Positions 1 to 64,000 of a stretch of DNA of 64,000 nt are shown piece after piece (position 1 is the stretch's first letter; the number at the start of each line of letters is the position of its first letter). Source of the DNA: Novosphingobium sp. SG751A (GTDB lineage Bacteria; Pseudomonadota; Alphaproteobacteria; Sphingomonadales; Sphingomonadaceae). The position numbers were made by a program, and so were the translations under genes. The notes beneath the pieces were generated by a model. It did not search any database. It was given only the letters and a program-made list of their open reading frames with translations, and was not told where the DNA came from. The stretch covers positions 62,001 through 126,000 of the forward strand of contig NZ_JABGCB010000002.1 of the NCBI RefSeq assembly GCF_013149295.1, written 5' to 3'.

Positions 1-1443
1 CCCGACACAGTCTATAAGCTCAAGCGCGCGGTTGATCTGGGCTATCTCGATTTCTCCACGCTGGCCCTGCGTGAGGCGGCGTGCCGGGCCGAACTGGTGC
101 TCAACCGACGCACGGCGCCCGACCTCTATTGCGGGCTGCGCGCGATCCGGCGTGGGGCGGACGGGGCGCCGGGCTGGGATGGGGCAGGCGAGGTGATCGA
201 CTGGGTGGTCGTCATGCGCCGCTTTCCCGCGCAGGACCTGTTGACGCAGGTGGCCGCGCGTGGGGCGCTGACCCAGCCGATGCTCCATGCTCTGGCCGAT
301 GGCGTGGCCGATTTTCATGGCAAGGCGCAGATCCTGCCCGACGCCGATGGGGCGGCTCGGATGCGGGAGGTGATTATCGGCAACGCCCGCTCCTTTGCCG
401 CCATCGCCCCCGATCTGCTGCCCGCGGGCAAGGTCGCTGATTTGCAGGCGCGAAGCCTTGAGGCTCTGGCCCAGGTGGCCGATCTGCTCGACGTCCGGGC
501 GCGGGCGGGCAAGGTGCGCCATGGGCACGGCGATCTCCATCTGGCCAATATATGCCTGTGGCAGGGGCGGCCCGTGCCTTTCGACTGCCTTGAATTCAGC
601 GCCGAACTGGCGACGACTGACCTGCTTTATGATCTGGCTTTTCTGCTGATGGATCTGTGGCACAAGGGCTATGCCCAAGCCGCCAATCTCATCGCCAATC
701 GCTATGCTGATCGGATGGGCGAGGAGGATGGCTGGCCCGCGCTGCCGCTGTTCCTGTCGGTGCGCGCGGCGATCCGGGCGCATGTGGGGGCGGCCACGGC
801 GGTGCGGTTGAGCGGCGCGGCGCGCGCGGACAAGGCGGGCGAGGCGCTTGCTTATCTCGATGCGGCGCTGAAATTTTTGCGGCCCGGCGCGGTGGGGCTG
901 ATCGCGGTGGGCGGGCTGTCGGGCACGGGCAAATCGACGTTGGCCGGGGCGCTGGCGCACAGGATCGGCGCGGCGCCGGGTGCGCGCTGGCTGCGTTCCG
1001 ATGTGATCCGCAAGAGTTTGGCGGGCGTGGCCCCCGAAGATCGCCTGCCGGGCGAAACCTATACAAGAGAGGCCAGCGCGCTGGTCTATGCCGCGATGGT
1101 TGATCGGGCCGGGGCGATGCTGTGCCGGGGATGGCCGGTGGTGGCCGATGCGGTCTTTGCCGCGCCGGACGAACGCGCGGCCATCGCGCAGGCGGCCCGT
1201 GCGGCGGATGCGCCCTTTCTCGGTCTTTGGCTGACGGCCGATGGCGCGACGATGCAGCAAAGGGTTACGGCGCGGCGGGGCGATGCTTCGGATGCCGATG
1301 CCGCCGTGGTGGCGCGCCAGATGGCCTATAATTGCGGCGATCTGTCGGATTGGCGCGTCCTTGCGGCGGATGGTTCGCGCGATGCGGTGGTCGCGGCCGC
1401 ACTCGATGCGGCACAGGGCCTGTTCATCTTGCAAAAGTCATAA
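1..1443 (+). CDS. Bifunctional APH-like kinase / P-loop ATPase fusion (5' truncated)
   Basis: The frame is open from the first base of the window, so the true start lies upstream; the visible part is 480 residues. The N-terminal half resembles the aminoglycoside phosphotransferase/choline kinase fold: an HGDLHLANI catalytic loop (H codon near 526) is followed by the metal-binding FDCLEF stretch. The C-terminal half carries a Walker A motif, GLSGTGKST (about 911-937), and resembles small gluconate-kinase-like P-loop kinases. This two-domain layout is known as a conserved family (COG2187 fused to COG0645), usually annotated bifunctional aminoglycoside phosphotransferase/ATP-binding protein. The natural substrate is not established, and the APH name does not show antibiotic resistance. 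The next gene starts 51 nt downstream on the same strand. Confidence 0.85.
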   Translation, partial: PDTVYKLKRAVDLGYLDFSTLALREAACRAELVLNRRTAPDLYCGLRAIRRGADGAPGWDGAGEVIDWVVVMRRFPAQDLLTQVAARGALTQPMLHALADGVADFHGKAQILPDADGAARMREVIIGNARSFAAIAPDLLPAGKVADLQARSLEALAQVADLLDVRARAGKVRHGHGDLHLANICLWQGRPVPFDCLEFSAELATTDLLYDLAFLLMDLWHKGYAQAANLIANRYADRMGEEDGWPALPLFLSVRAAIRAHVGAATAVRLSGAARADKAGEALAYLDAALKFLRPGAVGLIAVGGLSGTGKSTLAGALAHRIGAAPGARWLRSDVIRKSLAGVAPEDRLPGETYTREASALVYAAMVDRAGAMLCRGWPVVADAVFAAPDERAAIAQAARAADAPFLGLWLTADGATMQQRVTARRGDASDADAAVVARQMAYNCGDLSDWRVLAADGSRDAVVAAALDAAQGLFILQKS

Positions 1444-1494
1444 GGCGCACCAGATCACGTTGCGGCGCGGCTTGCGTCAAATGGAGTGAGGAAG

Positions 1495-2346
1495 ATGAAG
1501 AAGTCTGCCCTGTGGCTTTTGGCCCCTGTGGCCCTGATGATGGTGTCGGCGCCGGTGATGGCGGCCGAACCAAGCGTGCGCGATGTCTATGCCACCGCCC
1601 GCGCGGGGCAGGTGGACAAGGCCGTGACCATGATGGACGAGGTGCTCAAGGCTCACCCGAACAGCGCCAAGGCCCATTACGTTCAGGCCGAATTGCTGGC
1701 CAAGCAGGGCAAGACCGCCGATGCGCGGGCGCAACTGGCGCAGGCGGAAAAGCTGGCGCCGGGTCTGCCGGGCATCCAGCCGCAATCGGTGGCCGCGCTC
1801 AAGTCGCAGCTTAATGGCGGATCGGTGGGAAACGGCGCGGTCACGCGCAGTGAGGCGCCCCAGCCTGCGCAATCGCGCGGGATCTCGTGGGTCGGCATCG
1901 TACTGATCGGCGCGCTGGTGTTTGGCGTACTGGCCTTTTTCCGCCGCCGCAGCCGTCAGGCCGAGGTCTATAATGCGCCCTATGGTGCGCAGGGCGGGCA
2001 GGGTTTTGGAGGCCCCGGCTATGGCGGCCCCGGTTATGGCAATCAGGGCTATGGCGGCGGTTATCCGCAGCCCGGCTATCCTCCGCAGCAGGGCGGCGGC
2101 ATGGGCTCCTCGATCCTTGGTGGTTTGGCCACGGGCGCGGCGGCGGGCGCGGGTTTTGCCGCCGGTGAGAAGATCATCGACGGCATGTTCGGCGATCATA
2201 AGGACGAACAGCGCCGCCCGTTGCGCGAGGACAATTCGGGCTGGGATTCGGGCAATTCCAATCAGGACATGGGCGGCAATGACTTTGGCATTTCCGACGA
2301 CAGTTCCTGGGATTCCTCGGATGACGGCAATGGCGGGGACTGGTAA
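1495..2346 (+). CDS. Exported TPR-like protein with one membrane helix and Gly-rich, acidic C-terminal tail
   Basis: The ATG at 1495 is preferred over GTG 1486 because a GAGG-like ribosome site lies directly before it. The first ~23 residues form a signal peptide (MKKSALWLL...APVMA). Residues ~25-100 read as two TPR-like helical hairpins (AKAHYVQAELLAKQGKTADA). A linker and a single membrane helix (WVGIVLIGALVFGVLAFF) end in RRRSR. A Gly/Tyr/Pro-rich stretch of repeated GYGGPGYG units follows, then a small-residue segment (GGLATGAAAGAGFAAGE) that may also be membrane active, and a strongly acidic Asp/Ser/Asn/Trp tail. I recognise no named family or enzyme motif. The layout suggests an envelope scaffold or assembly protein; that is inference only. 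Confidence 0.75.
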   Translation: MKKSALWLLAPVALMMVSAPVMAAEPSVRDVYATARAGQVDKAVTMMDEVLKAHPNSAKAHYVQAELLAKQGKTADARAQLAQAEKLAPGLPGIQPQSVAALKSQLNGGSVGNGAVTRSEAPQPAQSRGISWVGIVLIGALVFGVLAFFRRRSRQAEVYNAPYGAQGGQGFGGPGYGGPGYGNQGYGGGYPQPGYPPQQGGGMGSSILGGLATGAAAGAGFAAGEKIIDGMFGDHKDEQRRPLREDNSGWDSGNSNQDMGGNDFGISDDSSWDSSDDGNGGDW

Positions 2347-2358
2347 CCCCGCCTGACA

Positions 2359-3396
2359 TCAGGCGCTGCGCTGGGCGTCGTTCCAGCGTTCGCGCTTGCG
2401 ATAAAGCGTCGATGGGCTGACCCCCAGAATGCGCGCGGCCCCCGGCAGGCTGCCATGTGCGGCCTGAATGGCCCCCTCGATCGCCAGTCTTTCGATCTGA
2501 TCCAGTGTCAACCCGGCCAGCGCTTCGAACAAAGCCTCGTGGCTGGTTTCGGCGGAGGCGGGCCGCTGGGCCGGGGCTTCGACCGTTTGCGGGGTCTGGC
2601 CCAAGGGCGCGGGCGGCACGGCGGGCAGCGCGCGCAACGGCAGGTCCGGCCCGTCGAACAATAGGACGGCGCGGCGGATCACATTCTGCAATTCCTGAAG
2701 ATTGCCCGGCCACGCATAGGCTTCGAGCGCTGCAATGTGATCCGGGCCAAGGGGATCGAATTTCTTGCCCTGTTCGCGGGCAAAGCGGCGCAGGAAACTT
2801 TGCGCCAACGCCTCGATATCGCCGCCGCGTTCGCGCAAGGGCGGCAGTTCGAGCGGCACCACCGCCAGACGGTAATAGAGATCCTCGCGGAATTTGCCCG
2901 AGGCCAGTTCGTTCAGCATCGGGCGGCTGCTCGAACAGATCAGACGAACATCAACCAGCGTGCGCCCCGCCATGCCGCTTTGCAAAAAGCGCAGCAGGCG
3001 CCCCTGAAGCGGCAGGGGCAGCACGCTGACCTCATCAAGAAACAAGGTGCCGCGATCAGCCGCGCGCAGTGCGAAGGGGGGGGCGGCAGGCGAGCTTTCG
3101 GACGGGTCACCAAAGATCCGCCGCTCGATCAGCTCGGGCGGCATGGCATTGCAGGACACCGTGACAAAGGGCGCGGCCGAGCGGGGCGATGCGCGATGGA
3201 TGGCTTCGGCGCAGGCCTCCTTGCCGGTGCCGGTTTCGCCCGAAATAAAGATATTGGCCCGGCTTGCGGCCAGATATTTGATCTGGGAATAGACCTCGCG
3301 CATGGCCGGGGAGGCCCCGATCAGCCCATGCAGGCCCGAGGTGAAAGACACATCGGAAAGGTTTTCGCCATGCGAGGGGGGCGTCTCGACAGCCAT
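2359..3396 (-). CDS. AAA+ enhancer-binding-protein-like regulator lacking the GAFTGA loop, Fis-type HTH
   Basis: This 345-residue protein has the PspF-like layout: a short N-terminus without a receiver domain, an AAA+ domain, a Pro/Ala linker (~250-285) and a Fis-type helix-turn-helix (~300-340). Walker A is GETGTGKE (53-60), Walker B is TLFLDE (117-122), and candidate arginine fingers sit in FREDLYYRL (169-177). The stretch between IFG (94-96) and Walker B, which in sigma-54 activators carries GAFTGA, reads DPSESSPAAPP and is shorter. The L2 region is also shortened. It is therefore unlikely to remodel sigma-54 holoenzyme and may act with sigma-70 or as a repressor, as known for TyrR and Rhodobacter NtrC. 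Start 3396 has an AAGGA site 8 nt upstream; a longer frame to 3474 lacks one. Confidence 0.82.
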   Translation of the reverse strand: MAVETPPSHGENLSDVSFTSGLHGLIGASPAMREVYSQIKYLAASRANIFISGETGTGKEACAEAIHRASPRSAAPFVTVSCNAMPPELIERRIFGDPSESSPAAPPFALRAADRGTLFLDEVSVLPLPLQGRLLRFLQSGMAGRTLVDVRLICSSSRPMLNELASGKFREDLYYRLAVVPLELPPLRERGGDIEALAQSFLRRFAREQGKKFDPLGPDHIAALEAYAWPGNLQELQNVIRRAVLLFDGPDLPLRALPAVPPAPLGQTPQTVEAPAQRPASAETSHEALFEALAGLTLDQIERLAIEGAIQAAHGSLPGAARILGVSPSTLYRKRERWNDAQRSA

Positions 3397-3550
3397 GGAG
3401 TTGATCCTTGCCAGAATAAGCGGCGCAGGAATTATCCTAACGCCACACCTAGTAAGAATGCATAGTAACGGCAATATTCCTAAGAAATTACAAAGCCCGT
3501 CATCAAATCAACATATTAAATAGGACAAGGGGGCAGATTTTTTGGCCGGA

Positions 3551-4408
3551 TTAGCCTGCCAGCGCTTTTGCGTGGGATAATCCGGTGGCCGATTCGGAAA
3601 TCGGGAACCACGGCTCCAGCGCGAATTCGTGCAGCATGGCGTTGGCCCATTGCCATTCGGTCTCGCCGGGGGCGCGGCGCGGATGGATAAGGCGAGTCAG
3701 CAAGGGACGCCCGTCGGGTGGGCGATCGGTGGGCGAACGCTCGACAAAGGCCTGATGAAAGTCGGCCTGGGGCGCCTCGCATCCCATGATTTGCGCCACA
3801 TTGCGACGCGCGGCATCCAGCGGCGAAGGATAACGCACCACATGCAGGCGAGATGGCGCGATGCGCGACAGCAAAAACGCATGGGCCACGCACCATGTCA
3901 GCACGTAACGCTGAAACGGGCTGCGCGCGCGGGCGATCAGCCGAGGCAATTGTGGAAAAGCTGCCAGCAGCACCTCATCGCGCGCCAGCATCTCAACCTG
4001 GCTGAACCATACCCAATCGGAAAGCGCGCATTTCGACGCAGCCACTTCGCAAGGGTGGCGCAGGATCACCACCGGGCGGAGCCAGGGTAGCAATTCGATC
4101 ATGCGCGGCGCGACCATCAGGGCAAAGACATCGCGGATGATTAGCCCGCCATCGGCGCGTCGGTCACTCTCGCCAAAACGGGCGGTGCGGTGATGGCCCG
4201 CCCGGATCGCCTCGAACAAGGGCACCAGCTTGTTTTCAATCACCGGGTCGCAAGGCAGAGGCAATTGCGCCTCATCGCTCAGCGTCGGGGTGAAAAGCGG
4301 GTGAACAGGCTCATGTTCGATATGGCAGGGGCGCGCCGAGGCCAACAGGCGCGAAAACCACGTGCTGCCACTGCGACCGTCAGAAATCAGCCAGATTGCC
4401 TCGTCCAT
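3551..4408 (-). CDS. Sulfotransferase family protein
   Basis: The 285-residue product begins with a beta strand and a phosphate-binding loop, WLISDGRSGSTWF (about 6-18), matching the 5'-phosphosulfate-binding loop of PAPS-dependent sulfotransferases. A second motif, RHPCEVAAS (117-125), fits the 3'-phosphate-binding signature RxPxxxxxS. No signal peptide or membrane helix is visible, so it is probably cytosolic. The acceptor substrate cannot be read from sequence. ATG 4408 is chosen because GGAG lies 5 nt upstream; GTG 4414 would overlap that site. It sits 110 nt downstream of rpoH on the same strand with a GC-rich hairpin between them, so co-transcription is uncertain. Confidence 0.8.
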   Translation of the reverse strand: MDEAIWLISDGRSGSTWFSRLLASARPCHIEHEPVHPLFTPTLSDEAQLPLPCDPVIENKLVPLFEAIRAGHHRTARFGESDRRADGGLIIRDVFALMVAPRMIELLPWLRPVVILRHPCEVAASKCALSDWVWFSQVEMLARDEVLLAAFPQLPRLIARARSPFQRYVLTWCVAHAFLLSRIAPSRLHVVRYPSPLDAARRNVAQIMGCEAPQADFHQAFVERSPTDRPPDGRPLLTRLIHPRRAPGETEWQWANAMLHEFALEPWFPISESATGLSHAKALAG

Positions 4409-4518
4409 CTTCACTCCCCGCGTTCGGAGAGCAGTTTGGGCAGGTGATGATTCGCGGCAAGATCGTTAACCGGACCTGTGCCGGAATGGGGCGGAAAGCA
4501 TCCCGCCCCGGTGCTGCA

Positions 4519-5433
4519 TCAGGCCGCAGCCACCAGCATCCTTTCACGCGCGATGGACTGCATCGCCTTTTGCAGCTTTTCAAAGGCGCGCACCTCGATC
4601 TGGCGCACACGTTCGCGGCTGACATTATAGGTCTGGCTCAGTTCTTCGAGCGTCTTGGGATCGTCGGTCAGGCGCCGTTCGAAGAGGATCGCACGCTCGC
4701 GCTCGTTCAAACTTTCCATCGCCTCGGCCAGCAGCGCGTGGCGCCATTGGGCCTCCTCGGCATTGGCGACGGTTTCGTCCTGCAACGGGCCCTGATCGGC
4801 CAGCATGTCCTGCCACTGGCCCTCGCCATCCTCGTTGAAGGACACGTTGAGCGAAGCATCGCCGCCCATCATCATCCGGCGGTTCATGTTGACCACCTCG
4901 GCCTCGGACACGCCAAGGTCGGTGGCGATCTTCTTCACATCGTCAGGGTGAAGGTCGGTGTCCTCAAAGGCGTCGATGTTCTTCTTCATCCGACGCAGGT
5001 TGAAGAACAGCTTCTTTTGCGCCGCCGTGGTGCCCATCTTCACAAGGCTCCACGAACGCAGGATAAACTCCTGCATGCTGGCCTTGATCCACCACATCGC
5101 ATAGGTGGCCAGACGGAAACCGCGGTCGGGTTCGAATTTCTTGACGCCCTGCATCAACCCGATGTTGCCTTCGGAAATCAGCTCGCTCATCGGCAGGCCA
5201 TAGCCGCGATAGCCCATCGCGATCTTCGCCACGAGGCGCAGGTGGCTGGTGACCAGTTGGCGCGCGGCATCAGGATCCTGATGCTCGGCATAGCGCTTGG
5301 CCAGCATATATTCCTGTTCCGCCGTCAGCACGGGGAACTTGCGGATTTGCGACATATAGCGGTTCAGCCCGTCCTCGCCGGAGGCAAGCGCCGGGACGGC
5401 GGGCAGATTGCTGTCTTGGGTCATAGCAGTCAT
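4519..5433 (-). CDS. rpoH: RNA polymerase heat-shock sigma factor RpoH (sigma-32)
   Basis: The 304-residue product is full length for RpoH. Region 2 is intact, including FEPDRGFRLATYAMWWIKASMQ (about 100-121), which binds core polymerase and the -10 element. The RpoH box QKKLFFNLR (139-147), which separates sigma-32 from other group 3 factors and takes part in chaperone/FtsH control, is present. The region 4 helix-turn-helix TLEELSQTYNVSRERVRQIE lies at 261-280. Two in-frame ATG codons (5433 and 5424) follow an AAGGA site; the first is only 2 nt from it, so initiation at 5424 is possible. The gene lies 37 nt after rluD on the same strand and may share its transcript. It should direct the heat-shock regulon (chaperones and proteases). 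Confidence 0.95.
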   Translation of the reverse strand: MTAMTQDSNLPAVPALASGEDGLNRYMSQIRKFPVLTAEQEYMLAKRYAEHQDPDAARQLVTSHLRLVAKIAMGYRGYGLPMSELISEGNIGLMQGVKKFEPDRGFRLATYAMWWIKASMQEFILRSWSLVKMGTTAAQKKLFFNLRRMKKNIDAFEDTDLHPDDVKKIATDLGVSEAEVVNMNRRMMMGGDASLNVSFNEDGEGQWQDMLADQGPLQDETVANAEEAQWRHALLAEAMESLNERERAILFERRLTDDPKTLEELSQTYNVSRERVRQIEVRAFEKLQKAMQSIARERMLVAAA

Positions 5434-5470
5434 CGTCCTTCAACTTGTCAGCACGCGCATTGACGGACCC

Positions 5471-6571
5471 TTAACAGGCATCCCTCGGCGGCGGCCACGG
5501 TTGGCCCTCCTTGCTGCCCGGCCCAATGGCACCGGATAGCAGGGAAGAGACCGGCTGGTCGGCATCAGAACCGCCCAACCGGCATAAAAGTTCCCGCATG
5601 TCAGCGGGCAACTGGCTGGCGAAACGGAGAGTTTCGCCAGAAACCGGATGCGTAAAACCGAGAACCGCAGCATGCAACGCCTGCCGCGCAAAGCCAAGCT
5701 CTGCCAGGATTGGTTTTTGCGATTTCTGTGATCGGGCATAAACCGGATCGCCCAGCAAGGCGTGGCCGATCGAGGCCATATGCACGCGCACCTGATGCGT
5801 GCGCCCGGTTTCGAGTCGGCATTCGACCAGCGCGGCGCGATCCAGCGACTCGAGCAGGCGGAAATGTGTGACGGCATGTTTGCCGCGCTTTGGGCCTGTG
5901 TCATCGCCCTCTATGGTATCGCCGCCCGGTTTGATAAGGGTTTCAGGCATCAGGGCCATCCGCTTGCGGTCGGTGGGGTGGCGGGCGATCACGCCGCGCA
6001 GCGTCCCGCGCGGCGGATTGGGAATGCCCTGCGTCAGCGCCAGATAGGCGCGTTCGATCGAGTGGTCGGCAAATTGCCGCGCAAGACCTTCATGCGCGAT
6101 GTCCGATTTGGCCACCACCAGCAGGCCCGATGTGTCCTTGTCGATCCGGTGGACGATGCCTGGGCGCGCCACCCCGCCAATGCCCGACAACTGCCCCGCG
6201 CAATGATGCAGCAGCGCATTGACCAGCGTACCGTCGGGATTGCCGGCCGCCGGATGAACGACAAGGCCCGCTGGCTTGTCCACCACGATCAGATGGTCAT
6301 CCTCGTAAACCACGTCGAGCGGAATATCCTGCGCCACCGCGTCCAGGCGCGCGGTTTCGGGCAGGGCGATGATGAATTGCGCGCCCGCGGCCACTTTCAT
6401 CGAGGCCTGCGACACTGCGCGGCCATCGATGGTTACCCGGCCTTCGCCGATCAGCGCCTTGATTCGCTCGCGCGAGAGCGCTGCCCCTGCCGGGCAGCTT
6501 TCCGCCAGCGCGCGGTCCAGCCGACCGCCGCCTGAAATTGCCCCTTGTACGATGCTTTCCCCCATGCTCAT
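5471..6571 (-). CDS. rluD: 23S rRNA pseudouridine synthase, RluD type
   Basis: The protein has an N-terminal S4 RNA-binding domain (RLDRALAE...LSRERIKALIGEGRVTIDG) and an RluA-family catalytic domain with the HRIDKDTSGLLVVAK motif, whose first Asp is the catalytic residue that attacks uridine C1'. GRTHQVRVHMASIGHALLGDPVY further downstream is also typical. RluD converts three uridines in helix 69 of 23S rRNA to pseudouridine; RluC-type enzymes are similar, so the exact target is family-level inference. Starts at 6571 (MSMGES), 6565 and 6589 are possible and none has a strong ribosome site. The 5' end lies about 16 bp from the divergent JAMM gene, so promoters must extend into coding sequence. 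Confidence 0.9.
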   Translation of the reverse strand: MSMGESIVQGAISGGGRLDRALAESCPAGAALSRERIKALIGEGRVTIDGRAVSQASMKVAAGAQFIIALPETARLDAVAQDIPLDVVYEDDHLIVVDKPAGLVVHPAAGNPDGTLVNALLHHCAGQLSGIGGVARPGIVHRIDKDTSGLLVVAKSDIAHEGLARQFADHSIERAYLALTQGIPNPPRGTLRGVIARHPTDRKRMALMPETLIKPGGDTIEGDDTGPKRGKHAVTHFRLLESLDRAALVECRLETGRTHQVRVHMASIGHALLGDPVYARSQKSQKPILAELGFARQALHAAVLGFTHPVSGETLRFASQLPADMRELLCRLGGSDADQPVSSLLSGAIGPGSKEGQPWPPPRDAC

Positions 6572-6587
6572 TCTTTTGCAAATGGGC

Positions 6588-6983
6588 ATGGAAATTCACT
6601 TGGCAAGGGGAATAATCGCCGCGATCCGCGAAGAGTCCGTCCGGGCGCACCCGGATGAGGCCTGCGGATTGCTGTTGGGGTGGGGCCAAAATGTGGCGCA
6701 AATCCGCCCCTGCGCCAATGTCGCGCCCGATCCTTCGCGCCATTTTGAGATTGATCCGGCGGCCCTTATCGCGGCCTTTCGCGCCGAAAGGGCGGGGGAA
6801 GAGCAGGTGCTGGGCTATTACCATTCCCACCCCACCGGCCTTGCCACGCCCAGCAAAACCGATGCCGCCATGGCCGCGCGCGATGGCCGGATCTGGGCGA
6901 TTTGTGGCGGCAAAACGGTCAGTTGGTGGCGCGATGGGGCCAATGGATTTGAAGTGCTTTTCACACGCGAAGATGAGGGTTAA
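6588..6983 (+). CDS. M67 family (JAMM/MPN+) metallopeptidase
   Basis: The 131-residue protein is a stand-alone JAB1/MPN+ domain. It holds the full JAMM zinc signature: an upstream Glu in HPDEACGLLLG and then HSHPTGLATPSKTD, which matches HxH-x7-S-x2-D exactly. In bacteria such small proteins cleave after a C-terminal Gly-Gly of ubiquitin-like sulfur carriers or act as isopeptidases in cysteine or cofactor synthesis; the substrate here is unknown. The frame stays open upstream through ATG codons at 6564 and 6582, but the MPN fold begins at MEIHLARGII, so 6588 is chosen. It is divergent from rluD, and chpT follows 60-70 nt downstream on the same strand. Confidence 0.88.
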   Translation: MEIHLARGIIAAIREESVRAHPDEACGLLLGWGQNVAQIRPCANVAPDPSRHFEIDPAALIAAFRAERAGEEQVLGYYHSHPTGLATPSKTDAAMAARDGRIWAICGGKTVSWWRDGANGFEVLFTREDEG

Positions 6984-7051
6984 GGGAAGCGTAAGGGCGC
7001 CCTGCGACAAACAGGCGCAACCATCAGGCGCCATCCGGGAAAATGCACAAA

Positions 7052-7705
7052 ATGTCCGATACCATCGACCGTACGATTGCCCTTGAACTTGCCAGCCTGC
7101 TCTGTTCGCGCCTGTGTCACGATATGCTCAGCCCGGTGGGCGCGCTGTCGAACGGGCTGGAACTGCTGGCCGAGGAAAAAGATCCGGCGATGCGCGAGCG
7201 CTGTTTCGAACTGCTCGAACAATCGGCGCGGGTCAGCGCGAACAAGCTGAAATTCTACCGTCTGGCCTTTGGCGCGGCGGGGGGCTTTGGCGACCTGATT
7301 CCCGTGGCCGAACCGCGCGGGCTGATCGAGGCTTTGCTGGCGGGCAAGGATCGGGTGGCGGTCAATTTCGCGCTGGGCAATGATATGCTGCCCAAATCGG
7401 CGGTGAAAACGCTGCTCAACTTTGCATTGATCGCGATTGATGGGCTGGTGCGCGGCGGCACGATCGACATTGCCGCCGAGGTGCGCGACGGCGCCGCCGA
7501 AATCGTCGTGCGCGCGGCGGGGCCGCGCATCGCCTTCGATCCGGCCATCGGGCTGGCGCTGGACGGCAAATTGGCGCCGGGCGAATTGTCAAGCAAGACC
7601 GCGCCTGCGGCCATGCTTCAGGTGATGGCGGCGGGTCTTGGCGGCAGCGTGCAATATGCGCTGAGCGAGGAAGCGCTGGTGATGGGCGCGGTCATTCCGG
7701 CCTGA
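7052..7705 (+). CDS. chpT: Histidine phosphotransferase ChpT
   Basis: The protein matches ChpT, the homodimeric phosphotransferase that in Caulobacter passes phosphate from the hybrid kinase CckA to the master regulator CtrA and to CpdR. The signature ELASLLCSRLCHDMLSPVGALSNG, with the phospho-accepting His at residue 23, lies in the first helix of the DHp-like domain. The rest forms a degenerate HATPase-like domain (GELSSKTAPAAMLQVMAAGLGG) without convincing nucleotide-binding boxes, as expected for the family. The length (217 residues) is normal. An ATG at 7043 is an alternative start. cckA, ctrA and cpdR are not in the window. Confidence 0.92.
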   Translation: MSDTIDRTIALELASLLCSRLCHDMLSPVGALSNGLELLAEEKDPAMRERCFELLEQSARVSANKLKFYRLAFGAAGGFGDLIPVAEPRGLIEALLAGKDRVAVNFALGNDMLPKSAVKTLLNFALIAIDGLVRGGTIDIAAEVRDGAAEIVVRAAGPRIAFDPAIGLALDGKLAPGELSSKTAPAAMLQVMAAGLGGSVQYALSEEALVMGAVIPA

Positions 7706-7727
7706 TGGCATTGGGGGAGAAGCTGGC

Positions 7728-8465
7728 ATGAACGAACTGGTTCACCGCGAATGCCTCTCGCCCAATTGCAATGAGCGAAAATTGCCGATCAGCATGGTCG
7801 TGCTGCATTACACAGGCATGCAGACCATGCAGGAGGCGCTCGACCGTCTGTGCGATCCGGCCGCTGAGGTTTCGGCCCATTACCTGATCGACGAGGATGG
7901 CACCGTCATCCGCCTTGTGCCCGAGGAAAAGCGGGCGTGGCATGCGGGGCGATCCTATTGGCGCGGAATCACCGACGTCAACTCGGCCAGCATCGGCATC
8001 GAGATCGTCAACCCCGGCCACGAATTCGGCTATCGCCCCTTTACCGAGGCGCAGATGGAATCGTTGATTCCGCTCCTTTCCAGCATCATGGCGCGGCATA
8101 ATATCGAACCGGCCAATGTGGTGGGCCATTCCGATGTTGCCCCCGCGCGCAAACAGGATCCGGGCGAGTTGTTCGACTGGGAATTGCTCGCGCGCTATGG
8201 GCTGGCGCTGCCCACGCCGCATCCGCGCATCCGGCTGCTGCATGAAAATCCGGGGGCGTTTTATTTGTCCCTCGAACGCTTCGGCTATGAAGTCACCGAT
8301 GGCCGGGCCGCTGTCGCCGCCTTTCAGCGCCGGTTCCGCCCGCGCATCGTCGATGGCGAACTGGACGGCGAGGTGGGGGCTTTGCTCTTCGAATTGCTGA
8401 TCGCGCGTGATGCATCGGAGGGCGAGGATTGGAAGGAATGCGGGGAGGAGGACTTTCCCTATTAA
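7728..8465 (+). CDS. N-acetylmuramoyl-L-alanine amidase, Amidase_2/AmiD type
   Basis: The 245-residue protein has an Amidase_2 (T7 lysozyme-like) zinc domain: His27 in VVLHYTG, His134 in GHSDVAPARKQDPG and Asp144 are the expected zinc ligands, and Glu92 in IGIEIVNPG fits the conserved core. The C-terminal ~70 residues (GYEVTDGRAAVAAFQRRFRP) read as a peptidoglycan-binding helical domain. It should cut the amide between MurNAc and L-Ala in cell-wall fragments. No signal peptide is evident, so a cytosolic role in recycling is as plausible as a periplasmic one. It follows chpT by 22 nt and probably shares its transcript. Confidence 0.9.
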   Translation: MNELVHRECLSPNCNERKLPISMVVLHYTGMQTMQEALDRLCDPAAEVSAHYLIDEDGTVIRLVPEEKRAWHAGRSYWRGITDVNSASIGIEIVNPGHEFGYRPFTEAQMESLIPLLSSIMARHNIEPANVVGHSDVAPARKQDPGELFDWELLARYGLALPTPHPRIRLLHENPGAFYLSLERFGYEVTDGRAAVAAFQRRFRPRIVDGELDGEVGALLFELLIARDASEGEDWKECGEEDFPY

Positions 8466-8726
8466 CAGGGGAAGGTTTGCCTCCGGCGGGCAAAGGGCGG
8501 GGGCCCTTTGCAATCCCGATACTGTCATCGTTGCGCCATGGGATTGGCCTTGGGCGAAGGACGCGGCGTTTGAATTTTGAGGCCTGCGGCGCCGATCAGC
8601 ACAAGGTTGCCGCGCCGCAAGCTTTCAAACCATCCGGAAAAATCACCCCCACAAATCCGGCACCACCCAATTCATGGGATTGCAAAGGGCCCCCGCCCTT
8701 TGCCCGCCGGAGGCATACTTCCCCCC
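8466..8726. repeat. REP-like palindromic repeats, inverted pair A/B
   Basis: This non-coding stretch between the 3' ends of two convergent genes contains copy A (about 8476-8518, plus orientation) and copy B (about 8676-8715, reverse orientation). The outer palindrome is TTTGCCTCCGGCGGGCAAA, continuing into GGGCGGGGGCCCTTTGCAA and CCCG. Between them lies a degenerate inner inverted repeat with arms around TGCGGCGCC (about 8576-8596) and its complement near 8610-8628. The same architecture recurs at 15.6, 44.3 and 46.2 kb. No coding frame is supported here. Confidence 0.85.
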
Positions 8727-8770
8727 TAAAAACAAAAAAGGCGCCGCCCCCGCAATGGAAAGGCAGCGCC
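8726..8770 (-). terminator. Rho-independent terminator of the TonB-dependent receptor gene
   Basis: On the minus strand, GGCGCTGCC (8770-8762) pairs with GGCGGCGCC (8748-8740) with one mismatch, followed by TTTTTTGTTTTT (8739-8728). It lies about 60 nt beyond the receptor stop codon. A further GC-rich stem at 8787-8816 without a T run may add to it. Confidence 0.8.
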
Positions 8771-8826
8771 CAATTGCTCATCCGCAGGCCGGAAAGAGCC
8801 AAAGCCCTTTCCGGCCCACGCGATGT

Positions 8827-11760
8827 TTACATCTTGATGTTCACGCCCGCGCGGAATTCGCGGCCCACCAGACCGGCATAGTGCCAGGTGGTGAGGAAGT
8901 TCGGCGCGCTGGAGTAGGCGGCCGGGGCCACCGGAGCCTTGGCGTCGAACAGGTTCTTCACAATGCCATAGACGGTCATGCGATCGTTGATCTTGAGCGT
9001 CGCGTTGAAGTCATTGTTGATGAACGGGCTGACATAGCAGAAGTTGTTGCCGGTCTTGTAGAGGTTCTGCGAGCAGCTGGTGTCCGTGCTGGCCTGGTCG
9101 GCAGCCGTTTCCTTGATGCGGCCCACATAGTAGGTCGTCAGGCTGAGCGAGAGCTGACCGATTTCCAGCGTGTTCTGCCAGTTGCCGCGGATGCGCGGCG
9201 TGCCGTTGCCCGACGACAGGTCGTAGGGGCCAAAGGTGCCGGCATAACGCTGGAGCACACCGGCATTGTTCAGGTCATAACGAATGACATAAGTGGCTTC
9301 CAGACGGCTGGTCCACTTGATGTTGCGCGGCAGATTGACCTTGGCCGTGGCCGAGAAATCAAGGCCCGAGGTGACCGAGTAGTTCGCGTTCACATAGGGC
9401 ACGTTGATGATCAGCACGCGCGGCAGGGCGTCGGGATAGAGCGGGTCGACAGAGTCAACCGAGTTCACCGAATAGCCCGGCCCAACAGCGGCCACGGCGG
9501 CCTGAGCAGCGGCCAGATTGGTGGCGCTGAAATAGGCGTCCACAGCCTTACCGGCCAGCGGGCCCGAAACGATCAGGTTCGACTTCTTGATGTTGTAATA
9601 GTCAGCCGTGAAGCTGAGCCAACGCGTCGGCTGGGCGATCATGCCCAACGTAAAGCTGCGCGAGTTTTCCGGCTTGAGGTTGGGGTTGCCAACCGAGCCA
9701 CGGCCCAGATTATAGACGTTGTTATAGGAATTGTTGGCCGCGGCGCCGCCGTGCTGGTCAACAAAACCGGCGGGCGGGGTCGTCGAAACGAAACCGGCAT
9801 ACTGGCTGCGCGGACCCGATTCGGCAAAGGTCGGGGCACGGAAGCCTTCCGAGTAGGTGCCGCGGAAGGCCAGCGCCTTGATCGGGGTGAACTTCACGCC
9901 AACTTTGGGCGAGAACTTCGAATAGCCTTCCGAATAATGGTCGAAACGGCCCGAGAAGTTGGTGTCGAGCATGCGCGAGATCGGCGCATCGACTTCGAAA
10001 TAGGCCGCCGACACGGTGTGCTGGCCATAGGCCGAAGCCGTGGTCAGGCCATAGGTGTCGAGCGCCACATTCTGGTTGCGGTTTTCCAGTTTTTCAGCGC
10101 GGATCTGGCCGCCGATGGCCAGCTGCGCCTTGCCGCCGGGCAGTTCGAACAGCGAGCGCGTCATCGAAGCGTCAACGCCATACATTTCCGAATAGGACGG
10201 CGTGGTCCGGTCCGGGGCGATGAAGTTGCGCACAGCCGCCGAATTGGCCGACGGATTGGCGAAATTATACGACCCGGTGTTGATGGCCTTCATCAGGTTG
10301 GCGATGTTGAGCAGGCCGTGCTGGGTCAGCTTCAGGTTGTCGCGGGCATAGACGCCCTCAACGCGCCAGTCGGTGCTTTCGCCAATCTTGCCGTTCAGGC
10401 CCGAGGTGAAGCGATACACGTCATTGGTGCGCTCGCTGCCCGCCGGAATGTCGCCGAACATGTAATAGATGCGGGCCGCGCCATTGGTCGGATCATTGGC
10501 ATAGGCCGAAGCATAGGGGTTGTTCGTCGTGTTGAGCTGACGATCCGCCGCCGTGGCGCAGTTCACGCCCGAGGAGCAGACGTAGACGGGCAGCACGATG
10601 CCGGGGCTGGACGAGGCCAGCGTGGGCGAGCCGCCGAAGGGCTGGGTGGCGCGAATGGCCGAAGGCGTGCCATTGATCGACACATAGCTGTGGCTCCAGC
10701 TGCCGGTGATATAGCCTTCGATGCTGTCCGAGACGCGGAAGCTGAGGCGGCCGTTGATCGAGTAGCGTTCCTGCAGCGGGGCGATCTGGCGATACTGGTT
10801 GACCAGATCGTATTTGCAGCCGGTGCCGTTTGAGGCAGTGAAGGTGCCGCCCGCGCAATTGGCAAGGCCAAGCGCGGTATATTGCGCCGTCTTGCCGTCG
10901 GATGCATTAATGCCGCCCGAAAGCGGGTTGTTCAGATCGCTCTGCGAGGTGCGCACGACATAGGCGGTGGGCACGTTGCGGGTCATCGAGGAGTCGTCGG
11001 CGTTCTTGTCGAGGCCGCCGATCGAGAGCAGATCCTGGGTGTTGTAGGGGAAGCCGCGGCTCGCGTTCGATATGCGGCCGTTGTATTGGTATTCGCCGTT
11101 GACGTAGAAATTCCAGCCCTCGTTCTGATAGTCGCCAAAGCCGACCGTGGCGCTCAGGCGGCTGTAGCGGCCATCGCCGCGCTCGGAGATGCCGCTTTCG
11201 GCATTGCCGGCCACGCCGTTGAACTGCTTCTTCAGCTTGAGGTTGACCACGCCGCCGATCGCATCCGCGCCATAGCTCGACGAAGCGCCGTCCTTGAGCA
11301 CTTCGATCTTGTCGATCAGGCTGAAGGGGATCGAATTGAGGTCGACATAGGCATTGTGGCCGTCATCGTTCAGCGGGAAATTGGCCGAACGCAGGCCATC
11401 GACCAGCACGAGGGTCGAGGAAACGCCCAGACCGCGCAGCGACACGGCCGAACCGCCCGCCGAGAAGCCCGACTGGAAGCCCGAACCGATCGAACCGGCG
11501 CCGTCGGCCGAAATCGAGCGAATCGCGTCCGAGGCGGTGGTGATACCGGCCTTAATCAACGATTCAGAGGTCAGCACGGTGACCGGCGAAGGCGTTTCGG
11601 TGTTGGTGCGGCGGAACAGCGTGCCGGTGACGACGATGGTTTCCGGTTCGCTGGCAGTGGCCTGCGCAAAGGCCGGGGCCGAGGCGAGCGTGGTGACAAG
11701 CGAGAGCGCTGCAACACCATGGCGCAGCCACGCGCCACGAAGGTGCTTGTGGTTATTCAT
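8827..11760 (-). CDS. TonB-dependent outer-membrane receptor
   Basis: The 977-residue protein starts with a ~32-residue signal peptide (ending APAFAQA), a TonB-box-like ETIVVTG, then a plug domain (PSPVTVLTSESLIKAGITTASDAIRSI, VSLRGLG, LVLVDGLRS, IDKIEVLKDGASSSYGADAIGGVVNL) and a long beta barrel ending REFRAGVNIKM. It should import a large or scarce substrate using TonB-ExbBD energy. The substrate cannot be named from sequence: no SusD-like partner, FecI/FecR pair or degradative enzyme lies next to it. The C-terminal residue is Met, whereas barrel proteins usually end in Phe or Trp, so the BamA signal may be atypical. An AGGGGG site precedes the ATG, and a strong terminator follows. Confidence 0.92.
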   Translation of the reverse strand: MNNHKHLRGAWLRHGVAALSLVTTLASAPAFAQATASEPETIVVTGTLFRRTNTETPSPVTVLTSESLIKAGITTASDAIRSISADGAGSIGSGFQSGFSAGGSAVSLRGLGVSSTLVLVDGLRSANFPLNDDGHNAYVDLNSIPFSLIDKIEVLKDGASSSYGADAIGGVVNLKLKKQFNGVAGNAESGISERGDGRYSRLSATVGFGDYQNEGWNFYVNGEYQYNGRISNASRGFPYNTQDLLSIGGLDKNADDSSMTRNVPTAYVVRTSQSDLNNPLSGGINASDGKTAQYTALGLANCAGGTFTASNGTGCKYDLVNQYRQIAPLQERYSINGRLSFRVSDSIEGYITGSWSHSYVSINGTPSAIRATQPFGGSPTLASSSPGIVLPVYVCSSGVNCATAADRQLNTTNNPYASAYANDPTNGAARIYYMFGDIPAGSERTNDVYRFTSGLNGKIGESTDWRVEGVYARDNLKLTQHGLLNIANLMKAINTGSYNFANPSANSAAVRNFIAPDRTTPSYSEMYGVDASMTRSLFELPGGKAQLAIGGQIRAEKLENRNQNVALDTYGLTTASAYGQHTVSAAYFEVDAPISRMLDTNFSGRFDHYSEGYSKFSPKVGVKFTPIKALAFRGTYSEGFRAPTFAESGPRSQYAGFVSTTPPAGFVDQHGGAAANNSYNNVYNLGRGSVGNPNLKPENSRSFTLGMIAQPTRWLSFTADYYNIKKSNLIVSGPLAGKAVDAYFSATNLAAAQAAVAAVGPGYSVNSVDSVDPLYPDALPRVLIINVPYVNANYSVTSGLDFSATAKVNLPRNIKWTSRLEATYVIRYDLNNAGVLQRYAGTFGPYDLSSGNGTPRIRGNWQNTLEIGQLSLSLTTYYVGRIKETAADQASTDTSCSQNLYKTGNNFCYVSPFINNDFNATLKINDRMTVYGIVKNLFDAKAPVAPAAYSSAPNFLTTWHYAGLVGREFRAGVNIKM

Positions 11761-12064
11761 AACTGGATTGTCCCCCTGAAAGCGCCTGTGGGAAGAGCCC
11801 GCACCGGCACTTTACTTACAGTGATGAAAGTCTATTGGGGGGTGGGCCGCGACATGCAATCGCGTTTTGACATATTCATCCAAAATTCAGCAACAGTGTG
11901 ACGCAGTTGCAACATAAGTGTAATGTGATGGTTTCTGAATATATCGAGCGCGCGGCGTATGGTGTCAGGCCTGCCATGGCATCGTGGGCAAGCCTTGCCT
12001 TGATGCAGCGCAAAAATCGTCGCCTTAATCGCTTTTCTCCCCTGCCAAAGCCTGCTAGCGGTCC
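11761..12064. other. Divergent intergenic region between TonB receptor and rnpB
   Basis: About 300 bp without a gene. It must hold the receptor promoter (minus strand) and the rnpB promoter (plus strand). The centre (11860-11960) is clearly AT-richer than the neighbourhood. I could not fix a -35/-10 pair with normal spacing for the receptor; a weak TTGATG/CTTAAT pair at 12000-12029 is possible for rnpB. No convincing regulator site was seen. Confidence 0.5.
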
Positions 12065-12484
<420 letters not shown>

Positions 12485-12580
12485 TTTCGATTTTGTGCGG
12501 TCCCAGCCCCGCTCCCGGCGCTGCAAGCTTCGGGCGGATGCCTGAGGTGCGGCCCCGCAGCAGATCCTCTGCAGGCAAAG

Positions 12581-12626
12581 AAAAAGGCGCCGGAACCGCC
12601 CGGATCGCTCCTTGGGGTTCCAGCGC
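12581..12626 (-). terminator. Rho-independent terminator after infC
   Basis: On the minus strand, GGCGCTGGAACC (12626-12615) pairs with GGTTCCGGCGCC (12597-12586) with one mismatch and is followed by TTTTTC. It lies ~75 nt downstream of infC. rpmI and rplT, often next to infC, are absent, consistent with infC being the last gene of its transcript. Confidence 0.75.
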
Positions 12627-12702
12627 CTCTTCGTAGATCCTGCCGGTCAGCCTGTTTGGCCGGAAATGGCCGCCAAACCAGCGAGGCAGGGTCTTTGTAG
12701 CC

Positions 12703-13248
12703 TTATTTGGGCGAAAGCACCATCAGCATCTGACGGCCTTCCATGCGCGGATAGGCTTCGACCTTGGCCAGTTCGGCCGCATCTTCCTGCACGCGCTTGA
12801 GCAGGTTCATGCCCAACTGCTGGTGCGAAAGTTCGCGACCGCGGAAGCGCAACGTCACCTTCACCTTGTCACCTTCGCCGATGAACTTGTGAATGGCGCG
12901 CATCTTCACGTCATAGTCGTGATCGTCGATATTGGGACGCATCTTGATCTCTTTGATCTCCTGCGTCTTTTGCGACTTGCGGGCCAGGTTGGCCTTTTTC
13001 TGCGCCTCATAGCGGAACTTGCCCACGTCGAGGAATTTGCAGACCGGCGGGTCGGCGTTGGGCGACACTTCGACAAGGTCAAGCCCAAGTTCGAACGCAC
13101 GCTCGATCGCTTCGCGCGTGTACAGGATGCCGAGGTTTTCGCCCTCGTCATCGATCACGCGCACCTTGGGCACGTTAATCATCTCGTTGTAGCGAGGCCC
13201 GCTTTTGACGGGGGGCGCCATGCTGCGCCGGGGAGGGGGGGCTATAAT
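12703..13248 (-). CDS. infC: Translation initiation factor IF-3 (AUU start codon)
   Basis: The product has the two IF-3 domains: the N-domain ([53 protein letters not shown]) and the C-domain ([39 protein letters not shown]...MLMVLSPK). IF-3 binds the 30S subunit and checks the initiator codon. An ATG-only call would start at 13221 without any ribosome site. An in-frame ATT at 13248, nine codons upstream, is preceded by GGAGAG (13257-13252). infC genes commonly use AUU, AUC or AUA so that IF-3 represses its own translation, so 13248 is chosen, giving 181 residues beginning (M)[13 protein letters not shown]. pdeM lies upstream on the same strand. Confidence 0.93.
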
Positions 13249-13251
13249 CTA

Positions 13252-13257
13252 CTCTCC
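13252..13257 (-). promoter_or_regulatory. Ribosome binding site that decides the infC AUU start
   Basis: GGAGAG on the minus strand ends 3 nt before the ATT at 13248 (5 nt from GGAG). No comparable site precedes the downstream ATG at 13221. Its position supports the rare start codon and, by family knowledge, autoregulation by IF-3. Confidence 0.75.
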
Positions 13258-13352
13258 ATAGAACATTTCTGGATGAGCGCCTTTAGATCGAAACACACAT
13301 GCATGAAAGCGCAATTTCGCCACAGGTGAGGCAAAATCGCGAAACTTGTGTC

Positions 13353-14039
13353 TCAGGCGGTCCAGACGGGCATGATGACGGCTTTTGCCGCCGCGCACAA
13401 GATCGCCTCGGCGCGTTTTGCGGGCCGCATAGCGGCGATCAGCGCCGGGTCGGCGGCATCCATCCCCCCGGTCAACGCGCCAAATGCGGGCAAAATCAGC
13501 CGATTCTCGCTGCGCAGCGCACAGGGACGGCTGATCGCGCGTCCGCGTACCCGCAGCCGCAATTTGGGATGGTAATGGCCTGAGATCTCCGGCCCTGCTT
13601 CTTCGGCCAGAGCCTCGTGACGCAAGGCGATGCCGTTCAGCGTCATCTCCTCGACCACATCGCCCGTCATTTCTGCGGCCAGCCCCGCATCGTGATTGCC
13701 CACGATCCATACCACATCGAGTCGCCGCGCCAGATCGCCCAGCATCCGGGCCGCTTCCGGCTCCATGCGTGCCGGGCCGCCGTCATCGTGGAAATTGTCG
13801 CCAAGGCACAATATCCGCCGCGCGCCCGTCATCGCCGCCGCCGCGTTCAACCGCTCCAACGTTTCGCGGCTGTCATAGGGGGGCAGCATCTGGCCGGTCT
13901 GGGCATACCAACTGGCCTTTTCCAGATGCAGGTCGGCCACCAGCAGCGCCTGCTGCGCGGGCCAATAGACCGCGCGGCTGTCCGAGATCAGCCATTCCTG
14001 ATCGGCAAAGGAAAAAGGGGCAAACTGCATCGCGGCCAT
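13353..14039 (-). CDS. pdeM: Metallophosphoesterase PdeM (ligase-associated DNA damage response endonuclease)
   Basis: The 228-residue protein has the full calcineurin-like metal-binding set: DLHLEK (Asp36, His38), GDNFHD (80-85), GNHD (114-117) and GHYHP (154-158). The wider pattern (ISDSRAVYWPAQQALLVADLHLEKASWYA) matches PdeM, a nuclease associated with an ATP-dependent ligase and an Lhr-like helicase in a proposed DNA-repair system. Neither partner gene is in the window, so here it stands alone between infC and hemF. Assignment to the wider YgdQ/metallophosphoesterase superfamily is certain; PdeM specificity is likely. Confidence 0.85.
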   Translation of the reverse strand: MAAMQFAPFSFADQEWLISDSRAVYWPAQQALLVADLHLEKASWYAQTGQMLPPYDSRETLERLNAAAAMTGARRILCLGDNFHDDGGPARMEPEAARMLGDLARRLDVVWIVGNHDAGLAAEMTGDVVEEMTLNGIALRHEALAEEAGPEISGHYHPKLRLRVRGRAISRPCALRSENRLILPAFGALTGGMDAADPALIAAMRPAKRAEAILCAAAKAVIMPVWTA

Positions 14040-14110
14040 CCGGCCCCCTTGCCGCGCCCGTCCGGCGGTGGCAAGCGGGAGCGCAACAATCCCCGCAAGA
14101 GAGGCGATAA

Positions 14111-14971
14111 GTGACCGACTGGACCCCCTATACGCAGCGCGCCAAGACCTGGTTCGAAGCTCTGCGCGATGGCATTTGCGCCGAATTTGAAAAGATCGAG
14201 CGCGAGGCGGGTTCGGACGCCGGTTTCCAATATACGCCGTGGACCCGCGATGCGGTAGCGGGCGAGGCGGACACCGGAGGCGGCGTGCAGGGCCTGATGA
14301 AGGGCAAGGTGTTTGAAAAGGTGGGGGTCAATGTCTCGACCGTCCATGGCGCCTTTTCGCCCCAGTTCGCTGCCAGCATCAACGGCGCCAGCGTGGAAAA
14401 CCCCGGCTTTACCGCCACGGGCATCAGCCTTGTCGCGCATATGGCCAATCCGCATGTGCCCGCCGTACATATGAATACGCGGTTTTTGACCACCACCAAA
14501 GCGTGGTTCGGCGGCGGCGCGGATCTCAATCCGCCGCTGCCTTATGATGAGGATACCGCGGATTTCCACGGCGCCTTCAAGGCCACCTGCGACGCGCATG
14601 GCGAGGGCTATTACGAGCGCTATAAGGCATGGGCGGATGACTATTTCTACATCCCCCATCGCAAGGTGCATCGCGGGGTGGGCGGCATTTTCTACGATCA
14701 TCTGGAATGCGCCGACGAGGCGGCGTGGGAGGCCAATTTCGCCTTTACCAAAGAGGTGGGCGAGACCTTCCTGTCGATTTTTCCGCAACTGGTGCGCCGC
14801 CGGATGGGCATCGCCTTTGACGCCGCACAAAAGCAGCAGCAGCTTGAATGGCGCGGCCGCTATGCCGAATTCAATCTGGTTTACGACCGGGGCACTTTGT
14901 TCGGGCTGAAAACCGGCGGCAATATCGATGCGATCCTGATGAGCCTGCCGCCCGAAGCGGTCTGGAGCTGA
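14111..14971 (+). CDS. hemF: Oxygen-dependent coproporphyrinogen III oxidase
   Basis: HemF converts coproporphyrinogen III to protoporphyrinogen IX in haem synthesis by two oxidative decarboxylations using O2. The 286-residue product is of normal length with family signatures: GGGVQGLMKGKVFEKVGVN near the N-terminus, ISLVAHMANPHVPAVHMNTRF, AWFGGGADLNP, and the C-terminal RGRYAEFNLVYDRGTLFGLKTGGN. The GTG start at 14111 has GAGG upstream and leaves 71 bp to the divergent pdeM start. It suggests aerobic haem synthesis; an anaerobic HemN could still exist elsewhere. sodC follows on the same strand, so the pair may be co-expressed under oxic conditions. Confidence 0.96.
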   Translation: MTDWTPYTQRAKTWFEALRDGICAEFEKIEREAGSDAGFQYTPWTRDAVAGEADTGGGVQGLMKGKVFEKVGVNVSTVHGAFSPQFAASINGASVENPGFTATGISLVAHMANPHVPAVHMNTRFLTTTKAWFGGGADLNPPLPYDEDTADFHGAFKATCDAHGEGYYERYKAWADDYFYIPHRKVHRGVGGIFYDHLECADEAAWEANFAFTKEVGETFLSIFPQLVRRRMGIAFDAAQKQQQLEWRGRYAEFNLVYDRGTLFGLKTGGNIDAILMSLPPEAVWS

Positions 14972-15028
14972 TACGGGAGCAAAAACCGGGTTGGCGCGTT
15001 AAGGGCGCGGATAGGTGGAAAGGATCGG

Positions 15029-15580
15029 ATGATGGCTAAGATTTTGACGGGTCTGACGATTGCCGGGGCGCTGGCCGGGGTGATGCTGCCGGGTGCGGGC
15101 ATGGCCAAGGTGGCCCCCCCCAAGGAGAAGGTGCTGGCCAGCGCGGCGCTGATGAAGGGCGATACGATGCCTGCCGGCCTTGCCTCGATCGTTGAGGTCA
15201 AGGGCAAGCTGGGGCTCAAGCTCTCGCTCTCTGGCCTGCCGGCGGGCGTGCATGCGGTCCATCTGCATATGCGCGGCGTGTGCGAGGTTCCCGCCTTCAC
15301 CTCGGCGGGCGGACACCTGAACCCGGCCGGGCATCAGCATGGCCGCGACAACCCGATGGGCGCGCATATGGGCGATATGCCCAATATCACCGTGGGCGAT
15401 GACGGCACGGCCAATGTCACCCTGCCGCTGGACTATAAGGCGGATGAACTGCTCACCGCGCTGTTCGACAAGGATGGCGGGGCGGTGGTCGTCCATGCCG
15501 CGCCCGACGATTACAAGACTGACCCCACCGGGAATGCGGGTGGGCGGATTGCCTGCGGGGCGTTTGTTCGGGGGGCGTAA
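15029..15580 (+). CDS. sodC: Superoxide dismutase [Cu-Zn], periplasmic
   Basis: A signal peptide (residues 1-26, ending GAGMA) directs this 183-residue enzyme to the periplasm, where it converts superoxide to O2 and H2O2. Metal ligands are all present: His78 and His80 (HLH) for copper, bridging His96 (GGH), His104, His113 and Asp116 for zinc (AHMGDMPN), and His156 (VVVHA) for copper. Cys85 and Cys176 can form the conserved disulfide. The insertion between the HxH and GGH segments is shorter than in E. coli SodC by my reading. A second ATG at 15032 is possible; AAGGA precedes both. A REP-like pair follows. Confidence 0.94.
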   Translation: MMAKILTGLTIAGALAGVMLPGAGMAKVAPPKEKVLASAALMKGDTMPAGLASIVEVKGKLGLKLSLSGLPAGVHAVHLHMRGVCEVPAFTSAGGHLNPAGHQHGRDNPMGAHMGDMPNITVGDDGTANVTLPLDYKADELLTALFDKDGGAVVVHAAPDDYKTDPTGNAGGRIACGAFVRGA

Positions 15581-15912
15581 GAAGGGGGAGATTTGCCTCC
15601 GGCGGGCAAAGGGCGAGGGCCCTTTGCAATCCCGTTAATGGGGTGGTTGGAGGTTTGCAGCCTTGATGTAATTTCGACGGTTGGAAAGCCTGCGGCGCTG
15701 CGAACTTACGCTCAAAAGCGCCGCAGGCTTTGTTTTTAAAGCCTGGCTCTGTTGCGCTCCGCCGAACCCGACGCACCACGATGACAGTAATGGGATTGCA
15801 AAGGGCCCTCGCCCTTTGCCCGCCGGAGGCATTTAACTCCCGCCGAAACCCGGCCTAAAATCCCATAAACCCCCTTGCCCTTCTGCGCCCATCCCCCCAA
15901 AGTCGCATAACG
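15581..15912. repeat. REP-like palindromic repeats, inverted pair C/D with inner perfect 15-bp inverted repeat
   Basis: This 332-bp stretch between sodC and the RSH gene is non-coding. Copy C (about 15592-15634) runs forward and copy D (about 15792-15831) runs in reverse. Between them AAAGCCTGCGGCGCT (15685-15699) and AGCGCCGCAGGCTTT (15717-15731) form a perfect inverted repeat. The motif GACAGTAATGGG flanks D, as it does (with small changes) at the other loci. Promoter elements for the downstream RSH gene must lie in its last ~80 bp, but none is clear. Confidence 0.87.
15685..15737 (+). terminator. Possible rho-independent terminator inside the C/D repeat, after sodC
   Basis: The perfect 15-bp stem (15685-15699 with 15717-15731, loop of 17 nt) is followed by GTTTTT at 15732-15737. 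On the plus strand this fits an intrinsic terminator about 105 nt after the sodC stop. It may be a fortuitous property of the repeat. Confidence 0.5.
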
Positions 15913-18006
15913 ATGTTGCGCCAATACGAACTTGTCGAGAGGGTTAAGGCTTACGCGCCTGATGCGGATGAGCAGATGCTCAACCGCGCCTATGTTTATA
16001 CCGTCCAGAAGCATGGCAGCCAGAAGCGCGCCAGCGGCGACCCTTATTTCAGCCACCCGGTCGAGGTGGCCGGGTTGATGACCGAGCTGAAGCTCGATCA
16101 GGACACGATCATCACCGCCTTGCTGCACGATACGGTCGAGGACACGCTGGCCACCATTGATGAGGTGGAAAAGCTGTTCGGGCCGGATGTGGCGCGGATG
16201 GTCGATGGCGTGACCAAGCTGACCAAGATCGAGGCGATGAGCGAGAAGGAGCGCGCGGCCGAAAACCTGCGCAAGTTCCTGCTGGCGATGAGCGAGGACC
16301 TGCGCGTTCTGCTGGTCAAGCTGGCCGACCGGCTGCACAATATGCGCACGCTCCATTACATCAAGAGCGAGGACAAGCGCCGCCGCATCGCCAAGGAAAC
16401 CATGGATATCTATGCCCCGCTGGCCGAGCGCGTGGGCATGTATGAATATATGCGCGAGATGCAGTTGCTGGCGTTTCAGCAGCTTGAGCCCGAAGCCTAT
16501 GCCACGATCACCGGCCGCCTTGCCCAAATCCGCAGCCAGGACCACGGGCAGGTGGACGCGATCGCCCTCTCGATCAGCCAGGCGCTGACCGAGGCGGGGG
16601 TGAAGTGCAAGGTGTGGGGGCGCGAAAAGCACCCCTATTCGATCTGGCGCAAGATGGCCGAACGCCATGTCAATTTCGACCAGATCACCGACATCATGGC
16701 CTTCCGCGTACTGGTGGGCAATGTCGAGGATTGCTATCGCGCCATCGGCGTGCTGCACACCACTTGGCAGGCGCTGCCGGGGCGCTTCAAGGATTATATC
16801 TCGACCCCCAAGGTCAATGGCTATCAAAGCCTGCATACCTCGATGATCTATGAAAAGGCCATGCGGATGGAGGTGCAGATCCGCACATGGGATATGCACG
16901 AAACCAACGAATATGGCTTGGCCGCGCATTGGAGCTATAAGCAGGGCGGGGTGGTGCCCGATACGCAGGTGGGCTGGCTGCGCGATCTGGTCGAGGTGCT
17001 GGAGGCCAGCAACGATCCCGAAGAACTGCTCGAAAACACGCGGATGGCGATCTATCAGGACCGCATCTTCGCCTTCACCCCCAAGGGCAAATTGTTCCAG
17101 TTGCCCAAGGGCGCGACCCCCATCGACTTTGCCTATGCGGTGCACAGCGACCTGGGCAGCATGGCCGTGGGCGCCAAGCTCAACGGGCGCCATGTGCCTT
17201 TGCGCACGGCGCTGAGCAATGGCGATGTGGTGGAAATCATCAAGAACCGCAGCGCCAGCCCGCAACTGGCATGGCTGGGCTTTTGCGTGACGGGCAAGGC
17301 GCGCGCCGCCATCCGGCGCGCGGTGCGCATCAAGGAGCGCTCCGAACTGGCCGCCATCGGGCGCAAGCTGTTTGATGAGATCATCGAGCGCCTGCCCACC
17401 AAGGTCGGCAAGAAGGCCACCGCCGAGGCGGTCAAGCGGCTGGGGCTGAAGAACGAGGACGAGTTGATGGCCGCCATCGGCACGGCCAAGCTGGACGACC
17501 GGCAGGTGATGGAGGCGCTGGTCCCCGGCTCTGCGCGCGATATGCCCGAGCCTGAGGCATGGCCCAAGCAGGAGCGCGCGATCTCGATCAAGGGGCTCAC
17601 CCCCGGCATGGCCTTCCACCTTGCCGAATGCTGCCACCCGGTGCCGGGCGACCGCATCGTGGGCCTGCGCAAACCCGGCGTCGGGGTGGAGGTCCATTCC
17701 ATCGCCTGCGACGTCCTGATCGAGGGCGGGGACCATGACTGGATCGACCTGTCATGGGGCGATCGCAGCGTCGGCGCCGTCGGCCGCCTGCGCTGCATCC
17801 TCTATAACCGCCCCGGTACGCTGGCCGAGGTCACCGGCATCTTCGCCGCCAACAAGGCCAACATCACCCAGCTCCAGAATGTCCACCGCGATGAACTCTT
17901 CGGCACTTACGAGGTTGATCTGGAGGTCAGCGATCTGGCGCATCTGACGCGCATCGTTTCGAGTTTGCGCGCCAGTGATGCGGTGTCGCAGGCTGATCGG
18001 TTGTAG
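15913..18006 (+). CDS. Bifunctional (p)ppGpp synthetase/hydrolase (RelA/SpoT homologue)
   Basis: The 697-residue protein has the complete long-RSH layout. The hydrolase HD domain (residues ~25-170) has HPVEV with His48 and the His72-Asp73 pair in LLHDTVEDT. The synthetase domain (~230-350) carries KHPYSIWRKM, DIMAFRVLV, NGYQSLHTSM and MEVQIRTWDMHE. A TGS domain (~385-445; FAFTPKGKLFQLPKGATPIDFAY), a helical/zinc-finger region (ECCHPVPGDRIVG) and a C-terminal ACT domain (~620-690) follow. Both active sites look intact, so it should make and degrade (p)ppGpp under stringent control, as the single RSH enzyme of alphaproteobacteria usually does. The ATG at 15913 has no clear ribosome site. Confidence 0.95.
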   Translation: MLRQYELVERVKAYAPDADEQMLNRAYVYTVQKHGSQKRASGDPYFSHPVEVAGLMTELKLDQDTIITALLHDTVEDTLATIDEVEKLFGPDVARMVDGVTKLTKIEAMSEKERAAENLRKFLLAMSEDLRVLLVKLADRLHNMRTLHYIKSEDKRRRIAKETMDIYAPLAERVGMYEYMREMQLLAFQQLEPEAYATITGRLAQIRSQDHGQVDAIALSISQALTEAGVKCKVWGREKHPYSIWRKMAERHVNFDQITDIMAFRVLVGNVEDCYRAIGVLHTTWQALPGRFKDYISTPKVNGYQSLHTSMIYEKAMRMEVQIRTWDMHETNEYGLAAHWSYKQGGVVPDTQVGWLRDLVEVLEASNDPEELLENTRMAIYQDRIFAFTPKGKLFQLPKGATPIDFAYAVHSDLGSMAVGAKLNGRHVPLRTALSNGDVVEIIKNRSASPQLAWLGFCVTGKARAAIRRAVRIKERSELAAIGRKLFDEIIERLPTKVGKKATAEAVKRLGLKNEDELMAAIGTAKLDDRQVMEALVPGSARDMPEPEAWPKQERAISIKGLTPGMAFHLAECCHPVPGDRIVGLRKPGVGVEVHSIACDVLIEGGDHDWIDLSWGDRSVGAVGRLRCILYNRPGTLAEVTGIFAANKANITQLQNVHRDELFGTYEVDLEVSDLAHLTRIVSSLRASDAVSQADRL

Positions 18007-18035
18007 GTTTGGCGGAGGCACACTTCCTTAAACCC

Positions 18036-18881
18036 CTACCCTAACAACCCCTCATACGCCCCCACCACCTCGGCCAGTACGGATAGCGCCAGCACCGAGG
18101 GCGTCCGCGTGGCGGGGATCAACCCGATGGGCGAATGCAGACGCGCCAGCGCCGCCTCGTCAAACCCCAGCGAGGAGAGCAATTCCACCCGGTTCGCCCG
18201 CGTTTTCGCGCCGCCCTGCGCGCCCACATAAAACGCATCGGTGCCCATCGCCCATGGGATCAGCGTTCGCTCCCATTCGTGGTCGTGGAACAGGACAGCC
18301 ACGGCGGTCCATGGATCGGGCGTCCAGCCATCGGGCAGGGCGGGGGGCCGGCCCAGCGACATTATGGCATCTCCCGCCTGTCCATGGGGCGTGACCAGAA
18401 GGACCTCGATCCCCTGCGTGCGACCCATGGCGGCAAGGGCGGCGGCCTCAGGCCCGCTGCCCAGCACCAGCAGGCGCAGGCGGGGCAGATAGCGCCGCGT
18501 AAAGCCTTCGCCCAGCGACAGATGCGCCACCTCGCGCCGCTCCAGCGCCGCCACTGCGCCCTTTAGCGCATCGGCATCGGGGGCCGGATCGACCATCACC
18601 TCGACCCCCGAACCGCAGGGCAGGCGGATGTCGATAAAGGGCGAACCCGCGCCATAGCGCAGCACGCGCGGACGACCGCCTGCCATCGCTTCGCGCATCA
18701 AGGCGGCTTCGAGGCAGCCATCGGCCAGCGATCCCACCATCGTCTTTTCGCCCAGCACCGCCAGTTGCGCGCCCCAGCGCCGCGACCAACTGCCGTCGAT
18801 CCCCACGACTGTGCAAAGCGCGCCGCCATGCGCGGCCACCGCGGCCAGCGCGGCATGATCGTCATCAATGGGCAATGTCAT
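18036..18881 (-). CDS. XdhC family protein (molybdenum cofactor handling)
   Basis: The 281-residue protein resembles XdhC/CoxI proteins, which bind molybdenum cofactor and help insert the sulfurated form into xanthine-dehydrogenase-type enzymes. The N-terminal XdhC/CoxI domain shows CTVVGIDGSWSRRWGAQLAVLGEKTMVGSLADGCLEAAL; the C-terminal Rossmann part shows LLVLGSGPEAAALAAMGRTQGIEVLLVTP and DAFYVGAQGGAKTRANRVELL...LHSPIGL. No molybdoenzyme or other cofactor gene is nearby, so the client enzyme must be encoded elsewhere. It starts 9 nt after the stop of the alpha-glucosidase on the same strand, so the two are probably co-transcribed even though no metabolic link is evident. Confidence 0.85.
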   Translation of the reverse strand: MTLPIDDDHAALAAVAAHGGALCTVVGIDGSWSRRWGAQLAVLGEKTMVGSLADGCLEAALMREAMAGGRPRVLRYGAGSPFIDIRLPCGSGVEVMVDPAPDADALKGAVAALERREVAHLSLGEGFTRRYLPRLRLLVLGSGPEAAALAAMGRTQGIEVLLVTPHGQAGDAIMSLGRPPALPDGWTPDPWTAVAVLFHDHEWERTLIPWAMGTDAFYVGAQGGAKTRANRVELLSSLGFDEAALARLHSPIGLIPATRTPSVLALSVLAEVVGAYEGLLG

Positions 18882-18890
18882 GCGGGCGTG

Positions 18891-20501
18891 TTAGCCCAAT
18901 GTCTGGCGAATGAAAACTGCGCCGAATGGCGGTAATTGCGCCGCCCCGCCGCCATTGACCGACAGTATCAGCGCGCCCGCCGGACAGGCATGGCGCATCG
19001 GCGCGGCGCCAAGGTTGAAGGCGCAATGCACCCGTTCATCTCCCCAATGCCGGGCGAAATGCAGCAACATGCCATGGGTATGCACATCCTCCATCGCGCC
19101 GAGGCGCAAGGCCGCGCTGCCCCGGCGCAGGGCGAGCATCGCGCGGGTCCAGTGCAGCGGGCTGGCCGGATCGGCCTCCTGCGTGGCGGCGGCGCGGGCG
19201 ATATTGGCCTCCGAAAGGGGCAGCCACGGCTCGCCCGTGGTAAAGCCGCCATGGGAGGAGTCCGATTGCCATGGCATCGGCGTGCGCACCCCGTCGCGCG
19301 ATAGCGTCAGCGGCCAGTTGGCGATGGCCTCTGGGTCCTTGAGCAGGTGGAAGGGGATCTCGTCCTGCGTCAGCGCCAGTTCCTGACCCTGATAGAGGAA
19401 GATATTGCCCCGCAGCGCGATCAGCAGCGCCATGGTCAGCCGGGCATAGGCGGTCAGATCGGCGCCGTGGTCGGCATTTGGCGCCCAGCGCGAGATATGG
19501 CGCGGCGCATCGTGGTTCTCAAAGGCCCAGCTCGGCCAGCCTTCATCCCCACCATGCCATTGGCCCAGCGAGCTTTTGATCCGCTGCGGCGTCAGTTCGG
19601 GGGCATAGAGGAAGTCGAAGCTGTAGGCGCTCGACAGGCGCGCATCGCCCGCCGTGTAATCCTTCATCAGCCCCACCGCGCCATCGCCGCCGACCTCGGC
19701 CACGGTGAAGATCGCGCCATATTCCCCGCACAGCGCGCCGATGCGTTCGATGAAGGGAATGGCGGCGGGGTGGTTCTGGCTGTGGATCTTGTCCTGAAAA
19801 TCGAAGGGGCGGGTGCGCACATGATGCCCGCGCGACACCGGATTGTCGCGCAGTTCGGGGTCGAAAAAGGCGTGGTTCAAAGCATCAAGCCGAAACCCGT
19901 TCACCCCGCGATCCAGCCAGAAGCGCATTACATCAAGGCAGGCTTCCTGCACCGCAGGGTTATGCGCGTTGAGCTGGGGCTGCTCTTTCAGGAACTGGTG
20001 ATAGTAATATTGCTGGCGGCGCGCGTCCCATGTCCATGCCGGGCCGCCGAACACCGATTGCCAATTGTTGGGCGGGGTGCCGTCCGGGTTGGCGTCGCGC
20101 CAGACGTACCAGTCGGCATGGTCGCTTTCCTTCGATGCTCGGCTGTCGGCAAACCATGGGTGGGCGTCGCTGGTATGGGCAAAGACAAGGTCGATGGTGA
20201 CCTTGACCCCCAGTTCATGCGCGCGCGCCACCAGCGCGTCGAAATCATCCAGCGTGCCGAAGATCGGATCGACATCGCAATAATCGGCCACGTCATAGCC
20301 ATAATCGGCCATCGGGCTGGTAAAGAACGGGCTGATCCAGATCGCCTCGACGCCAAGGGAGGCGATATGGGACAGGCGGGCGGTGATGCCCGGCAGGTCG
20401 CCGATGCCGTCGCCATTGCTGTCGGCAAAGCTGCGCGGATAGATCTGATAGATCGCCGCGCCGCGCCACCAGAGCGTCTGTTCCGAAAGGGTATCATTCA
20501 T
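18891..20501 (-). CDS. GH13 alpha-glucosidase / oligo-1,6-glucosidase
   Basis: The 536-residue product is a glycoside hydrolase family 13 enzyme. It begins WWRGAAIYQIYPRSFADSNGDGIGDLPGI, typical of the oligo-1,6-glucosidase and alpha-glucosidase group. The catalytic trio is present: nucleophile Asp in GFRLDALNH, acid/base Glu in FTVAEVGGD, and the stabilising Asp in FENHDAPRH. It should release glucose from alpha-glucans or maltooligosaccharides; no signal peptide is visible, so it is cytosolic. The start at 20501 has GGAG 7 nt upstream; the frame stays open to 20645 without support. It is divergent from glgP, placing it at the glycogen locus. Confidence 0.9.
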   Translation of the reverse strand: MNDTLSEQTLWWRGAAIYQIYPRSFADSNGDGIGDLPGITARLSHIASLGVEAIWISPFFTSPMADYGYDVADYCDVDPIFGTLDDFDALVARAHELGVKVTIDLVFAHTSDAHPWFADSRASKESDHADWYVWRDANPDGTPPNNWQSVFGGPAWTWDARRQQYYYHQFLKEQPQLNAHNPAVQEACLDVMRFWLDRGVNGFRLDALNHAFFDPELRDNPVSRGHHVRTRPFDFQDKIHSQNHPAAIPFIERIGALCGEYGAIFTVAEVGGDGAVGLMKDYTAGDARLSSAYSFDFLYAPELTPQRIKSSLGQWHGGDEGWPSWAFENHDAPRHISRWAPNADHGADLTAYARLTMALLIALRGNIFLYQGQELALTQDEIPFHLLKDPEAIANWPLTLSRDGVRTPMPWQSDSSHGGFTTGEPWLPLSEANIARAAATQEADPASPLHWTRAMLALRRGSAALRLGAMEDVHTHGMLLHFARHWGDERVHCAFNLGAAPMRHACPAGALILSVNGGGAAQLPPFGAVFIRQTLG

Positions 20502-20822
20502 CGCGCGGCTCCGCAGCATGGGGCGCGGGAAGGCCCCGATGACCCTCATTCTGGCATTGCTGCGCCGCAGCGCCAAGAGTGCTGCGCCGCGATGGCATAC
20601 GTATTGCCAAAGGAGCCGCATCGACAGGGCAAGAAATTGCGACAATAGATTGCATCATACCTTGTCGGGTTGGGCAAAGCTGTCCTAGTCTCCTGCAAAG
20701 GAAGCGACGCGAAATCCTATGCGCTCATCAGAGGCAAGGCGCGAAGTCGGTTGGGGGAGGACAGGACATCAGCGTCTCGGGCGGCCATTGGGCGCCTCGG
20801 GCATCATGGGGAGTATCGTTGC
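20502..20822. promoter_or_regulatory. Divergent control region between alpha-glucosidase and glgP
   Basis: About 320 bp between two divergent glucan genes. It holds a near-palindrome around TGGCATACGTATTGCCA (20593-20609) and a wider inverted repeat with CGACAA and TTGTCG arms (about 20640-20668). TTGTCG (20663-20668) followed after 17 nt by TAGTCT (20686-20691) is a weak promoter candidate for glgP. No regulator gene lies beside it. These are visual candidates only. Confidence 0.35.
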
Positions 20823-23237
20823 ATGAGCCAGTCCCAGACAGATTCCCAGCCCTCGATCAGCGATCTCATCGTCGATGTTCTGCGCCACCGCGTGGGCAAG
20901 GACGAACGCGCCGCCAAGCCGCATGACTGGTTTCACGCCGCCGTGCTTTCGGTGCGCGACCGGATCATCGACCGCTGGTTTGAATCGACCCGCCGCACCT
21001 ATGAGGAAGAGGGTAAGCGGGTTTACTATCTCAGCCTTGAGTTCCTGATCGGGCGGCTGATGCGCGATGCGCTCTCCAATCTGGACGTGACGCGCGAGAT
21101 GGAGGCGGCGCTGCGCGAACATGGGTTCGATCTGGCGCAGTTGGAGGAACTGGAGCCCGATGCGGCGCTGGGCAATGGCGGGCTTGGGCGTCTGGCGGCC
21201 TGTTTCATGGAGAGTTTGGCCAGCCTTGATATTCCGGCCTATGGCTATGGCATCCGATACGTGAACGGCATGTTCCGTCAGCGGATCGACGATGGCTGGC
21301 AGGTGGAATTGCCCGAAACATGGCTGGCCCATGGCAATCCGTGGGAATTCGACCGCCGGGAAAGCGCCTATCGCGTGGGCTTTGGCGGCGAGGTGATCGA
21401 GGGCAATGGCGGAGTGGTGTGGCACCCGGCCGAGCAGGTCGAGGCCAGCGCGGTCGATACGCCGGTGGTGGGCTGGCGCGGGGCGCGGGTGAATACTTTG
21501 CGCCTGTGGACGGCATGGGCGCTCGATCCGCTGCGTTTGGATGCGTTCAACGCGGGCGATCATGCCGGCGCTCTGGCCGAACAGGTCAAGGCCGACAGCC
21601 TGGTGCGCGTGCTCTATCCCGCCGACAACACGCCTGCGGGTCAGGAACTGCGGCTGCGTCAGGAATATTTCTTCTCCAGCGCCTCGATTCAGGACATCCT
21701 GCGCCGCCATCTTCAGGCCGACAAGGATGTGCGCAACCTGCCGAAAATGGCCGCGATCCAGTTGAACGATACGCACCCCAGCGTGGCCGTGGCCGAACTG
21801 ATGCGTCTGCTGATCGATGTGCATCATCTCGAGTTCGACGAGGCGTGGGAGGTGACCAAGGGCACCATCGGCTATACCAACCACACGCTCTTGCCCGAGG
21901 CGCTGGAAAGCTGGCCGCTGCCGCTGTTCGAACGGCTTTTGCCGCGCCATATGCAGATCGTCTATGCGATCAACAGCCGCGTATTGCGCGAGGCGCGCAA
22001 GGCCGGGATGAGCGGCGAGCAGATTGCCGCGATCAGCCTGATCGATGAACATGGCGAACGCCGGGTGCGCATGGCGAATCTGGCCTTTGTGGGCGCGCAT
22101 TCGATCAACGGCGTGGCCGCGTTGCATACCGACCTGATGAAAAGCACGGTCTTTTCCGATCTGCACAAGCTCTACCCCACGCGGATCAACAATAAGACCA
22201 ATGGCGTGACCCCGCGCCGCTGGCTCCAGCAATGCAATCCGGGCCTGACCAAGGTGATCCGCGAGGGGATCGGGGATGGCTTCCTTGACGATGCGGAAAA
22301 ACTGGCGGGGCTGAACGCTCTGGCCGGGGACGCGCAGTTTGGCGAGCGCATTGCCGAGGTGAAGCGCGCGAACAAGGTGGCGCTGGCTAACCATATCAAG
22401 CAATTGATGGGCGTGCGGCTCGATCCCGATGCGCTGTTCGACGTTCAGATCAAGCGCATCCATGAATATAAGCGTCAGTTGCTCAATCTGGTCGAGACGG
22501 TCGCGCTTTATGACCAGATCCGCAGCCATCCCGAGCGCGACTGGGTGCCGCGCGTCAAGATCTTCGGCGGCAAGGCCGCGCCCAGCTATCACAATGCCAA
22601 GCTGATCATCAAACTGGCCAATGACATTGCGCGCCGCGTCAATTCCGATCCATCGGTGGGCGGTTTGCTCAAGGTCGTCTTCGTGCCCAATTACAATGTC
22701 AGCTTTGCCGAGCGGATCATCCCGGCCGCTGATCTGTCCGAACAGATCAGCACGGCGGGCATGGAGGCCTCGGGCACCGGCAATATGAAATTCGCCCTCA
22801 ATGGCGCGCTGACCATTGGCACGCTGGACGGCGCGAATATCGAGATCAAGGACCATGTGGGCGACGAGAATATCGTCATCTTCGGCATGACGGCGCAGGA
22901 GGTCGAGGACACCCGCGCCAATGGATACAACCCGCGCGCCATCATCGAGGGCAACCGCGAATTGCGTCAGGCGGTGCAGGCCATCGCCAGCGGCGTGTTC
23001 AGCCCCGATGACCGCGACCGTTACAAGGGCCTGATGGGTGGTCTGTATGACAGCGACTGGTTCCTTGTGGCCGCCGATTTCGACTCCTATGCTCAGGCCC
23101 AGCGCGCCGTCGATGCGCGCTGGATGGATGAGGCCGGTTGGCGCAAGTCGGCTATTCACAACATTGCCAATGTCGGCTGGTTTTCCTCTGATCGCACGAT
23201 CGGCGAATATGCACGCGACATCTGGGGCGTGAAATAA
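20823..23237 (+). CDS. glgP: Glycogen phosphorylase
   Basis: GlgP removes glucose from glycogen ends by phosphorolysis, giving glucose-1-phosphate. The 804-residue product matches the family's usual length. It shows [13 protein letters not shown] and [19 protein letters not shown] near the N-terminus, [16 protein letters not shown] in the middle, and [27 protein letters not shown] with the lysine that binds pyridoxal phosphate. ATG 20823 is chosen because GGGGAG stands about 9 nt upstream and the protein begins there in register with homologues; an open extension to 20670 looks non-coding. It is the first gene of the glg operon; glgB starts 13 nt downstream. Confidence 0.95.
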
Positions 23238-23250
23238 GGATAATGTCCAA

Positions 23251-25422
23251 GTGAAGCCCGACCCGACCGCTATTGCCGCCCTGCTCGATGGAACTCATGC
23301 CGATCCCTTCTCCTTGCTGGGGCCGCATGAGGGGCCGGGGGGCACTTTTGTCCGGGCGGTTCTGCCCGGAGCGCAGGTCGCGGTGGCCTGCGCGCTGGAC
23401 GGGGCGGAGTTGGGCGCGCTGGAGCGGGTCGATGACCGGGGCCTGTTTGAAGGCGTGATCGCCGGGGCGTCGCAGCCCTTGCGCTATCGCGTGGGGGCGC
23501 TGGGCGCGCATTGGTTTGTCGAGGATGCCTTTTCCTATGGGCCGGTGCTGGGGCCTCTGGATGATTACCTCATCAACGAGGGCCATCACCTGCGCCTGTT
23601 CGACAAGCTGGGCGCGCATTGCATCCATCATGAGGGCAGCGACGGCGTTCACTTTGCGGTCTGGGCGCCCAATGCCGCGCTGGTCAGCGTGGTGGGCGAT
23701 TTCAACGATTGGGACCATCGCCGCCATCCGATGCGCCGCCGCGCCGACATCGGCGTGTGGGAAATCTTCGTGCCCACCGTGGGCGTGGGGGCGGCGTATA
23801 AATATCGCATCGTGGGGGCCGATGGCGCAGTCCTGCCGCTTAAAGCCGATCCGTGGGGGCAGGCGGGCGAATTGCGCCCCTCGACCGCCAGTCTGACCGC
23901 GCATCCGGTGAAACAGGACTGGGGCGATGAAGGCCACCGCGAATATTGGGCCAGTGTCGATCCGCGCCGCGCGCCGATCAGCATCTATGAGGTCCACGCC
24001 GGATCATGGATGCGCGACGACAAGGACTGGTTCCTCGACTGGGACGCCATGGCGGAAAAGCTGATCCCCTATGTGGTTGAGATGGGCTTTACCCATATCG
24101 AGTTCCTGCCGATTGCCGAGCATCCTTATGATCCGTCATGGGGCTATCAGACGCTGGGCCTGTTTGCCCCCTCGGCCCGCTTTGGCCCGCCCGAAGGGTT
24201 TGCCCGTTTCGTCGATGGGGCGCATCGGGTCGGGATCGGCGTGCTGGTCGATTGGGTGCCCGCCCATTTCCCCACCGACGCACATGGGCTGGCGCGCTTT
24301 GACGGCACGGCGCTTTATGAACATGATGATCCGCGTCTGGGTTTTCACCCCGACTGGAACACCGCCATCTATAATTTCGGGCGCCGCGAGGTGTCCTCTT
24401 TCCTCGTCAACAACGCGCTGTTCTGGGCCGAGCGCTATCATGTCGATGGCCTTCGCGTCGATGCGGTGGCCTCGATGCTCTATCGCGATTACAGCCGCAA
24501 GGCGGGCGAATGGATCCCCAACGAGGCGGGCGGGCGCGAGAACTGGGAAGCGGTGGATTTCCTGCGCGCGGTCAACCGGGCGGTCTATGGCCAGTTCCCC
24601 GGCTTCTTCACCGTGGCCGAGGAATCGACCGCATGGCCGGGCGTGACGCTGCCCGCGGTCGATGACAATCGCAACGCGCTGGGCTTTGGCTTCAAGTGGA
24701 ACATGGGCTTCATGCATGACACGCTGCGCTATATGGCGCGCGATCCCATCCACCGGCGTCACCACCATAACGACATCACCTTTGGCCTGATGTATGCCTT
24801 TGCCGAGAATTTCGTGCTGGCGATCAGCCATGACGAGGTGGTCCATGGCAAGGGCAGTCTGGTCAACAAGATGGCGGGCGATGAATGGCAGAGATTCGCC
24901 AATCTGCGCGCCTATTACGGGTTGATGTGGGGCTATCCGGGCAAGAAGCTGCTGTTCATGGGGCAGGAGTTTGCGCAACTTCGCGAATGGAGCGAGGAGC
25001 GCAGCCTCGACTGGGATCTGCTGGCCAATCCGGCGCATGAGGGGATGCGCGCGCTGGTGCGTGATCTCAACCGCGCCTATCGCGAAACGCCCGCGCTCCA
25101 CGCCCGCGATTGCGAGGGCGAGGGGTTCCAATGGCTGGTGGTCGACGATGCGCTGGCCAGTGTGTTTGCATGGGCGCGCCATTCCGGCGATGGGGCCTGT
25201 GTGGCCGTCATCAGCAATATGACGCCTCAGGTGCATGGCTCTTACCGCCTGCCTTTGCCGCGCGACGGGGTGTGGCGCGAAATCATCAACACCGATGCGG
25301 CCTGCTATGGCGGGACCGGCGCGGGGAATATGGGACAGGTTGTGGCGCAGGATGGCGCGGCGTTGGTCACGCTGCCGCCTCTGGCCACGATTATGCTGGA
25401 ATGGACTGAAGCTGCGGCGTGA
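23251..25422 (+). CDS. glgB: 1,4-alpha-glucan branching enzyme
   Basis: GlgB makes alpha-1,6 branches in glycogen. The 723-residue protein has an N1 region and a CBM48 domain ([29 protein letters not shown]), then the GH13 barrel with [17 protein letters not shown], the nucleophile Asp in [12 protein letters not shown], the Glu in [13 protein letters not shown] and the third acid in [13 protein letters not shown], and a C-terminal beta domain. The GTG at 23251 is the start; the ATG at 23243 is followed after three codons by a stop that overlaps it. The extra N1 module suggests the longer GlgB type, which usually makes short branches. It lies between glgP and glgC. Confidence 0.95.
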
Positions 25423-25435
25423 ATGGGAGGGTATG

Positions 25436-26701
25436 ATGCGCGATACGAATAGCCAGCCTTTGGCTCGCGAGGCGATGGCCTATGTCTTGGCCGGGGGGCG
25501 GGGCAGCAGGCTGAAGGAACTGACCGACAATCGCGCCAAGCCGGCGGTCTATTTCGGGGGGATGAGCCGGATCATCGACTTTGCCCTGTCGAATGCAATC
25601 AATTCAGGCATCCGGCGCATCGGCGTGGCCACACAGTATAAGGCCCACAGCCTGATCCGCCACATGAACCGCGCGTGGAATTTCATGCGCCCGGAACGTA
25701 ACGAAAGCTTCGACATCCTGCCCGCATCGCAGCGCGTTTCCGAAACCCAGTGGTATGAAGGCACCGCCGACGCCGTTTACCAGAACATCGACATCATCGA
25801 GAGCTATGGTCCCAAATATATGGTCATCCTGGCGGGCGACCATATCTACAAGATGGACTATGAATTGATGCTGCGTCAGCATGTGAACAGCGGCGCGGAT
25901 GTGACGATCGGTTGCCTTGTGGTCCCGCAAAAGGAGGCCAGCGGCTTTGGCGTGATGGCGGTGGACGGCAATGACGTCATCACTGATTTCGTCGAAAAGC
26001 CGATCAATCCGCCTGAAATTCCGGGCAAGCCGGGCTGGTCGCTGGCGTCGATGGGCATTTATGTGTTCGATACCAAATTCCTGTTCGACCTGCTGCGCGA
26101 GGATGCGGCCAACCCGATCAGCACGCATGATTTCGGCAATGATCTCATCCCCAAGATCGTCAAGGGCGGCAAGGCGGTGGCGCATCGCTTTACCGAAAGC
26201 TGCGTTCGCGCCGCCGACGAGATCGGTGAATACTGGCGCGATGTCGGCACGCTTGATGCTTATTTCGAGACCAATCTCGATCTGACCGACACGGTGCCGA
26301 TGCTCAACATGTATGACCGTGACTGGCGCATCTGGACCGATCAGGTCGTGGCCGCGCCCGCCAAATTCGTCCACGATGACGAAGGGCGCCGGGGCCATGC
26401 GATCCGCTCGTTGATCTCGCAGGACTGCATTGTCTCGGGGGCCACGGCCTATCGCTCGCTGTTGTTTACGGGGGTCAAGATGGGGAGCTGGTCGCAGGTC
26501 AATGAGGCGGTGATCCTGCCTTATTGCAACATCGGGCGTCATGCCAAACTCTCTCGCGTGATCATCGATTCGGGCGTGCGCATCCCTGAAGGTCTGGTGG
26601 TGGGCGAGGACCCCGAACTGGACGCCAAGCGTTTTCGCCGCACTGAAAACGGCGTCTGTCTCATCACAAAGCCGATGATACAGGCGCTGGATCTGGATTG
26701 A
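25436..26701 (+). CDS. glgC: Glucose-1-phosphate adenylyltransferase (ADP-glucose pyrophosphorylase)
   Basis: GlgC makes ADP-glucose from ATP and glucose-1-phosphate, the committed step of glycogen synthesis. The 421-residue product has [26 protein letters not shown] (nucleotide binding), [11 protein letters not shown], the metal-binding Asp in [18 protein letters not shown]...DFVEKP and the sugar-phosphate loop in [10 protein letters not shown], followed by the left-handed beta-helix allosteric domain. Two ATG codons in a row (25433, 25436) follow GGGAGG; the second has better spacing. Regulation by glycolytic intermediates is expected from the family but its specificity is not readable here. 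The start is 10-13 nt after glgB. Confidence 0.95.
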
Positions 26702-26715
26702 AGGGATTGGGAGCC

Positions 26716-29878
<3,163 letters not shown>

Positions 29879-29879
<1 letters not shown>

Positions 29880-31660
29880 TGGCGCGTTACGGCGCGTGGG
29901 CAGAGGCAGGCGCGACCCATTTCTCGGTGCGCGCCCCGCTGGCCGATGCGGTGTGCCTCTGTCTGTTTGAAGGGCAGGCGGAGGTGCGGATCGCCATGAC
30001 GCGCGACGGCGATGACTGGTGCGTCAGCCTGCCCGGAAACCGGGCAGGCGCGCGCTATGCCTATCGCGCCGATGGCATGTGGGATCCGCGTAATGGCCGC
30101 TGGTTCGATCCGGCCAAATTGCTGGTCGATCCCTATGCGGTGGAGCTGGACCGGCGCTTTGTTCAGGACCCGAGGCTGGCGCTTTATGGCGCGGATACGG
30201 GCGCGATTGTGCCCCGCGCGATTGTGCCGGGCGAGATGCCGCCGGTCTCGCCTCTGCCGCCCTGTTTCGCACCCGGCGGGCTGATTTATGAGGTCAATGT
30301 GCGCGGCTTCACGCTGCTGCACCCCCATGTGCCGCAGGCGCAGCGCGGCACGGTGGGGGCGCTGGCCCATCCCGCGATCATCGCGCATCTGAAAAAACTG
30401 GGCGTGGGCGCGGTGGAACTGATGCCGATTGTGGCTTGGCTGGATGAGCGTCATTTGCCGCCTTTGGGCCTGCGCAATTTCTGGGGCTATAATCCGGTGG
30501 CGATGATGGCGCTGGATCCCGGCCTGTGCCCTGGCGGGGTGGCCGAATTGCGCGAGACGGTGGCGGCGCTGCGGGCCGAGGGGATCGGGGTGATCCTCGA
30601 TCTGGTGTTCAACCACAGCGGCGAGAGCGATGTGCTGGGCGGCGTATTGTCGCTGCGCGGGCTGGATAATGCGGCCTATGCCCATGCCCCGGCGGGGGCG
30701 TTGATCAACGATACGGGTTGCGGCAATACGCTGGATTTCGCCTATGCGCCGGTGCGCGAACTGACGCTGGCGGCGTTGCGGCATTTTGTGGCCACATGCG
30801 GAGTGGATGGGTTCCGCTTCGATCTGGCGCCGGTTCTCGCGCGGGGGCCGGGGTTTGACGCCCATGCGCCGATCTTTGCCGAAATTGCCGCCGATCCCCT
30901 GCTGGCCGACCGGGTGATGATTGCTGAGCCGTGGGATATTGGCCCGGGCGGCTATCAGTTGGGGCGCTTTCCGGCGGGCTGGCTGGAATGGAATGATGCG
31001 TTTCGCGATGATGTGCGGCGGTTCTGGAAGGGTGAGGGTTCGCTGGGCGCATTGGCCACGCGCCTTGCGGGCAGCGCGGATGTGTTTGGCGAGCAGCAAT
31101 GCCGCAGCGTCAATTTTCTGGCCGCCCATGACGGCTTCACGCTGGCCGATCTGGTGGCCTATGCCCATCGCCACAACCATGCCAATGGCGAGGATAATCG
31201 CGACGGCCATGGCGAGAATCACAGCTGGAACTGCGGCGTGGAAGGGCCCAGCGATTCGCCCGAGGTGAACGCGCGGCGTGGGGCGGATATGCGCGCGCTG
31301 CTGGGTACTTTGTTCGCCTCGACCGGCACGATCATGCTGACCGCAGGCGATGAATTTGGCCGCACCCAGCAGGGCAACAACAATGCCTATTGTCAGGACA
31401 GCGCGATCGGCTGGGTCGATTGGGCCGCGCGGGACGAGGCGCTGGAGGATTATGTCGCGGCGCTTTCGGCCCAGCGGCGAGCCGGGGATTTCGCGCAATT
31501 TCCGCGTGATGGGCGCTGGTTGCGGCGCGATTGGGAGGCGATGGCGGCGGCTGATTGGGAGGCGCGGGGGGCGGGCTATGTCGCCCATGTTTCGCATGAT
31601 CCCCACAGGCGGCAGGGGTGGCGGATCGACCGGGACAATCGGCGGGTGGAATTTTTTTAA
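29879..31660 (+). CDS. glgX: Glycogen debranching enzyme GlgX
   Basis: GlgX is a GH13 isoamylase-type enzyme that removes short alpha-1,6 branches left by phosphorylase. The 593-residue product has a CBM48-like start (FSVRAPLADAVCLCLF), YEVNVRGFT, VELMPIVAW, the nucleophile Asp in GFRFDLAPVL, the Glu in IAEPWDIGPGGY and the Asp in AAHDGFTLADLV. It is ~60-100 residues shorter than E. coli-type GlgX; the loss is mainly in the C-terminal beta domain, which ends soon after the barrel. Its ATG overlaps the pgm stop by 1 nt. The stop codon is the first base of a palindromic site used by the following regulator gene. Confidence 0.9.
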
Positions 31661-31671
31661 AGATATATCTT
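31660..31671. promoter_or_regulatory. Palindromic operator candidate for the PadR-type regulator
   Basis: AAGATATATCTT is a perfect 12-bp palindrome in an AT-rich patch, starting at the last base of the glgX stop codon and lying 58 bp before the padR-like ATG. PadR regulators usually repress their own genes through such short AT-rich palindromes, so autoregulation is the simplest reading. Confidence 0.6.
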
Positions 31672-31728
31672 GAAGGTTTTTAGAATTCTCCTACATTCGG
31701 CTTCATGACCGATATGAAGGAGTATGCA

Positions 31729-32415
31729 ATGTTCGGATCGAACATCGGAAAACACGGGCGCAAGGGCGCCCACGGCTTTGGCCATCACGGCCATCGCCAA
31801 CATGGGCATCACGACCATCACGGGCGCTTTGCCGCCGGGTTTGACGGCGGCTTTGAAGGCGGCCCGTTCGGGCGCGGTGGCTTTGGCGGGGGCGGTTTCG
31901 GCGGGGGCGGCTTTGGCGGCCGGGGCGGCGGGCGCGGCTTCGGCGGACGCCGGGGCAAGCTGTATGACGGCGATGAATTGCGCCTGCTGGTCCTCGCGCT
32001 GCTGGCCGATGCGCCCCAGCACGGCTATCAGATCATCCGTGCCTTTGCCGAGCAATCGGGCGGCGCCTATCAGCCCAGCCCCGGCGTGCTTTACCCGCTG
32101 CTGGTGATGCTGAGCGAAATGGAGCTGGTGGTCGAGGTGGACACCGCAGGGGGCAAGCGCCGCCTGTTTGCCATCAGCGACCTTGGCCGCGGCGAAATCG
32201 AGGGTAAGACCGAACAGATCGAGGCGCTCTTTGCCCGGCTGAAGGCCTTGGCCGCGCAGGCCGAGCGGACCGATGGCGCCCCGGTGCGCCGCGCGGTCCA
32301 CAATCTGCGTGCGGCGATCATGGAGCGGCTGGGCCGCGATGGGGCGGGCGAGGATCTGCCTTTCGAAGTGGCGCGCATCATTGATGAGGCCACGCAGAAG
32401 ATCGAAAGGCTGTAA
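31729..32415 (+). CDS. PadR family regulator with His/Gly-rich N-terminus (YqjI-like)
   Basis: The 228-residue product has a ~75-residue leader rich in His (GFGHHGHRQHGHHDHHG) and then Gly/Phe/Arg (FGGGGFGGGGFGGRG), followed by the PadR winged helix (LYDGDELRLLVLALLADAPQHGYQIIRAFAEQSGGAYQPSPGVLYPLLVMLSEMELV) and a C-terminal dimerisation helix. Histidine-rich leaders occur in E. coli YqjI, a nickel- and iron-responsive PadR repressor, so metal sensing is plausible but inferred. ATG 31729 is chosen because GAAGGAG lies 6 nt upstream; ATG 31705 lacks a site. A palindrome at 31660-31671 is the likely operator. No obvious metal-transport target is adjacent. Confidence 0.88.
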   Translation: MFGSNIGKHGRKGAHGFGHHGHRQHGHHDHHGRFAAGFDGGFEGGPFGRGGFGGGGFGGGGFGGRGGGRGFGGRRGKLYDGDELRLLVLALLADAPQHGYQIIRAFAEQSGGAYQPSPGVLYPLLVMLSEMELVVEVDTAGGKRRLFAISDLGRGEIEGKTEQIEALFARLKALAAQAERTDGAPVRRAVHNLRAAIMERLGRDGAGEDLPFEVARIIDEATQKIERL

Positions 32416-32665
32416 TTCCTATTCAGCGCGCCGACAGCCATTTTGTCCGATAAGAGCCGTACAGCGCAAAACTGCGCATTGTGGGACAAGGGGCGGCAAG
32501 GCCAGAGAAAATGCCAGAGGTTCGCGTTGTTTATGAACGCGATCGGGCCTTTCTCAACGCTTGCTTTCCCCGCCACTTTGCGGGCATGAGCGCCGATGAA
32601 AAGGACGGTCGGGATGATTCTTGATGAATCGCATATTCCGGGCCTTTCGCTTGAAAAGAGGATGA

Positions 32666-33064
32666 ATGACGATGTCGCGACTGTTTACCCCCGCTGCCGC
32701 GCTGGTGGCTGCCGCCACGATGGCTCTCGGTTTTGCCGCTCCTGCTGCTGCTGCCGGTGACCCGGTCAAGGGCGCGGCCTCGTTCAAGACCAAGTGCCAG
32801 CTGTGCCACGTGATCGGCGCGGGCCAGAAGCCCACCATGGCCCCCAACCTGCTGGGCGTGGTTGGCCGCAAGGCCGGCACCACCGATTTCGCGATGTATT
32901 CGCCCCAGCTCAAGGCCTATGGCAAGGCTTGGACCCCGGCGCTGATCGATCAGTGGATTGCCGGCCCGACCAAGCTGGTGCCTGGCAGCCGCATGGCGAT
33001 GGTGATCCCCGATGCGGCCGAGCGCGCCAACATCGTGGCTTATCTGGGCACGCTGAAGAAGTAA
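32666..33064 (+). CDS. Class I cytochrome c, periplasmic
   Basis: The 132-residue protein has a signal peptide (to about residue 30, APAAAA) and a mature c-type domain. The haem motif is CQLCH (Cys44, Cys47, His48) and the distal ligand is probably Met110 in GSRMAM, giving a His/Met soluble cytochrome like cytochrome c2/c550. It should carry electrons in the periplasm, for example from the bc1 complex to an oxidase. Haem attachment would need the Ccm system, two parts of which (ccmA, ccmB) are encoded further along. GAGG stands 4 nt before ATG 32666; ATG 32672 is an alternative. A strong terminator follows. Confidence 0.93.
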   Translation: MTMSRLFTPAAALVAAATMALGFAAPAAAAGDPVKGAASFKTKCQLCHVIGAGQKPTMAPNLLGVVGRKAGTTDFAMYSPQLKAYGKAWTPALIDQWIAGPTKLVPGSRMAMVIPDAAERANIVAYLGTLKK

Positions 33065-33087
33065 GCCTGTTTCAGGTTTCGGATACA

Positions 33088-33120
33088 GGGGCGGAAGGCT
33101 TAGGCTTTCCGCCCCTTTTT
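33088..33120 (+). terminator. Rho-independent terminator after the cytochrome c gene
   Basis: GGGGCGGAAG (33088-33097) pairs with CTTTCCGCCCC (33105-33115) around a short loop, followed by TTTTT (33116-33120), 24 nt after the stop codon. Confidence 0.9.
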
Positions 33121-33161
33121 GCTTTGGCGCGCAGCGGGGCGTTGGTGCTAGACTGACCGTG

Positions 33162-33851
33162 ATGGAGCAACCTTCCTATCGAGTGCGCCTTGGCGCCGCC
33201 ATGCTGGCGGGCGGGATACAGGGGCTGGTGCTGCTGGCCCTGCTGGGGCTGGGCCGCGGGGTGGAGGGGGTGCCTGATGGCGCGGCGGGGGCGATGGAAA
33301 GCGTCGATTTCACTCTGCCGCCGCCCGCACCCAAACCTCAGACGCAACCCAAACCGCAGGCTGCCGCGCCCAAGGGGGCCGCTGGCGACAAGGCCATCCC
33401 TCGCCCGGTGATCGCGCCCAAGGCCGCACTTGCCCTGCGTCCCGCCGTGGCGCCCTCCGTGGCCGGCACCGGCGCCGCGCAATCCTCGGGCGCGAGCAGC
33501 GGGGCGGGGACGGGCGCCGCGCCATCGGGCGATGGCGGCGGCGCGGGGGGCAGCGGCATGGGGCAGGGCGGGGGCGGCCCGGCCGTCAAGATCGCCGGAA
33601 CCATCACCGCCCGCGACTATCCGCGCGAGGGGCGCGAAGCACGGATCGGCGATTATGTCATCGTGGCGATCACGGTGGGTCTCGATGGTCGCCCGGTTGC
33701 CTGCCGCATCCACCGGCCCAGCCGCGATCCCGCCGCCGACGCGCTGACCTGCCGGATGGCGATGGAGCGCTTCCGTTTCAATCCCGCGCGCGACGGGGCC
33801 GGGCGGGCGGTCGAATCGGTCTTTGGGTGGAAGCAGAGCTGGTTCCTGTGA
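33162..33851 (+). CDS. TonB-family energy transducer-like protein
   Basis: The 229-residue protein starts with one membrane helix (AAMLAGGIQGLVLLALLGLG), then a Pro/Lys-rich spacer (LPPPAPKPQTQPKPQ) and a long Ala/Gly/Ser stretch, and ends with a ~90-residue domain (YPREGREARIGDYVIVAITVGLDGRPVACRIHRPSRDPAADALTCRMAMERFRFNPARDGAGR) typical of the TonB C-terminus, which contacts TonB boxes of outer-membrane receptors. It is probably inner-membrane anchored with the spacer crossing the periplasm. No exbB/exbD lies beside it. ATG 33162 is preferred over GTG 33159. It follows the cytochrome gene's terminator, so it has its own transcription. Confidence 0.83.
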   Translation: MEQPSYRVRLGAAMLAGGIQGLVLLALLGLGRGVEGVPDGAAGAMESVDFTLPPPAPKPQTQPKPQAAAPKGAAGDKAIPRPVIAPKAALALRPAVAPSVAGTGAAQSSGASSGAGTGAAPSGDGGGAGGSGMGQGGGGPAVKIAGTITARDYPREGREARIGDYVIVAITVGLDGRPVACRIHRPSRDPAADALTCRMAMERFRFNPARDGAGRAVESVFGWKQSWFL

Positions 33852-33904
33852 ATAGGAATCGGGGGGCCTTGGGTTTGGCGCGCCCATGAATTAGAAACGA
33901 AGCC

Positions 33905-34345
33905 ATGATTGCGCATACTATCCAGCTTGCCCTTGCCCCGGTTTTCGTTCTGGTGGCGATTGGGAATATCATGAACATCCTGTCCACGCGGCTGGGCCGG
34001 ATCGTGGATCGTGCGCGCGCTTTGCAAAAGCTCTATGGCGAAACCACCGGGGCGGCGCATGACATCGTGGTGCTGGAAATGCGTCAGGTGGATCTGCGTA
34101 TCCAATTGAACACCAAGGCTATTCGCGTGCTGGTGATGTCGGGTCTGTGCATCGGGCTGACGGTGGCGATCCTGTTTCTGGAGGAGATGGTGTCGGTGCC
34201 GCTGGAGCGCGTGGCGGCGGGGGGCTTTCTGATCTCGGTTGCGCTGTTGATGTGGGGCCTGTGGCTTTTTCTGCGCGAGACCCAGATTGCCGCCGAGATC
34301 CTGCGCATTCCTGAGAAATACCTCGAATCGCACCGGGAAATCTGA
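33905..34345 (+). CDS. DUF2721 family membrane protein
   Basis: The 146-residue protein has three hydrophobic segments: residues ~5-28 (IQLALAPVFVLVAIGNIMNIL), ~78-98 (VLVMSGLCIGLTVAILFLEEM) and ~105-124 (AAGGFLISVALLMWGLWLFL). The loop STRLGRIVDRARALQ after the first helix is characteristic of DUF2721. Function is unknown for the family. It is monocistronic by position, 53 nt after the tonB-like gene on the same strand. Confidence 0.85.
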   Translation: MIAHTIQLALAPVFVLVAIGNIMNILSTRLGRIVDRARALQKLYGETTGAAHDIVVLEMRQVDLRIQLNTKAIRVLVMSGLCIGLTVAILFLEEMVSVPLERVAAGGFLISVALLMWGLWLFLRETQIAAEILRIPEKYLESHREI

Positions 34346-34723
34346 GGCGACCATAGCGTCGCCTCCGCGGGCCAATGCGGATAAAGGGCCGTGGACCGGC
34401 AGGCATGGCGGGCCGCCTTGGTGCGCAAGGGCGGCGGTGTGGCGCGTTTTGGCGAATGGCAGGGGAAACGCCGGTGTCCCTGCTCGGCCCTCATCAGCTG
34501 GGTGGATGGCGGGCGGGCTCGCAGGCTTCCGTCCATCGTCTTGATCCCGCTGGCTTTTTGGCGGTTGGGCGCGCTGGCGACTGTGATGCCGCCGCCTTTG
34601 CCCCGCATTGCCTGCCGGTCCTCCCTTGCCGGGGTCCGATGGGGGCTGTCGACGGCCCCCGATGCGGATCATGGCGCGGGATGGTGGCGGCTTATAACCG
34701 GAATGGTTTGCTGTAGGACAGGA
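34346..34723. other. 378-bp intergenic region with no supported gene
   Basis: It lies between the 3' ends of the DUF2721 gene and tadC (convergent). A GGCGAC/GTCGCC hairpin stands right after the DUF2721 stop (34346-34364), and a GGGGGC/GCCCCC hairpin at about 34641-34660; neither has a T run. Reading frames here have atypical Trp/Arg/Cys-rich composition and no ribosome site. I see no RNA gene or mobile element. Confidence 0.6.
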
Positions 34724-35740
34724 TTATTTCTTCGTTGCCGCCGGGCCGCTGCTGAAGGCGTCGGCAATCGAACAGGCCGCCGGGCCAAGGATGACGATGA
34801 AGAGCACCGGCAGGATGAACAGGATCAGCGGCACGGTCATGATCGCGGGCAGGCGCGCGGCTTTTTCCTCGGCGCGCATCATGCGCTCGTTGCGGAATTC
34901 GGCCGAGAGCACGCGCAGCGCCGAGGCCAGCGGGGTGCCGTAGCGCTCGGTCTGGATCATGGTGGTCACCACCCCGCGCACCGAATCGAGCGCCACGCGA
35001 TAGGCAAGATTTTCAAACGCCTGGCGCCGTTCGGACAGGAAGGACAATTCGATGGCGGTCAGCGCGAATTCATCGCCCAATTCAGGGTATGCGCGGCCCA
35101 GTTCCTTGGCCACGCGCGAAAAGGCTGCGTCCACCGTCAGGCCCGCCTCGGCGCAGATCACCAACAGGTCGAGCGCATCGGGCAGCCCCTTGCGGATCGC
35201 GGCGGTGCGCTTGGTAATCAGGTTCTGGACGTAAATGTCGGGGCCTTTGTAGCCCCCGACGACGGCGGCGGCAAAGCCCATGAATTTCTTGAAATCGGTC
35301 CACAGCGGGAAATAATTGATCCAATAGATCACGATTGCCGCCAGACCGCCCAGGATGATCGGCGCCACCATGCGGCCAAAGATGATCGCGACCGCCCATT
35401 CCTTGTTGCGGATGCCTGCCTGCGCCAGCTTTTGCTGGGCATCGGCCAACTGGCTGTCCTGCAACACTTTCAGCTTGTCGAGGATCATGCGGATCGCATC
35501 GGTCGTGTCCGACCGGCGCACGATATTGGCGCGCTTTTTGGGCGTGTGCGAGACGATGCCCGCCTTCAACTGCTCGCGCCTTTCGTTGAGCGCCTTGACC
35601 CGCTTCTGCATCGGATCGCGCACGGTCAGCGCGGCATAGATCGCCACCATCACCATGATCGCGGCCACGCCCGCCAGCAGCGTGCCGACGAAAAACACAT
35701 CAAAGCCCAGAATATGGGGGTGCGCCGCAGTCTGGTCCAT
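34724..35740 (-). CDS. tadC: Tad pilus inner-membrane platform protein TadC (type II secretion F domain)
   Basis: The 338-residue protein has a membrane helix at ~12-36, a cytosolic stretch, a helix pair (~120-150), a T2SSF domain (KGLPDALDLLVICAEAGLTVDAAFSRVAKELG...EFALTAIELSFLSERRQAFENLAYRV...SVVTTMIQTERYGTPLASALRVLS) and a C-terminal helix (PLILFILPVLFIVILGPA). TadB and TadC form the platform on which the CpaF/TadA ATPase drives pilin assembly. It starts 13 nt after the stop of tadB. Genes usually following tadC (tadD and others) are not present downstream; the operon ends here at a non-coding gap. Confidence 0.92.
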   Translation of the reverse strand: MDQTAAHPHILGFDVFFVGTLLAGVAAIMVMVAIYAALTVRDPMQKRVKALNERREQLKAGIVSHTPKKRANIVRRSDTTDAIRMILDKLKVLQDSQLADAQQKLAQAGIRNKEWAVAIIFGRMVAPIILGGLAAIVIYWINYFPLWTDFKKFMGFAAAVVGGYKGPDIYVQNLITKRTAAIRKGLPDALDLLVICAEAGLTVDAAFSRVAKELGRAYPELGDEFALTAIELSFLSERRQAFENLAYRVALDSVRGVVTTMIQTERYGTPLASALRVLSAEFRNERMMRAEEKAARLPAIMTVPLILFILPVLFIVILGPAACSIADAFSSGPAATKK

Positions 35741-35753
35741 CGCCTTGCCCCCT

Positions 35754-36725
35754 TTAGATCTCGAAGCTGACCATTTTGGCCATGATGAACACGCCGATGC
35801 CCATCCATGTCAGCCCGCCAAGGCCGGTGATGATCAGGCGATCATCAGTGAAAAAACCGGCCAGATATTGCGGGTTTACCCAGTTGATCATCAGAAATAC
35901 CATGAAAGGCAGCGAACCGACGATATAGGCCGAAGCTTTCGATTCCGAACTCATCGCGCGGATCTTCAGCTTCATCTGGGCGCGTTTGCGCAAAACATCG
36001 GCCAGATTGCCCAGTGTTTCGGCCAGATTGCCGCCCGTTTCGCGCTGAATGGCGATGGTGATGCAGAAAAAGTTGAATTCGGCCATGTTGAGCCGGTCGG
36101 CGGTGTCCTGAAGCGCCTCGTCCATGCCGCGCCCGATCTTGATGCGTTCGGTCACCAGCTTGAATTCCTGACCCACAGGGCCGGGCACTTCGGTCGAGAC
36201 GATGCCCAGCGTTTCGGTCACCGGCAGGCCGGAGCGCAGGCCGCGCACCAGCAATTCGATGGCGTCGGGAAATTTGGCGGTGAAATCATCATAGCGTTTG
36301 CGGATCAGATAGCCCACCACCATATGCGGCACGCCCGCCCCCACCAGCAGACCCACCATCAGCGCCAGCATCAGCGATCCGCTTTTGAGCCAGAGCAGCA
36401 GCGCCACCACCGCCGCAAGGCCCGCCGAGGCCTGGATATATTGCCGGACGGTCCATGTCTTGCCCGCGCGGTGCAGGCGCAGCGCCAGCATTTCGAGCTG
36501 GGAACGCGGGCGGCCATCGTTGCTGATCATCGGGCGGCGCTGGGCCAGGGCGCGGCGCATCTGCGCCTCGACCTTGTCGGTCGCGCTTTCGGAATGGCGG
36601 AAACGCACCGATTGCAACCGGCGCGCGCCTTCCTTGGCCGGCGAAGGCCCGCCAAAGGCCAGCGCCAGCAGCATCAGCACGCCGCCCGCGCCAAAAGTGA
36701 TCAGCAGGATCTGGACCGTGTCCAT
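35754..36725 (-). CDS. tadB: Tad pilus inner-membrane platform protein TadB
   Basis: The 323-residue protein has an N-terminal helix (VQILLITFGAGGVLMLLALAF), a central helix pair (~93-140), the T2SSF domain (AKFPDAIELLVRGLRSGLPVTETLGIVSTEVPGPVGQEFKLVTERIKIGRGMDEALQDTADR...AIQRETGGNLAETLGNLADVLRKR) and a C-terminal helix pair. It works with TadC. Its ATG is only one nt from the cpaE stop codon, so the two genes are tightly coupled, leaving no room for the cpaF/tadA ATPase gene that usually stands between them. Confidence 0.93.
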   Translation of the reverse strand: MDTVQILLITFGAGGVLMLLALAFGGPSPAKEGARRLQSVRFRHSESATDKVEAQMRRALAQRRPMISNDGRPRSQLEMLALRLHRAGKTWTVRQYIQASAGLAAVVALLLWLKSGSLMLALMVGLLVGAGVPHMVVGYLIRKRYDDFTAKFPDAIELLVRGLRSGLPVTETLGIVSTEVPGPVGQEFKLVTERIKIGRGMDEALQDTADRLNMAEFNFFCITIAIQRETGGNLAETLGNLADVLRKRAQMKLKIRAMSSESKASAYIVGSLPFMVFLMINWVNPQYLAGFFTDDRLIITGLGGLTWMGIGVFIMAKMVSFEI

Positions 36726-36726
36726 A

Positions 36727-38013
36727 TCAGCGCGCCTTTTCTTTCGCCCCGTCCTTCTTGCCGCTCAGCAGCGCCATGAAATCGATCTTGCCCAGCAGCG
36801 ATTTGCGTTCCGGCTGGGCCGTGCCTTCCTTGGCCTCGACCGCGATCAGCGATTTGACCGAGAGCGCCAGATCGCGCAGCGCCGCGCCTGCCTTGGTGGC
36901 GCGGTTGGCCTCGGCAAAGGTCTGGCCCAGTTTCGCGCAATGGACGGCGGCCTTGACGTCAAAGGGGATCACCACGTTGATCTTGCGCTCGATCGAGGCT
37001 TCGAAATCGGCGCGGCTGATTTCGGCGATGCCGGTCTGCACGCGGTTGGCCACCACCATCACCTGCGCGTGCGATGCATTGGCGCGCAGCCACGACAGGA
37101 TGCGGATCGCATCGCGCGCGCCCGCCAGCGTCAGCTCCGTCACCAGCAGCACGACATTCACGTCCGCCAGCACATGCGGAAAATTGATCAGCATGTTGCG
37201 CGGCAGATCGATGACCGTGTGTTCAAAGGCGTGGCGGAATTCTTCCTCCAGCCGGACAAAGGCCGAACCGTCGGTCAGCAGCGGATGGCTGATCGGCGCC
37301 TCGGCCGAGAGCAGCGAGAGATGTTCGCCCGCCCGGATCATCGCGCGTTCGATAAACAGTCCGTCGATGCGGCTGGGGTTCTCGATGGCGTCGGTCAGGC
37401 CGCGGCCCGGCTCCAGATCGAGGCTGAGCGCGCCGGTGCCGAAATGGATGTCCAGATCGAGCAGGGCGGTGGGTTGTTTGTGGTCGGTGGAAAACAGCCA
37501 TGCGATCGAACTGGCCACGGTCGAGGCGCCGACACCGCCGCGCGTGCCGATGACGGCGGTGCTCAGATGCGGCGTGTCCGATCCGGCCTCGCTGGCGCGC
37601 GGGGCGTTGAGCATGTTCTGCGCCTGAACCAGCGCGTCGCGCATCAGGCCCGAGGAGAGGGGCTTGAGCAGATAATCGTGGATGCCGCTGCCCAGCAGGT
37701 CGCGATAGAGGCGCACGTCATTGACCTGGCCGATGGCGATCACCACCGTGCCGGGCTCGCACACCTCGGCCAAGGCGTTGATATCGCCCAGCGGATCGCC
37801 GCTTTCCGACAGATCAACCACGAGGATCGAGGGCGAGGAGCTGACCGAGAGCGCCTGAACCGCGCTGCGCAGGCCCCCGCGCGTGCATTTTTCCGGCGCC
37901 CAGCCGAAATCGGCGGCCAGCGGGCGCATCACGTCCAGCGTTGCCTCGTCGCAGACATAGGCGGCGAAACTGTCGCGCCCTTGCGCCGATCCGGGTTTCC
38001 ACGGTGCGTTCAT
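36727..38013 (-). CDS. cpaE: Pilus localisation ATPase CpaE/TadZ
   Basis: The 428-residue protein combines an N-terminal receiver-like domain (AAYVCDEATLDVMRPLAADFGW, ILVVDLSESGDP, VVIAIGQVNDVRLYRDLLGSGIHDYLLKPLS) with a ParA/MinD-type ATPase domain. The P-loop is GTRGGVGASTVA: the lysine of GKT is replaced by Ala, which is normal in CpaE/TadZ and marks the atypical class. Walker B-like ALLDLDIHFG and HTVIDLPRN follow. CpaE places the Tad apparatus at a cell pole. It begins 3 nt after the cpaD stop and has GGGAG upstream. Confidence 0.93.
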   Translation of the reverse strand: MNAPWKPGSAQGRDSFAAYVCDEATLDVMRPLAADFGWAPEKCTRGGLRSAVQALSVSSSPSILVVDLSESGDPLGDINALAEVCEPGTVVIAIGQVNDVRLYRDLLGSGIHDYLLKPLSSGLMRDALVQAQNMLNAPRASEAGSDTPHLSTAVIGTRGGVGASTVASSIAWLFSTDHKQPTALLDLDIHFGTGALSLDLEPGRGLTDAIENPSRIDGLFIERAMIRAGEHLSLLSAEAPISHPLLTDGSAFVRLEEEFRHAFEHTVIDLPRNMLINFPHVLADVNVVLLVTELTLAGARDAIRILSWLRANASHAQVMVVANRVQTGIAEISRADFEASIERKINVVIPFDVKAAVHCAKLGQTFAEANRATKAGAALRDLALSVKSLIAVEAKEGTAQPERKSLLGKIDFMALLSGKKDGAKEKAR

Positions 38014-38016
38014 GGC

Positions 38017-38679
38017 TTAATTGCTCCCCCCGGTGCCGACCTTCTTGACCGCATTGCCGCCATCGCCCGATGGTTTGGCCGCGCGATAGGCGTCGATGGC
38101 CTTGTTGCTGGTCATCACCACGGTCTGGCCCTTGGCCCGCGCGCCCGAAAGCAGGTGGTCCGGATCGGCCACCATCGCGGCCAGATTGCCGTTTACCGCG
38201 CAGCCGTAATTATGGCTGGTGGCATTGTTGAAATTGCTTTCGCTGTTGTCCGACCAGTTGGGGCAATTGGGCACGCTGGCCACCGCGCGCGTCACCACGA
38301 TGCGCGCCATGCCCGCGTTCACGCTGCCTTCGCCCACCGGCACCTCGCGGCTGATCTGCAAGCCGCGCCGCCCGACCAGTTCGGCAAGCGCGCCAAGGGT
38401 TGCCTCGCTTTTGAGCGGATCGTCAATCGCTACCCGGTCGCCATAGCGCAGACCCAGCGCATCGAACCAGCCCGACAGGCGCTGCGCCTCGGCGCGCGAG
38501 ATGCCGCCCGGCCCGGTGATGACATCAAGGGCAAAGCTGTTGTGGCTGACCACGGGCTGATTGACGCTGGAGAGCATCCGGTTTTCCGCCACGCCGCCGC
38601 ATCCCGCCAGCATCAGCGACAGGCCAAGCGCGGCTCCGCCCCAAAGGCGCCCGGACAAAGGAGAAGAGATCCTGTTCAT
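38017..38679 (-). CDS. cpaD: Pilus biogenesis lipoprotein CpaD
   Basis: The 220-residue protein has a lipoprotein signal peptide with lipobox LMLAGC (Cys ~27), so it is anchored in the outer membrane or periplasmic leaflet. The body shows the CpaD features VVSHNSFALDV, RYGDRVAIDDP and the C-terminal NCPNWSDNSESNFNNATSHNYGCAVNGNLAAMVADPDHLLSGA. CpaD is thought to support assembly of the secretin CpaC. GAGG precedes the ATG; the gene lies between cpaC and cpaE with very short gaps. Confidence 0.92.
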   Translation of the reverse strand: MNRISSPLSGRLWGGAALGLSLMLAGCGGVAENRMLSSVNQPVVSHNSFALDVITGPGGISRAEAQRLSGWFDALGLRYGDRVAIDDPLKSEATLGALAELVGRRGLQISREVPVGEGSVNAGMARIVVTRAVASVPNCPNWSDNSESNFNNATSHNYGCAVNGNLAAMVADPDHLLSGARAKGQTVVMTSNKAIDAYRAAKPSGDGGNAVKKVGTGGSN

Positions 38680-38691
38680 CGCTGCCTCGCT

Positions 38692-40365
38692 TTAGTTCAG
38701 GCTGAAGCCGGGTTGGGTTGCTTCGCCGGCCACGGCGCGTTTGCCCGCCTTGGTTTCGGGGGCGGCGCTCACCTTTTTGGGCGGCGCGTTCTCGCCTTCG
38801 GAGGGCTTGAGGGTCGGCTTGGGACGTTCCGCCCCGCTCTTGCCCTCGCTCAACATATTGGCGGCCACCTGCTGGATGTCATTGGCGGTCTGCATGCCGT
38901 CGGTGGGCAGCTTGATGTCGCCATCATTGACCGGCTTGACCAGATAGGGGGTGATGACGATCACCAGTTCGGTCTCGCCCTTGGTAAAGCTGGTGGATTT
39001 GAACAAGGCGCCCAGCACCGGCAGATCGCCCGCACCGGGCATTTTCTGGATCGTGTTGCTTGCCTTGTTTGACAACAGGCCGCCGATCATCATGCTTTGC
39101 CCCGAACCCAGCTCGACCGAGGTTTCGGTGCGGCGGGTGGAAAGCGCGGGGATCGAATAGCCGTTGAGCGTGACCGCGCCCTGGCTGGAGAGTTCGGAAA
39201 CCTCGGGGCGCACACGCATGCTGATCCGCCCGTCGGACAGGACGGTGGGGGTAAAGCTCAGGCTGACGCCATATTTCTTATATTCGATCGAGACCGTGCC
39301 GAGGCCCGATGAGATCGGAATCGGAAATTCGCCGCCCGCCAAAAACTCGCCCGTCTCGCCCGACAGCGCGGTCAGGTTGGGCTGGGCCAGCGTGGTGACC
39401 AGACCGATCTGTTCGCCCGCATCCAGCGCGCCCAGAATGTTTACGCCCAGCAGCGTGCCGGTACCGGCCAGCGTGGTGGCGGTGGAGAGGGCCGACAGCG
39501 ATGTGGCGTCCTTTTCCTGGACGCCGTTGGGGGTGTTCGCATAATATTTTCCTGTCCCCCCCACATTCAGCGGCGAACCGGGGGTGAAGGTGGTAAAGGA
39601 GCGGCCCTGCGAAACGCCGAACTGGAATCCGTTGCCGCCATTGCCCATGGTGGTCAGGTTGAACCCCAGCGTCTTGGTCAGCGAGCGCGAGACTTCGGCG
39701 ATGCGCACCTGAAGGTTGACCTGAAGCGGGGTGGCCGTTTTCAGGCGGGTGATGACATTGGCTTCCTTGCCAAGATAGGCGGTGACGAGGCGTTGGGCCT
39801 CGGCCGCATCCTCGGGTGCGCCCACGGTGCCGGTCAGCAGATAGGTGCCTGCGCTCAGCGTTGCCACATTGATGTGCGATTCGGGCATGGCGACTTTCAG
39901 CATCTGGTCGACGCTGTCGATGTTGCTGGCCACGCGCACATTGGTGGACCAGATCACTTGCCCTGCCGCATTGCTGGCATAGATCGTCGTCTCGCCCGCG
40001 CTGCGGCCATAGACATAGAGCTGGTTGTTCGATTTGACCTGAACATCGGCGATCTTGTCATCGGCGACAAAGACATCCTTCATCGGGCCGGGCAGATTGA
40101 CCAGTTGTCCGCGCCCCAGCGCGACCGCCATGGCCGCCGAAGGGCCGCTGATCGCCACGGGGGCATAGGCACGCGCGCCAAGGTCGCGCATCGTTTCGCG
40201 GCTGGGGCCGTTGGCGGGGGCCATAACCGGCTTTGCGGCGGGCTTTTTGACCGCATGGGCAGGCCCCGCGCTCAGCGTGGCAGGCGCAAGGCCTGCCAGA
40301 CAGGCCGAGGCCAGCGCGATGGCGGCCAGAGGGCCAGACAGTGGAAGGGTGAGGCGGTGCTGCAT
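38692..40365 (-). CDS. cpaC: Tad pilus outer-membrane secretin CpaC/RcpA
   Basis: The 557-residue protein has a signal peptide, an N-terminal pilus/BON-like domain (VNLPGPMKDVFVADDKIADVQVKSNNQLYVYGRSAGETTIYASNAAG) and the secretin domain with PNLTALSGETGEFLAGGEFPIPIS, GVSLSFTPTVLSDGRISMRVRPEVSELS, SVELGSGQSMMIGGLLSN and PGAGDLPVLGALFKSTSF, then a Pro/Lys-rich tail. It forms the pore through which the Flp pilus leaves. ATG 40365 with AGAGG upstream is chosen; the open frame extends to 40473 but would overlap cpaB. Confidence 0.94.
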   Translation of the reverse strand: MQHRLTLPLSGPLAAIALASACLAGLAPATLSAGPAHAVKKPAAKPVMAPANGPSRETMRDLGARAYAPVAISGPSAAMAVALGRGQLVNLPGPMKDVFVADDKIADVQVKSNNQLYVYGRSAGETTIYASNAAGQVIWSTNVRVASNIDSVDQMLKVAMPESHINVATLSAGTYLLTGTVGAPEDAAEAQRLVTAYLGKEANVITRLKTATPLQVNLQVRIAEVSRSLTKTLGFNLTTMGNGGNGFQFGVSQGRSFTTFTPGSPLNVGGTGKYYANTPNGVQEKDATSLSALSTATTLAGTGTLLGVNILGALDAGEQIGLVTTLAQPNLTALSGETGEFLAGGEFPIPISSGLGTVSIEYKKYGVSLSFTPTVLSDGRISMRVRPEVSELSSQGAVTLNGYSIPALSTRRTETSVELGSGQSMMIGGLLSNKASNTIQKMPGAGDLPVLGALFKSTSFTKGETELVIVITPYLVKPVNDGDIKLPTDGMQTANDIQQVAANMLSEGKSGAERPKPTLKPSEGENAPPKKVSAAPETKAGKRAVAGEATQPGFSLN

Positions 40366-40381
40366 CTTGTGGCCTCTCATC

Positions 40382-41500
40382 TCAAGGTTGGGCCAGAGGG
40401 CCGGATGCACCGCCGCCAAAGGCGTTGCCCGCCGCGCCCATGCCATTGGCAATCGCGGCAACCGGCTGGCCATTGGCGCCCATGGAAACGGTCTGACTGT
40501 CGCGTCCGCGGATCACGCGCACGCCATTGTTGTTCACTCGCGCCACCACCGGCGCGCCCATCGAGGGGCCGCCTGCTGCAGGCATGGTCGGGCCGCTGGC
40601 GGGCAGGGTGCGCTTTTGAAAACGCGAAACTTCGGCCCCGGTGGTCATCGATTCGCCGCCCGATCCGCTGTTGCTGAACGAAGCAGGACGGCGCGCGGCG
40701 CCGGCCAGCAGGCGGGTCTCATCGGCCTTGGATGCGCCCTCGGGCAGCTTGACCGCGCCATTGGCGATCGCCCGGTCCAGATCGCCCTGATTGTCGGCAA
40801 GGCTGCGCAGCGTCAGGCTGAGCGCGCCCACGGCCTGAGCCACCTCGATCTTTTCGGCGATCTTGGGCGTGACCTCCAGCGTGACCGTGTGGAAGGTGCG
40901 TACCACGGTCTTGCCCTCGTTGGTCTGGTTTTCGGTCGATTGGTCGGTGGCCAGCACGCGCAGATTGCGCAGCACGGTTTCCGTCACGTTAAGCGATTGC
41001 GCGTCGCCGCCATTGCCGCGAATGGTCTGGGTGAGCATGACGTCCACCCGGTCGCCCGGAAAGATGAAGCCCGCCACGCCCGACTTTTCCGAGACGGTGA
41101 TGGTGATCGCGCGCATCCCCGCGCCCAGCGCGGCGGCAAGGAAGCCCCGGTCGCCCGGCGCCACCAGCGCGCCTTGCGTCAGCGGCTGGCCCGCGGTGAC
41201 CGGATAGCGCACCACCGTGCCGATCAGCTTGTTCATGTCGATCTTGCCGTCAACGAAATAGGCTTCCTTCATCAGGTTGCCCGGCCAATCCTGAAAATTG
41301 ACCGCGTCGGCCGTGATGATCGTGCCGGGGGGCAGCGCGCGCTGGGCCACCAGAACCTTGGGGCCGGTGGGCGCCACGGGCAGCGCGGCCTGAACGACCG
41401 GGGCCACGTTTCCGCCCGAGAGCATGCTGCGGGCAGCAAGCGCTGTGCCGATCGCGATGACCATCGCGCCAATCAACAGCATCAGCCTTCGTCTATCCAT
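40382..41500 (-). CDS. cpaB: Flp pilus assembly protein CpaB/RcpC
   Basis: The 372-residue protein starts with one membrane helix (LMLLIGAMVIAIGTALAA) and continues with an SAF domain (VLVAQRALPPGTIITADAVNFQDWPGNLMKEAYF...VVRYPVTAGQPLTQGALVAPGDRGFLAA) and an RcpC-type domain (AITITVSEKSGVAGFIFPGDRVDVMLTQ...TVLRNLRVLATDQ...VTLEVTPKIAEKIEVAQAVGALSLTLRSL). The C-terminal 100 residues are low-complexity Gly/Ala/Ser-rich. CpaB is thought to act in the periplasm with the secretin. A 70-bp AT-richer gap to cpaA with GTTAACC may hold a promoter. Confidence 0.92.
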   Translation of the reverse strand: MDRRRLMLLIGAMVIAIGTALAARSMLSGGNVAPVVQAALPVAPTGPKVLVAQRALPPGTIITADAVNFQDWPGNLMKEAYFVDGKIDMNKLIGTVVRYPVTAGQPLTQGALVAPGDRGFLAAALGAGMRAITITVSEKSGVAGFIFPGDRVDVMLTQTIRGNGGDAQSLNVTETVLRNLRVLATDQSTENQTNEGKTVVRTFHTVTLEVTPKIAEKIEVAQAVGALSLTLRSLADNQGDLDRAIANGAVKLPEGASKADETRLLAGAARRPASFSNSGSGGESMTTGAEVSRFQKRTLPASGPTMPAAGGPSMGAPVVARVNNNGVRVIRGRDSQTVSMGANGQPVAAIANGMGAAGNAFGGGASGPLAQP

Positions 41501-41570
41501 CGCGGAACAAGCCCCTTACGCATTAACGGCAGAACGACCGGAAATATCCGATAAATTGGTTAACATTCGA

Positions 41571-42059
41571 TCACCCCGCCAGAACGGTTCCGGCGGCGGG
41601 AAATAAATAGCCCGATGCGATCACCCACAGCCCGCCAAGGGCAATGGCAACGCCATAGGGAATCGATGGCCTGTGCGGATGGCGCCGCGCCACATGCCAT
41701 GCGGCCAGAGCCACCGTCAGCACGCCGCCCGACACCGCCATCACCATCAGCAACTGGGCAAACCAGACCGGCTTGATCCACAGCGCCAGCGCCACCAGCA
41801 GCTTGACATCGCCCCCGCCCATGGCCCCGATCGCAAACAATCCGGCCAGCACCACAAAGGCCCCGCCCGCCAGCGCCAGTTGCCAGCCGATTTCGGCCAT
41901 GCCCATATGGCAGGCCCACCAGAACAGCGGCGCGGCAAGGGCGATCCCGGCATTGAGCCAGTTGTCGATCTGGCGCCGCCGCATATCGGTATAGGCAGCC
42001 ACCAGCAGCGCGATTGCCAAGCCGATCAGCAGACCGTAGGAAAAGGAGAAACCAAGCAT
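41571..42059 (-). CDS. cpaA: Prepilin peptidase CpaA (A24 family)
   Basis: The 162-residue protein is a small polytopic aspartyl peptidase. The two catalytic Asp residues lie in AAYTDMRRRQIDNWLN and GAMGGGDVKLLVALALW, the pattern of A24 type IV prepilin peptidases. Hydrophobic helices surround both. It cleaves the leader of Flp pilins before assembly. AGAGG precedes the ATG. It is the first gene of the pilus cluster; no flp pilin gene is visible between it and the divergent hydrolase, so the pilin is encoded elsewhere. Confidence 0.93.
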   Translation of the reverse strand: MLGFSFSYGLLIGLAIALLVAAYTDMRRRQIDNWLNAGIALAAPLFWWACHMGMAEIGWQLALAGGAFVVLAGLFAIGAMGGGDVKLLVALALWIKPVWFAQLLMVMAVSGGVLTVALAAWHVARRHPHRPSIPYGVAIALGGLWVIASGYLFPAAGTVLAG

Positions 42060-42194
42060 GCGGACCTCTGGGTGGATCAGGGTTCCGGTTTAGTGGTGAT
42101 GACTTACCAAACAGTAACCAACGCAAGGCGCGCAAATGGCGGATGCGGGCGCAATCGGGGGGCTGACGGGCGGCAAGGCGGAAAAGAGGTGCTA

Positions 42195-43148
42195 ATGGAA
42201 CTTCCCGAGGGCGGTGTTGAGCAATTCTGGATGGCGCCCGATGGCTGGCCGATCCGTCGAATCGATCTTTCCCCTCGCCATGTTCTGCGCGGCAGCCTGC
42301 TGTTCATGCCCGGACGGGGCGATTTCTATGAAAAATACCTCGAGTCGCTGGAGGAATGGCGCGATGCCGGGTGGCATGTGACCAGCCTCGACTGGCGCGG
42401 TCAGGCCGGGTCGGGGCGGCTGGGGATGGATGCGACTACCGGGCATGTCGATGATTTTTCGGTGTGGGTCGAGGATCTGGCCGCGTTCTGGCGGCAATGG
42501 CGGGGCGAAAGGTCGGGGCCGGTGGTGCTGATCGGCCATTCGATGGGCGGGCATCTGGCGCTGCGCGCACTGGCGCAGGGGCGGGTCGATCCCGATGCGC
42601 TGGTGCTTTCGGCGCCAATGCTGGGTTTTGCGGCGGGGGGGGCGCCTTTCTGGTCGCAAAAGATGCTGGGCTGGGCGATGCTCAAACTGGGCGATGCGCG
42701 GCGTCCGGCGTGGAATGGCGGGGAAAAACCGGCCAGCTCGCTCCATGCGCGCAAAGGGCTGCTGACCCATGACGCGCGGCGCTATCAGCAGGAGATGGAC
42801 TGGCGCGCGGTGCGGCCCGAACTGGCGATGGGCCCGGCCAGTTGGGGCTGGATGGCGGCGGGGCTGCGCTCGATGGAGACGTTCATGGCGCCCGGCGTGC
42901 TGGAGCGGGTCGAGACGCCGGTGCTGATCCTGTCGACCGCCGCCGATGGGCTGGTGTGCCACCGGGCCAATCTGAAGGCGGCGCGGCGCTTGCCCCATGG
43001 CGAGATCATGAGTTTCGGCCCCGAGGCCGCCCATGAGATCCTGCGCGAGGTGGACGAGGTGCGCGAGCCTGCCATGGAGCGGATCGAGGCCTTTCTGAGC
43101 GAGCATGTGGCCCAGCCTGTGACACCGGACTTGACCCGCGCGCTTTGA
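42195..43148 (+). CDS. Alpha/beta hydrolase, lysophospholipase-like
   Basis: The 317-residue protein has an alpha/beta hydrolase fold: LLFMPGRGDFYEKY near the oxyanion position, the nucleophile elbow GHSMGGHL (Ser ~116), Asp in STAADGL and His in FGPEAAHEIL as the likely triad. It resembles the PldB/monoacylglycerol-lipase group (Hydrolase_4), so esters of fatty acids or lysophospholipids are likely substrates; not proven. AGAGG precedes ATG 42195. It is divergent from cpaA and followed 17 nt later by an FAD oxidase gene. Confidence 0.86.
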   Translation: MELPEGGVEQFWMAPDGWPIRRIDLSPRHVLRGSLLFMPGRGDFYEKYLESLEEWRDAGWHVTSLDWRGQAGSGRLGMDATTGHVDDFSVWVEDLAAFWRQWRGERSGPVVLIGHSMGGHLALRALAQGRVDPDALVLSAPMLGFAAGGAPFWSQKMLGWAMLKLGDARRPAWNGGEKPASSLHARKGLLTHDARRYQQEMDWRAVRPELAMGPASWGWMAAGLRSMETFMAPGVLERVETPVLILSTAADGLVCHRANLKAARRLPHGEIMSFGPEAAHEILREVDEVREPAMERIEAFLSEHVAQPVTPDLTRAL

Positions 43149-43165
43149 GCGGCTTGGGTCGGGCG

Positions 43166-44254
43166 ATGAGCCAGAGGTTTGATATAGCAATCGTGGGCGC
43201 CGGGATGGCGGGCGCCTCGCTGGGCGCGCATTTGCTGGCGCGCGGCGCGGGGTCTGTGGTCATGCTGGAGGGCGAGGACCGCCCCGGATACCATTCCACC
43301 GGGCGCAGCGCGGCTTTCTGGCAGGAAACCTATGGCGGGCCGCAGGTTCAGCCTTTGACGCTGGCCTCCGGGCCGGTGCTGGAGGAACTGGGCTTTCTGC
43401 ATCCGCGCGGCGGGCTGCATCTGGCGCGGCGTGAGGATCTGGCCGCGTTGGAGGAATTTGCCGAGGATTTTGCAGGCGCTGGCGTCGATCTGCCCGCCGT
43501 GGACCGCGCGGGGATGGAGGCGCAGGTGCCGGGCCTCGATCCGCAATGGGTGGCGGGCCTTGCCGAGCCGTCATGCCGCGACATCGATGTGGCGGGGCTG
43601 CATCAGCATTACCTCTCTGCCTTTCGGCGCGGCGGGGGCGAGGTGTGGACGCGGGCGCGGTTGGCGGCTGCGTCTCGTGATGGCGATTGGGCGCTGAGCC
43701 TTGAGGATGGGCGCGAGATCCGCGCCGGGGTGCTGGTCAATGCGGCGGGCGCCTGGGCGGACGAGGTGGCTGCGATGGCCGGGGCGCGGCCCGTGGGTAT
43801 TCAGCCGTTAAGGCGCACTATGGCCCAGATCCGTGTTTCGCCCGAAGCGCAGGCCGCCATGCCGCTGGTGATGGACATGGGTGGGACGTTCTATTTCAAG
43901 CCCGAGGGCGGACGGCTCTGGCTGACGCCGCACGATGAAACGCCCGTGCCGCCCTGCGATGCGGCGCCCGAGGAAATCGACGTGGCCGTGGCGATCGATC
44001 GCTTTGAGGGGGTGGTCGACTGGCGCGTCGAGGCGGTCGAGCATCGCTGGGCGGGGTTGCGCAGCTTCGCGCCGGATCGGTTGCCGGTCTATGGCTGGGA
44101 TGTTTCGGTGCCGGGCTTTTTCTGGTGCGCGGGGCAGGGTGGGTTTGGCATCCAGACCGCGCCCGCTGCGGCGGAGATGGCGGCGCGGTTGCTCTTGGGG
44201 CAGGAGCCGGGCGAGGTTGATCCGGGGGTGTTTGGACCGGGGAGGTTTGTTTAA
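43166..44254 (+). CDS. FAD-dependent oxidoreductase (DAO family)
   Basis: The 362-residue protein belongs to the D-amino-acid-oxidase/glycine-oxidase fold. The N-terminal Rossmann motif is IAIVGAGMAGASLGAHLL, then DRPGYHSTGRSAAFWQETYGG (FAD and substrate loops), VLVNAAGAWADEVAAMAG in the middle and a C-terminal GFFWCAGQGGFGIQTAPAAAEMAARLL that closes over FAD. It oxidises a secondary amine or amino acid; the substrate is unknown. ATG 43166 is chosen over TTG 43145, which would overlap the hydrolase stop. The two genes probably form an operon. A REP-like repeat begins 11 nt after the stop. Confidence 0.86.
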   Translation: MSQRFDIAIVGAGMAGASLGAHLLARGAGSVVMLEGEDRPGYHSTGRSAAFWQETYGGPQVQPLTLASGPVLEELGFLHPRGGLHLARREDLAALEEFAEDFAGAGVDLPAVDRAGMEAQVPGLDPQWVAGLAEPSCRDIDVAGLHQHYLSAFRRGGGEVWTRARLAAASRDGDWALSLEDGREIRAGVLVNAAGAWADEVAAMAGARPVGIQPLRRTMAQIRVSPEAQAAMPLVMDMGGTFYFKPEGGRLWLTPHDETPVPPCDAAPEEIDVAVAIDRFEGVVDWRVEAVEHRWAGLRSFAPDRLPVYGWDVSVPGFFWCAGQGGFGIQTAPAAAEMAARLLLGQEPGEVDPGVFGPGRFV

Positions 44255-44264
44255 AGGGGGGAGG

Positions 44265-44307
44265 TTTGCCTCCGGCGGGCAAAGGGCGGGGGCCCTTTGC
44301 AATCCCG
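44265..44307 (+). repeat. REP-like palindromic repeat, copy E
   Basis: Forward copy of the repeat, starting 11 nt after the FAD oxidase stop: TTTGCCTCCGGCGGGCAAA then GGGCGGGGGCCCTTTGCAA. A remnant of the inner inverted repeat (TTTGAAGGCCGCTGCG) follows near 44358. It faces copy F at 44837-44879. Confidence 0.88.
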
Positions 44308-44404
44308 TTATGGGGTGGCGCGTGGGTGGCGGCGTGGTGTTTTGGGGCGAGGTGACGGGTTTGAAGGCCGCTGCGCGGCGGGGGATGGTCGCAGGGCTGG
44401 GGTA

Positions 44405-44674
44405 TCAATTTGTTTTGGGCGGCTTCGGCTTGGCATGGTTGAACAAAGACCACACAATCAGCACCAAGGTCGCACACTCCATTCCAATATTGAGTGGGCG
44501 GCCTAAACGCGATTGCACCTTGATTTCTAATGGCGAGATCAATTCTGCGGCTTTCAGCACAATGAGGAAGCCGAATACGGCGAGCACAACGCGCCCTCTC
44601 CAATGATATTGGCTGGCAAGCAGCACGCACAGCCAAATACTCAAGCTCAAAGCGCTACTGAGTATATCGGTCAT
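44405..44674 (-). CDS. Small hypothetical membrane protein
   Basis: The reading frame encodes ~89 residues (93 from ATG 44686) with three hydrophobic stretches: ILSSALSLSIWLCVLLAS, VVLAVFGFLIVLKAAEL and GMECATLVLIVWSLF. I recognise no family. The DNA is visibly lower in GC than its neighbours, with many A/T-ending codons, and the gene sits between inverted repeat copies E and F. This suggests either acquired DNA or a non-coding stretch that happens to be open. No strong ribosome site is seen. Confidence that it is a real gene is moderate. Confidence 0.45.
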   Translation of the reverse strand: MTDILSSALSLSIWLCVLLASQYHWRGRVVLAVFGFLIVLKAAELISPLEIKVQSRLGRPLNIGMECATLVLIVWSLFNHAKPKPPKTN

Positions 44675-44836
44675 CGACACCACCATCGTGGAAACACGGA
44701 AAAAACGGCATCTCTCATGTCCACTGTAGCCCCGTTTTGCGCAACGCCTATTTTCTTTCCGCGAAGCGGCTTACCTGCCTTTCTCGTCCTCGCCTCCAAA
44801 CGCACCGTTGCAGTTCCTCCGCAACGCCGACAGTAA

Positions 44837-44879
44837 CGGGATTGCAAAGGGCCCTCGCCCTTTGCCCGCCGGAGGCAAA
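44837..44879 (-). repeat. REP-like palindromic repeat, copy F
   Basis: Reverse copy of the same repeat, ending next to the ccmB stop codon, preceded by GACAGTAACGGG. Together with E it brackets about 530 bp containing a low-GC small membrane frame. Confidence 0.88.
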
Positions 44880-44882
44880 CTT

Positions 44883-45545
44883 CTACCTGCCCGCCCGCAA
44901 CGCCGCCGCCCCGGCAAAAGGCGTCAAGGCCACCAGCACCAGACTGGCCGCGCCCGCCAGCGCCAATCCGCTCTCGCCGCCGATGGCCAGCGCACCTGCG
45001 CCGAAGATGAGCAATGGCACGCATAGGGGGATGAAGAGCAGGCCCGCCAGCGCCGCGCCGCCTTTCAACCCTGCGGTGATGGTGGCCACCGCTACGCCCA
45101 CGGCGGCAAGGCCGGGGGTTCCGGCAAGGAGGCCCAGTTCGACGAGGGTGATGGTGCGCGCGTCGAGGCCGAGCAGCGCGGCGGCGGGCAGGGTGGCCAG
45201 CATGAGGGGCGGGGCGAAGGAGAGCCAGTGGGCCAGCAGGCGCAGGGCGACGATGACTTCTTCGGAGATGCCGCGCAGGGCCCATTGCTCGAACAGGCCG
45301 GCTTCGCGGTCGGGCTCGATCAGGCGGTCGAGCGGCAGGATCGCGGCCAGCAGCGCGGCCAGCCAGATCACGCCTCCGCCCACGCGGGCGAGGAGTTTGG
45401 GGTCCGGTCCGACGGCGAAGGGGAAGATGATGGCGACGGCAAGGAAGAACAGGATGGGCAGCATGATGCCGCCTCCGCCCCCGCTGCCCAACAGGAGCAG
45501 GCGCAGATCGCGGCGCAGGATGGCGAGGAGGGCGGCCCCCTTCAC
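44883..45545 (-). CDS. ccmB: Haem exporter membrane protein CcmB
   Basis: The 220-residue protein is a six-helix ABC-2-like permease: helices near residues 25-45, 58-72, 100-125, 132-155, 165-185 and 190-212. The motif DREAGLFEQWALRGISEEVIVALRLLAHWL between helices is typical of CcmB. With CcmA and CcmC it takes part in haem handling for cytochrome c maturation (releasing holo-CcmE). Its start overlaps the end of ccmA by 4 nt. ccmC, ccmD and ccmE do not follow; repeat F lies 4 nt after the stop. Confidence 0.93.
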   Translation of the reverse strand: MKGAALLAILRRDLRLLLLGSGGGGGIMLPILFFLAVAIIFPFAVGPDPKLLARVGGGVIWLAALLAAILPLDRLIEPDREAGLFEQWALRGISEEVIVALRLLAHWLSFAPPLMLATLPAAALLGLDARTITLVELGLLAGTPGLAAVGVAVATITAGLKGGAALAGLLFIPLCVPLLIFGAGALAIGGESGLALAGAASLVLVALTPFAGAAALRAGR

Positions 45546-46144
45546 AGCGCGTACTCGGCAAGGTCGAGGCGGGTGAGTCCGGGGATGCCAAGGGATTGAT
45601 GCGAGGCGATAATGCAGGCGCCTCCGCCCGCACAGTGGCGCGCGATCATGCGTTCGACCATCGCGCAGGCGGCCACGTCCAGCCCGTTCAAAGGCTCGTC
45701 CAGCAGCCAGTTGGGCGCGTTCTGGCCGATCAGGCGGGCAAGGGCGGCGCGCTTCTTCTGGCCGGTGGAGAGATAGCGCACCGGCACGTCGAGCAGATTG
45801 GCCAAGCCCAGCCCGTTGATGGCTTCATCGGGCACCGGCCCATCGACCCGCGCCCAAAACGCCAGCGCCGCGCCCAGAGGCTGGCCCAGATCAAGGCCGT
45901 GGCGCTCGTCCATCAGGGCCAGCGGGCCGTCCCACGCGATGGCGCCAGTGATGCCGCTGACCGGATCGGGGCTGGGCGGGAGCAGGCCCGCGAGCATCCG
46001 CATCAGACTGGATTTGCCCAGCCCATTCGGCCCCAGAACATGCAGCGCCTGTCCCCGCGCCAAGCCCAGAGAAAGGCCCGAAAACAGCCAGCGGTCGCCG
46101 CGGCGGCAGCACAGATCAGTGGCGGTGAGGGCGGTGGCGGTCAT
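45542..46144 (-). CDS. ccmA: Haem exporter ATP-binding protein CcmA
   Basis: The 200-residue ABC ATPase has Walker A GPNGLGKSS (38-46), signature LSTGQKKR, Walker B NWLLDEPLNGLD and the switch His in IIASHQSL. The lysine-rich signature and short length are typical of CcmA. It powers CcmB/CcmC release of CcmE-haem for c-type cytochrome assembly, consistent with the cytochrome c gene at 32.7 kb. It overlaps ccmB by 4 nt. Repeat copy G starts about 50 bp before its start codon, so promoter space is limited. Confidence 0.94.
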   Translation of the reverse strand: MTATALTATDLCCRRGDRWLFSGLSLGLARGQALHVLGPNGLGKSSLMRMLAGLLPPSPDPVSGITGAIAWDGPLALMDERHGLDLGQPLGAALAFWARVDGPVPDEAINGLGLANLLDVPVRYLSTGQKKRAALARLIGQNAPNWLLDEPLNGLDVAACAMVERMIARHCAGGGACIIASHQSLGIPGLTRLDLAEYAL

Positions 46145-46454
46145 GGTGGGGTGGCGATAGGGAAAAGTGGGGGGGCTGCCAAGAAGAAGGTTTTGCCTCC
46201 GGCGGGCTTTGATGTGCCTCCGGCGGGCAAAGGGCGGGGGCCCTTTGCAATCCCGTTAATGGGGGGAGGCTGGCCAGGGGGTGTTTAGAGGAGTGAAAGC
46301 CTGCGGCGCGGTAGGGTCAGGCCTGTCCGCGCCGCAGGCTTTCCATTTCAACCTCGCGTCCGACACGCAACGCCGCCGCCCTTGCGCTACGCAGACAGTA
46401 ATGGGAGCGCGAGGGACGAGTCCCTCGCATCTTGACTTTCCTTAATCAAAACAA
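46145..46454. repeat. REP-like repeats, pair G/H with inner perfect 17-bp inverted repeat
   Basis: Non-coding stretch between ccmA and the glycosylase gene. Copy G (46192-46255) holds a partial duplication: TTTTGCCTCCGGCGGGC is followed by a second, complete unit from 46214. The inner inverted repeat is perfect: GAAAGCCTGCGGCGCGG (46295-46311) with CCGCGCCGCAGGCTTTC (46327-46343). The right side (H, about 46394-46436) keeps the CAGTAATGGGA flank but has a different palindrome, GCGAGGGAC/GTCCCTCGC (46409-46417 and 46420-46428). Confidence 0.85.
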
Positions 46455-47072
46455 TCACAAAGCCGCATTGTTATAGCAATGCCACGTAAAGATCGCCGCC
46501 GCGCCCCGATGGGGCCGCCACCCTTCGGCCAATATCCGCGTCTGCTTCTCGCTTGGCCGCTCTGGCAGTCCCAGCAATTTGCCAAGGCCGATCTGGACGG
46601 CAAGGTCGCCGGCGGGCCAGATGTCGGGGCGGCCTTCGGCGAAGAGGAGGTAGATTTCGGCCGACCAGCGCCCGATGCCCTTGATGCGGGTGAGGAGGGT
46701 GATGGCTTCCTCGTCATCGGCGGGCAGGGCGGAAAAATCGAGTTCGCCCGCCAGCACCATTTCGCACAGCGACCGCGCATAGGACTGTTTCTGGCGCGAG
46801 AGGCCGCAGGCGCGCAAAGTATCGAAATCGGCGGCCAGCAGCGCGGATGGATCAGCCTCCTCGCCCGCAACGCCCACCATTTTGGCCCACATGGACGAGG
46901 CGGCGGCTACTGAAACCTGTTGCCCCACGATGGTGCGCAGCATGGTGGCATGGCCGCGCGCGCGGATGCGCGGCTCGGGCAATCCCACCCGGCCGAGCGC
47001 TTGCGCAATGCCCGGCGTGGTTTGCGCAATGGCATTCAGCCCCTTTTCAATCGCTTCTGCCGAAAGTCCCAT
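46455..47072 (-). CDS. DNA-3-methyladenine glycosylase II family (AlkA-like, HhH-GPD)
   Basis: The 205-residue protein has the HhH-GPD fold: ATMLRTIVGQQVSVAAASSMWAKM, then the helix-hairpin-helix LLTRIKGIGRWSAEIYLLF followed by the catalytic Asp in WPAGDLAV (Asp156). It should remove alkylated bases (3-methyladenine type) from DNA as the first step of base-excision repair. The N-terminal AlkA beta domain is absent, as in the smaller bacterial members. ATG 47072 is chosen; the frame extends to a TTG at 47162 without support. It is divergent from the ferredoxin gene with ~140 bp between starts. Confidence 0.87.
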   Translation of the reverse strand: MGLSAEAIEKGLNAIAQTTPGIAQALGRVGLPEPRIRARGHATMLRTIVGQQVSVAAASSMWAKMVGVAGEEADPSALLAADFDTLRACGLSRQKQSYARSLCEMVLAGELDFSALPADDEEAITLLTRIKGIGRWSAEIYLLFAEGRPDIWPAGDLAVQIGLGKLLGLPERPSEKQTRILAEGWRPHRGAAAIFTWHCYNNAAL

Positions 47073-47214
47073 TTGTGCCCGTTTCGTGAATGGAAATGAC
47101 AAAATTTTGCGCAATTCGGCCTGTTGCCAAACCGGCGGCTTGCCGATAGCAGCCGTGGCCAAGCGCCGTTGCGCTGCGCTTCATATAACTGCGCATCATA
47201 CAGAGGGATTTGAT

Positions 47215-47532
47215 ATGCCGAAGCTGGTGATCGTCAATAGTGCGGGTGAAGAAAAGGAAGTCGAGGCCCAGACCGGCCGCACGGTGATGGAAGTGATTCG
47301 CGATGCGGGTTTTGACGATCTGCTGGCGCTGTGCGGGGGCTGCTGCTCCTGCGCGACGTGCCATGTGCATATCGACCCGGCCTTTGCCGACAAGCTGCCC
47401 GCGATCAGCGCCGACGAAGACGACCTGCTGGACAGCAGCGACCACCGCGACGGCAATTCGCGCCTGTCGTGCCAGTTGCCCGTGACCGACGCCATCGACG
47501 GCATGCGCGTGACGATTGCCGAGGCGGACTGA
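47215..47532 (+). CDS. 2Fe-2S ferredoxin, adrenodoxin type
   Basis: The 105-residue protein carries a [2Fe-2S] cluster motif C-x5-C-x2-C (Cys40, Cys46, Cys49) with the fourth ligand Cys86 in RLSCQLP. Acidic residues (SADEDDLLDSSD) near the cluster and the overall length fit adrenodoxin/putidaredoxin-type ferredoxins that pass electrons to cytochromes P450 or to Isc assembly. No P450 or reductase gene is adjacent. AGAGG precedes ATG 47215 by 8 nt. Extra cysteines at 43 and 44 lie next to the cluster and are a little unusual. Confidence 0.93.
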   Translation: MPKLVIVNSAGEEKEVEAQTGRTVMEVIRDAGFDDLLALCGGCCSCATCHVHIDPAFADKLPAISADEDDLLDSSDHRDGNSRLSCQLPVTDAIDGMRVTIAEAD

Positions 47533-47582
47533 TCTTTTGGGGCCGCGCCGGGTTTCGCGCGCGGGTTTAAAAGCCTGACTTT

Positions 47583-47628
47583 AGGGGTGCCTTGCGCAAA
47601 TGCATTGCGCGTTGCGCAAGGCGCCCCT
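47583..47628. promoter_or_regulatory. 17-bp inverted repeat in the leader of the cysteine synthase-like gene
   Basis: AGGGGTGCCTTGCGCAA (47583-47599) and TTGCGCAAGGCGCCCCT (47612-47628) match at 16 of 17 positions around a 12-nt loop, ending 12 nt before the ATG at 47641. TTGCGCAA occurs in both arms and TTGCGCG lies in the loop. It is not followed by T residues, so it is not an intrinsic terminator. It could be an operator or an mRNA hairpin controlling translation. Confidence 0.65.
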
Positions 47629-47640
47629 ACCTAGGGCGGC

Positions 47641-48648
47641 ATGACGAAAGCGCCCGTTTATCAAAACACCCTCGATCTGATTGGCAACACCCCGATGGTC
47701 CTTTTGAAAGGGCCGAGCGAGGCGGCAGGTTGCGAGATCTGGGGCAAGTGCGAATTTGCCAATCCGGGGCAGAGCGTGAAGGATCGCGCCGCCTTGTGGA
47801 TCATCCGCGATGCGGAGCGCTCGGGCGCGCTTAAGCCCGACGGCACGATTGTCGAGGGTACGGCGGGCAATACGGGCATCGGCATCGCGCTGGTCGCCAA
47901 TGCGCTGGGCTATAAGACGATCATCGTCATGCCCGAAACCCAGAGCCGCGAGAAGATGGACACGTTGCGCGCGCTGCGGGCCGAGCTGGTGCTGGTGCCG
48001 GCCGCGCCCTTCAGCAATCCGGGGCATTTCGTGCATACGTCGCGCCGTCTGGCCGAGGAAACCGAGGGCGCGATCTGGGCCAACCAGTTCGACAATACCG
48101 CCAACCGCAAGGCCCATATCGAATCGACCGCGCCGGAAATCTGGGAACAGATGGAAGGGCGGCTTGATGGTTTTACCTGCGCGGCGGGCACGGGCGGCAC
48201 GCTGGCGGGCGTCGGGCTGGGGCTGAAGGCGTTTGATGAGAACATCACCATTGCGCTGACCGATCCCTATGGCGCGGCGCTGTATAATTACTATGCCCAT
48301 GGCGAGTTGAAGGCCGAAGGCAGCAGCGTGGCCGAGGGCATCGGGCAGGGGCGGATCACCGCCAATCTGGACGGGGCGCCGATCGACACGCAATTCCGCA
48401 TGTCGGACGCGGAAGGGCTCGAATGGGTCCGCCGCCTGCTGGCCGAGGAAGGCCTTGCGCTGGGCCTGTCGAGCGGGATCAATGTCGCGGGGGCGGTGGC
48501 ATTGGGGCGCAAGCTGGTGGCCGAGGGCAAGAAGGACGCGCGCGTCGCCACGATCCTGTGCGACACCGGGCTGCGTTATCTCTCCACGCTCTATAACAAG
48601 GCGTGGCTTGAGGCGAAGGGGCTGCCGGTCTTTCCTTGGCTGGCGTGA
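47641..48648 (+). CDS. Cysteine synthase A family PLP enzyme
   Basis: The 335-residue protein is a fold-type II PLP enzyme related to CysK. It has LIGNTPMVLLKGPSE, the PLP lysine in NPGQSVKDRAA (Lys47), the phosphate loop GTAGNTGIGIA and the C-terminal GLSSGINVAGAVALGRKL. CysK makes cysteine from O-acetylserine and sulfide; related enzymes (cysteine desulfhydrase, cystathionine beta-synthase) share this pattern, so the exact reaction is uncertain. The substrate loop PETQSREKMDTLRALRAELVLVP is of the cysteine synthase/Cds1 type. A 17-bp hairpin in its leader may regulate it. Confidence 0.85.
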   Translation: MTKAPVYQNTLDLIGNTPMVLLKGPSEAAGCEIWGKCEFANPGQSVKDRAALWIIRDAERSGALKPDGTIVEGTAGNTGIGIALVANALGYKTIIVMPETQSREKMDTLRALRAELVLVPAAPFSNPGHFVHTSRRLAEETEGAIWANQFDNTANRKAHIESTAPEIWEQMEGRLDGFTCAAGTGGTLAGVGLGLKAFDENITIALTDPYGAALYNYYAHGELKAEGSSVAEGIGQGRITANLDGAPIDTQFRMSDAEGLEWVRRLLAEEGLALGLSSGINVAGAVALGRKLVAEGKKDARVATILCDTGLRYLSTLYNKAWLEAKGLPVFPWLA

Positions 48649-48666
48649 TGGAGTAAGATCCGCGCG

Positions 48667-48984
48667 ATGACGGAGATTTCCACCCCAAGCGATCCGGCCA
48701 CCTCGGAATTTGAGCGCACCCCGCGCGAAATCCGCGCGCAGATGGTGCAGCGTTTGCAGGTGGGCCTGTTCGGCCTGTCGCTGATGCTGCTGCTGGTGGG
48801 GCTGGCCAATATCATCATGGACAATGCGCGGCGCAACGATGCCGCCGCCGCCAGCGCGCAGGCCAGCACCAGCGCGGGGGGCAGCAGCGATCCTCTGGCC
48901 GACATTGGCGTCATTCCTTCGCCCGATGCGGGCAAGGTGCAAGCGGGCGCATCGCCCCGCGTGACGCCCGCCGCGCCGCATTGA
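48667..48984 (+). CDS. Hypothetical single-helix membrane protein
   Basis: The 105-residue protein has a charged N-terminus (residues 1-31), one membrane helix (VGLFGLSLMLLLVGLANIIM) and a Ser/Ala/Gly/Asp-rich, probably periplasmic tail. No family is recognised. It follows the cysteine synthase gene by 18 nt, so the two are probably co-transcribed. Codon use matches the neighbours, which supports it being a real gene. Confidence 0.65.
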   Translation: MTEISTPSDPATSEFERTPREIRAQMVQRLQVGLFGLSLMLLLVGLANIIMDNARRNDAAAASAQASTSAGGSSDPLADIGVIPSPDAGKVQAGASPRVTPAAPH

Positions 48985-49519
48985 TCGGCGTTCTTCTCCG
49001 CGCGCGCAGATCGGCGCGGGAAAACCTGCCACTTTTGGGAAAACCTGCCACCGGCGGGAAACTGTGCCACCTGCGGGAAGACCTGCCGTAGTCGGGAAAA
49101 TGCGCCACCGGGCGGCACCTTGGCGCAACAATCGGGCAAAATAACGGGAATCATGCGGGATTCGCGAATCTCTGTATGCGGGAATCGGCGGGAAGGGTCG
49201 TTTTCCACCCATGGCGAACCTCGGGAAATTACGGAATTGACGTGCTCTCAGAGGTGGTTTGGTAATGATTTGGTAATAAATTGCCGTTGAGCGTAGCGTT
49301 ATATAAACCTGAAAAATAAGGGAATTTTCATTCTTTTCCACAAAGTGGCAGATTTTCCCGCAAAGTCCCTTTCCCGCCCGCAGACTCCGCGATAGAACAT
49401 GATCATCGGGTAGAGTTTCAGCCGTCCTTTTGCGGGGGTTTGGCGTGGCCTTGGCGCTGCGGCAATCGGCGAAGCTTTGCCCAATTGGTGGGGCTTTCTT
49501 CGCAAAGGTAGTGGGTGGG
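48985..49519. promoter_or_regulatory. 535-bp control region upstream of the dcw cluster
   Basis: Non-coding region before mraZ. In order: five tandem 19-bp repeats (49018-49112); four GANTC sites (49148-49186); an AT-rich part with a direct repeat TTTGGTAAT at 49258-49266 and 49269-49277; a DnaA-box-like TTTTCCACA (49334-49342); an inverted copy of the 19-bp unit (49342-49359); and a fifth GANTC site (49383-49387). A TATAAA at 49302-49307 could be a -10 element. The dcw promoter must lie here; the exact start of transcription cannot be read. Confidence 0.6.
49018..49112 (+). repeat. Five tandem 19-bp repeats upstream of mraZ
   Basis: Units begin with GGGAA at 49018, 49037, 49056, 49075 and 49094, an exact 19-bp pitch. 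Units 1 and 2 share GGGAAAACCTGCCAC; units 3-5 are variants (GGGAAACTGTGCCAC, GGGAAGACCTGCCGT, GGGAAAATGCGCCAC). A reverse-complement copy, AAGTGGCAGATTTTCCC, occurs at 49343-49359. Confidence 0.85.
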
Positions 49520-50020
49520 GTGACTGGTTTCCCGGTCATTTATATGGGACAGGGCTTCTCGCCGAAGGGCGACAAGGAGCGCTTCGTCCTGCCTGCCGAC
49601 ATCCGCAAGATCGTGGCCGAGGCCAGCGACAACATTAACGAGATGCTGGTGGCCCGCCATGAAGAATGGCCCTGTCTGTTCGCCTGCGGCACGTCCTATC
49701 GAAACCAGCTTGCCGAGGAAATCCGTGTGAAGCATGCCGCCGATGTGGCCGCCGGTCGCCCCTCTACCCGGGCGCGTGATGCGTTGGTCTTTGGCAATCT
49801 GACGCGCGTGGCCTTTGACAATTCGGGCCGCTTTATCCTGCCCGCGCACATGCGCGCCCAGGCTTCGATCACGGATGGGCTCTATATCCACGGTACGATG
49901 GACTATTTCACGCTGTGGTCGCCCGAAGTGCTGATGGCGATGGCGGGCGATGAATGGATCGGGCCCAAGGCGAGCTGCGAGAGCTATCTGGCCGCAGCGG
50001 GCGGGAGGGCGCGCAAATGA
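49520..50020 (+). CDS. mraZ: Transcriptional regulator MraZ
   Basis: MraZ is a ring-forming DNA-binding protein that represses the dcw operon it heads. The 166-residue product has the two SpoVT/AbrB-like modules: [20 protein letters not shown] and [17 protein letters not shown]. The usual DxKGR is GDKER in the first module, so that half is divergent; the second keeps the SGR core. GTG 49520 is chosen because it aligns with homologue starts ([13 protein letters not shown]); ATG 49544 is possible, and open sequence extends to 49430. Its stop overlaps the rsmH start (ATGA). Confidence 0.88.
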
Positions 50021-51003
50021 GCCTTCTGGCTGCGATCCCGCATGATGCCCCGCATATTCCGGTGCTGCTCGATGAGGTCATCGGCGCGTTGGATCCGGCA
50101 GGCTCGCTTGATTTTTCGGGCAAGGTCATCGTCGATGCCACGCTGGGCGCGGGCGGCTATACGCGCGCGCTGCTGGCGGCGGGGGCCACGGTCCATGCGT
50201 TTGACCGCGACCCCGATGCGATTGCCGCCGCGCGCGAATGGGGCGCCGGTTATGACCGGCTGATCCTGCATCCGCGCCGCTTTTCGGAAGTTGGCGATGC
50301 GCTGGCGCAGGCGGGCGTGAGCGCGATTGACGGGTTGGTGGCCGATATTGGCGTGTCCTCGATGCAGCTTGACCAGCAGGGCCGCGGCTTTGCCTTTTCC
50401 AGCGATGGGCCTCTGGACATGCGCATGTCGCAGGAAGGGCCCAGCGCGGCCGATTTCTGCAACGAGGCGGCTGAGGAAGAGATCGCCAACGTCCTCTATA
50501 ATTACGCCGAGGAGCGCCAGTCGCGCCGCATCGCCCGCGCCATCGTCGCCGCGCGCCCGCTTGAAACCACCGGGCAACTGGCCAATGTCGTGCGCCGCGC
50601 GCTGGGCTACAAGCCGGGCGCGCCCAAGGACCCGGCCACGCGCAGCTTTCAGGCGATCCGCATCCATGTGAACGATGAGCTGGGCGAACTGGAGGCTCTG
50701 CTGGCCACTGCCGAGAGCCTGCTCAATCCCGGCGGGCGTCTGGCCATCGTCAGTTTTCACAGCCTCGAGGACCGCATCGTCAAGCAGTTCTTCAAGGATG
50801 CCAGCGGCGTGGCCAGTGCCACCTCGCGCTATATGCCGGTCGCCGCAAGCGCGGCTCCTGCTGTCTACAGCCATATTTCCAAAGCCATTCGCGCGGGCGA
50901 GGTGGAGTTGAACCGCAACCCCCGCGCGCGTTCGGCCACTTTGCGCTTTGCCACGCGCACCGATGTTCCCGCTCGTCCTGCTGTCTCCCGGAGGCGCCCG
51001 TGA
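50017..51003 (+). CDS. rsmH: 16S rRNA (cytosine-1402-N4)-methyltransferase RsmH
   Basis: RsmH (MraW) methylates N4 of C1402 in 16S rRNA with S-adenosylmethionine. The 328-residue product has [28 protein letters not shown] (SAM-binding), [30 protein letters not shown] and the C-terminal [17 protein letters not shown]...[16 protein letters not shown] lies 8 nt before the ATG. The start overlaps mraZ and the stop overlaps ftsL (GTGA), so it is in the middle of a coupled string. Confidence 0.95.
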
Positions 51004-51542
51004 ATCTGACCCGTGATCGCATGCACACGATCGGCTGGGGCATGACCCTGGTGATTTGCCTTGCCCTGACGCTGGCGCTGACGTTCCGCGTCAATGCGGT
51101 GAAAAGTCAGGTGCGGCTGGCCGAGCGACAGATCACGCAGTTGAAGCAGGAAAAGCTGTTCCTCGAAACCGAGTTCGAGACGCGCGCCAGCCAGCAGCAG
51201 CTTAAAGCCTTCAACGATGTGGACTTTGGCTACAGCGCGCCCACGGTCGGACAATATCTGGAAAGCGAGCGTCAGCTCGCCGCCCTTGGCAAGCCGCGTT
51301 CGCCCGATGCGCCCGATCCGATCCGCGTGGCTTCGGCCGATGCGGTCAATGCCTCGGTGCGCACGATGATGGCGGTGGAGGCCAAGCCCACCTCGCCCTT
51401 CGCCGCGCTGGGCATGGGCGCCAAGCCGGAACCGGCGGTCGCGACACCGGGCGCGAAGAAGGCAAAGAAATCCGAGGATATCTCCGAGCATCTGGCTCGC
51501 TTTTCCGGGCGGGCGGGGCAAAATGCGGGGCATCGTGAATGA
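51000..51542 (+). CDS. ftsL: Cell division protein FtsL
   Basis: The 180-residue protein has a short N-terminus, one membrane helix ([20 protein letters not shown]) and a heptad-like coiled-coil ([38 protein letters not shown]), the FtsL pattern. Position between rsmH and ftsI supports it. FtsL joins FtsB and FtsQ to activate FtsWI at the septum. A ~90-residue C-terminal Ala/Pro/Lys-rich extension is longer than most FtsL proteins. It starts with GTG overlapping the rsmH stop and ends in an ATGA overlap with ftsI. Confidence 0.85.
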
Positions 51543-53326
51543 GCATACTGGCAGCGGCGGGCATGGCGGATAAAGGCGTCACTTTGCAAGGGCAGGGCCC
51601 GGAAAAGGCCCGCGTGCTCAAGAATGTGCGCGCGCTGGCGCTGGCGCAGGCGCGGTTTCGCGCGCTCTGGGTGCTGGTGGGTTTTGCCATGCTGCTGCTT
51701 CTGGCGCTGCTGCGCATCGCGCATCTGGGCCTTTCCGATCCGGGGCGTCCGGGCGGAGAGGGGACGGCGGGGCTGCCCGACCGGGGCGATATTCTTGATC
51801 GCAACGGCGTGCCGCTGGCGCGCGCCTTTCCGGCCTATGCGCTCTGGTTCAACCCCCATGCCATGGGCGACGGCTCGCCGCTGGTGCGTTCGCCCGCCGA
51901 TCTGGCCGCCGCGCTCGTCCGCATTTTTCCCGATGAGGATGTCGAGGAACTGACCCGGCGCCTTGCTTCGGGCAAGGCGGGCTATCTGCGCCGCCGCATC
52001 CTGCCTGAAGAGGCGAACAAGATCCACGCGCTGGGCGAACCGGCGCTGGAATTCCCGCGTGAGGCCGAGCGTTACTATCCCCAAGGCACGATGGCGGCCC
52101 ATATTCTGGGCTATGTCGACAGCAAGGGGCTGGGCCAGGTCGGCATGGAGGCGGTTTTCCAAAAGCAGTTGACCGATCCGGCGACGCGCGGTGCGCCCGC
52201 TGTCCTCTCCATCGACGCGCGGGTTCAGGGCGCGCTCGAGGATGAATTGATGTGGGGCATGACCCGCGCACAGGCCAAGGGCGCGGCGGGCATCGTGATG
52301 GATGTGGACACGGGCGAAGTGATGGCGCTGGCCTCGCTGCCCAGCTTTAACCCCAACGCCCTGCGCCCGCAGGATATTTCCGACAGCGATCCGACCAAGC
52401 AGGCCAATATTTTCAACCGCGCCACCAACCAGACCTATGAGCTGGGCAGCGTGATGAAGCCGATCACCGTGGCCAGCGCGATTGATGCGGGGATCATCAC
52501 CAATCTGGCGCGGCGCTATCCGGCGGACCATCCGCTGGAAATCGCCGGGATCACCGTGCATGACCACGAGAATTACGGCGCCAGCCTGAACATCATCGAG
52601 GCGCTGATCCATTCGAGCAACATCGTGCTGGCGCAGGTGGGTGACCAGTTGGGCGCGCAAAGGATGCAGACCACGCTCAAGGCGCTGGGCTTTTCCGAGC
52701 GGCCCTATATCGAGCTGCCCGCGCGCGGACGGCCCAGCTGGCCGCGCGGCGACCGCAACGGCGTGTGGTCGCGCGTCACCACGGTCACGGCCTCTTATGG
52801 CCATGGCTTTTCAATCACTCCGATCCATCTGGCCAGCGCCTATGCCGCGATGGTCAATGGCGGGATCTGGCGCCCGGCCACCTTGCAGAAGATCGCGCCG
52901 GGTCAGGCCGCCGCCGGCCGCCGCGTATGGCAGGCATCGACCAGCGCGCGCATGCGCCAGTTGCTGCGCTCGATCGTGGATGTGGGCACCGGGCGCAGCG
53001 CCAATGCCGTGGGATACCGGGTCGGCGGCAAGACCGGCACCGCCGAAATCGGCGACGCGCAGGGCTATCACCACGACCGCGTGGTGGCCACCTTTGCCGC
53101 CGCCTTTCCGATGGACCGCCCGCGCTATGTGGTGATCGCCACGCTGGACCAGCCCAAGGCCAACGCCGCCACCAGTTTTCAACGAACCGCCGCATGGAAT
53201 GCAGCGCCCATCGTGGGCCGGGTGATTCCGCGCATCGGCCCCTTGCTGGGCGTGATGCCCGATGCCACGCGCGACATTGATATCAGCGACATTGCCCCGC
53301 TGATCGCCAATGGAGACGGCGAATGA
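51539..53326 (+). CDS. ftsI: Peptidoglycan D,D-transpeptidase FtsI (PBP3)
   Basis: FtsI crosslinks septal peptidoglycan. The 595-residue product has one N-terminal membrane helix (LWVLVGFAMLLLLALLRIAHL), a PBP dimer domain starting at LPDRGDILDRNGVPLA, and a transpeptidase domain with the three beta-lactam motifs: SVMK (Ser304-Lys307), SSN (359-361) and KTG (498-500). It works with FtsW encoded 5.4 kb downstream in the same operon. It overlaps ftsL and murE by 4 nt each. Confidence 0.96.
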   Translation: MSILAAAGMADKGVTLQGQGPEKARVLKNVRALALAQARFRALWVLVGFAMLLLLALLRIAHLGLSDPGRPGGEGTAGLPDRGDILDRNGVPLARAFPAYALWFNPHAMGDGSPLVRSPADLAAALVRIFPDEDVEELTRRLASGKAGYLRRRILPEEANKIHALGEPALEFPREAERYYPQGTMAAHILGYVDSKGLGQVGMEAVFQKQLTDPATRGAPAVLSIDARVQGALEDELMWGMTRAQAKGAAGIVMDVDTGEVMALASLPSFNPNALRPQDISDSDPTKQANIFNRATNQTYELGSVMKPITVASAIDAGIITNLARRYPADHPLEIAGITVHDHENYGASLNIIEALIHSSNIVLAQVGDQLGAQRMQTTLKALGFSERPYIELPARGRPSWPRGDRNGVWSRVTTVTASYGHGFSITPIHLASAYAAMVNGGIWRPATLQKIAPGQAAAGRRVWQASTSARMRQLLRSIVDVGTGRSANAVGYRVGGKTGTAEIGDAQGYHHDRVVATFAAAFPMDRPRYVVIATLDQPKANAATSFQRTAAWNAAPIVGRVIPRIGPLLGVMPDATRDIDISDIAPLIANGDGE

Positions 53327-54789
53327 GATTAGCCGACCTGATCCAAGGTGGAAACAAGGTGGAAGCCGGTGACATAGACGTCACCGGCTTTGCCATTGAT
53401 AATCGCAAGGTTGCGCCGGGCAATGTGTTCGGCGCATTTGTTGGCGCCACCGTCAATGGCGAGGATTTTATCGCGCAGGCGGTCAAGGCTGGGGCGGTGG
53501 CCGTGGTGGCCCGGCCCGAGGCGCGCGGCGCGATCGAGGCGGCGGGCGCGGTGGCGCTGGTCGATGATAATCCGCGCCGGGCCTTTGCGCGTCTGGCCGC
53601 GCCTTTCTATGCGCCGCTGCCCGAAACTCTGATGGCCGTAACGGGCACCAACGGCAAGACCAGCACCGTGGAAATGCTGCGCCAGATCTGGCGCATGGCC
53701 GGGCACAGCGCGGCCAGCATCGGCACGCTGGGCATCACCACGGCGGATGAGACGACCTATACGGGCCTCACCACACCCGACATCGTGACCTTCCTTGCCA
53801 ATCTGGCGGGTCTTGCGCGCGAAGGCGTCAGCCATGTCGCCTATGAGGCCTCGAGCCACGGTCTGTCGCAATATCGCAGCGAGGGGCCGCGCGTGATGGC
53901 GGGGGCCTTTACCAACCTTTCGCGCGACCATCTCGATTATCACGCGACGATGGAGGACTATTTCGCCGCCAAGATGCGCCTGTTCGACGAGGTTGTGGTT
54001 GATGGCGGATCGGCGGTGGTCTGGGCCGATGATGCCTGGAGCGAGCGGGCCATCGCCCATGTCCGCGCGCGCGGTCTGCGCCTGATCACGGTGGGCGAGG
54101 AAGGGGATGTGATCCGTCTGATCCGCCGCGAGCCGGGGCCTTTGGGGCAGGTGTTGACGGTTGTGCATGAGGGCGTCGAGCGGCGGATCAACCTGCCGCT
54201 GATCGGGGCCTATCAGGCGGCCAATGCGCTGGTGGCCGCCGGACTGGCTTTGGCCGGCGGTTTGAACCCGGCGCAGGTGTTTGACGCGTTGGGTCGTCTG
54301 ACCCCGGTGCGCGGGCGGCTGGAGCGCGCGGCGATCAATGCGGCGGGCGCACCGGCCTATGTCGATTATGCCCATACGCCCGATGCGCTGGAGGCCGCGA
54401 TTGCTGCGCTGCGCCCGCATACGAAGGGGCGGCTGATCGTGGTATTCGGCGCCGGGGGCGACCGCGATGCGGGCAAGCGCGCACCGATGGGAACCATCGT
54501 GGGCGAGCAGGCCGACATCGCCATCGTCACCGACGACAACCCGCGCGGCGAGGACCCGGCGGCCATCCGCAGGGCCGTGATCGCGGGGGCGCCGCAGCGC
54601 CTGATCGAGATCGGCGACCGGCGCGAGGCGATTTTTCAGGGGACAGCCCGGGCGAAAAGGGATGACATCCTGCTCATCGCGGGCAAAGGGCATGAGCAGG
54701 GACAGATCATCGGGCGCGGGCCTGATGTGCGTGTCCTGCCTTTTGATGATGTGACCGTGGCGCGTGAAGCGGCCGGGGAGAAAGTATAA
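53323..54789 (+). CDS. murE: UDP-MurNAc-L-Ala-D-Glu:meso-diaminopimelate ligase
   Basis: MurE adds meso-diaminopimelate to UDP-MurNAc-dipeptide with ATP. The 488-residue product has the P-loop GTNGKTSTVEM, the Mur central domain with YEASSHGLSQYR and FTNLSRDHLDYH, and the C-terminal substrate loop DNPRGEDPAAIR; DNPR is the diagnostic motif for the mDAP-specific enzyme over the L-lysine type. So the wall is of the mDAP type. It overlaps ftsI by 4 nt and murF by 1 nt (TAATG). Confidence 0.96.
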   Translation: MRLADLIQGGNKVEAGDIDVTGFAIDNRKVAPGNVFGAFVGATVNGEDFIAQAVKAGAVAVVARPEARGAIEAAGAVALVDDNPRRAFARLAAPFYAPLPETLMAVTGTNGKTSTVEMLRQIWRMAGHSAASIGTLGITTADETTYTGLTTPDIVTFLANLAGLAREGVSHVAYEASSHGLSQYRSEGPRVMAGAFTNLSRDHLDYHATMEDYFAAKMRLFDEVVVDGGSAVVWADDAWSERAIAHVRARGLRLITVGEEGDVIRLIRREPGPLGQVLTVVHEGVERRINLPLIGAYQAANALVAAGLALAGGLNPAQVFDALGRLTPVRGRLERAAINAAGAPAYVDYAHTPDALEAAIAALRPHTKGRLIVVFGAGGDRDAGKRAPMGTIVGEQADIAIVTDDNPRGEDPAAIRRAVIAGAPQRLIEIGDRREAIFQGTARAKRDDILLIAGKGHEQGQIIGRGPDVRVLPFDDVTVAREAAGEKV

Positions 54790-56270
54790 TGGCGGCAAAA
54801 GCGAAACTGCGGGAATGGCCGGTGACGGCAGAGGACGGACAGCCTTTGGCGCTCTGGACTTTGGCCGAGGTGGCCGCAGCCACGGGCGGCGAGGCCTTTG
54901 GCGAGGCGCAGATTTCCAATGTCGCCACCGATTCGCGTGAAATCGTGGAAGGCGGCCTGTTCTTTGCCATGCGCGGCGAGGCGATGGACGGGCACAAGTT
55001 CCTCGACAAGGCGTTCGAACTGGGCGCGGTGGCGGCTGTGGTGGAGCAGCCGATTGACCGGCCTCACGTGCTGGTCAAGGACAGCTTTGCCGCGCTTCAG
55101 GCGCTGGCCCGCGCCGCCCGCAATCGCATCCTGCCCGAAGCCCGCGTGATCGGCGTGACCGGCTCTGTGGGCAAGACCAGCGTGAAAGAGGCGATCTTTG
55201 CCGCGCTGGAGCGTTCCAGCCATGGCCGCGCCCATCGCAGCGTCAAAAGCTATAACAACCATGTCGGCGTGCCTTTGAGCATGACGCGGATGCCGCAGCG
55301 CACGCTCTACGGCATTTTCGAAATGGGCATGAACCATGCGGGCGAGATCCGCGAACTGACCGCGCTGGCCCGCCCGCATGTGGCGGTGATCACCACGATC
55401 GCGCCCGCCCATATCGAAAATCTGGGCAGCGAGGAGGCGATTGCCGACGCCAAGGCCGAGATCTTTGAAGGCCTGCAGGGTTTTGAAGGGCATGAGGGCG
55501 GGATTGCCATCATCCCGGCCGATATTCCCCATTACGAACGCCTGCGCGCCGCCGCCATCGCCTGCGGGGCGCAGGTCATGTCCTATGGCCGGGCGCCGCA
55601 TTCGGACATCCGCCTGCTCGATGCCTTGTCGGGCATGCTGGGCGGCACGCTGGTGACGGTGGATCTTGGCGATTCGCGGCTGTGCTATTCGGTCTCGATG
55701 CCGGGCGACCATTGGGTGCTGAACTCGCTGGCCGTGGTGGCGGCGGTGCGCGCGGTGGGCGGCGATCTGGGCGCGACGGGCCTCGCGCTGGCCGAGATGC
55801 AGGGGCTGGCCGGGCGCGGCATGCGCAGCGGGATCGAGCTGGCCGATGGCGGCAAGGCGCTGCTGATCGATGAAAGCTATAATGCCAATCCGGCCTCGAT
55901 GCGCGCCTCGCTCTCAGTGCTGGGGGGCGAACCGGCCAAGCGGCGGATCGCGGTGCTGGGTGCGATGAAGGAACTGGGCGATTTTGGCCCGGCGCTTCAT
56001 GCCGCGCTGGTCGAACCGATGGTGGCGGCCAAAGTCGATTATGCGGTGCTGGTGGGCGATGAAATGGCCGCTTTGGCGCAGGAACTGGGGAAATCCGGCC
56101 CCGGCGCGCTTGGCAAGCCCATCCCCTTCGCCCATTGCAGGAACGCGCAAGAGGCCGGCAAGGCTCTGGCTGACTTTGGGTTGGCGCAGGGCGATGCGGT
56201 GCTTGTCAAAGGATCAAACTCGGTGGGGCTGGGGTCGCTGGTCGCCACGCTGTGCCAAACCACGAATTGA
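54789..56270 (+). CDS. murF: UDP-MurNAc-tripeptide--D-Ala-D-Ala ligase
   Basis: MurF adds D-Ala-D-Ala to UDP-MurNAc-tripeptide, completing the pentapeptide. The 493-residue product has DSREIVEGGLFFAMRGEAMDGHKFL (N-domain), P-loop GVTGSVGKTSVKEAI, KSYNNHVGVPLSM, EMGMNHAGEI and LIDESYNANPASMRASL. The dipeptide itself comes from Ddl, encoded at the end of the window. Its ATG overlaps the murE stop; mraY starts 9 nt after its stop, the only non-overlapping junction in the cluster. Confidence 0.96.
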   Translation: MAAKAKLREWPVTAEDGQPLALWTLAEVAAATGGEAFGEAQISNVATDSREIVEGGLFFAMRGEAMDGHKFLDKAFELGAVAAVVEQPIDRPHVLVKDSFAALQALARAARNRILPEARVIGVTGSVGKTSVKEAIFAALERSSHGRAHRSVKSYNNHVGVPLSMTRMPQRTLYGIFEMGMNHAGEIRELTALARPHVAVITTIAPAHIENLGSEEAIADAKAEIFEGLQGFEGHEGGIAIIPADIPHYERLRAAAIACGAQVMSYGRAPHSDIRLLDALSGMLGGTLVTVDLGDSRLCYSVSMPGDHWVLNSLAVVAAVRAVGGDLGATGLALAEMQGLAGRGMRSGIELADGGKALLIDESYNANPASMRASLSVLGGEPAKRRIAVLGAMKELGDFGPALHAALVEPMVAAKVDYAVLVGDEMAALAQELGKSGPGALGKPIPFAHCRNAQEAGKALADFGLAQGDAVLVKGSNSVGLGSLVATLCQTTN

Positions 56271-56279
56271 CGGGTCGCC

Positions 56280-57353
56280 ATGCTCTATCTGCTTGCCCAA
56301 TGGTTTCATTTTCCCGGTCTGGCGAACCTTATCCGCTATCAGACCTTTCGCGCGGGCGCGGCTCTGGCCACGGCGCTGCTGATCGGTCTGGTGATCGGCC
56401 CGCGTTTCATCGACATGCTGCGCATGAAGCAGGGCAAGGGGCAACCGATCCGCGAGGACGGGCCCAAGACCCATCTGGCCAAGCGCGGCACGCCCACGAT
56501 GGGCGGCCTGATGATCCTGATCGCGCTGATGGGCTCGGTCTTTTTGTGGATGGATCTGTCCAACCCGCTGGTCTGGGCCTGCATCGCGGTGACGGCGGGC
56601 TTTGGCCTGATCGGTTTCCTTGACGATTATGACAAGGTGACGAAGCGTTCGACGGCGGGCGTTTCGAGCAAGGCGCGGCTGATCGGCGAATTTCTGGTGG
56701 CGGGCGTGGCCAGCTGGATCATGGTTGCCCATATCGGCAAGACCGACCTCTATCTGCCCTTCTTCAGCAAGGTCTATGTGCCGCTGGGGCCGATCTATTT
56801 CCTGTTTTCCGCCTTTGTCATCGTGGGCGCGGGCAATGCGGTGAACCTGACCGACGGGCTGGACGGGCTGGCCACGATGCCGGTCATCATCGCGGCGGGC
56901 ACCTTTGCGATCATCGCCTATCTGGTTGGCCGCGTGGACTATGCCGGATATCTGGGCATTCCCCATGTGCCGCGCGCGGGCGATCTGGCCATTTTCTGTG
57001 CCGCGATCATGGGGGGCGGGCTGGCTTTCCTGTGGTTTAACGCGCCGCCGGCCGCCGTGTTCATGGGTGATACCGGATCGCTGGCTCTGGGCGGGGCGCT
57101 GGGTGCGATTGCCGTGGCCAGCCATCACGAGATCGTGCTGGGCATTGTGGGTGGCCTTTTCGTGCTGGAGGCTGTCTCGGTGATCGTGCAGGTGTTCTGG
57201 TACAAGCGCACCGGCAAGAGGGTTTTCCGCATGGCGCCCATCCACCATCACTTTGAACAAAAAGGCTGGGCCGAACCCACCGTGGTGATCCGCTTCTGGA
57301 TCGTGTCGATCATTCTGGCGCTGATCGGCCTTTCGACGCTGAAGGTGCGATGA
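56280..57353 (+). CDS. mraY: Phospho-MurNAc-pentapeptide transferase MraY
   Basis: MraY moves phospho-MurNAc-pentapeptide to undecaprenyl phosphate, forming lipid I at the inner membrane. The 357-residue protein has ten hydrophobic segments and the family motifs [25 protein letters not shown] (metal-binding Asp pair), [25 protein letters not shown] and APIHHHFE. It ends in an ATGA overlap with murD. Confidence 0.97.
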
Positions 57354-58714
57354 TTACCGCGCCCGCCTCGACCGGCGCCTTTGCGGGCAGACGCTATGCC
57401 TTGCTGGGGCTGGCGCGCAGCGGGCAGGCGGCTTTGGCCTCGCTGCTGGCGGGCGGGGCCGCCGTGACGGCGTGGGACGCCAAGGAGGAGCCGCGCGCCG
57501 CCGCCGCCGCCGCCCATCCCGATGCCGTGGAGCAGGGGCGGCTGAGTTTTGCCGATCCGGTTGCGGCGGATCTGAAGGGCTATGACGGCGTGGTCGTATC
57601 GCCCGGCGTGCCGATCAACCGCCATCCGATTGCCGATGCGGCGCGCGCGGGCGGGGCGCCGCTGGTCTGCGACATCGAATTGTTTGCGCAATGCCGCGCA
57701 TGGCTGCCCGCGCATAAGGTGGTGGGCATCACCGGCACCAACGGCAAATCGACCACCACGGCCCTGACGCGCCATCTGATCGAGGCGGCGGGCATTCCCG
57801 TATTGATGGGGGGCAATATCGGCCTGCCGATTCTGGGGCAGGACCCGTTGGCATCCGGGGGCGTCTATGTGCTGGAACTGTCCTCCTATCAGATCGACCT
57901 GACGCAGAGCCTCGATTGCGAGGTGGCCATGTGCCTCAATCTCTCGCCCGATCATCTTGATCGCTATGAAGGCTATGCCGGCTATGTCGCCTCCAAGGCG
58001 CGGCTGTTCGGGATGCAGGCGATGGGCCATCTGGCGATCATCGATTATGCCGCCGAGATGGAGGATGACATCCTGCGTTTCGCGCCCGAGAGTCAGCCTT
58101 TCCAGTTTATCGACGGGGTGGATCTGCCGGGCCAGCAGGCCGACTGGCCAAGCCTGCAGGGCCCGCATAACCGCGCCAATGCGCAGGCCGCCGTGGCCGC
58201 CGTGCGCGCGCTGGGCGTGGATGACGCCACCATCGAGGCGGGGCTGAAGAGCTTTGTCGGCCTGCCGCATCGCATGGAGCGGGTGGGGCAGGCGGGCGGT
58301 GTGCTGTTCATCAACGATTCCAAGGCCACCAACCCGGCCTCGACCGCGCCCGCGCTGGCCGCTTTCCCGCCTGCCGATGGGCATAAGCGCATCCACTGGA
58401 TCTGCGGCGGATTGCCCAAGGGCGACGATCTGGACGAATGCGCGCCGTGGTTCGGCAATATTGCCGCGGCCTATACGATTGGCGATGCGGGCGCGCGCTT
58501 TGCCGAGATCCTCGATCCCTATATGCCGGTGGCCCGCGCAGAAATGATGTGCGAGGCGATTCGTCTGGCGCGCGAGGCCGCGCAGCCGGGCGACGTTGTG
58601 CTGCTCTCGCCTGCCTGCGCCAGTTTCGATCAGTTCCGCGATTACGAGGCGCGCGGCGAGGCCTTCCGCCAGATTGTCGAGGTGTTGACGGCCCCTGAAA
58701 ATGGAGACGGTTGA
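57350..58714 (+). CDS. murD: UDP-MurNAc-L-Ala--D-Glu ligase MurD
   Basis: MurD adds D-glutamate to UDP-MurNAc-L-Ala. The 454-residue product has an N-domain beginning [21 protein letters not shown]-loop [34 protein letters not shown] and the C-terminal [16 protein letters not shown] and [12 protein letters not shown]. Length and motifs are normal. Its stop overlaps the ftsW start (TGATG). Confidence 0.96.
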
Positions 58715-59943
58715 TGGCCAGCCTGCCCCATGAAGATCCGGCCCGCTATGTCCCCGGTTCGCGGGGCGGGGCCAAACAGCGCAAGACACGGCGCACCGAC
58801 TGGATCGTATGGTGGCGCGAGATCGACCGGGTGCTGCTGGTTCTGGTGCTGGCGCTGATGGCGCTGGGCACGCTGGCGGTGGCGGCGGCCAGCCCGGCCA
58901 GCGCGCGGCGCCTGTCGACGGCCAAGGTCAAGCTGGATGATCTCCACTTCTTTGTTCAGCATATCCGCTGGCAGATGCTGGGGCTGGTGGCGATGCTGGG
59001 CGCATCGCGGTTGAACCGCGAGATGGCGCGGCGCTGCGGCATCGTGCTGGGCGTGGCGATGATGGTGGGGCTGATGCTGGTGCCGATTGTGGGCACGAGC
59101 GTGAACGGCGCGAAGCGCTGGCTCAATCTGGGCATTTCCTTGCAGCCTTCCGAATTTCTCAAGCCCGCCTTTGCCATCACGCTGGCCTGGGTGATCTCGT
59201 GGAAGCTGCGCGATCCGCGTATGCCGGTGATGCTGATCTGTACCGGGATCATGGGGCTGGTGGGCGCGCTGCTGATGCTTCAGCCCGATTTCGGTTCGGC
59301 GGTGCTGTTTGGCGCGGTGTGGTTTGTGATGATGCTGATTGCTGGCCTGCCGGTGCGCTGGGTGCTGGGGGTGATCGGCGGCGGCGTGGCCTTGCTGGGC
59401 GCGGCCTATGCGTTTTACGAGAACGGACGCCATCGCATCGACGCCTTCCTTGGCGGCGGCACGGCCTTTGACCAGGTGGACCTTGCGCGCCACACGCTGG
59501 TGGCGGGCGGATGGACGGGCAGCGGATTGTGGCTGGGCACCAAGAAACTGGGCCTGCCCGAAGCGCATACCGATTATATATTTTCGGTGATCGGCGAGGA
59601 ATTCGGTCTGCTGATGTGCGCGCTGGTGGTGGTGCTGTATTTTGCGGTGGTGGCGCGAGTGCTGCTGCGGCTGTGGGATGAAGAGGATCTGTTCACCGTG
59701 CTGGCGGCCAGCGGCCTTGTCGCGCAGCTGGGCGGGCAGGCCTTCATCAATATCCTCGTCAATCTCCAGCTTTTCCCGTCCAAGGGCATGACCCTGCCGT
59801 TGATCTCCTATGGCGGGTCGTCCACCTTGGCGCTGTGTCTTAATGTCGGCTTCCTGCTGGCCATTACAAGGCGCAACCCCTATCTGAAACGCGATCCCTT
59901 TGCTCCTAAAGGGCATCCTGCGATCCTGAGCCTGTTTAAATGA
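58714..59943 (+). CDS. ftsW: Septal peptidoglycan glycosyltransferase FtsW (SEDS)
   Basis: FtsW is the SEDS glycosyltransferase that polymerises lipid II at the septum with FtsI. The 409-residue protein has about ten membrane helices and SEDS motifs NGAKRWLNLGISLQPSEFLKPAFAI, an Asp in MLQPDFGSAVLF, GGGTAFDQVDLARHTLVAGGWTGSG and PLISYGGSSTLALC. ATG 58714 is chosen because GGAG lies 8 nt upstream and it overlaps the murD stop; a TTG 3 nt earlier is less likely. The N-terminus has a ~35-residue basic cytosolic leader. It overlaps murG by 4 nt. Confidence 0.95.
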   Translation: MASLPHEDPARYVPGSRGGAKQRKTRRTDWIVWWREIDRVLLVLVLALMALGTLAVAAASPASARRLSTAKVKLDDLHFFVQHIRWQMLGLVAMLGASRLNREMARRCGIVLGVAMMVGLMLVPIVGTSVNGAKRWLNLGISLQPSEFLKPAFAITLAWVISWKLRDPRMPVMLICTGIMGLVGALLMLQPDFGSAVLFGAVWFVMMLIAGLPVRWVLGVIGGGVALLGAAYAFYENGRHRIDAFLGGGTAFDQVDLARHTLVAGGWTGSGLWLGTKKLGLPEAHTDYIFSVIGEEFGLLMCALVVVLYFAVVARVLLRLWDEEDLFTVLAASGLVAQLGGQAFINILVNLQLFPSKGMTLPLISYGGSSTLALCLNVGFLLAITRRNPYLKRDPFAPKGHPAILSLFK

Positions 59944-61121
59944 CCCATCAGAACGAACCGAGAGTTTCGCGTCACTATGTGCTGGCCGCCGGGGGAACCG
60001 GGGGGCATCTGATCCCGGCCTTTGCGCTGGCGGCCGAACTGCACGCGCGCGGCCATCATGTGGCGCTGATTACGGATGAGCGCGGGGCCGCGATTCCGGG
60101 CAAGCCCGATTACCTGACCGCGCATGTGCTGCCCGCCGGGCGGTTGCAGGGCAAGAATCCGATCGGCTGGATCAAGGGCCTGCGCGCGATCTGGGCCGGG
60201 CGGGCAATGGCTTTGCGCTTGTTCGACAGCTTTGCGCCGGCCTGCGTGATTGGCTTTGGCGGCTATCCGGCGCTGCCCGCGCTGATGGCCGCCACATCGG
60301 CGGGCATTCCGGCGGTGATCCATGAACAGAATGCGGTGCTGGGCCGGGTCAACCGGTTCCTTGCGGGCCGGGTTCAGGCGATTGCCACGGCCTGTCCCGA
60401 GGTGGACCGGCTGGACCCCAAATATGCCGACAAGGTGGCGCTGGTGGGCAATCCGGTGCGCGAGGAGGTGCTGACCCTGCGCGATCAGCCTTTCCCGGCC
60501 TTTGGCGAGGACGGCTTGCTGCGCGTGCTGGTGACCGGCGGGTCGCAGGGCGCGCGGGTGCTCTCCGAGGTGGTGCCCGATGGTCTGGCGATGCTGCCCA
60601 CGGCGCTGCGCACGCGGCTTCAGGTGATCCAGCAATGTCGGCCTGAGGATATTGACGCGGTGCGCGAGCGCTATCGCGGCCATGACATTCCCGCCGATCT
60701 TGCCACCTATTTCGAGAATATGGCCGAGCGTCTGGCCGATGCGCATCTGTTCATCGGGCGCGCCGGGGCCAGCACGATTGCCGAACTGACGGCGGTGGGA
60801 CGCCCCGCGATCCTCATTCCGCTGCCCATCGCCACCGACGATCATCAGGCCGCCAACACGCGCGAGATGGTGGCCGCGGGCGGCGCCCGCTCGATCCGGC
60901 AGGACAAATTCACCGCCGTCGAATTGGCCAAGCAAATTCAGGCGATTGCCAAGAGCCCCGAGGCGTTGGCCAATGCCGCCCATGCGGCGTGGAATTGCGG
61001 ACGGCCGCATGCCGCGACCGATCTGGCCGATCTGGTCGAAGGATTCGGGCAGGCCCCCTTGATGGATGTGATCCGCGTAGGACACGGTGCCGAAGTGAGT
61101 TTTAAGGAGCAGACTGCGTGA
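59940..61121 (+). CDS. murG: UDP-GlcNAc:undecaprenyl-PP-MurNAc-pentapeptide transferase MurG
   Basis: MurG turns lipid I into lipid II. The 393-residue GT-B enzyme has the N-terminal glycine loop [42 protein letters not shown], the second glycine loop [37 protein letters not shown] and DDHQAANT, all family signatures. It overlaps ftsW and murC by 4 nt. Confidence 0.97.
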
Positions 61122-62533
61122 AGGGTGTAGCCACCGATATTGGTACGATTCACTTTGTCGGCATTGGCGGCATCGGCATGTCGGGCATTGCCGAGGTGAT
61201 GGCCAATCTGGGCTATAGCGTCCAAGGTTCGGACATTGCCGAAAGCTATGTCGTCGAAGGTTTGCGCAAGCGCGGCATCAAGGTGATGATCGGCCACGCG
61301 GCGCAAAACGTCGGCGATGCGGCGGTGGTGGTGACATCCACGGCGGTGAAGCGTGAGAACCCGGAAGTGGTGGCCGCCCTTGAGGCGCGCATTCCGGTGG
61401 TCCGGCGCGCCGAAATGCTGGCCGAACTGATGCGTTTGAAAAGCACGGTGGCGATTGCCGGCACGCATGGCAAGACGACGACGACCTCGATGGTGGCGGC
61501 CTTGCTCGATGCGGGCGGGGTGGACCCCACGGTCATCAACGGCGGGATCATCAACAGCTACGGTTCGAATGCGCGTCTGGGGGCATCCGACTGGATGGTG
61601 GTCGAGGCGGACGAGAGCGACGGTTCGTTCCTGCGTCTGGACGGCACGATTGCGGTGGTCACCAACATCGATCCCGAGCATCTCGACCATTACGGCTCGT
61701 TCGACCGGGTGAAGAGCAGCTTTGTCGAATTTATTGAAAACGTGCCATTTTATGGTGCGGCTGTGCTGTGCATCGACCATCCGGTGGTGCAGGCGATCAT
61801 CCCCAAGGTGCGCGACCGCCGGGTGATCACCTATGGTTTTAGCGCTCAGGCCGATGTGCGCGGCGAAGCCGTCACACCCTATCCTGGCGGCAACCGCTTT
61901 ACCGCCGTGCTGCGCCAGCGCGATGGTTCGTTCCGCCGGATCGAGGGCATCGAATTGCCGATGCCGGGGCGCCACAATGTCCAGAACGCGCTGGCGGCGG
62001 TGGCCGTGGCGGTGGAAATGGGCGTGTCGGAAGAGATCATCCGCACCGGTTTCGCCAAGTTTGGCGGGGTCAAGCGGCGCTTCACCAAGGTGGGCGAGGT
62101 GGCCCTTGATGGCGGGAGCGTGACCATCATCGACGATTACGGCCATCATCCGGTCGAAATCCGCGCCGTTCTGGCCGCCGCGCGCGAAGGCGTGCAGAAC
62201 CGCGTGATTGCCGTGGTTCAGCCGCATCGCTTTACGCGCCTGCGCGACCATATGGATGATTTTGCGGCCGCTTTTAACGATGCCGATATTGTCTATGCCG
62301 CCCCGGTCTATCCGGCGGGCGAGGCGCCGATTGAGGGCGTCGATTCGGGCGCGCTGGTGGCGGGGATCAAGGATCGCGGGCATCGCAGCGCCCATCTGAT
62401 CGGCGGGGCCGACGCGCTGGCGCAGGCTCTGGCCGCGCAGGTGCAGCCGGGCGATATGGTCGTGTGCCTTGGCGCGGGCGATATCACCAAATGGGCGGCG
62501 GGCCTTGCCGATGCGATTGCAAAGGCGCGCTGA
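61118..62533 (+). CDS. murC: UDP-MurNAc--L-alanine ligase MurC
   Basis: MurC starts the peptide stem by adding L-Ala to UDP-MurNAc. The 471-residue product has the N-terminal [24 protein letters not shown]-loop [39 protein letters not shown] and C-terminal [14 protein letters not shown] with the [12 protein letters not shown] loop. The GTG start has AAGGAG upstream and overlaps the murG stop. Its stop overlaps murB (TGATG). Confidence 0.97.
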
Positions 62534-63432
62534 TGTTTCCACAGGTCGGCCAGATCAAGGTTTCCGGCAAGCTGACGGCCAATGCGCCGTTGGCCCCTTT
62601 GGTGTGGTTCAAGAGCGGCGGGCGGGCTGAATGGCTGTTTGAGCCGAAAGATACCGCCGATCTCTGCGCTTTTCTGGAGCAATTGCCGCCGCCGGTGCCG
62701 GTCATGGCGCTGGGGCTGGGGTCGAACCTGATCGTGCGCGATGGCGGGGTGCCGGGCGTGGTGATCCGGCTGGGCAAGGCCTTTGCGCAGGTGCGCGAAG
62801 TTGAACCCTTGACGCTGGAATGCGGCGGCGGGGCCAGCGGAATCCTCGTGTCCTCCACCGCGCGCGATTGCGGCATCGCAGGGATGGAGTTCCTGCGCAG
62901 CATCCCCGGCACGGTGGGCGGTTTCGTGCGGATGAACGGCGGGGCCTATGGGCGCGAGGTCAAGGATATTTTGATCGATTGCGACGTGGTGATCCGCAGC
63001 GGCGAGATTGCCACGCTGCCGTTGAGCGAGCTGGGCTATACCTATCGCCATTCCGATCTGGTCGATGGCTGCATCGTGGTGGCGGCGCGGTTTCGCGGGG
63101 TTGCGGGCGATCCGCAGGCCATTCAGGCCGAGATGGACCGCATCAGCGCCTCGCGCGAGGCCAGCCAACCCCTGCGCAGCAAGACCGGGGGCAGCACGTT
63201 CAAGAACCCCGATGGCGGAAAAGCGTGGGAACTGGTCGATAGGGCCGGTTGCCGGGGGCTGACCCTTGGCGGGGCGCAGGTGTCGGAAAAGCACACCAAT
63301 TTCCTGATCAACACCGGCGAGGCTACCAGCGCGGAGATTGAAGCGCTTGGCGAGGAAGTGCGCCGCCGGGTCAAGGAACAGTCGGGCGTGAGCCTTGAAT
63401 GGGAAATCAAGCGAGTGGGTAACGAAAAGTGA
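62533..63432 (+). CDS. murB: UDP-N-acetylenolpyruvoylglucosamine reductase MurB
   Basis: MurB reduces UDP-GlcNAc-enolpyruvate to UDP-MurNAc with NADPH and FAD. The 299-residue product has the FAD-binding GLGSNLIVRDGGVPGVVI, GMEFLRSIPGTVGGFVRMNGGAYG, the catalytic Ser in KTGGSTFKNPDGG, and the C-terminal VSEKHTNFLINTGEATS with a conserved Glu. The shorter form without the extra C-terminal domain of E. coli MurB fits type II. It overlaps murC by 1 nt and ddl by 4 nt. Confidence 0.95.
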   Translation: MFPQVGQIKVSGKLTANAPLAPLVWFKSGGRAEWLFEPKDTADLCAFLEQLPPPVPVMALGLGSNLIVRDGGVPGVVIRLGKAFAQVREVEPLTLECGGGASGILVSSTARDCGIAGMEFLRSIPGTVGGFVRMNGGAYGREVKDILIDCDVVIRSGEIATLPLSELGYTYRHSDLVDGCIVVAARFRGVAGDPQAIQAEMDRISASREASQPLRSKTGGSTFKNPDGGKAWELVDRAGCRGLTLGGAQVSEKHTNFLINTGEATSAEIEALGEEVRRRVKEQSGVSLEWEIKRVGNEK

Positions 63433-64000
63433 GCATCCCCAAACTTCATGTCGCGGTCCTGATGGGCGGCTGGTCGTCGGAACGCCCCGTCTCGCTGATG
63501 AGCGGCGAGGGTGTGGCCAAGGCGCTGGAGGCGCGCGGGCACAAGGTGACGCGCGTGGATATGGGCCGCGATGTGGCGCAGGTTCTGACCGCCGCGGCGC
63601 CCGATGTGGTGTTCAACGCTCTCCACGGCACGCCGGGCGAGGATGGCACGGTGCAGGGGATGATGGACCTGCTGGGTCTGACCTATACGCATTCGGGGCT
63701 GACCACTTCGGCGATTGCGATCGACAAGGAGCTGACCAAGCAGTTCCTCGTGCCGCATGGCATTCCGATGCCGGGCGGGCGGATTGTGAAGTCGGAGGAA
63801 CTGCACGAGGCCGACCCTCTGCCGCGCCCCTATGTGCTCAAACCTGCCGCCGAGGGGTCGAGCGTGGGCGTGGCGATCGTCACCGACACCGGCAATTACG
63901 GCAACCCGATTGCGCGCGATGTTGAAGGCCCGTGGCAGCATTTCGACGAATTGATGGCCGAGCCATTCATTCGCGGGCTGGAATTGACGACCGCCGTGAT
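63429..64000 (+). CDS. ddl: D-alanine--D-alanine ligase (3' truncated by window end)
   Basis: The frame opens with GTG at 63429 overlapping the murB stop (GTGA) and runs off the end of the window, so only ~190 residues are visible. It reads VLMGGWSSERPVSLMSG (N-domain of Ddl), VFNALHGTPGEDGTVQGMMDLLGLTYTHSG with the conserved HG-x3-ED-x2-QG pattern, and then the start of the ATP-grasp domain (IDKELTKQFLVPHGIPMPGG...PYVLKPAAEGSSVGVAI). Ddl makes the D-Ala-D-Ala used by MurF. Confidence 0.94.
   Translation, partial: MSIPKLHVAVLMGGWSSERPVSLMSGEGVAKALEARGHKVTRVDMGRDVAQVLTAAAPDVVFNALHGTPGEDGTVQGMMDLLGLTYTHSGLTTSAIAIDKELTKQFLVPHGIPMPGGRIVKSEELHEADPLPRPYVLKPAAEGSSVGVAIVTDTGNYGNPIARDVEGPWQHFDELMAEPFIRGLELTTAV

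Follow-up and report, generated by a model that had tools for sequence, protein, structure and literature searches.

The gap in front of mraZ in Novosphingobium sp. SG751A, as seen in the 64,000-nt stretch of DNA analysed here (the window), houses an array of five 19-bp units which on sequence grounds is probably, at a probability of about 0.7, an auxiliary operator placed upstream and read by MraZ, the product of the first dcw gene and its own regulator. The array would act as an enlarged docking array: MraZ rings would hold a loop and repress the promoter, and the array would tighten or buffer this autorepression. The features on which the argument turns are listed below; positions count from the first letter of the window.

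49016-49043, + strand: inverted-repeat arm of 28 nt, matching the promoter-proximal operator (89% complementary to 49334-49361)
49018-49108, + strand: distal array, five 19-bp units or ten boxes, [C/T]GGGA alternating with [T/C]GCCA at steps of 10 and 9 bp
49146-49160, + strand: two GGGA at a step of 11 bp (GGGAATCATGCGGGA), present in 2 of the 5 close genomes
49180-49193, + strand: GGGA-N6-GGGA, a distal MraZ-type pair of a kind found in most near relatives; proximal box 2 lies 176 bp downstream of it
49223-49235, + strand: GGGA then GGA at a 10-bp step; 3 of the 5 close genomes have it in identical form
49334-49361, - strand: inverted copy within the proximal operator, with TTCCAC, GTGGCA (box 1) and TTTCCC (box 2)
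49345-49379, - strand: proximal operator, with box 1 TGGC at 49346, box 2 TCCC at 49356, box 3 TCCC at 49366, an extra TCCC at 49372 and box 4 GCCC at 49376
49391-49397, + strand: putative -10 element GATAGAA, 35 bp after box 2, assigned by position only
49544-50020, + strand: mraZ, 158 aa, the likely reader of the boxes (Pfam PF02381, predicted structure), followed by rsmH

The array in the gap before mraZ

The array, a non-coding one situated before the mraZ/dcw promoter, lies in the 559-bp intergenic gap between a small ORF (48667-48984) and the mraZ start at 49544. Its units begin at 49018, 49037, 49056, 49075 and 49094, at a pitch of exactly 19 bp, and GCCAC follows at +10 in four of the five (49028, 49047, 49066 and 49104), unit 4 having GCCGT at 49085 in its place. 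Each unit consists of two MraZ-type boxes, GGGA and GCCA, at 10 + 9 bp, thus the array amounts to ten boxes of 5 bases each, arranged head-to-tail at a mean spacing of about 9.5 bp. A previous sequence-only reading had described five 19-bp repeats with an inverted copy, placed upstream of mraZ, and this description was borne out: the steps are exact, the inverted repeat extends over 28 nt, and when the 559-bp gap was shuffled 2000 times with its dinucleotides preserved, no shuffle contained more than two GGGAA at one exact step (8-40 bp). When all 5-mers were considered in 500 shuffles of the intergenic region, at most 3 copies were found at one exact step. The array is the sole run of at least 5 copies of any 5-mer at an exact 8-40 bp step in the 64-kb window, and among the 63 rows given by Tandem Repeats Finder it has the highest score, 104.

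The window group, as we call it, consists of five close Novosphingobium genomes with near-identical loci, the source genome included. The earlier reading proposed a comparison of the region with related genomes; the pitch and the position of the array were retained in all four close relatives, and among the loci compared the five-unit array is confined to these five genomes. In several of them unit 4 is degenerate: L039 has a damaged copy, and in L042 the unit is displaced by 1 bp. When the 25 orthologous units of the five genomes were compared, GGGAA (positions 1-5) and GCC (positions 11-13) were 92-100% identical, and the remaining 11 positions 40-76%, with the exception of position 9 (84%): the box cores are preserved while most spacer positions drift. 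The distance of the first array box from proximal box 2 is 338-339 bp in 5/5 genomes of the group. Single GGGA/GCCA composites occur in L043, L044, L048 and L067, one in each.

Just downstream of the array four GANTC sites, GANTC being the CcrM-type motif, fall within about 40 bp (49148-49186) and form the densest such cluster of the 64-kb window. Several of them coincide in part with GGGA boxes, in the form GGGAATC, and the operator could therefore be affected by methylation. The small ORF preceding the gap codes for a membrane-like stretch and has no Pfam match; by eye, a similar coding stretch was seen in the DNA at the same place in L042-L047, and DPLAELGV precedes rsmH in genome G024.

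The iteron style attributed to the array by the sequence-only reading was not supported. Plasmid iterons were rejected, as there was no plasmid match and the array stands beside mraZ-rsmH, in the dcw region of a 440-kb contig. Directly before proximal box 1, at 49334-49342, there is a TTTTCCACA conserved in the five close genomes, which resembles a DnaA box. This element and the tandem repeats would suit replication-type iterons or a DnaA/oriC element, but the GC skew is positive in 15 of the 16 blocks of the window and has no turning point, and we consider such an identity hardly credible.

Another repeated element was noticed at 46395-46428, where the window carries a 34-nt hairpin (ACAGTAA-N-GGGAGCGCGAGGG..CCCTCGC) that is found at 59 other places of the genome; the search for it, allowing up to 3 mismatches, gave 60 genome copies and the reversed control pattern none. 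The hairpin occurs with two stem versions, GGGAC/GTCCC and GGGTC/GACCC, in which the changes are paired, as one would expect if the stem is conserved. The copy at 46395-46428 had no match in Rfam, and a search of 46200-49600 returned no RNA family up to an E value of 1.

Promoter-proximal boxes and the second box type

The comparisons rest on three sets of loci. The main sample consists of the regions upstream of mraZ at 199 loci of the genus and the family (59 loci and 140 added ones), and leans to near relatives because mostly the better-matching loci were taken; the 180 loci called near below are those left after removal of 19 whose box 1 is GTGG[C/G]. The wider set has 50 loci, the best 20 from other Sphingomonadales families and the best 30 from other alphaproteobacterial families. 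The third set, assembled later, contains 60 loci of more distant family members, making 259 with the main sample.

The proximal operator has the tandem arrangement of an MraZ operator, with TGGC, TCCC, TCCC and GCCC at 10-bp steps. Chains of at least two TCCC at 9-11 bp steps were present between -270 and -120 before mraZ in 177/180 near loci and in 9/19 loci of the GTGG[C/G] group; none of the 199 loci had one in the control stretch -120..0. At least two TCCC at the same pitch, mostly as TCCCAT, were found in 31/50 loci of the other families of the order and class, a count whose denominator retains one locus that could not be parsed and a few that are probably mis-anchored. The proximal pair was also present in 39/60 of the more distant loci. 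Downstream of the boxes G[AGT]TA occurs at favoured offsets (35 bp in 61 and 24 bp in 33 of 186 loci), although one of the box alignments rewards G[AGT]TA and is not independent evidence for that element. A sigma-70 scan of 48900-49600 gave no match at the scan threshold, therefore the -10 element is called putative and placed by position only.

Box 1 of the window differs from the TCCC boxes. A loose pattern for GTGGC..TTCCC, admitting total lengths of 12-17, detected 18 of 59 loci, and all 18 had length 15; with this constant spacing TGGC precedes box 2 by a single step of exactly 10 bp. By register the GTGG[C/G] group comprises 19 of the 199 loci, one of which, L049, carries TGGG, and since the group was defined by that register the 18/19 agreement within it is by construction. 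The group forms one clade of the MraZ tree (FastTree support 98, one change) and needs 2 changes in a 59-locus RsmH tree, a result that agrees with vertical descent. On its opposite strand the proximal operator reads GGGA followed after 10 bp by GCCA, and the array repeats that with a 9-bp step between. An upstream GGGA with GCCA exactly 10 bp after it was found in 9/19 loci of the group vs 5/180 elsewhere (Fisher 1.3e-7; 2.7e-4 when the five near-identical loci are counted once).

The alternate box is found outside this clade as well. GG[C/T]A stands 10 bp before CCC in 11 of the 60 distant loci, which belong to several genera; most other spacings gave 0-5 loci, and spacings of 20 and 30 bp gave 8 each. 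Under a stricter rule in-register GG[C/T]A was present in 29/259 loci, a few of which may be chance matches, vs 1-6 at seven shifted offsets. On the MraZ tree (FastTree, long branches flagged) its distribution takes 12 changes, of which starred branches force at least 9. Because of the register and the recurrence across genera, our preferred reading of the second box type is that of an MraZ box variant which has arisen recurrently, T-CC-CA having become T-GG-CA. Half of the array boxes have the known core, GGGA, and the other half have GCCA, for which register and recurrence are the evidence; among the published MraZ boxes of the accessible literature we did not meet a GCCA/TGGCA box.

It was considered whether two proteins share these sites, MraZ reading GGGA/TCCC and a second regulator, arrayed with MraZ, having taken over the alternate GTGGCA/TGCCAC. 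GTGGCA and TCCC differ in two central bases, AAAGTGGCA is fully conserved across the five genomes of the window group, and canonical GGGA pairs (GGGA-N6-GGGA) persist in 17/19 loci of the GTGG[C/G] group, all of which such a composite site would explain. We nevertheless regard it as improbable, as the alternate box keeps the 10-bp register both at the promoter and in the array and recurs in other genera, and as the 5.7-Mb genome has 3 exact GGGAAAANNTGCCAC sites, every one of them at mraZ. Two of the six one-mismatch sites are there as well. When 2 mismatches were allowed, the composite pattern had 124 genome sites, fewer than its reversed control (167), and GGGA pairs were not enriched genome-wide either (105 vs 112 for the control), therefore the argument for specificity draws on the exact sites and their clustering.

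Two other explanations of the TGGC box were rejected. An acid at MraZ residue 12 (K-E/D-R), without one at residue 93, occurs in 16/19 group members and in none of the 180 others, but all 19 belong to a single clade, outside which the 10 proteins that have an acid at residue 12 lack a TGGC box, and KGR proteins elsewhere have GGCAT boxes. Reading GTGGC in the opposite orientation, as the Mollicute AAAGTGG, does not fit the held-out loci, where GGCAT and CCCAT alternate in one orientation.

The opposite-strand pair and its helical phase

The second site of the operator region, the pair GGGA-N6-GGGA, lies on the strand opposite to that of the proximal boxes. It was found between -650 and -250 in 150/180 near loci, vs a mean of 3.9 (maximum 9) in shuffled sequences; the reverse-strand version was found in the same interval in 6/180, and GGGA pairs at 10 bp were found in the proximal region of none of the 180. 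Among the order and class loci the distal pair is present in 3/50 (L221, L227 and L228), and among the more distant family members in 19/60.

The distance from the distal pair to box 2, 176 bp in 5/5 genomes of the window group, takes preferred values in the 124 loci where it was determined, near 111, 122, 133, 143, 154-155, 165, 176 and 188; off-phase distances (139, 150, 194 and 237, for example) also occur. The first test of all loci with this anchor made no correction for relatedness. Because the box-2 anchor could slip by one box, the test was repeated with the -10 element as anchor, by rules that use no box position apart from a C-rich filter. This left 100/199 loci with one pair and one -10 each, after 51 had been dropped for having no pair in range, 31 for having more than one pair and 17 for an unclear -10. 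The best period of the distance from the pair to the -10 was 10.7 bp (R 0.61, n=100), and the control distance, from the -10 to the gene start, gave R 0.02-0.05 (at 10.5 and 10.8). From the distal pair to the gene start there was a weak period near 11 (R 0.17-0.23, reaching 0.25), and the sister differences of this interval showed no periodicity.

Comparison of sister loci pointed in the same direction. Among 50 closest-relative pairs 22 differ by at least 4 bp, and their mean cosine at 10.5 bp is 0.61 (z 4.1), a value reached in 0/20000 trials of a jitter null; the same measure in two control intervals was 0.03 and 0.07. A subset of 15 differences, picked post hoc (tree distance <0.8, differences up to 60), reads 9, 10, 11, 11, 12, 12, 13, 20, 20, 21, 21, 22, 32, 42 and 43. 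The sequence between the two sites has diverged heavily, and sister pairs differ by real indels or by the use of another GGGA pair. Held-out phasing in the 60 more distant loci had 5 usable loci (191, 192, 199, 201 and 226; z 1.31, not significant), so it is in the near-relative sample that we find the helical phase expected of a looped bipartite operator.

DNA loops classically betray themselves by operators that stand apart and yet keep their helical phase, and the stepping of the distal distance to the -10 by about 10.5 bp between relatives suggests looping here. The layout is like that of araI-araO2, gal and lac, looped operators which also have two separated sites in helical phase; here the reader would be an MraZ ring, and the loop itself is a prediction. 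MraZ most probably binds the promoter boxes and hinders RNA polymerase, and its rings probably occupy the proximal and the distal sites together, holding the intervening DNA in a loop which would repress the mraZ-rsmH-fts-mur promoter. The ten-box array of this Novosphingobium lineage would add to the layout common in near relatives, a promoter TCCC series with an opposite-strand upstream GGGA pair, by raising the local occupancy of MraZ and so tightening or buffering autorepression.

The array could also be a decoy, its extra boxes soaking up MraZ and setting the threshold of autorepression by titration without any loop. Ten boxes in 91 bp would be well suited to this, and the units would rotate around the helix, since a 19-bp pitch does not correspond to full turns. 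We think it unlikely, though deserving more weight than a site shared with a second regulator, because the upstream GGGA pair holds its helical phase in near relatives and the first array box keeps its distance to box 2 throughout the close genomes. The auxiliary operator remains our preferred reading of the array. A wider version of it, covering Novosphingobium and related Sphingomonadaceae, is tentative, and we would put it a little short of even odds: one or two MraZ rings may bridge the promoter operator and the same-face upstream inverted operator, and box evolution (alternating GG/CC boxes, ten-box expansion) may tune the switch by lineage.

MraZ and its operators in other bacteria

The protein encoded at 49544-50020 has the Pfam match, the fold and the dcw synteny of the MraZ family. 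It matches PF02381 at 26.5 bits (cut-off 23), rsmH (MraW) adjoins it, and its predicted structure (pLDDT 91) has five MraZ entries as its best solved matches (VIA-align Z 13.6-14.4). The top match is an MraZ-promoter complex, and two of the five show the M. genitalium protein on promoter DNA. Its closest named relatives are from Novosphingobium, that of N. sediminicola DSM 27057 being 99% identical, and with 34-47% identity to most aligned homologues it is a divergent member.

Seven genomes gave no MraZ match; three of these also lacked an rsmH match and one had a weak rsmH fragment. As the search missed a divergent MraZ which by eye is encoded in G122, lack of MraZ is a statement about the locus and not surely about the genome. 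This leaves two informative genomes: MraZ was not detected in G024 and G109 (loci L274 and L273), 2.1-Mb, 99% complete and AT-rich genomes of one genus which have kept rsmH, and the 1500 bp before rsmH contain no TCCC or GGGA pairs at 9-11 bp in either. The boxes thus go with mraZ, as judged from two related genomes, where MraZ and the boxes, but not rsmH, appear to have been lost from the dcw locus, perhaps in a single event.

These two genomes bear on the proposal of the sequence-only reading that the 19-bp pitch, being longer than the ~10 bp of known MraZ boxes, points to another regulator. That proposal is probably wrong: the 19-bp unit is two boxes at the ordinary MraZ pitch (10 + 9), the inverted copy shares its register with the conserved promoter box series, and the box pairs are missing before rsmH where MraZ is undetectable. 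For an unrelated dcw regulator, e.g. a response regulator or a cell-cycle factor, one could cite the existence in Alphaproteobacteria of other regulators acting on division and envelope genes, CenKR and NtrYX, and the GANTC cluster next to the array. Against it stand the 28-nt inverted copy common to the array and the promoter series and, again, the joint absence of box pairs and MraZ, and we hold it to be very unlikely.

With MraZ as the probable reader, the operator can be set beside those known from other bacteria. The E. coli MraZ boxes are reportedly TGGGN, three times at a 10-bp pitch. The core GGGA and the ~10-bp direct repeats at the mraZ promoter are shared with E. coli, whereas the second site on the opposite strand, the alternating GG/CC boxes and the ten-box upstream array are not. 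The MraZ site of Burkholderia cenocepacia has four 7-nt repeats with 3-nt spacers, hence the same 10-bp pitch and four promoter repeats, but it is located downstream of the -10 over the start site, whereas here the boxes are upstream of the putative -10 and a distal array is added (PMC7761207). The Mollicutes operator consists of AAAGTG[T/G] direct repeats (PMC8475190); by their titles, PDB entries 9r4j and 9sz7 show MraZ together with its promoter and a 4-box promoter. The box series before mraZ and the protein fold are alike in the two cases (Z 13.6-14.4), and box sequence, box number and the two-site layout are different. MraZ is described as an octameric ring in Mollicutes (PMC7761207).

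Descriptions of MraZ sites in this bacterial group were not found in the open-access literature, nor were descriptions of an alternating box code, an upstream ten-box array or a phased opposite-strand site. MraZ boxes as such were already known, and these last three features, as judged from sequence, would be the new part.

MraZ is widely conserved, yet its loss had no apparent phenotype in E. coli (PMC8475190). For its control of the dcw cluster a two-site, helix-phased operator, if true, would offer a concrete mechanism in which a ring protein represses by looping, and the recurrent GG/CC box switch would provide a natural series for studies of specificity.
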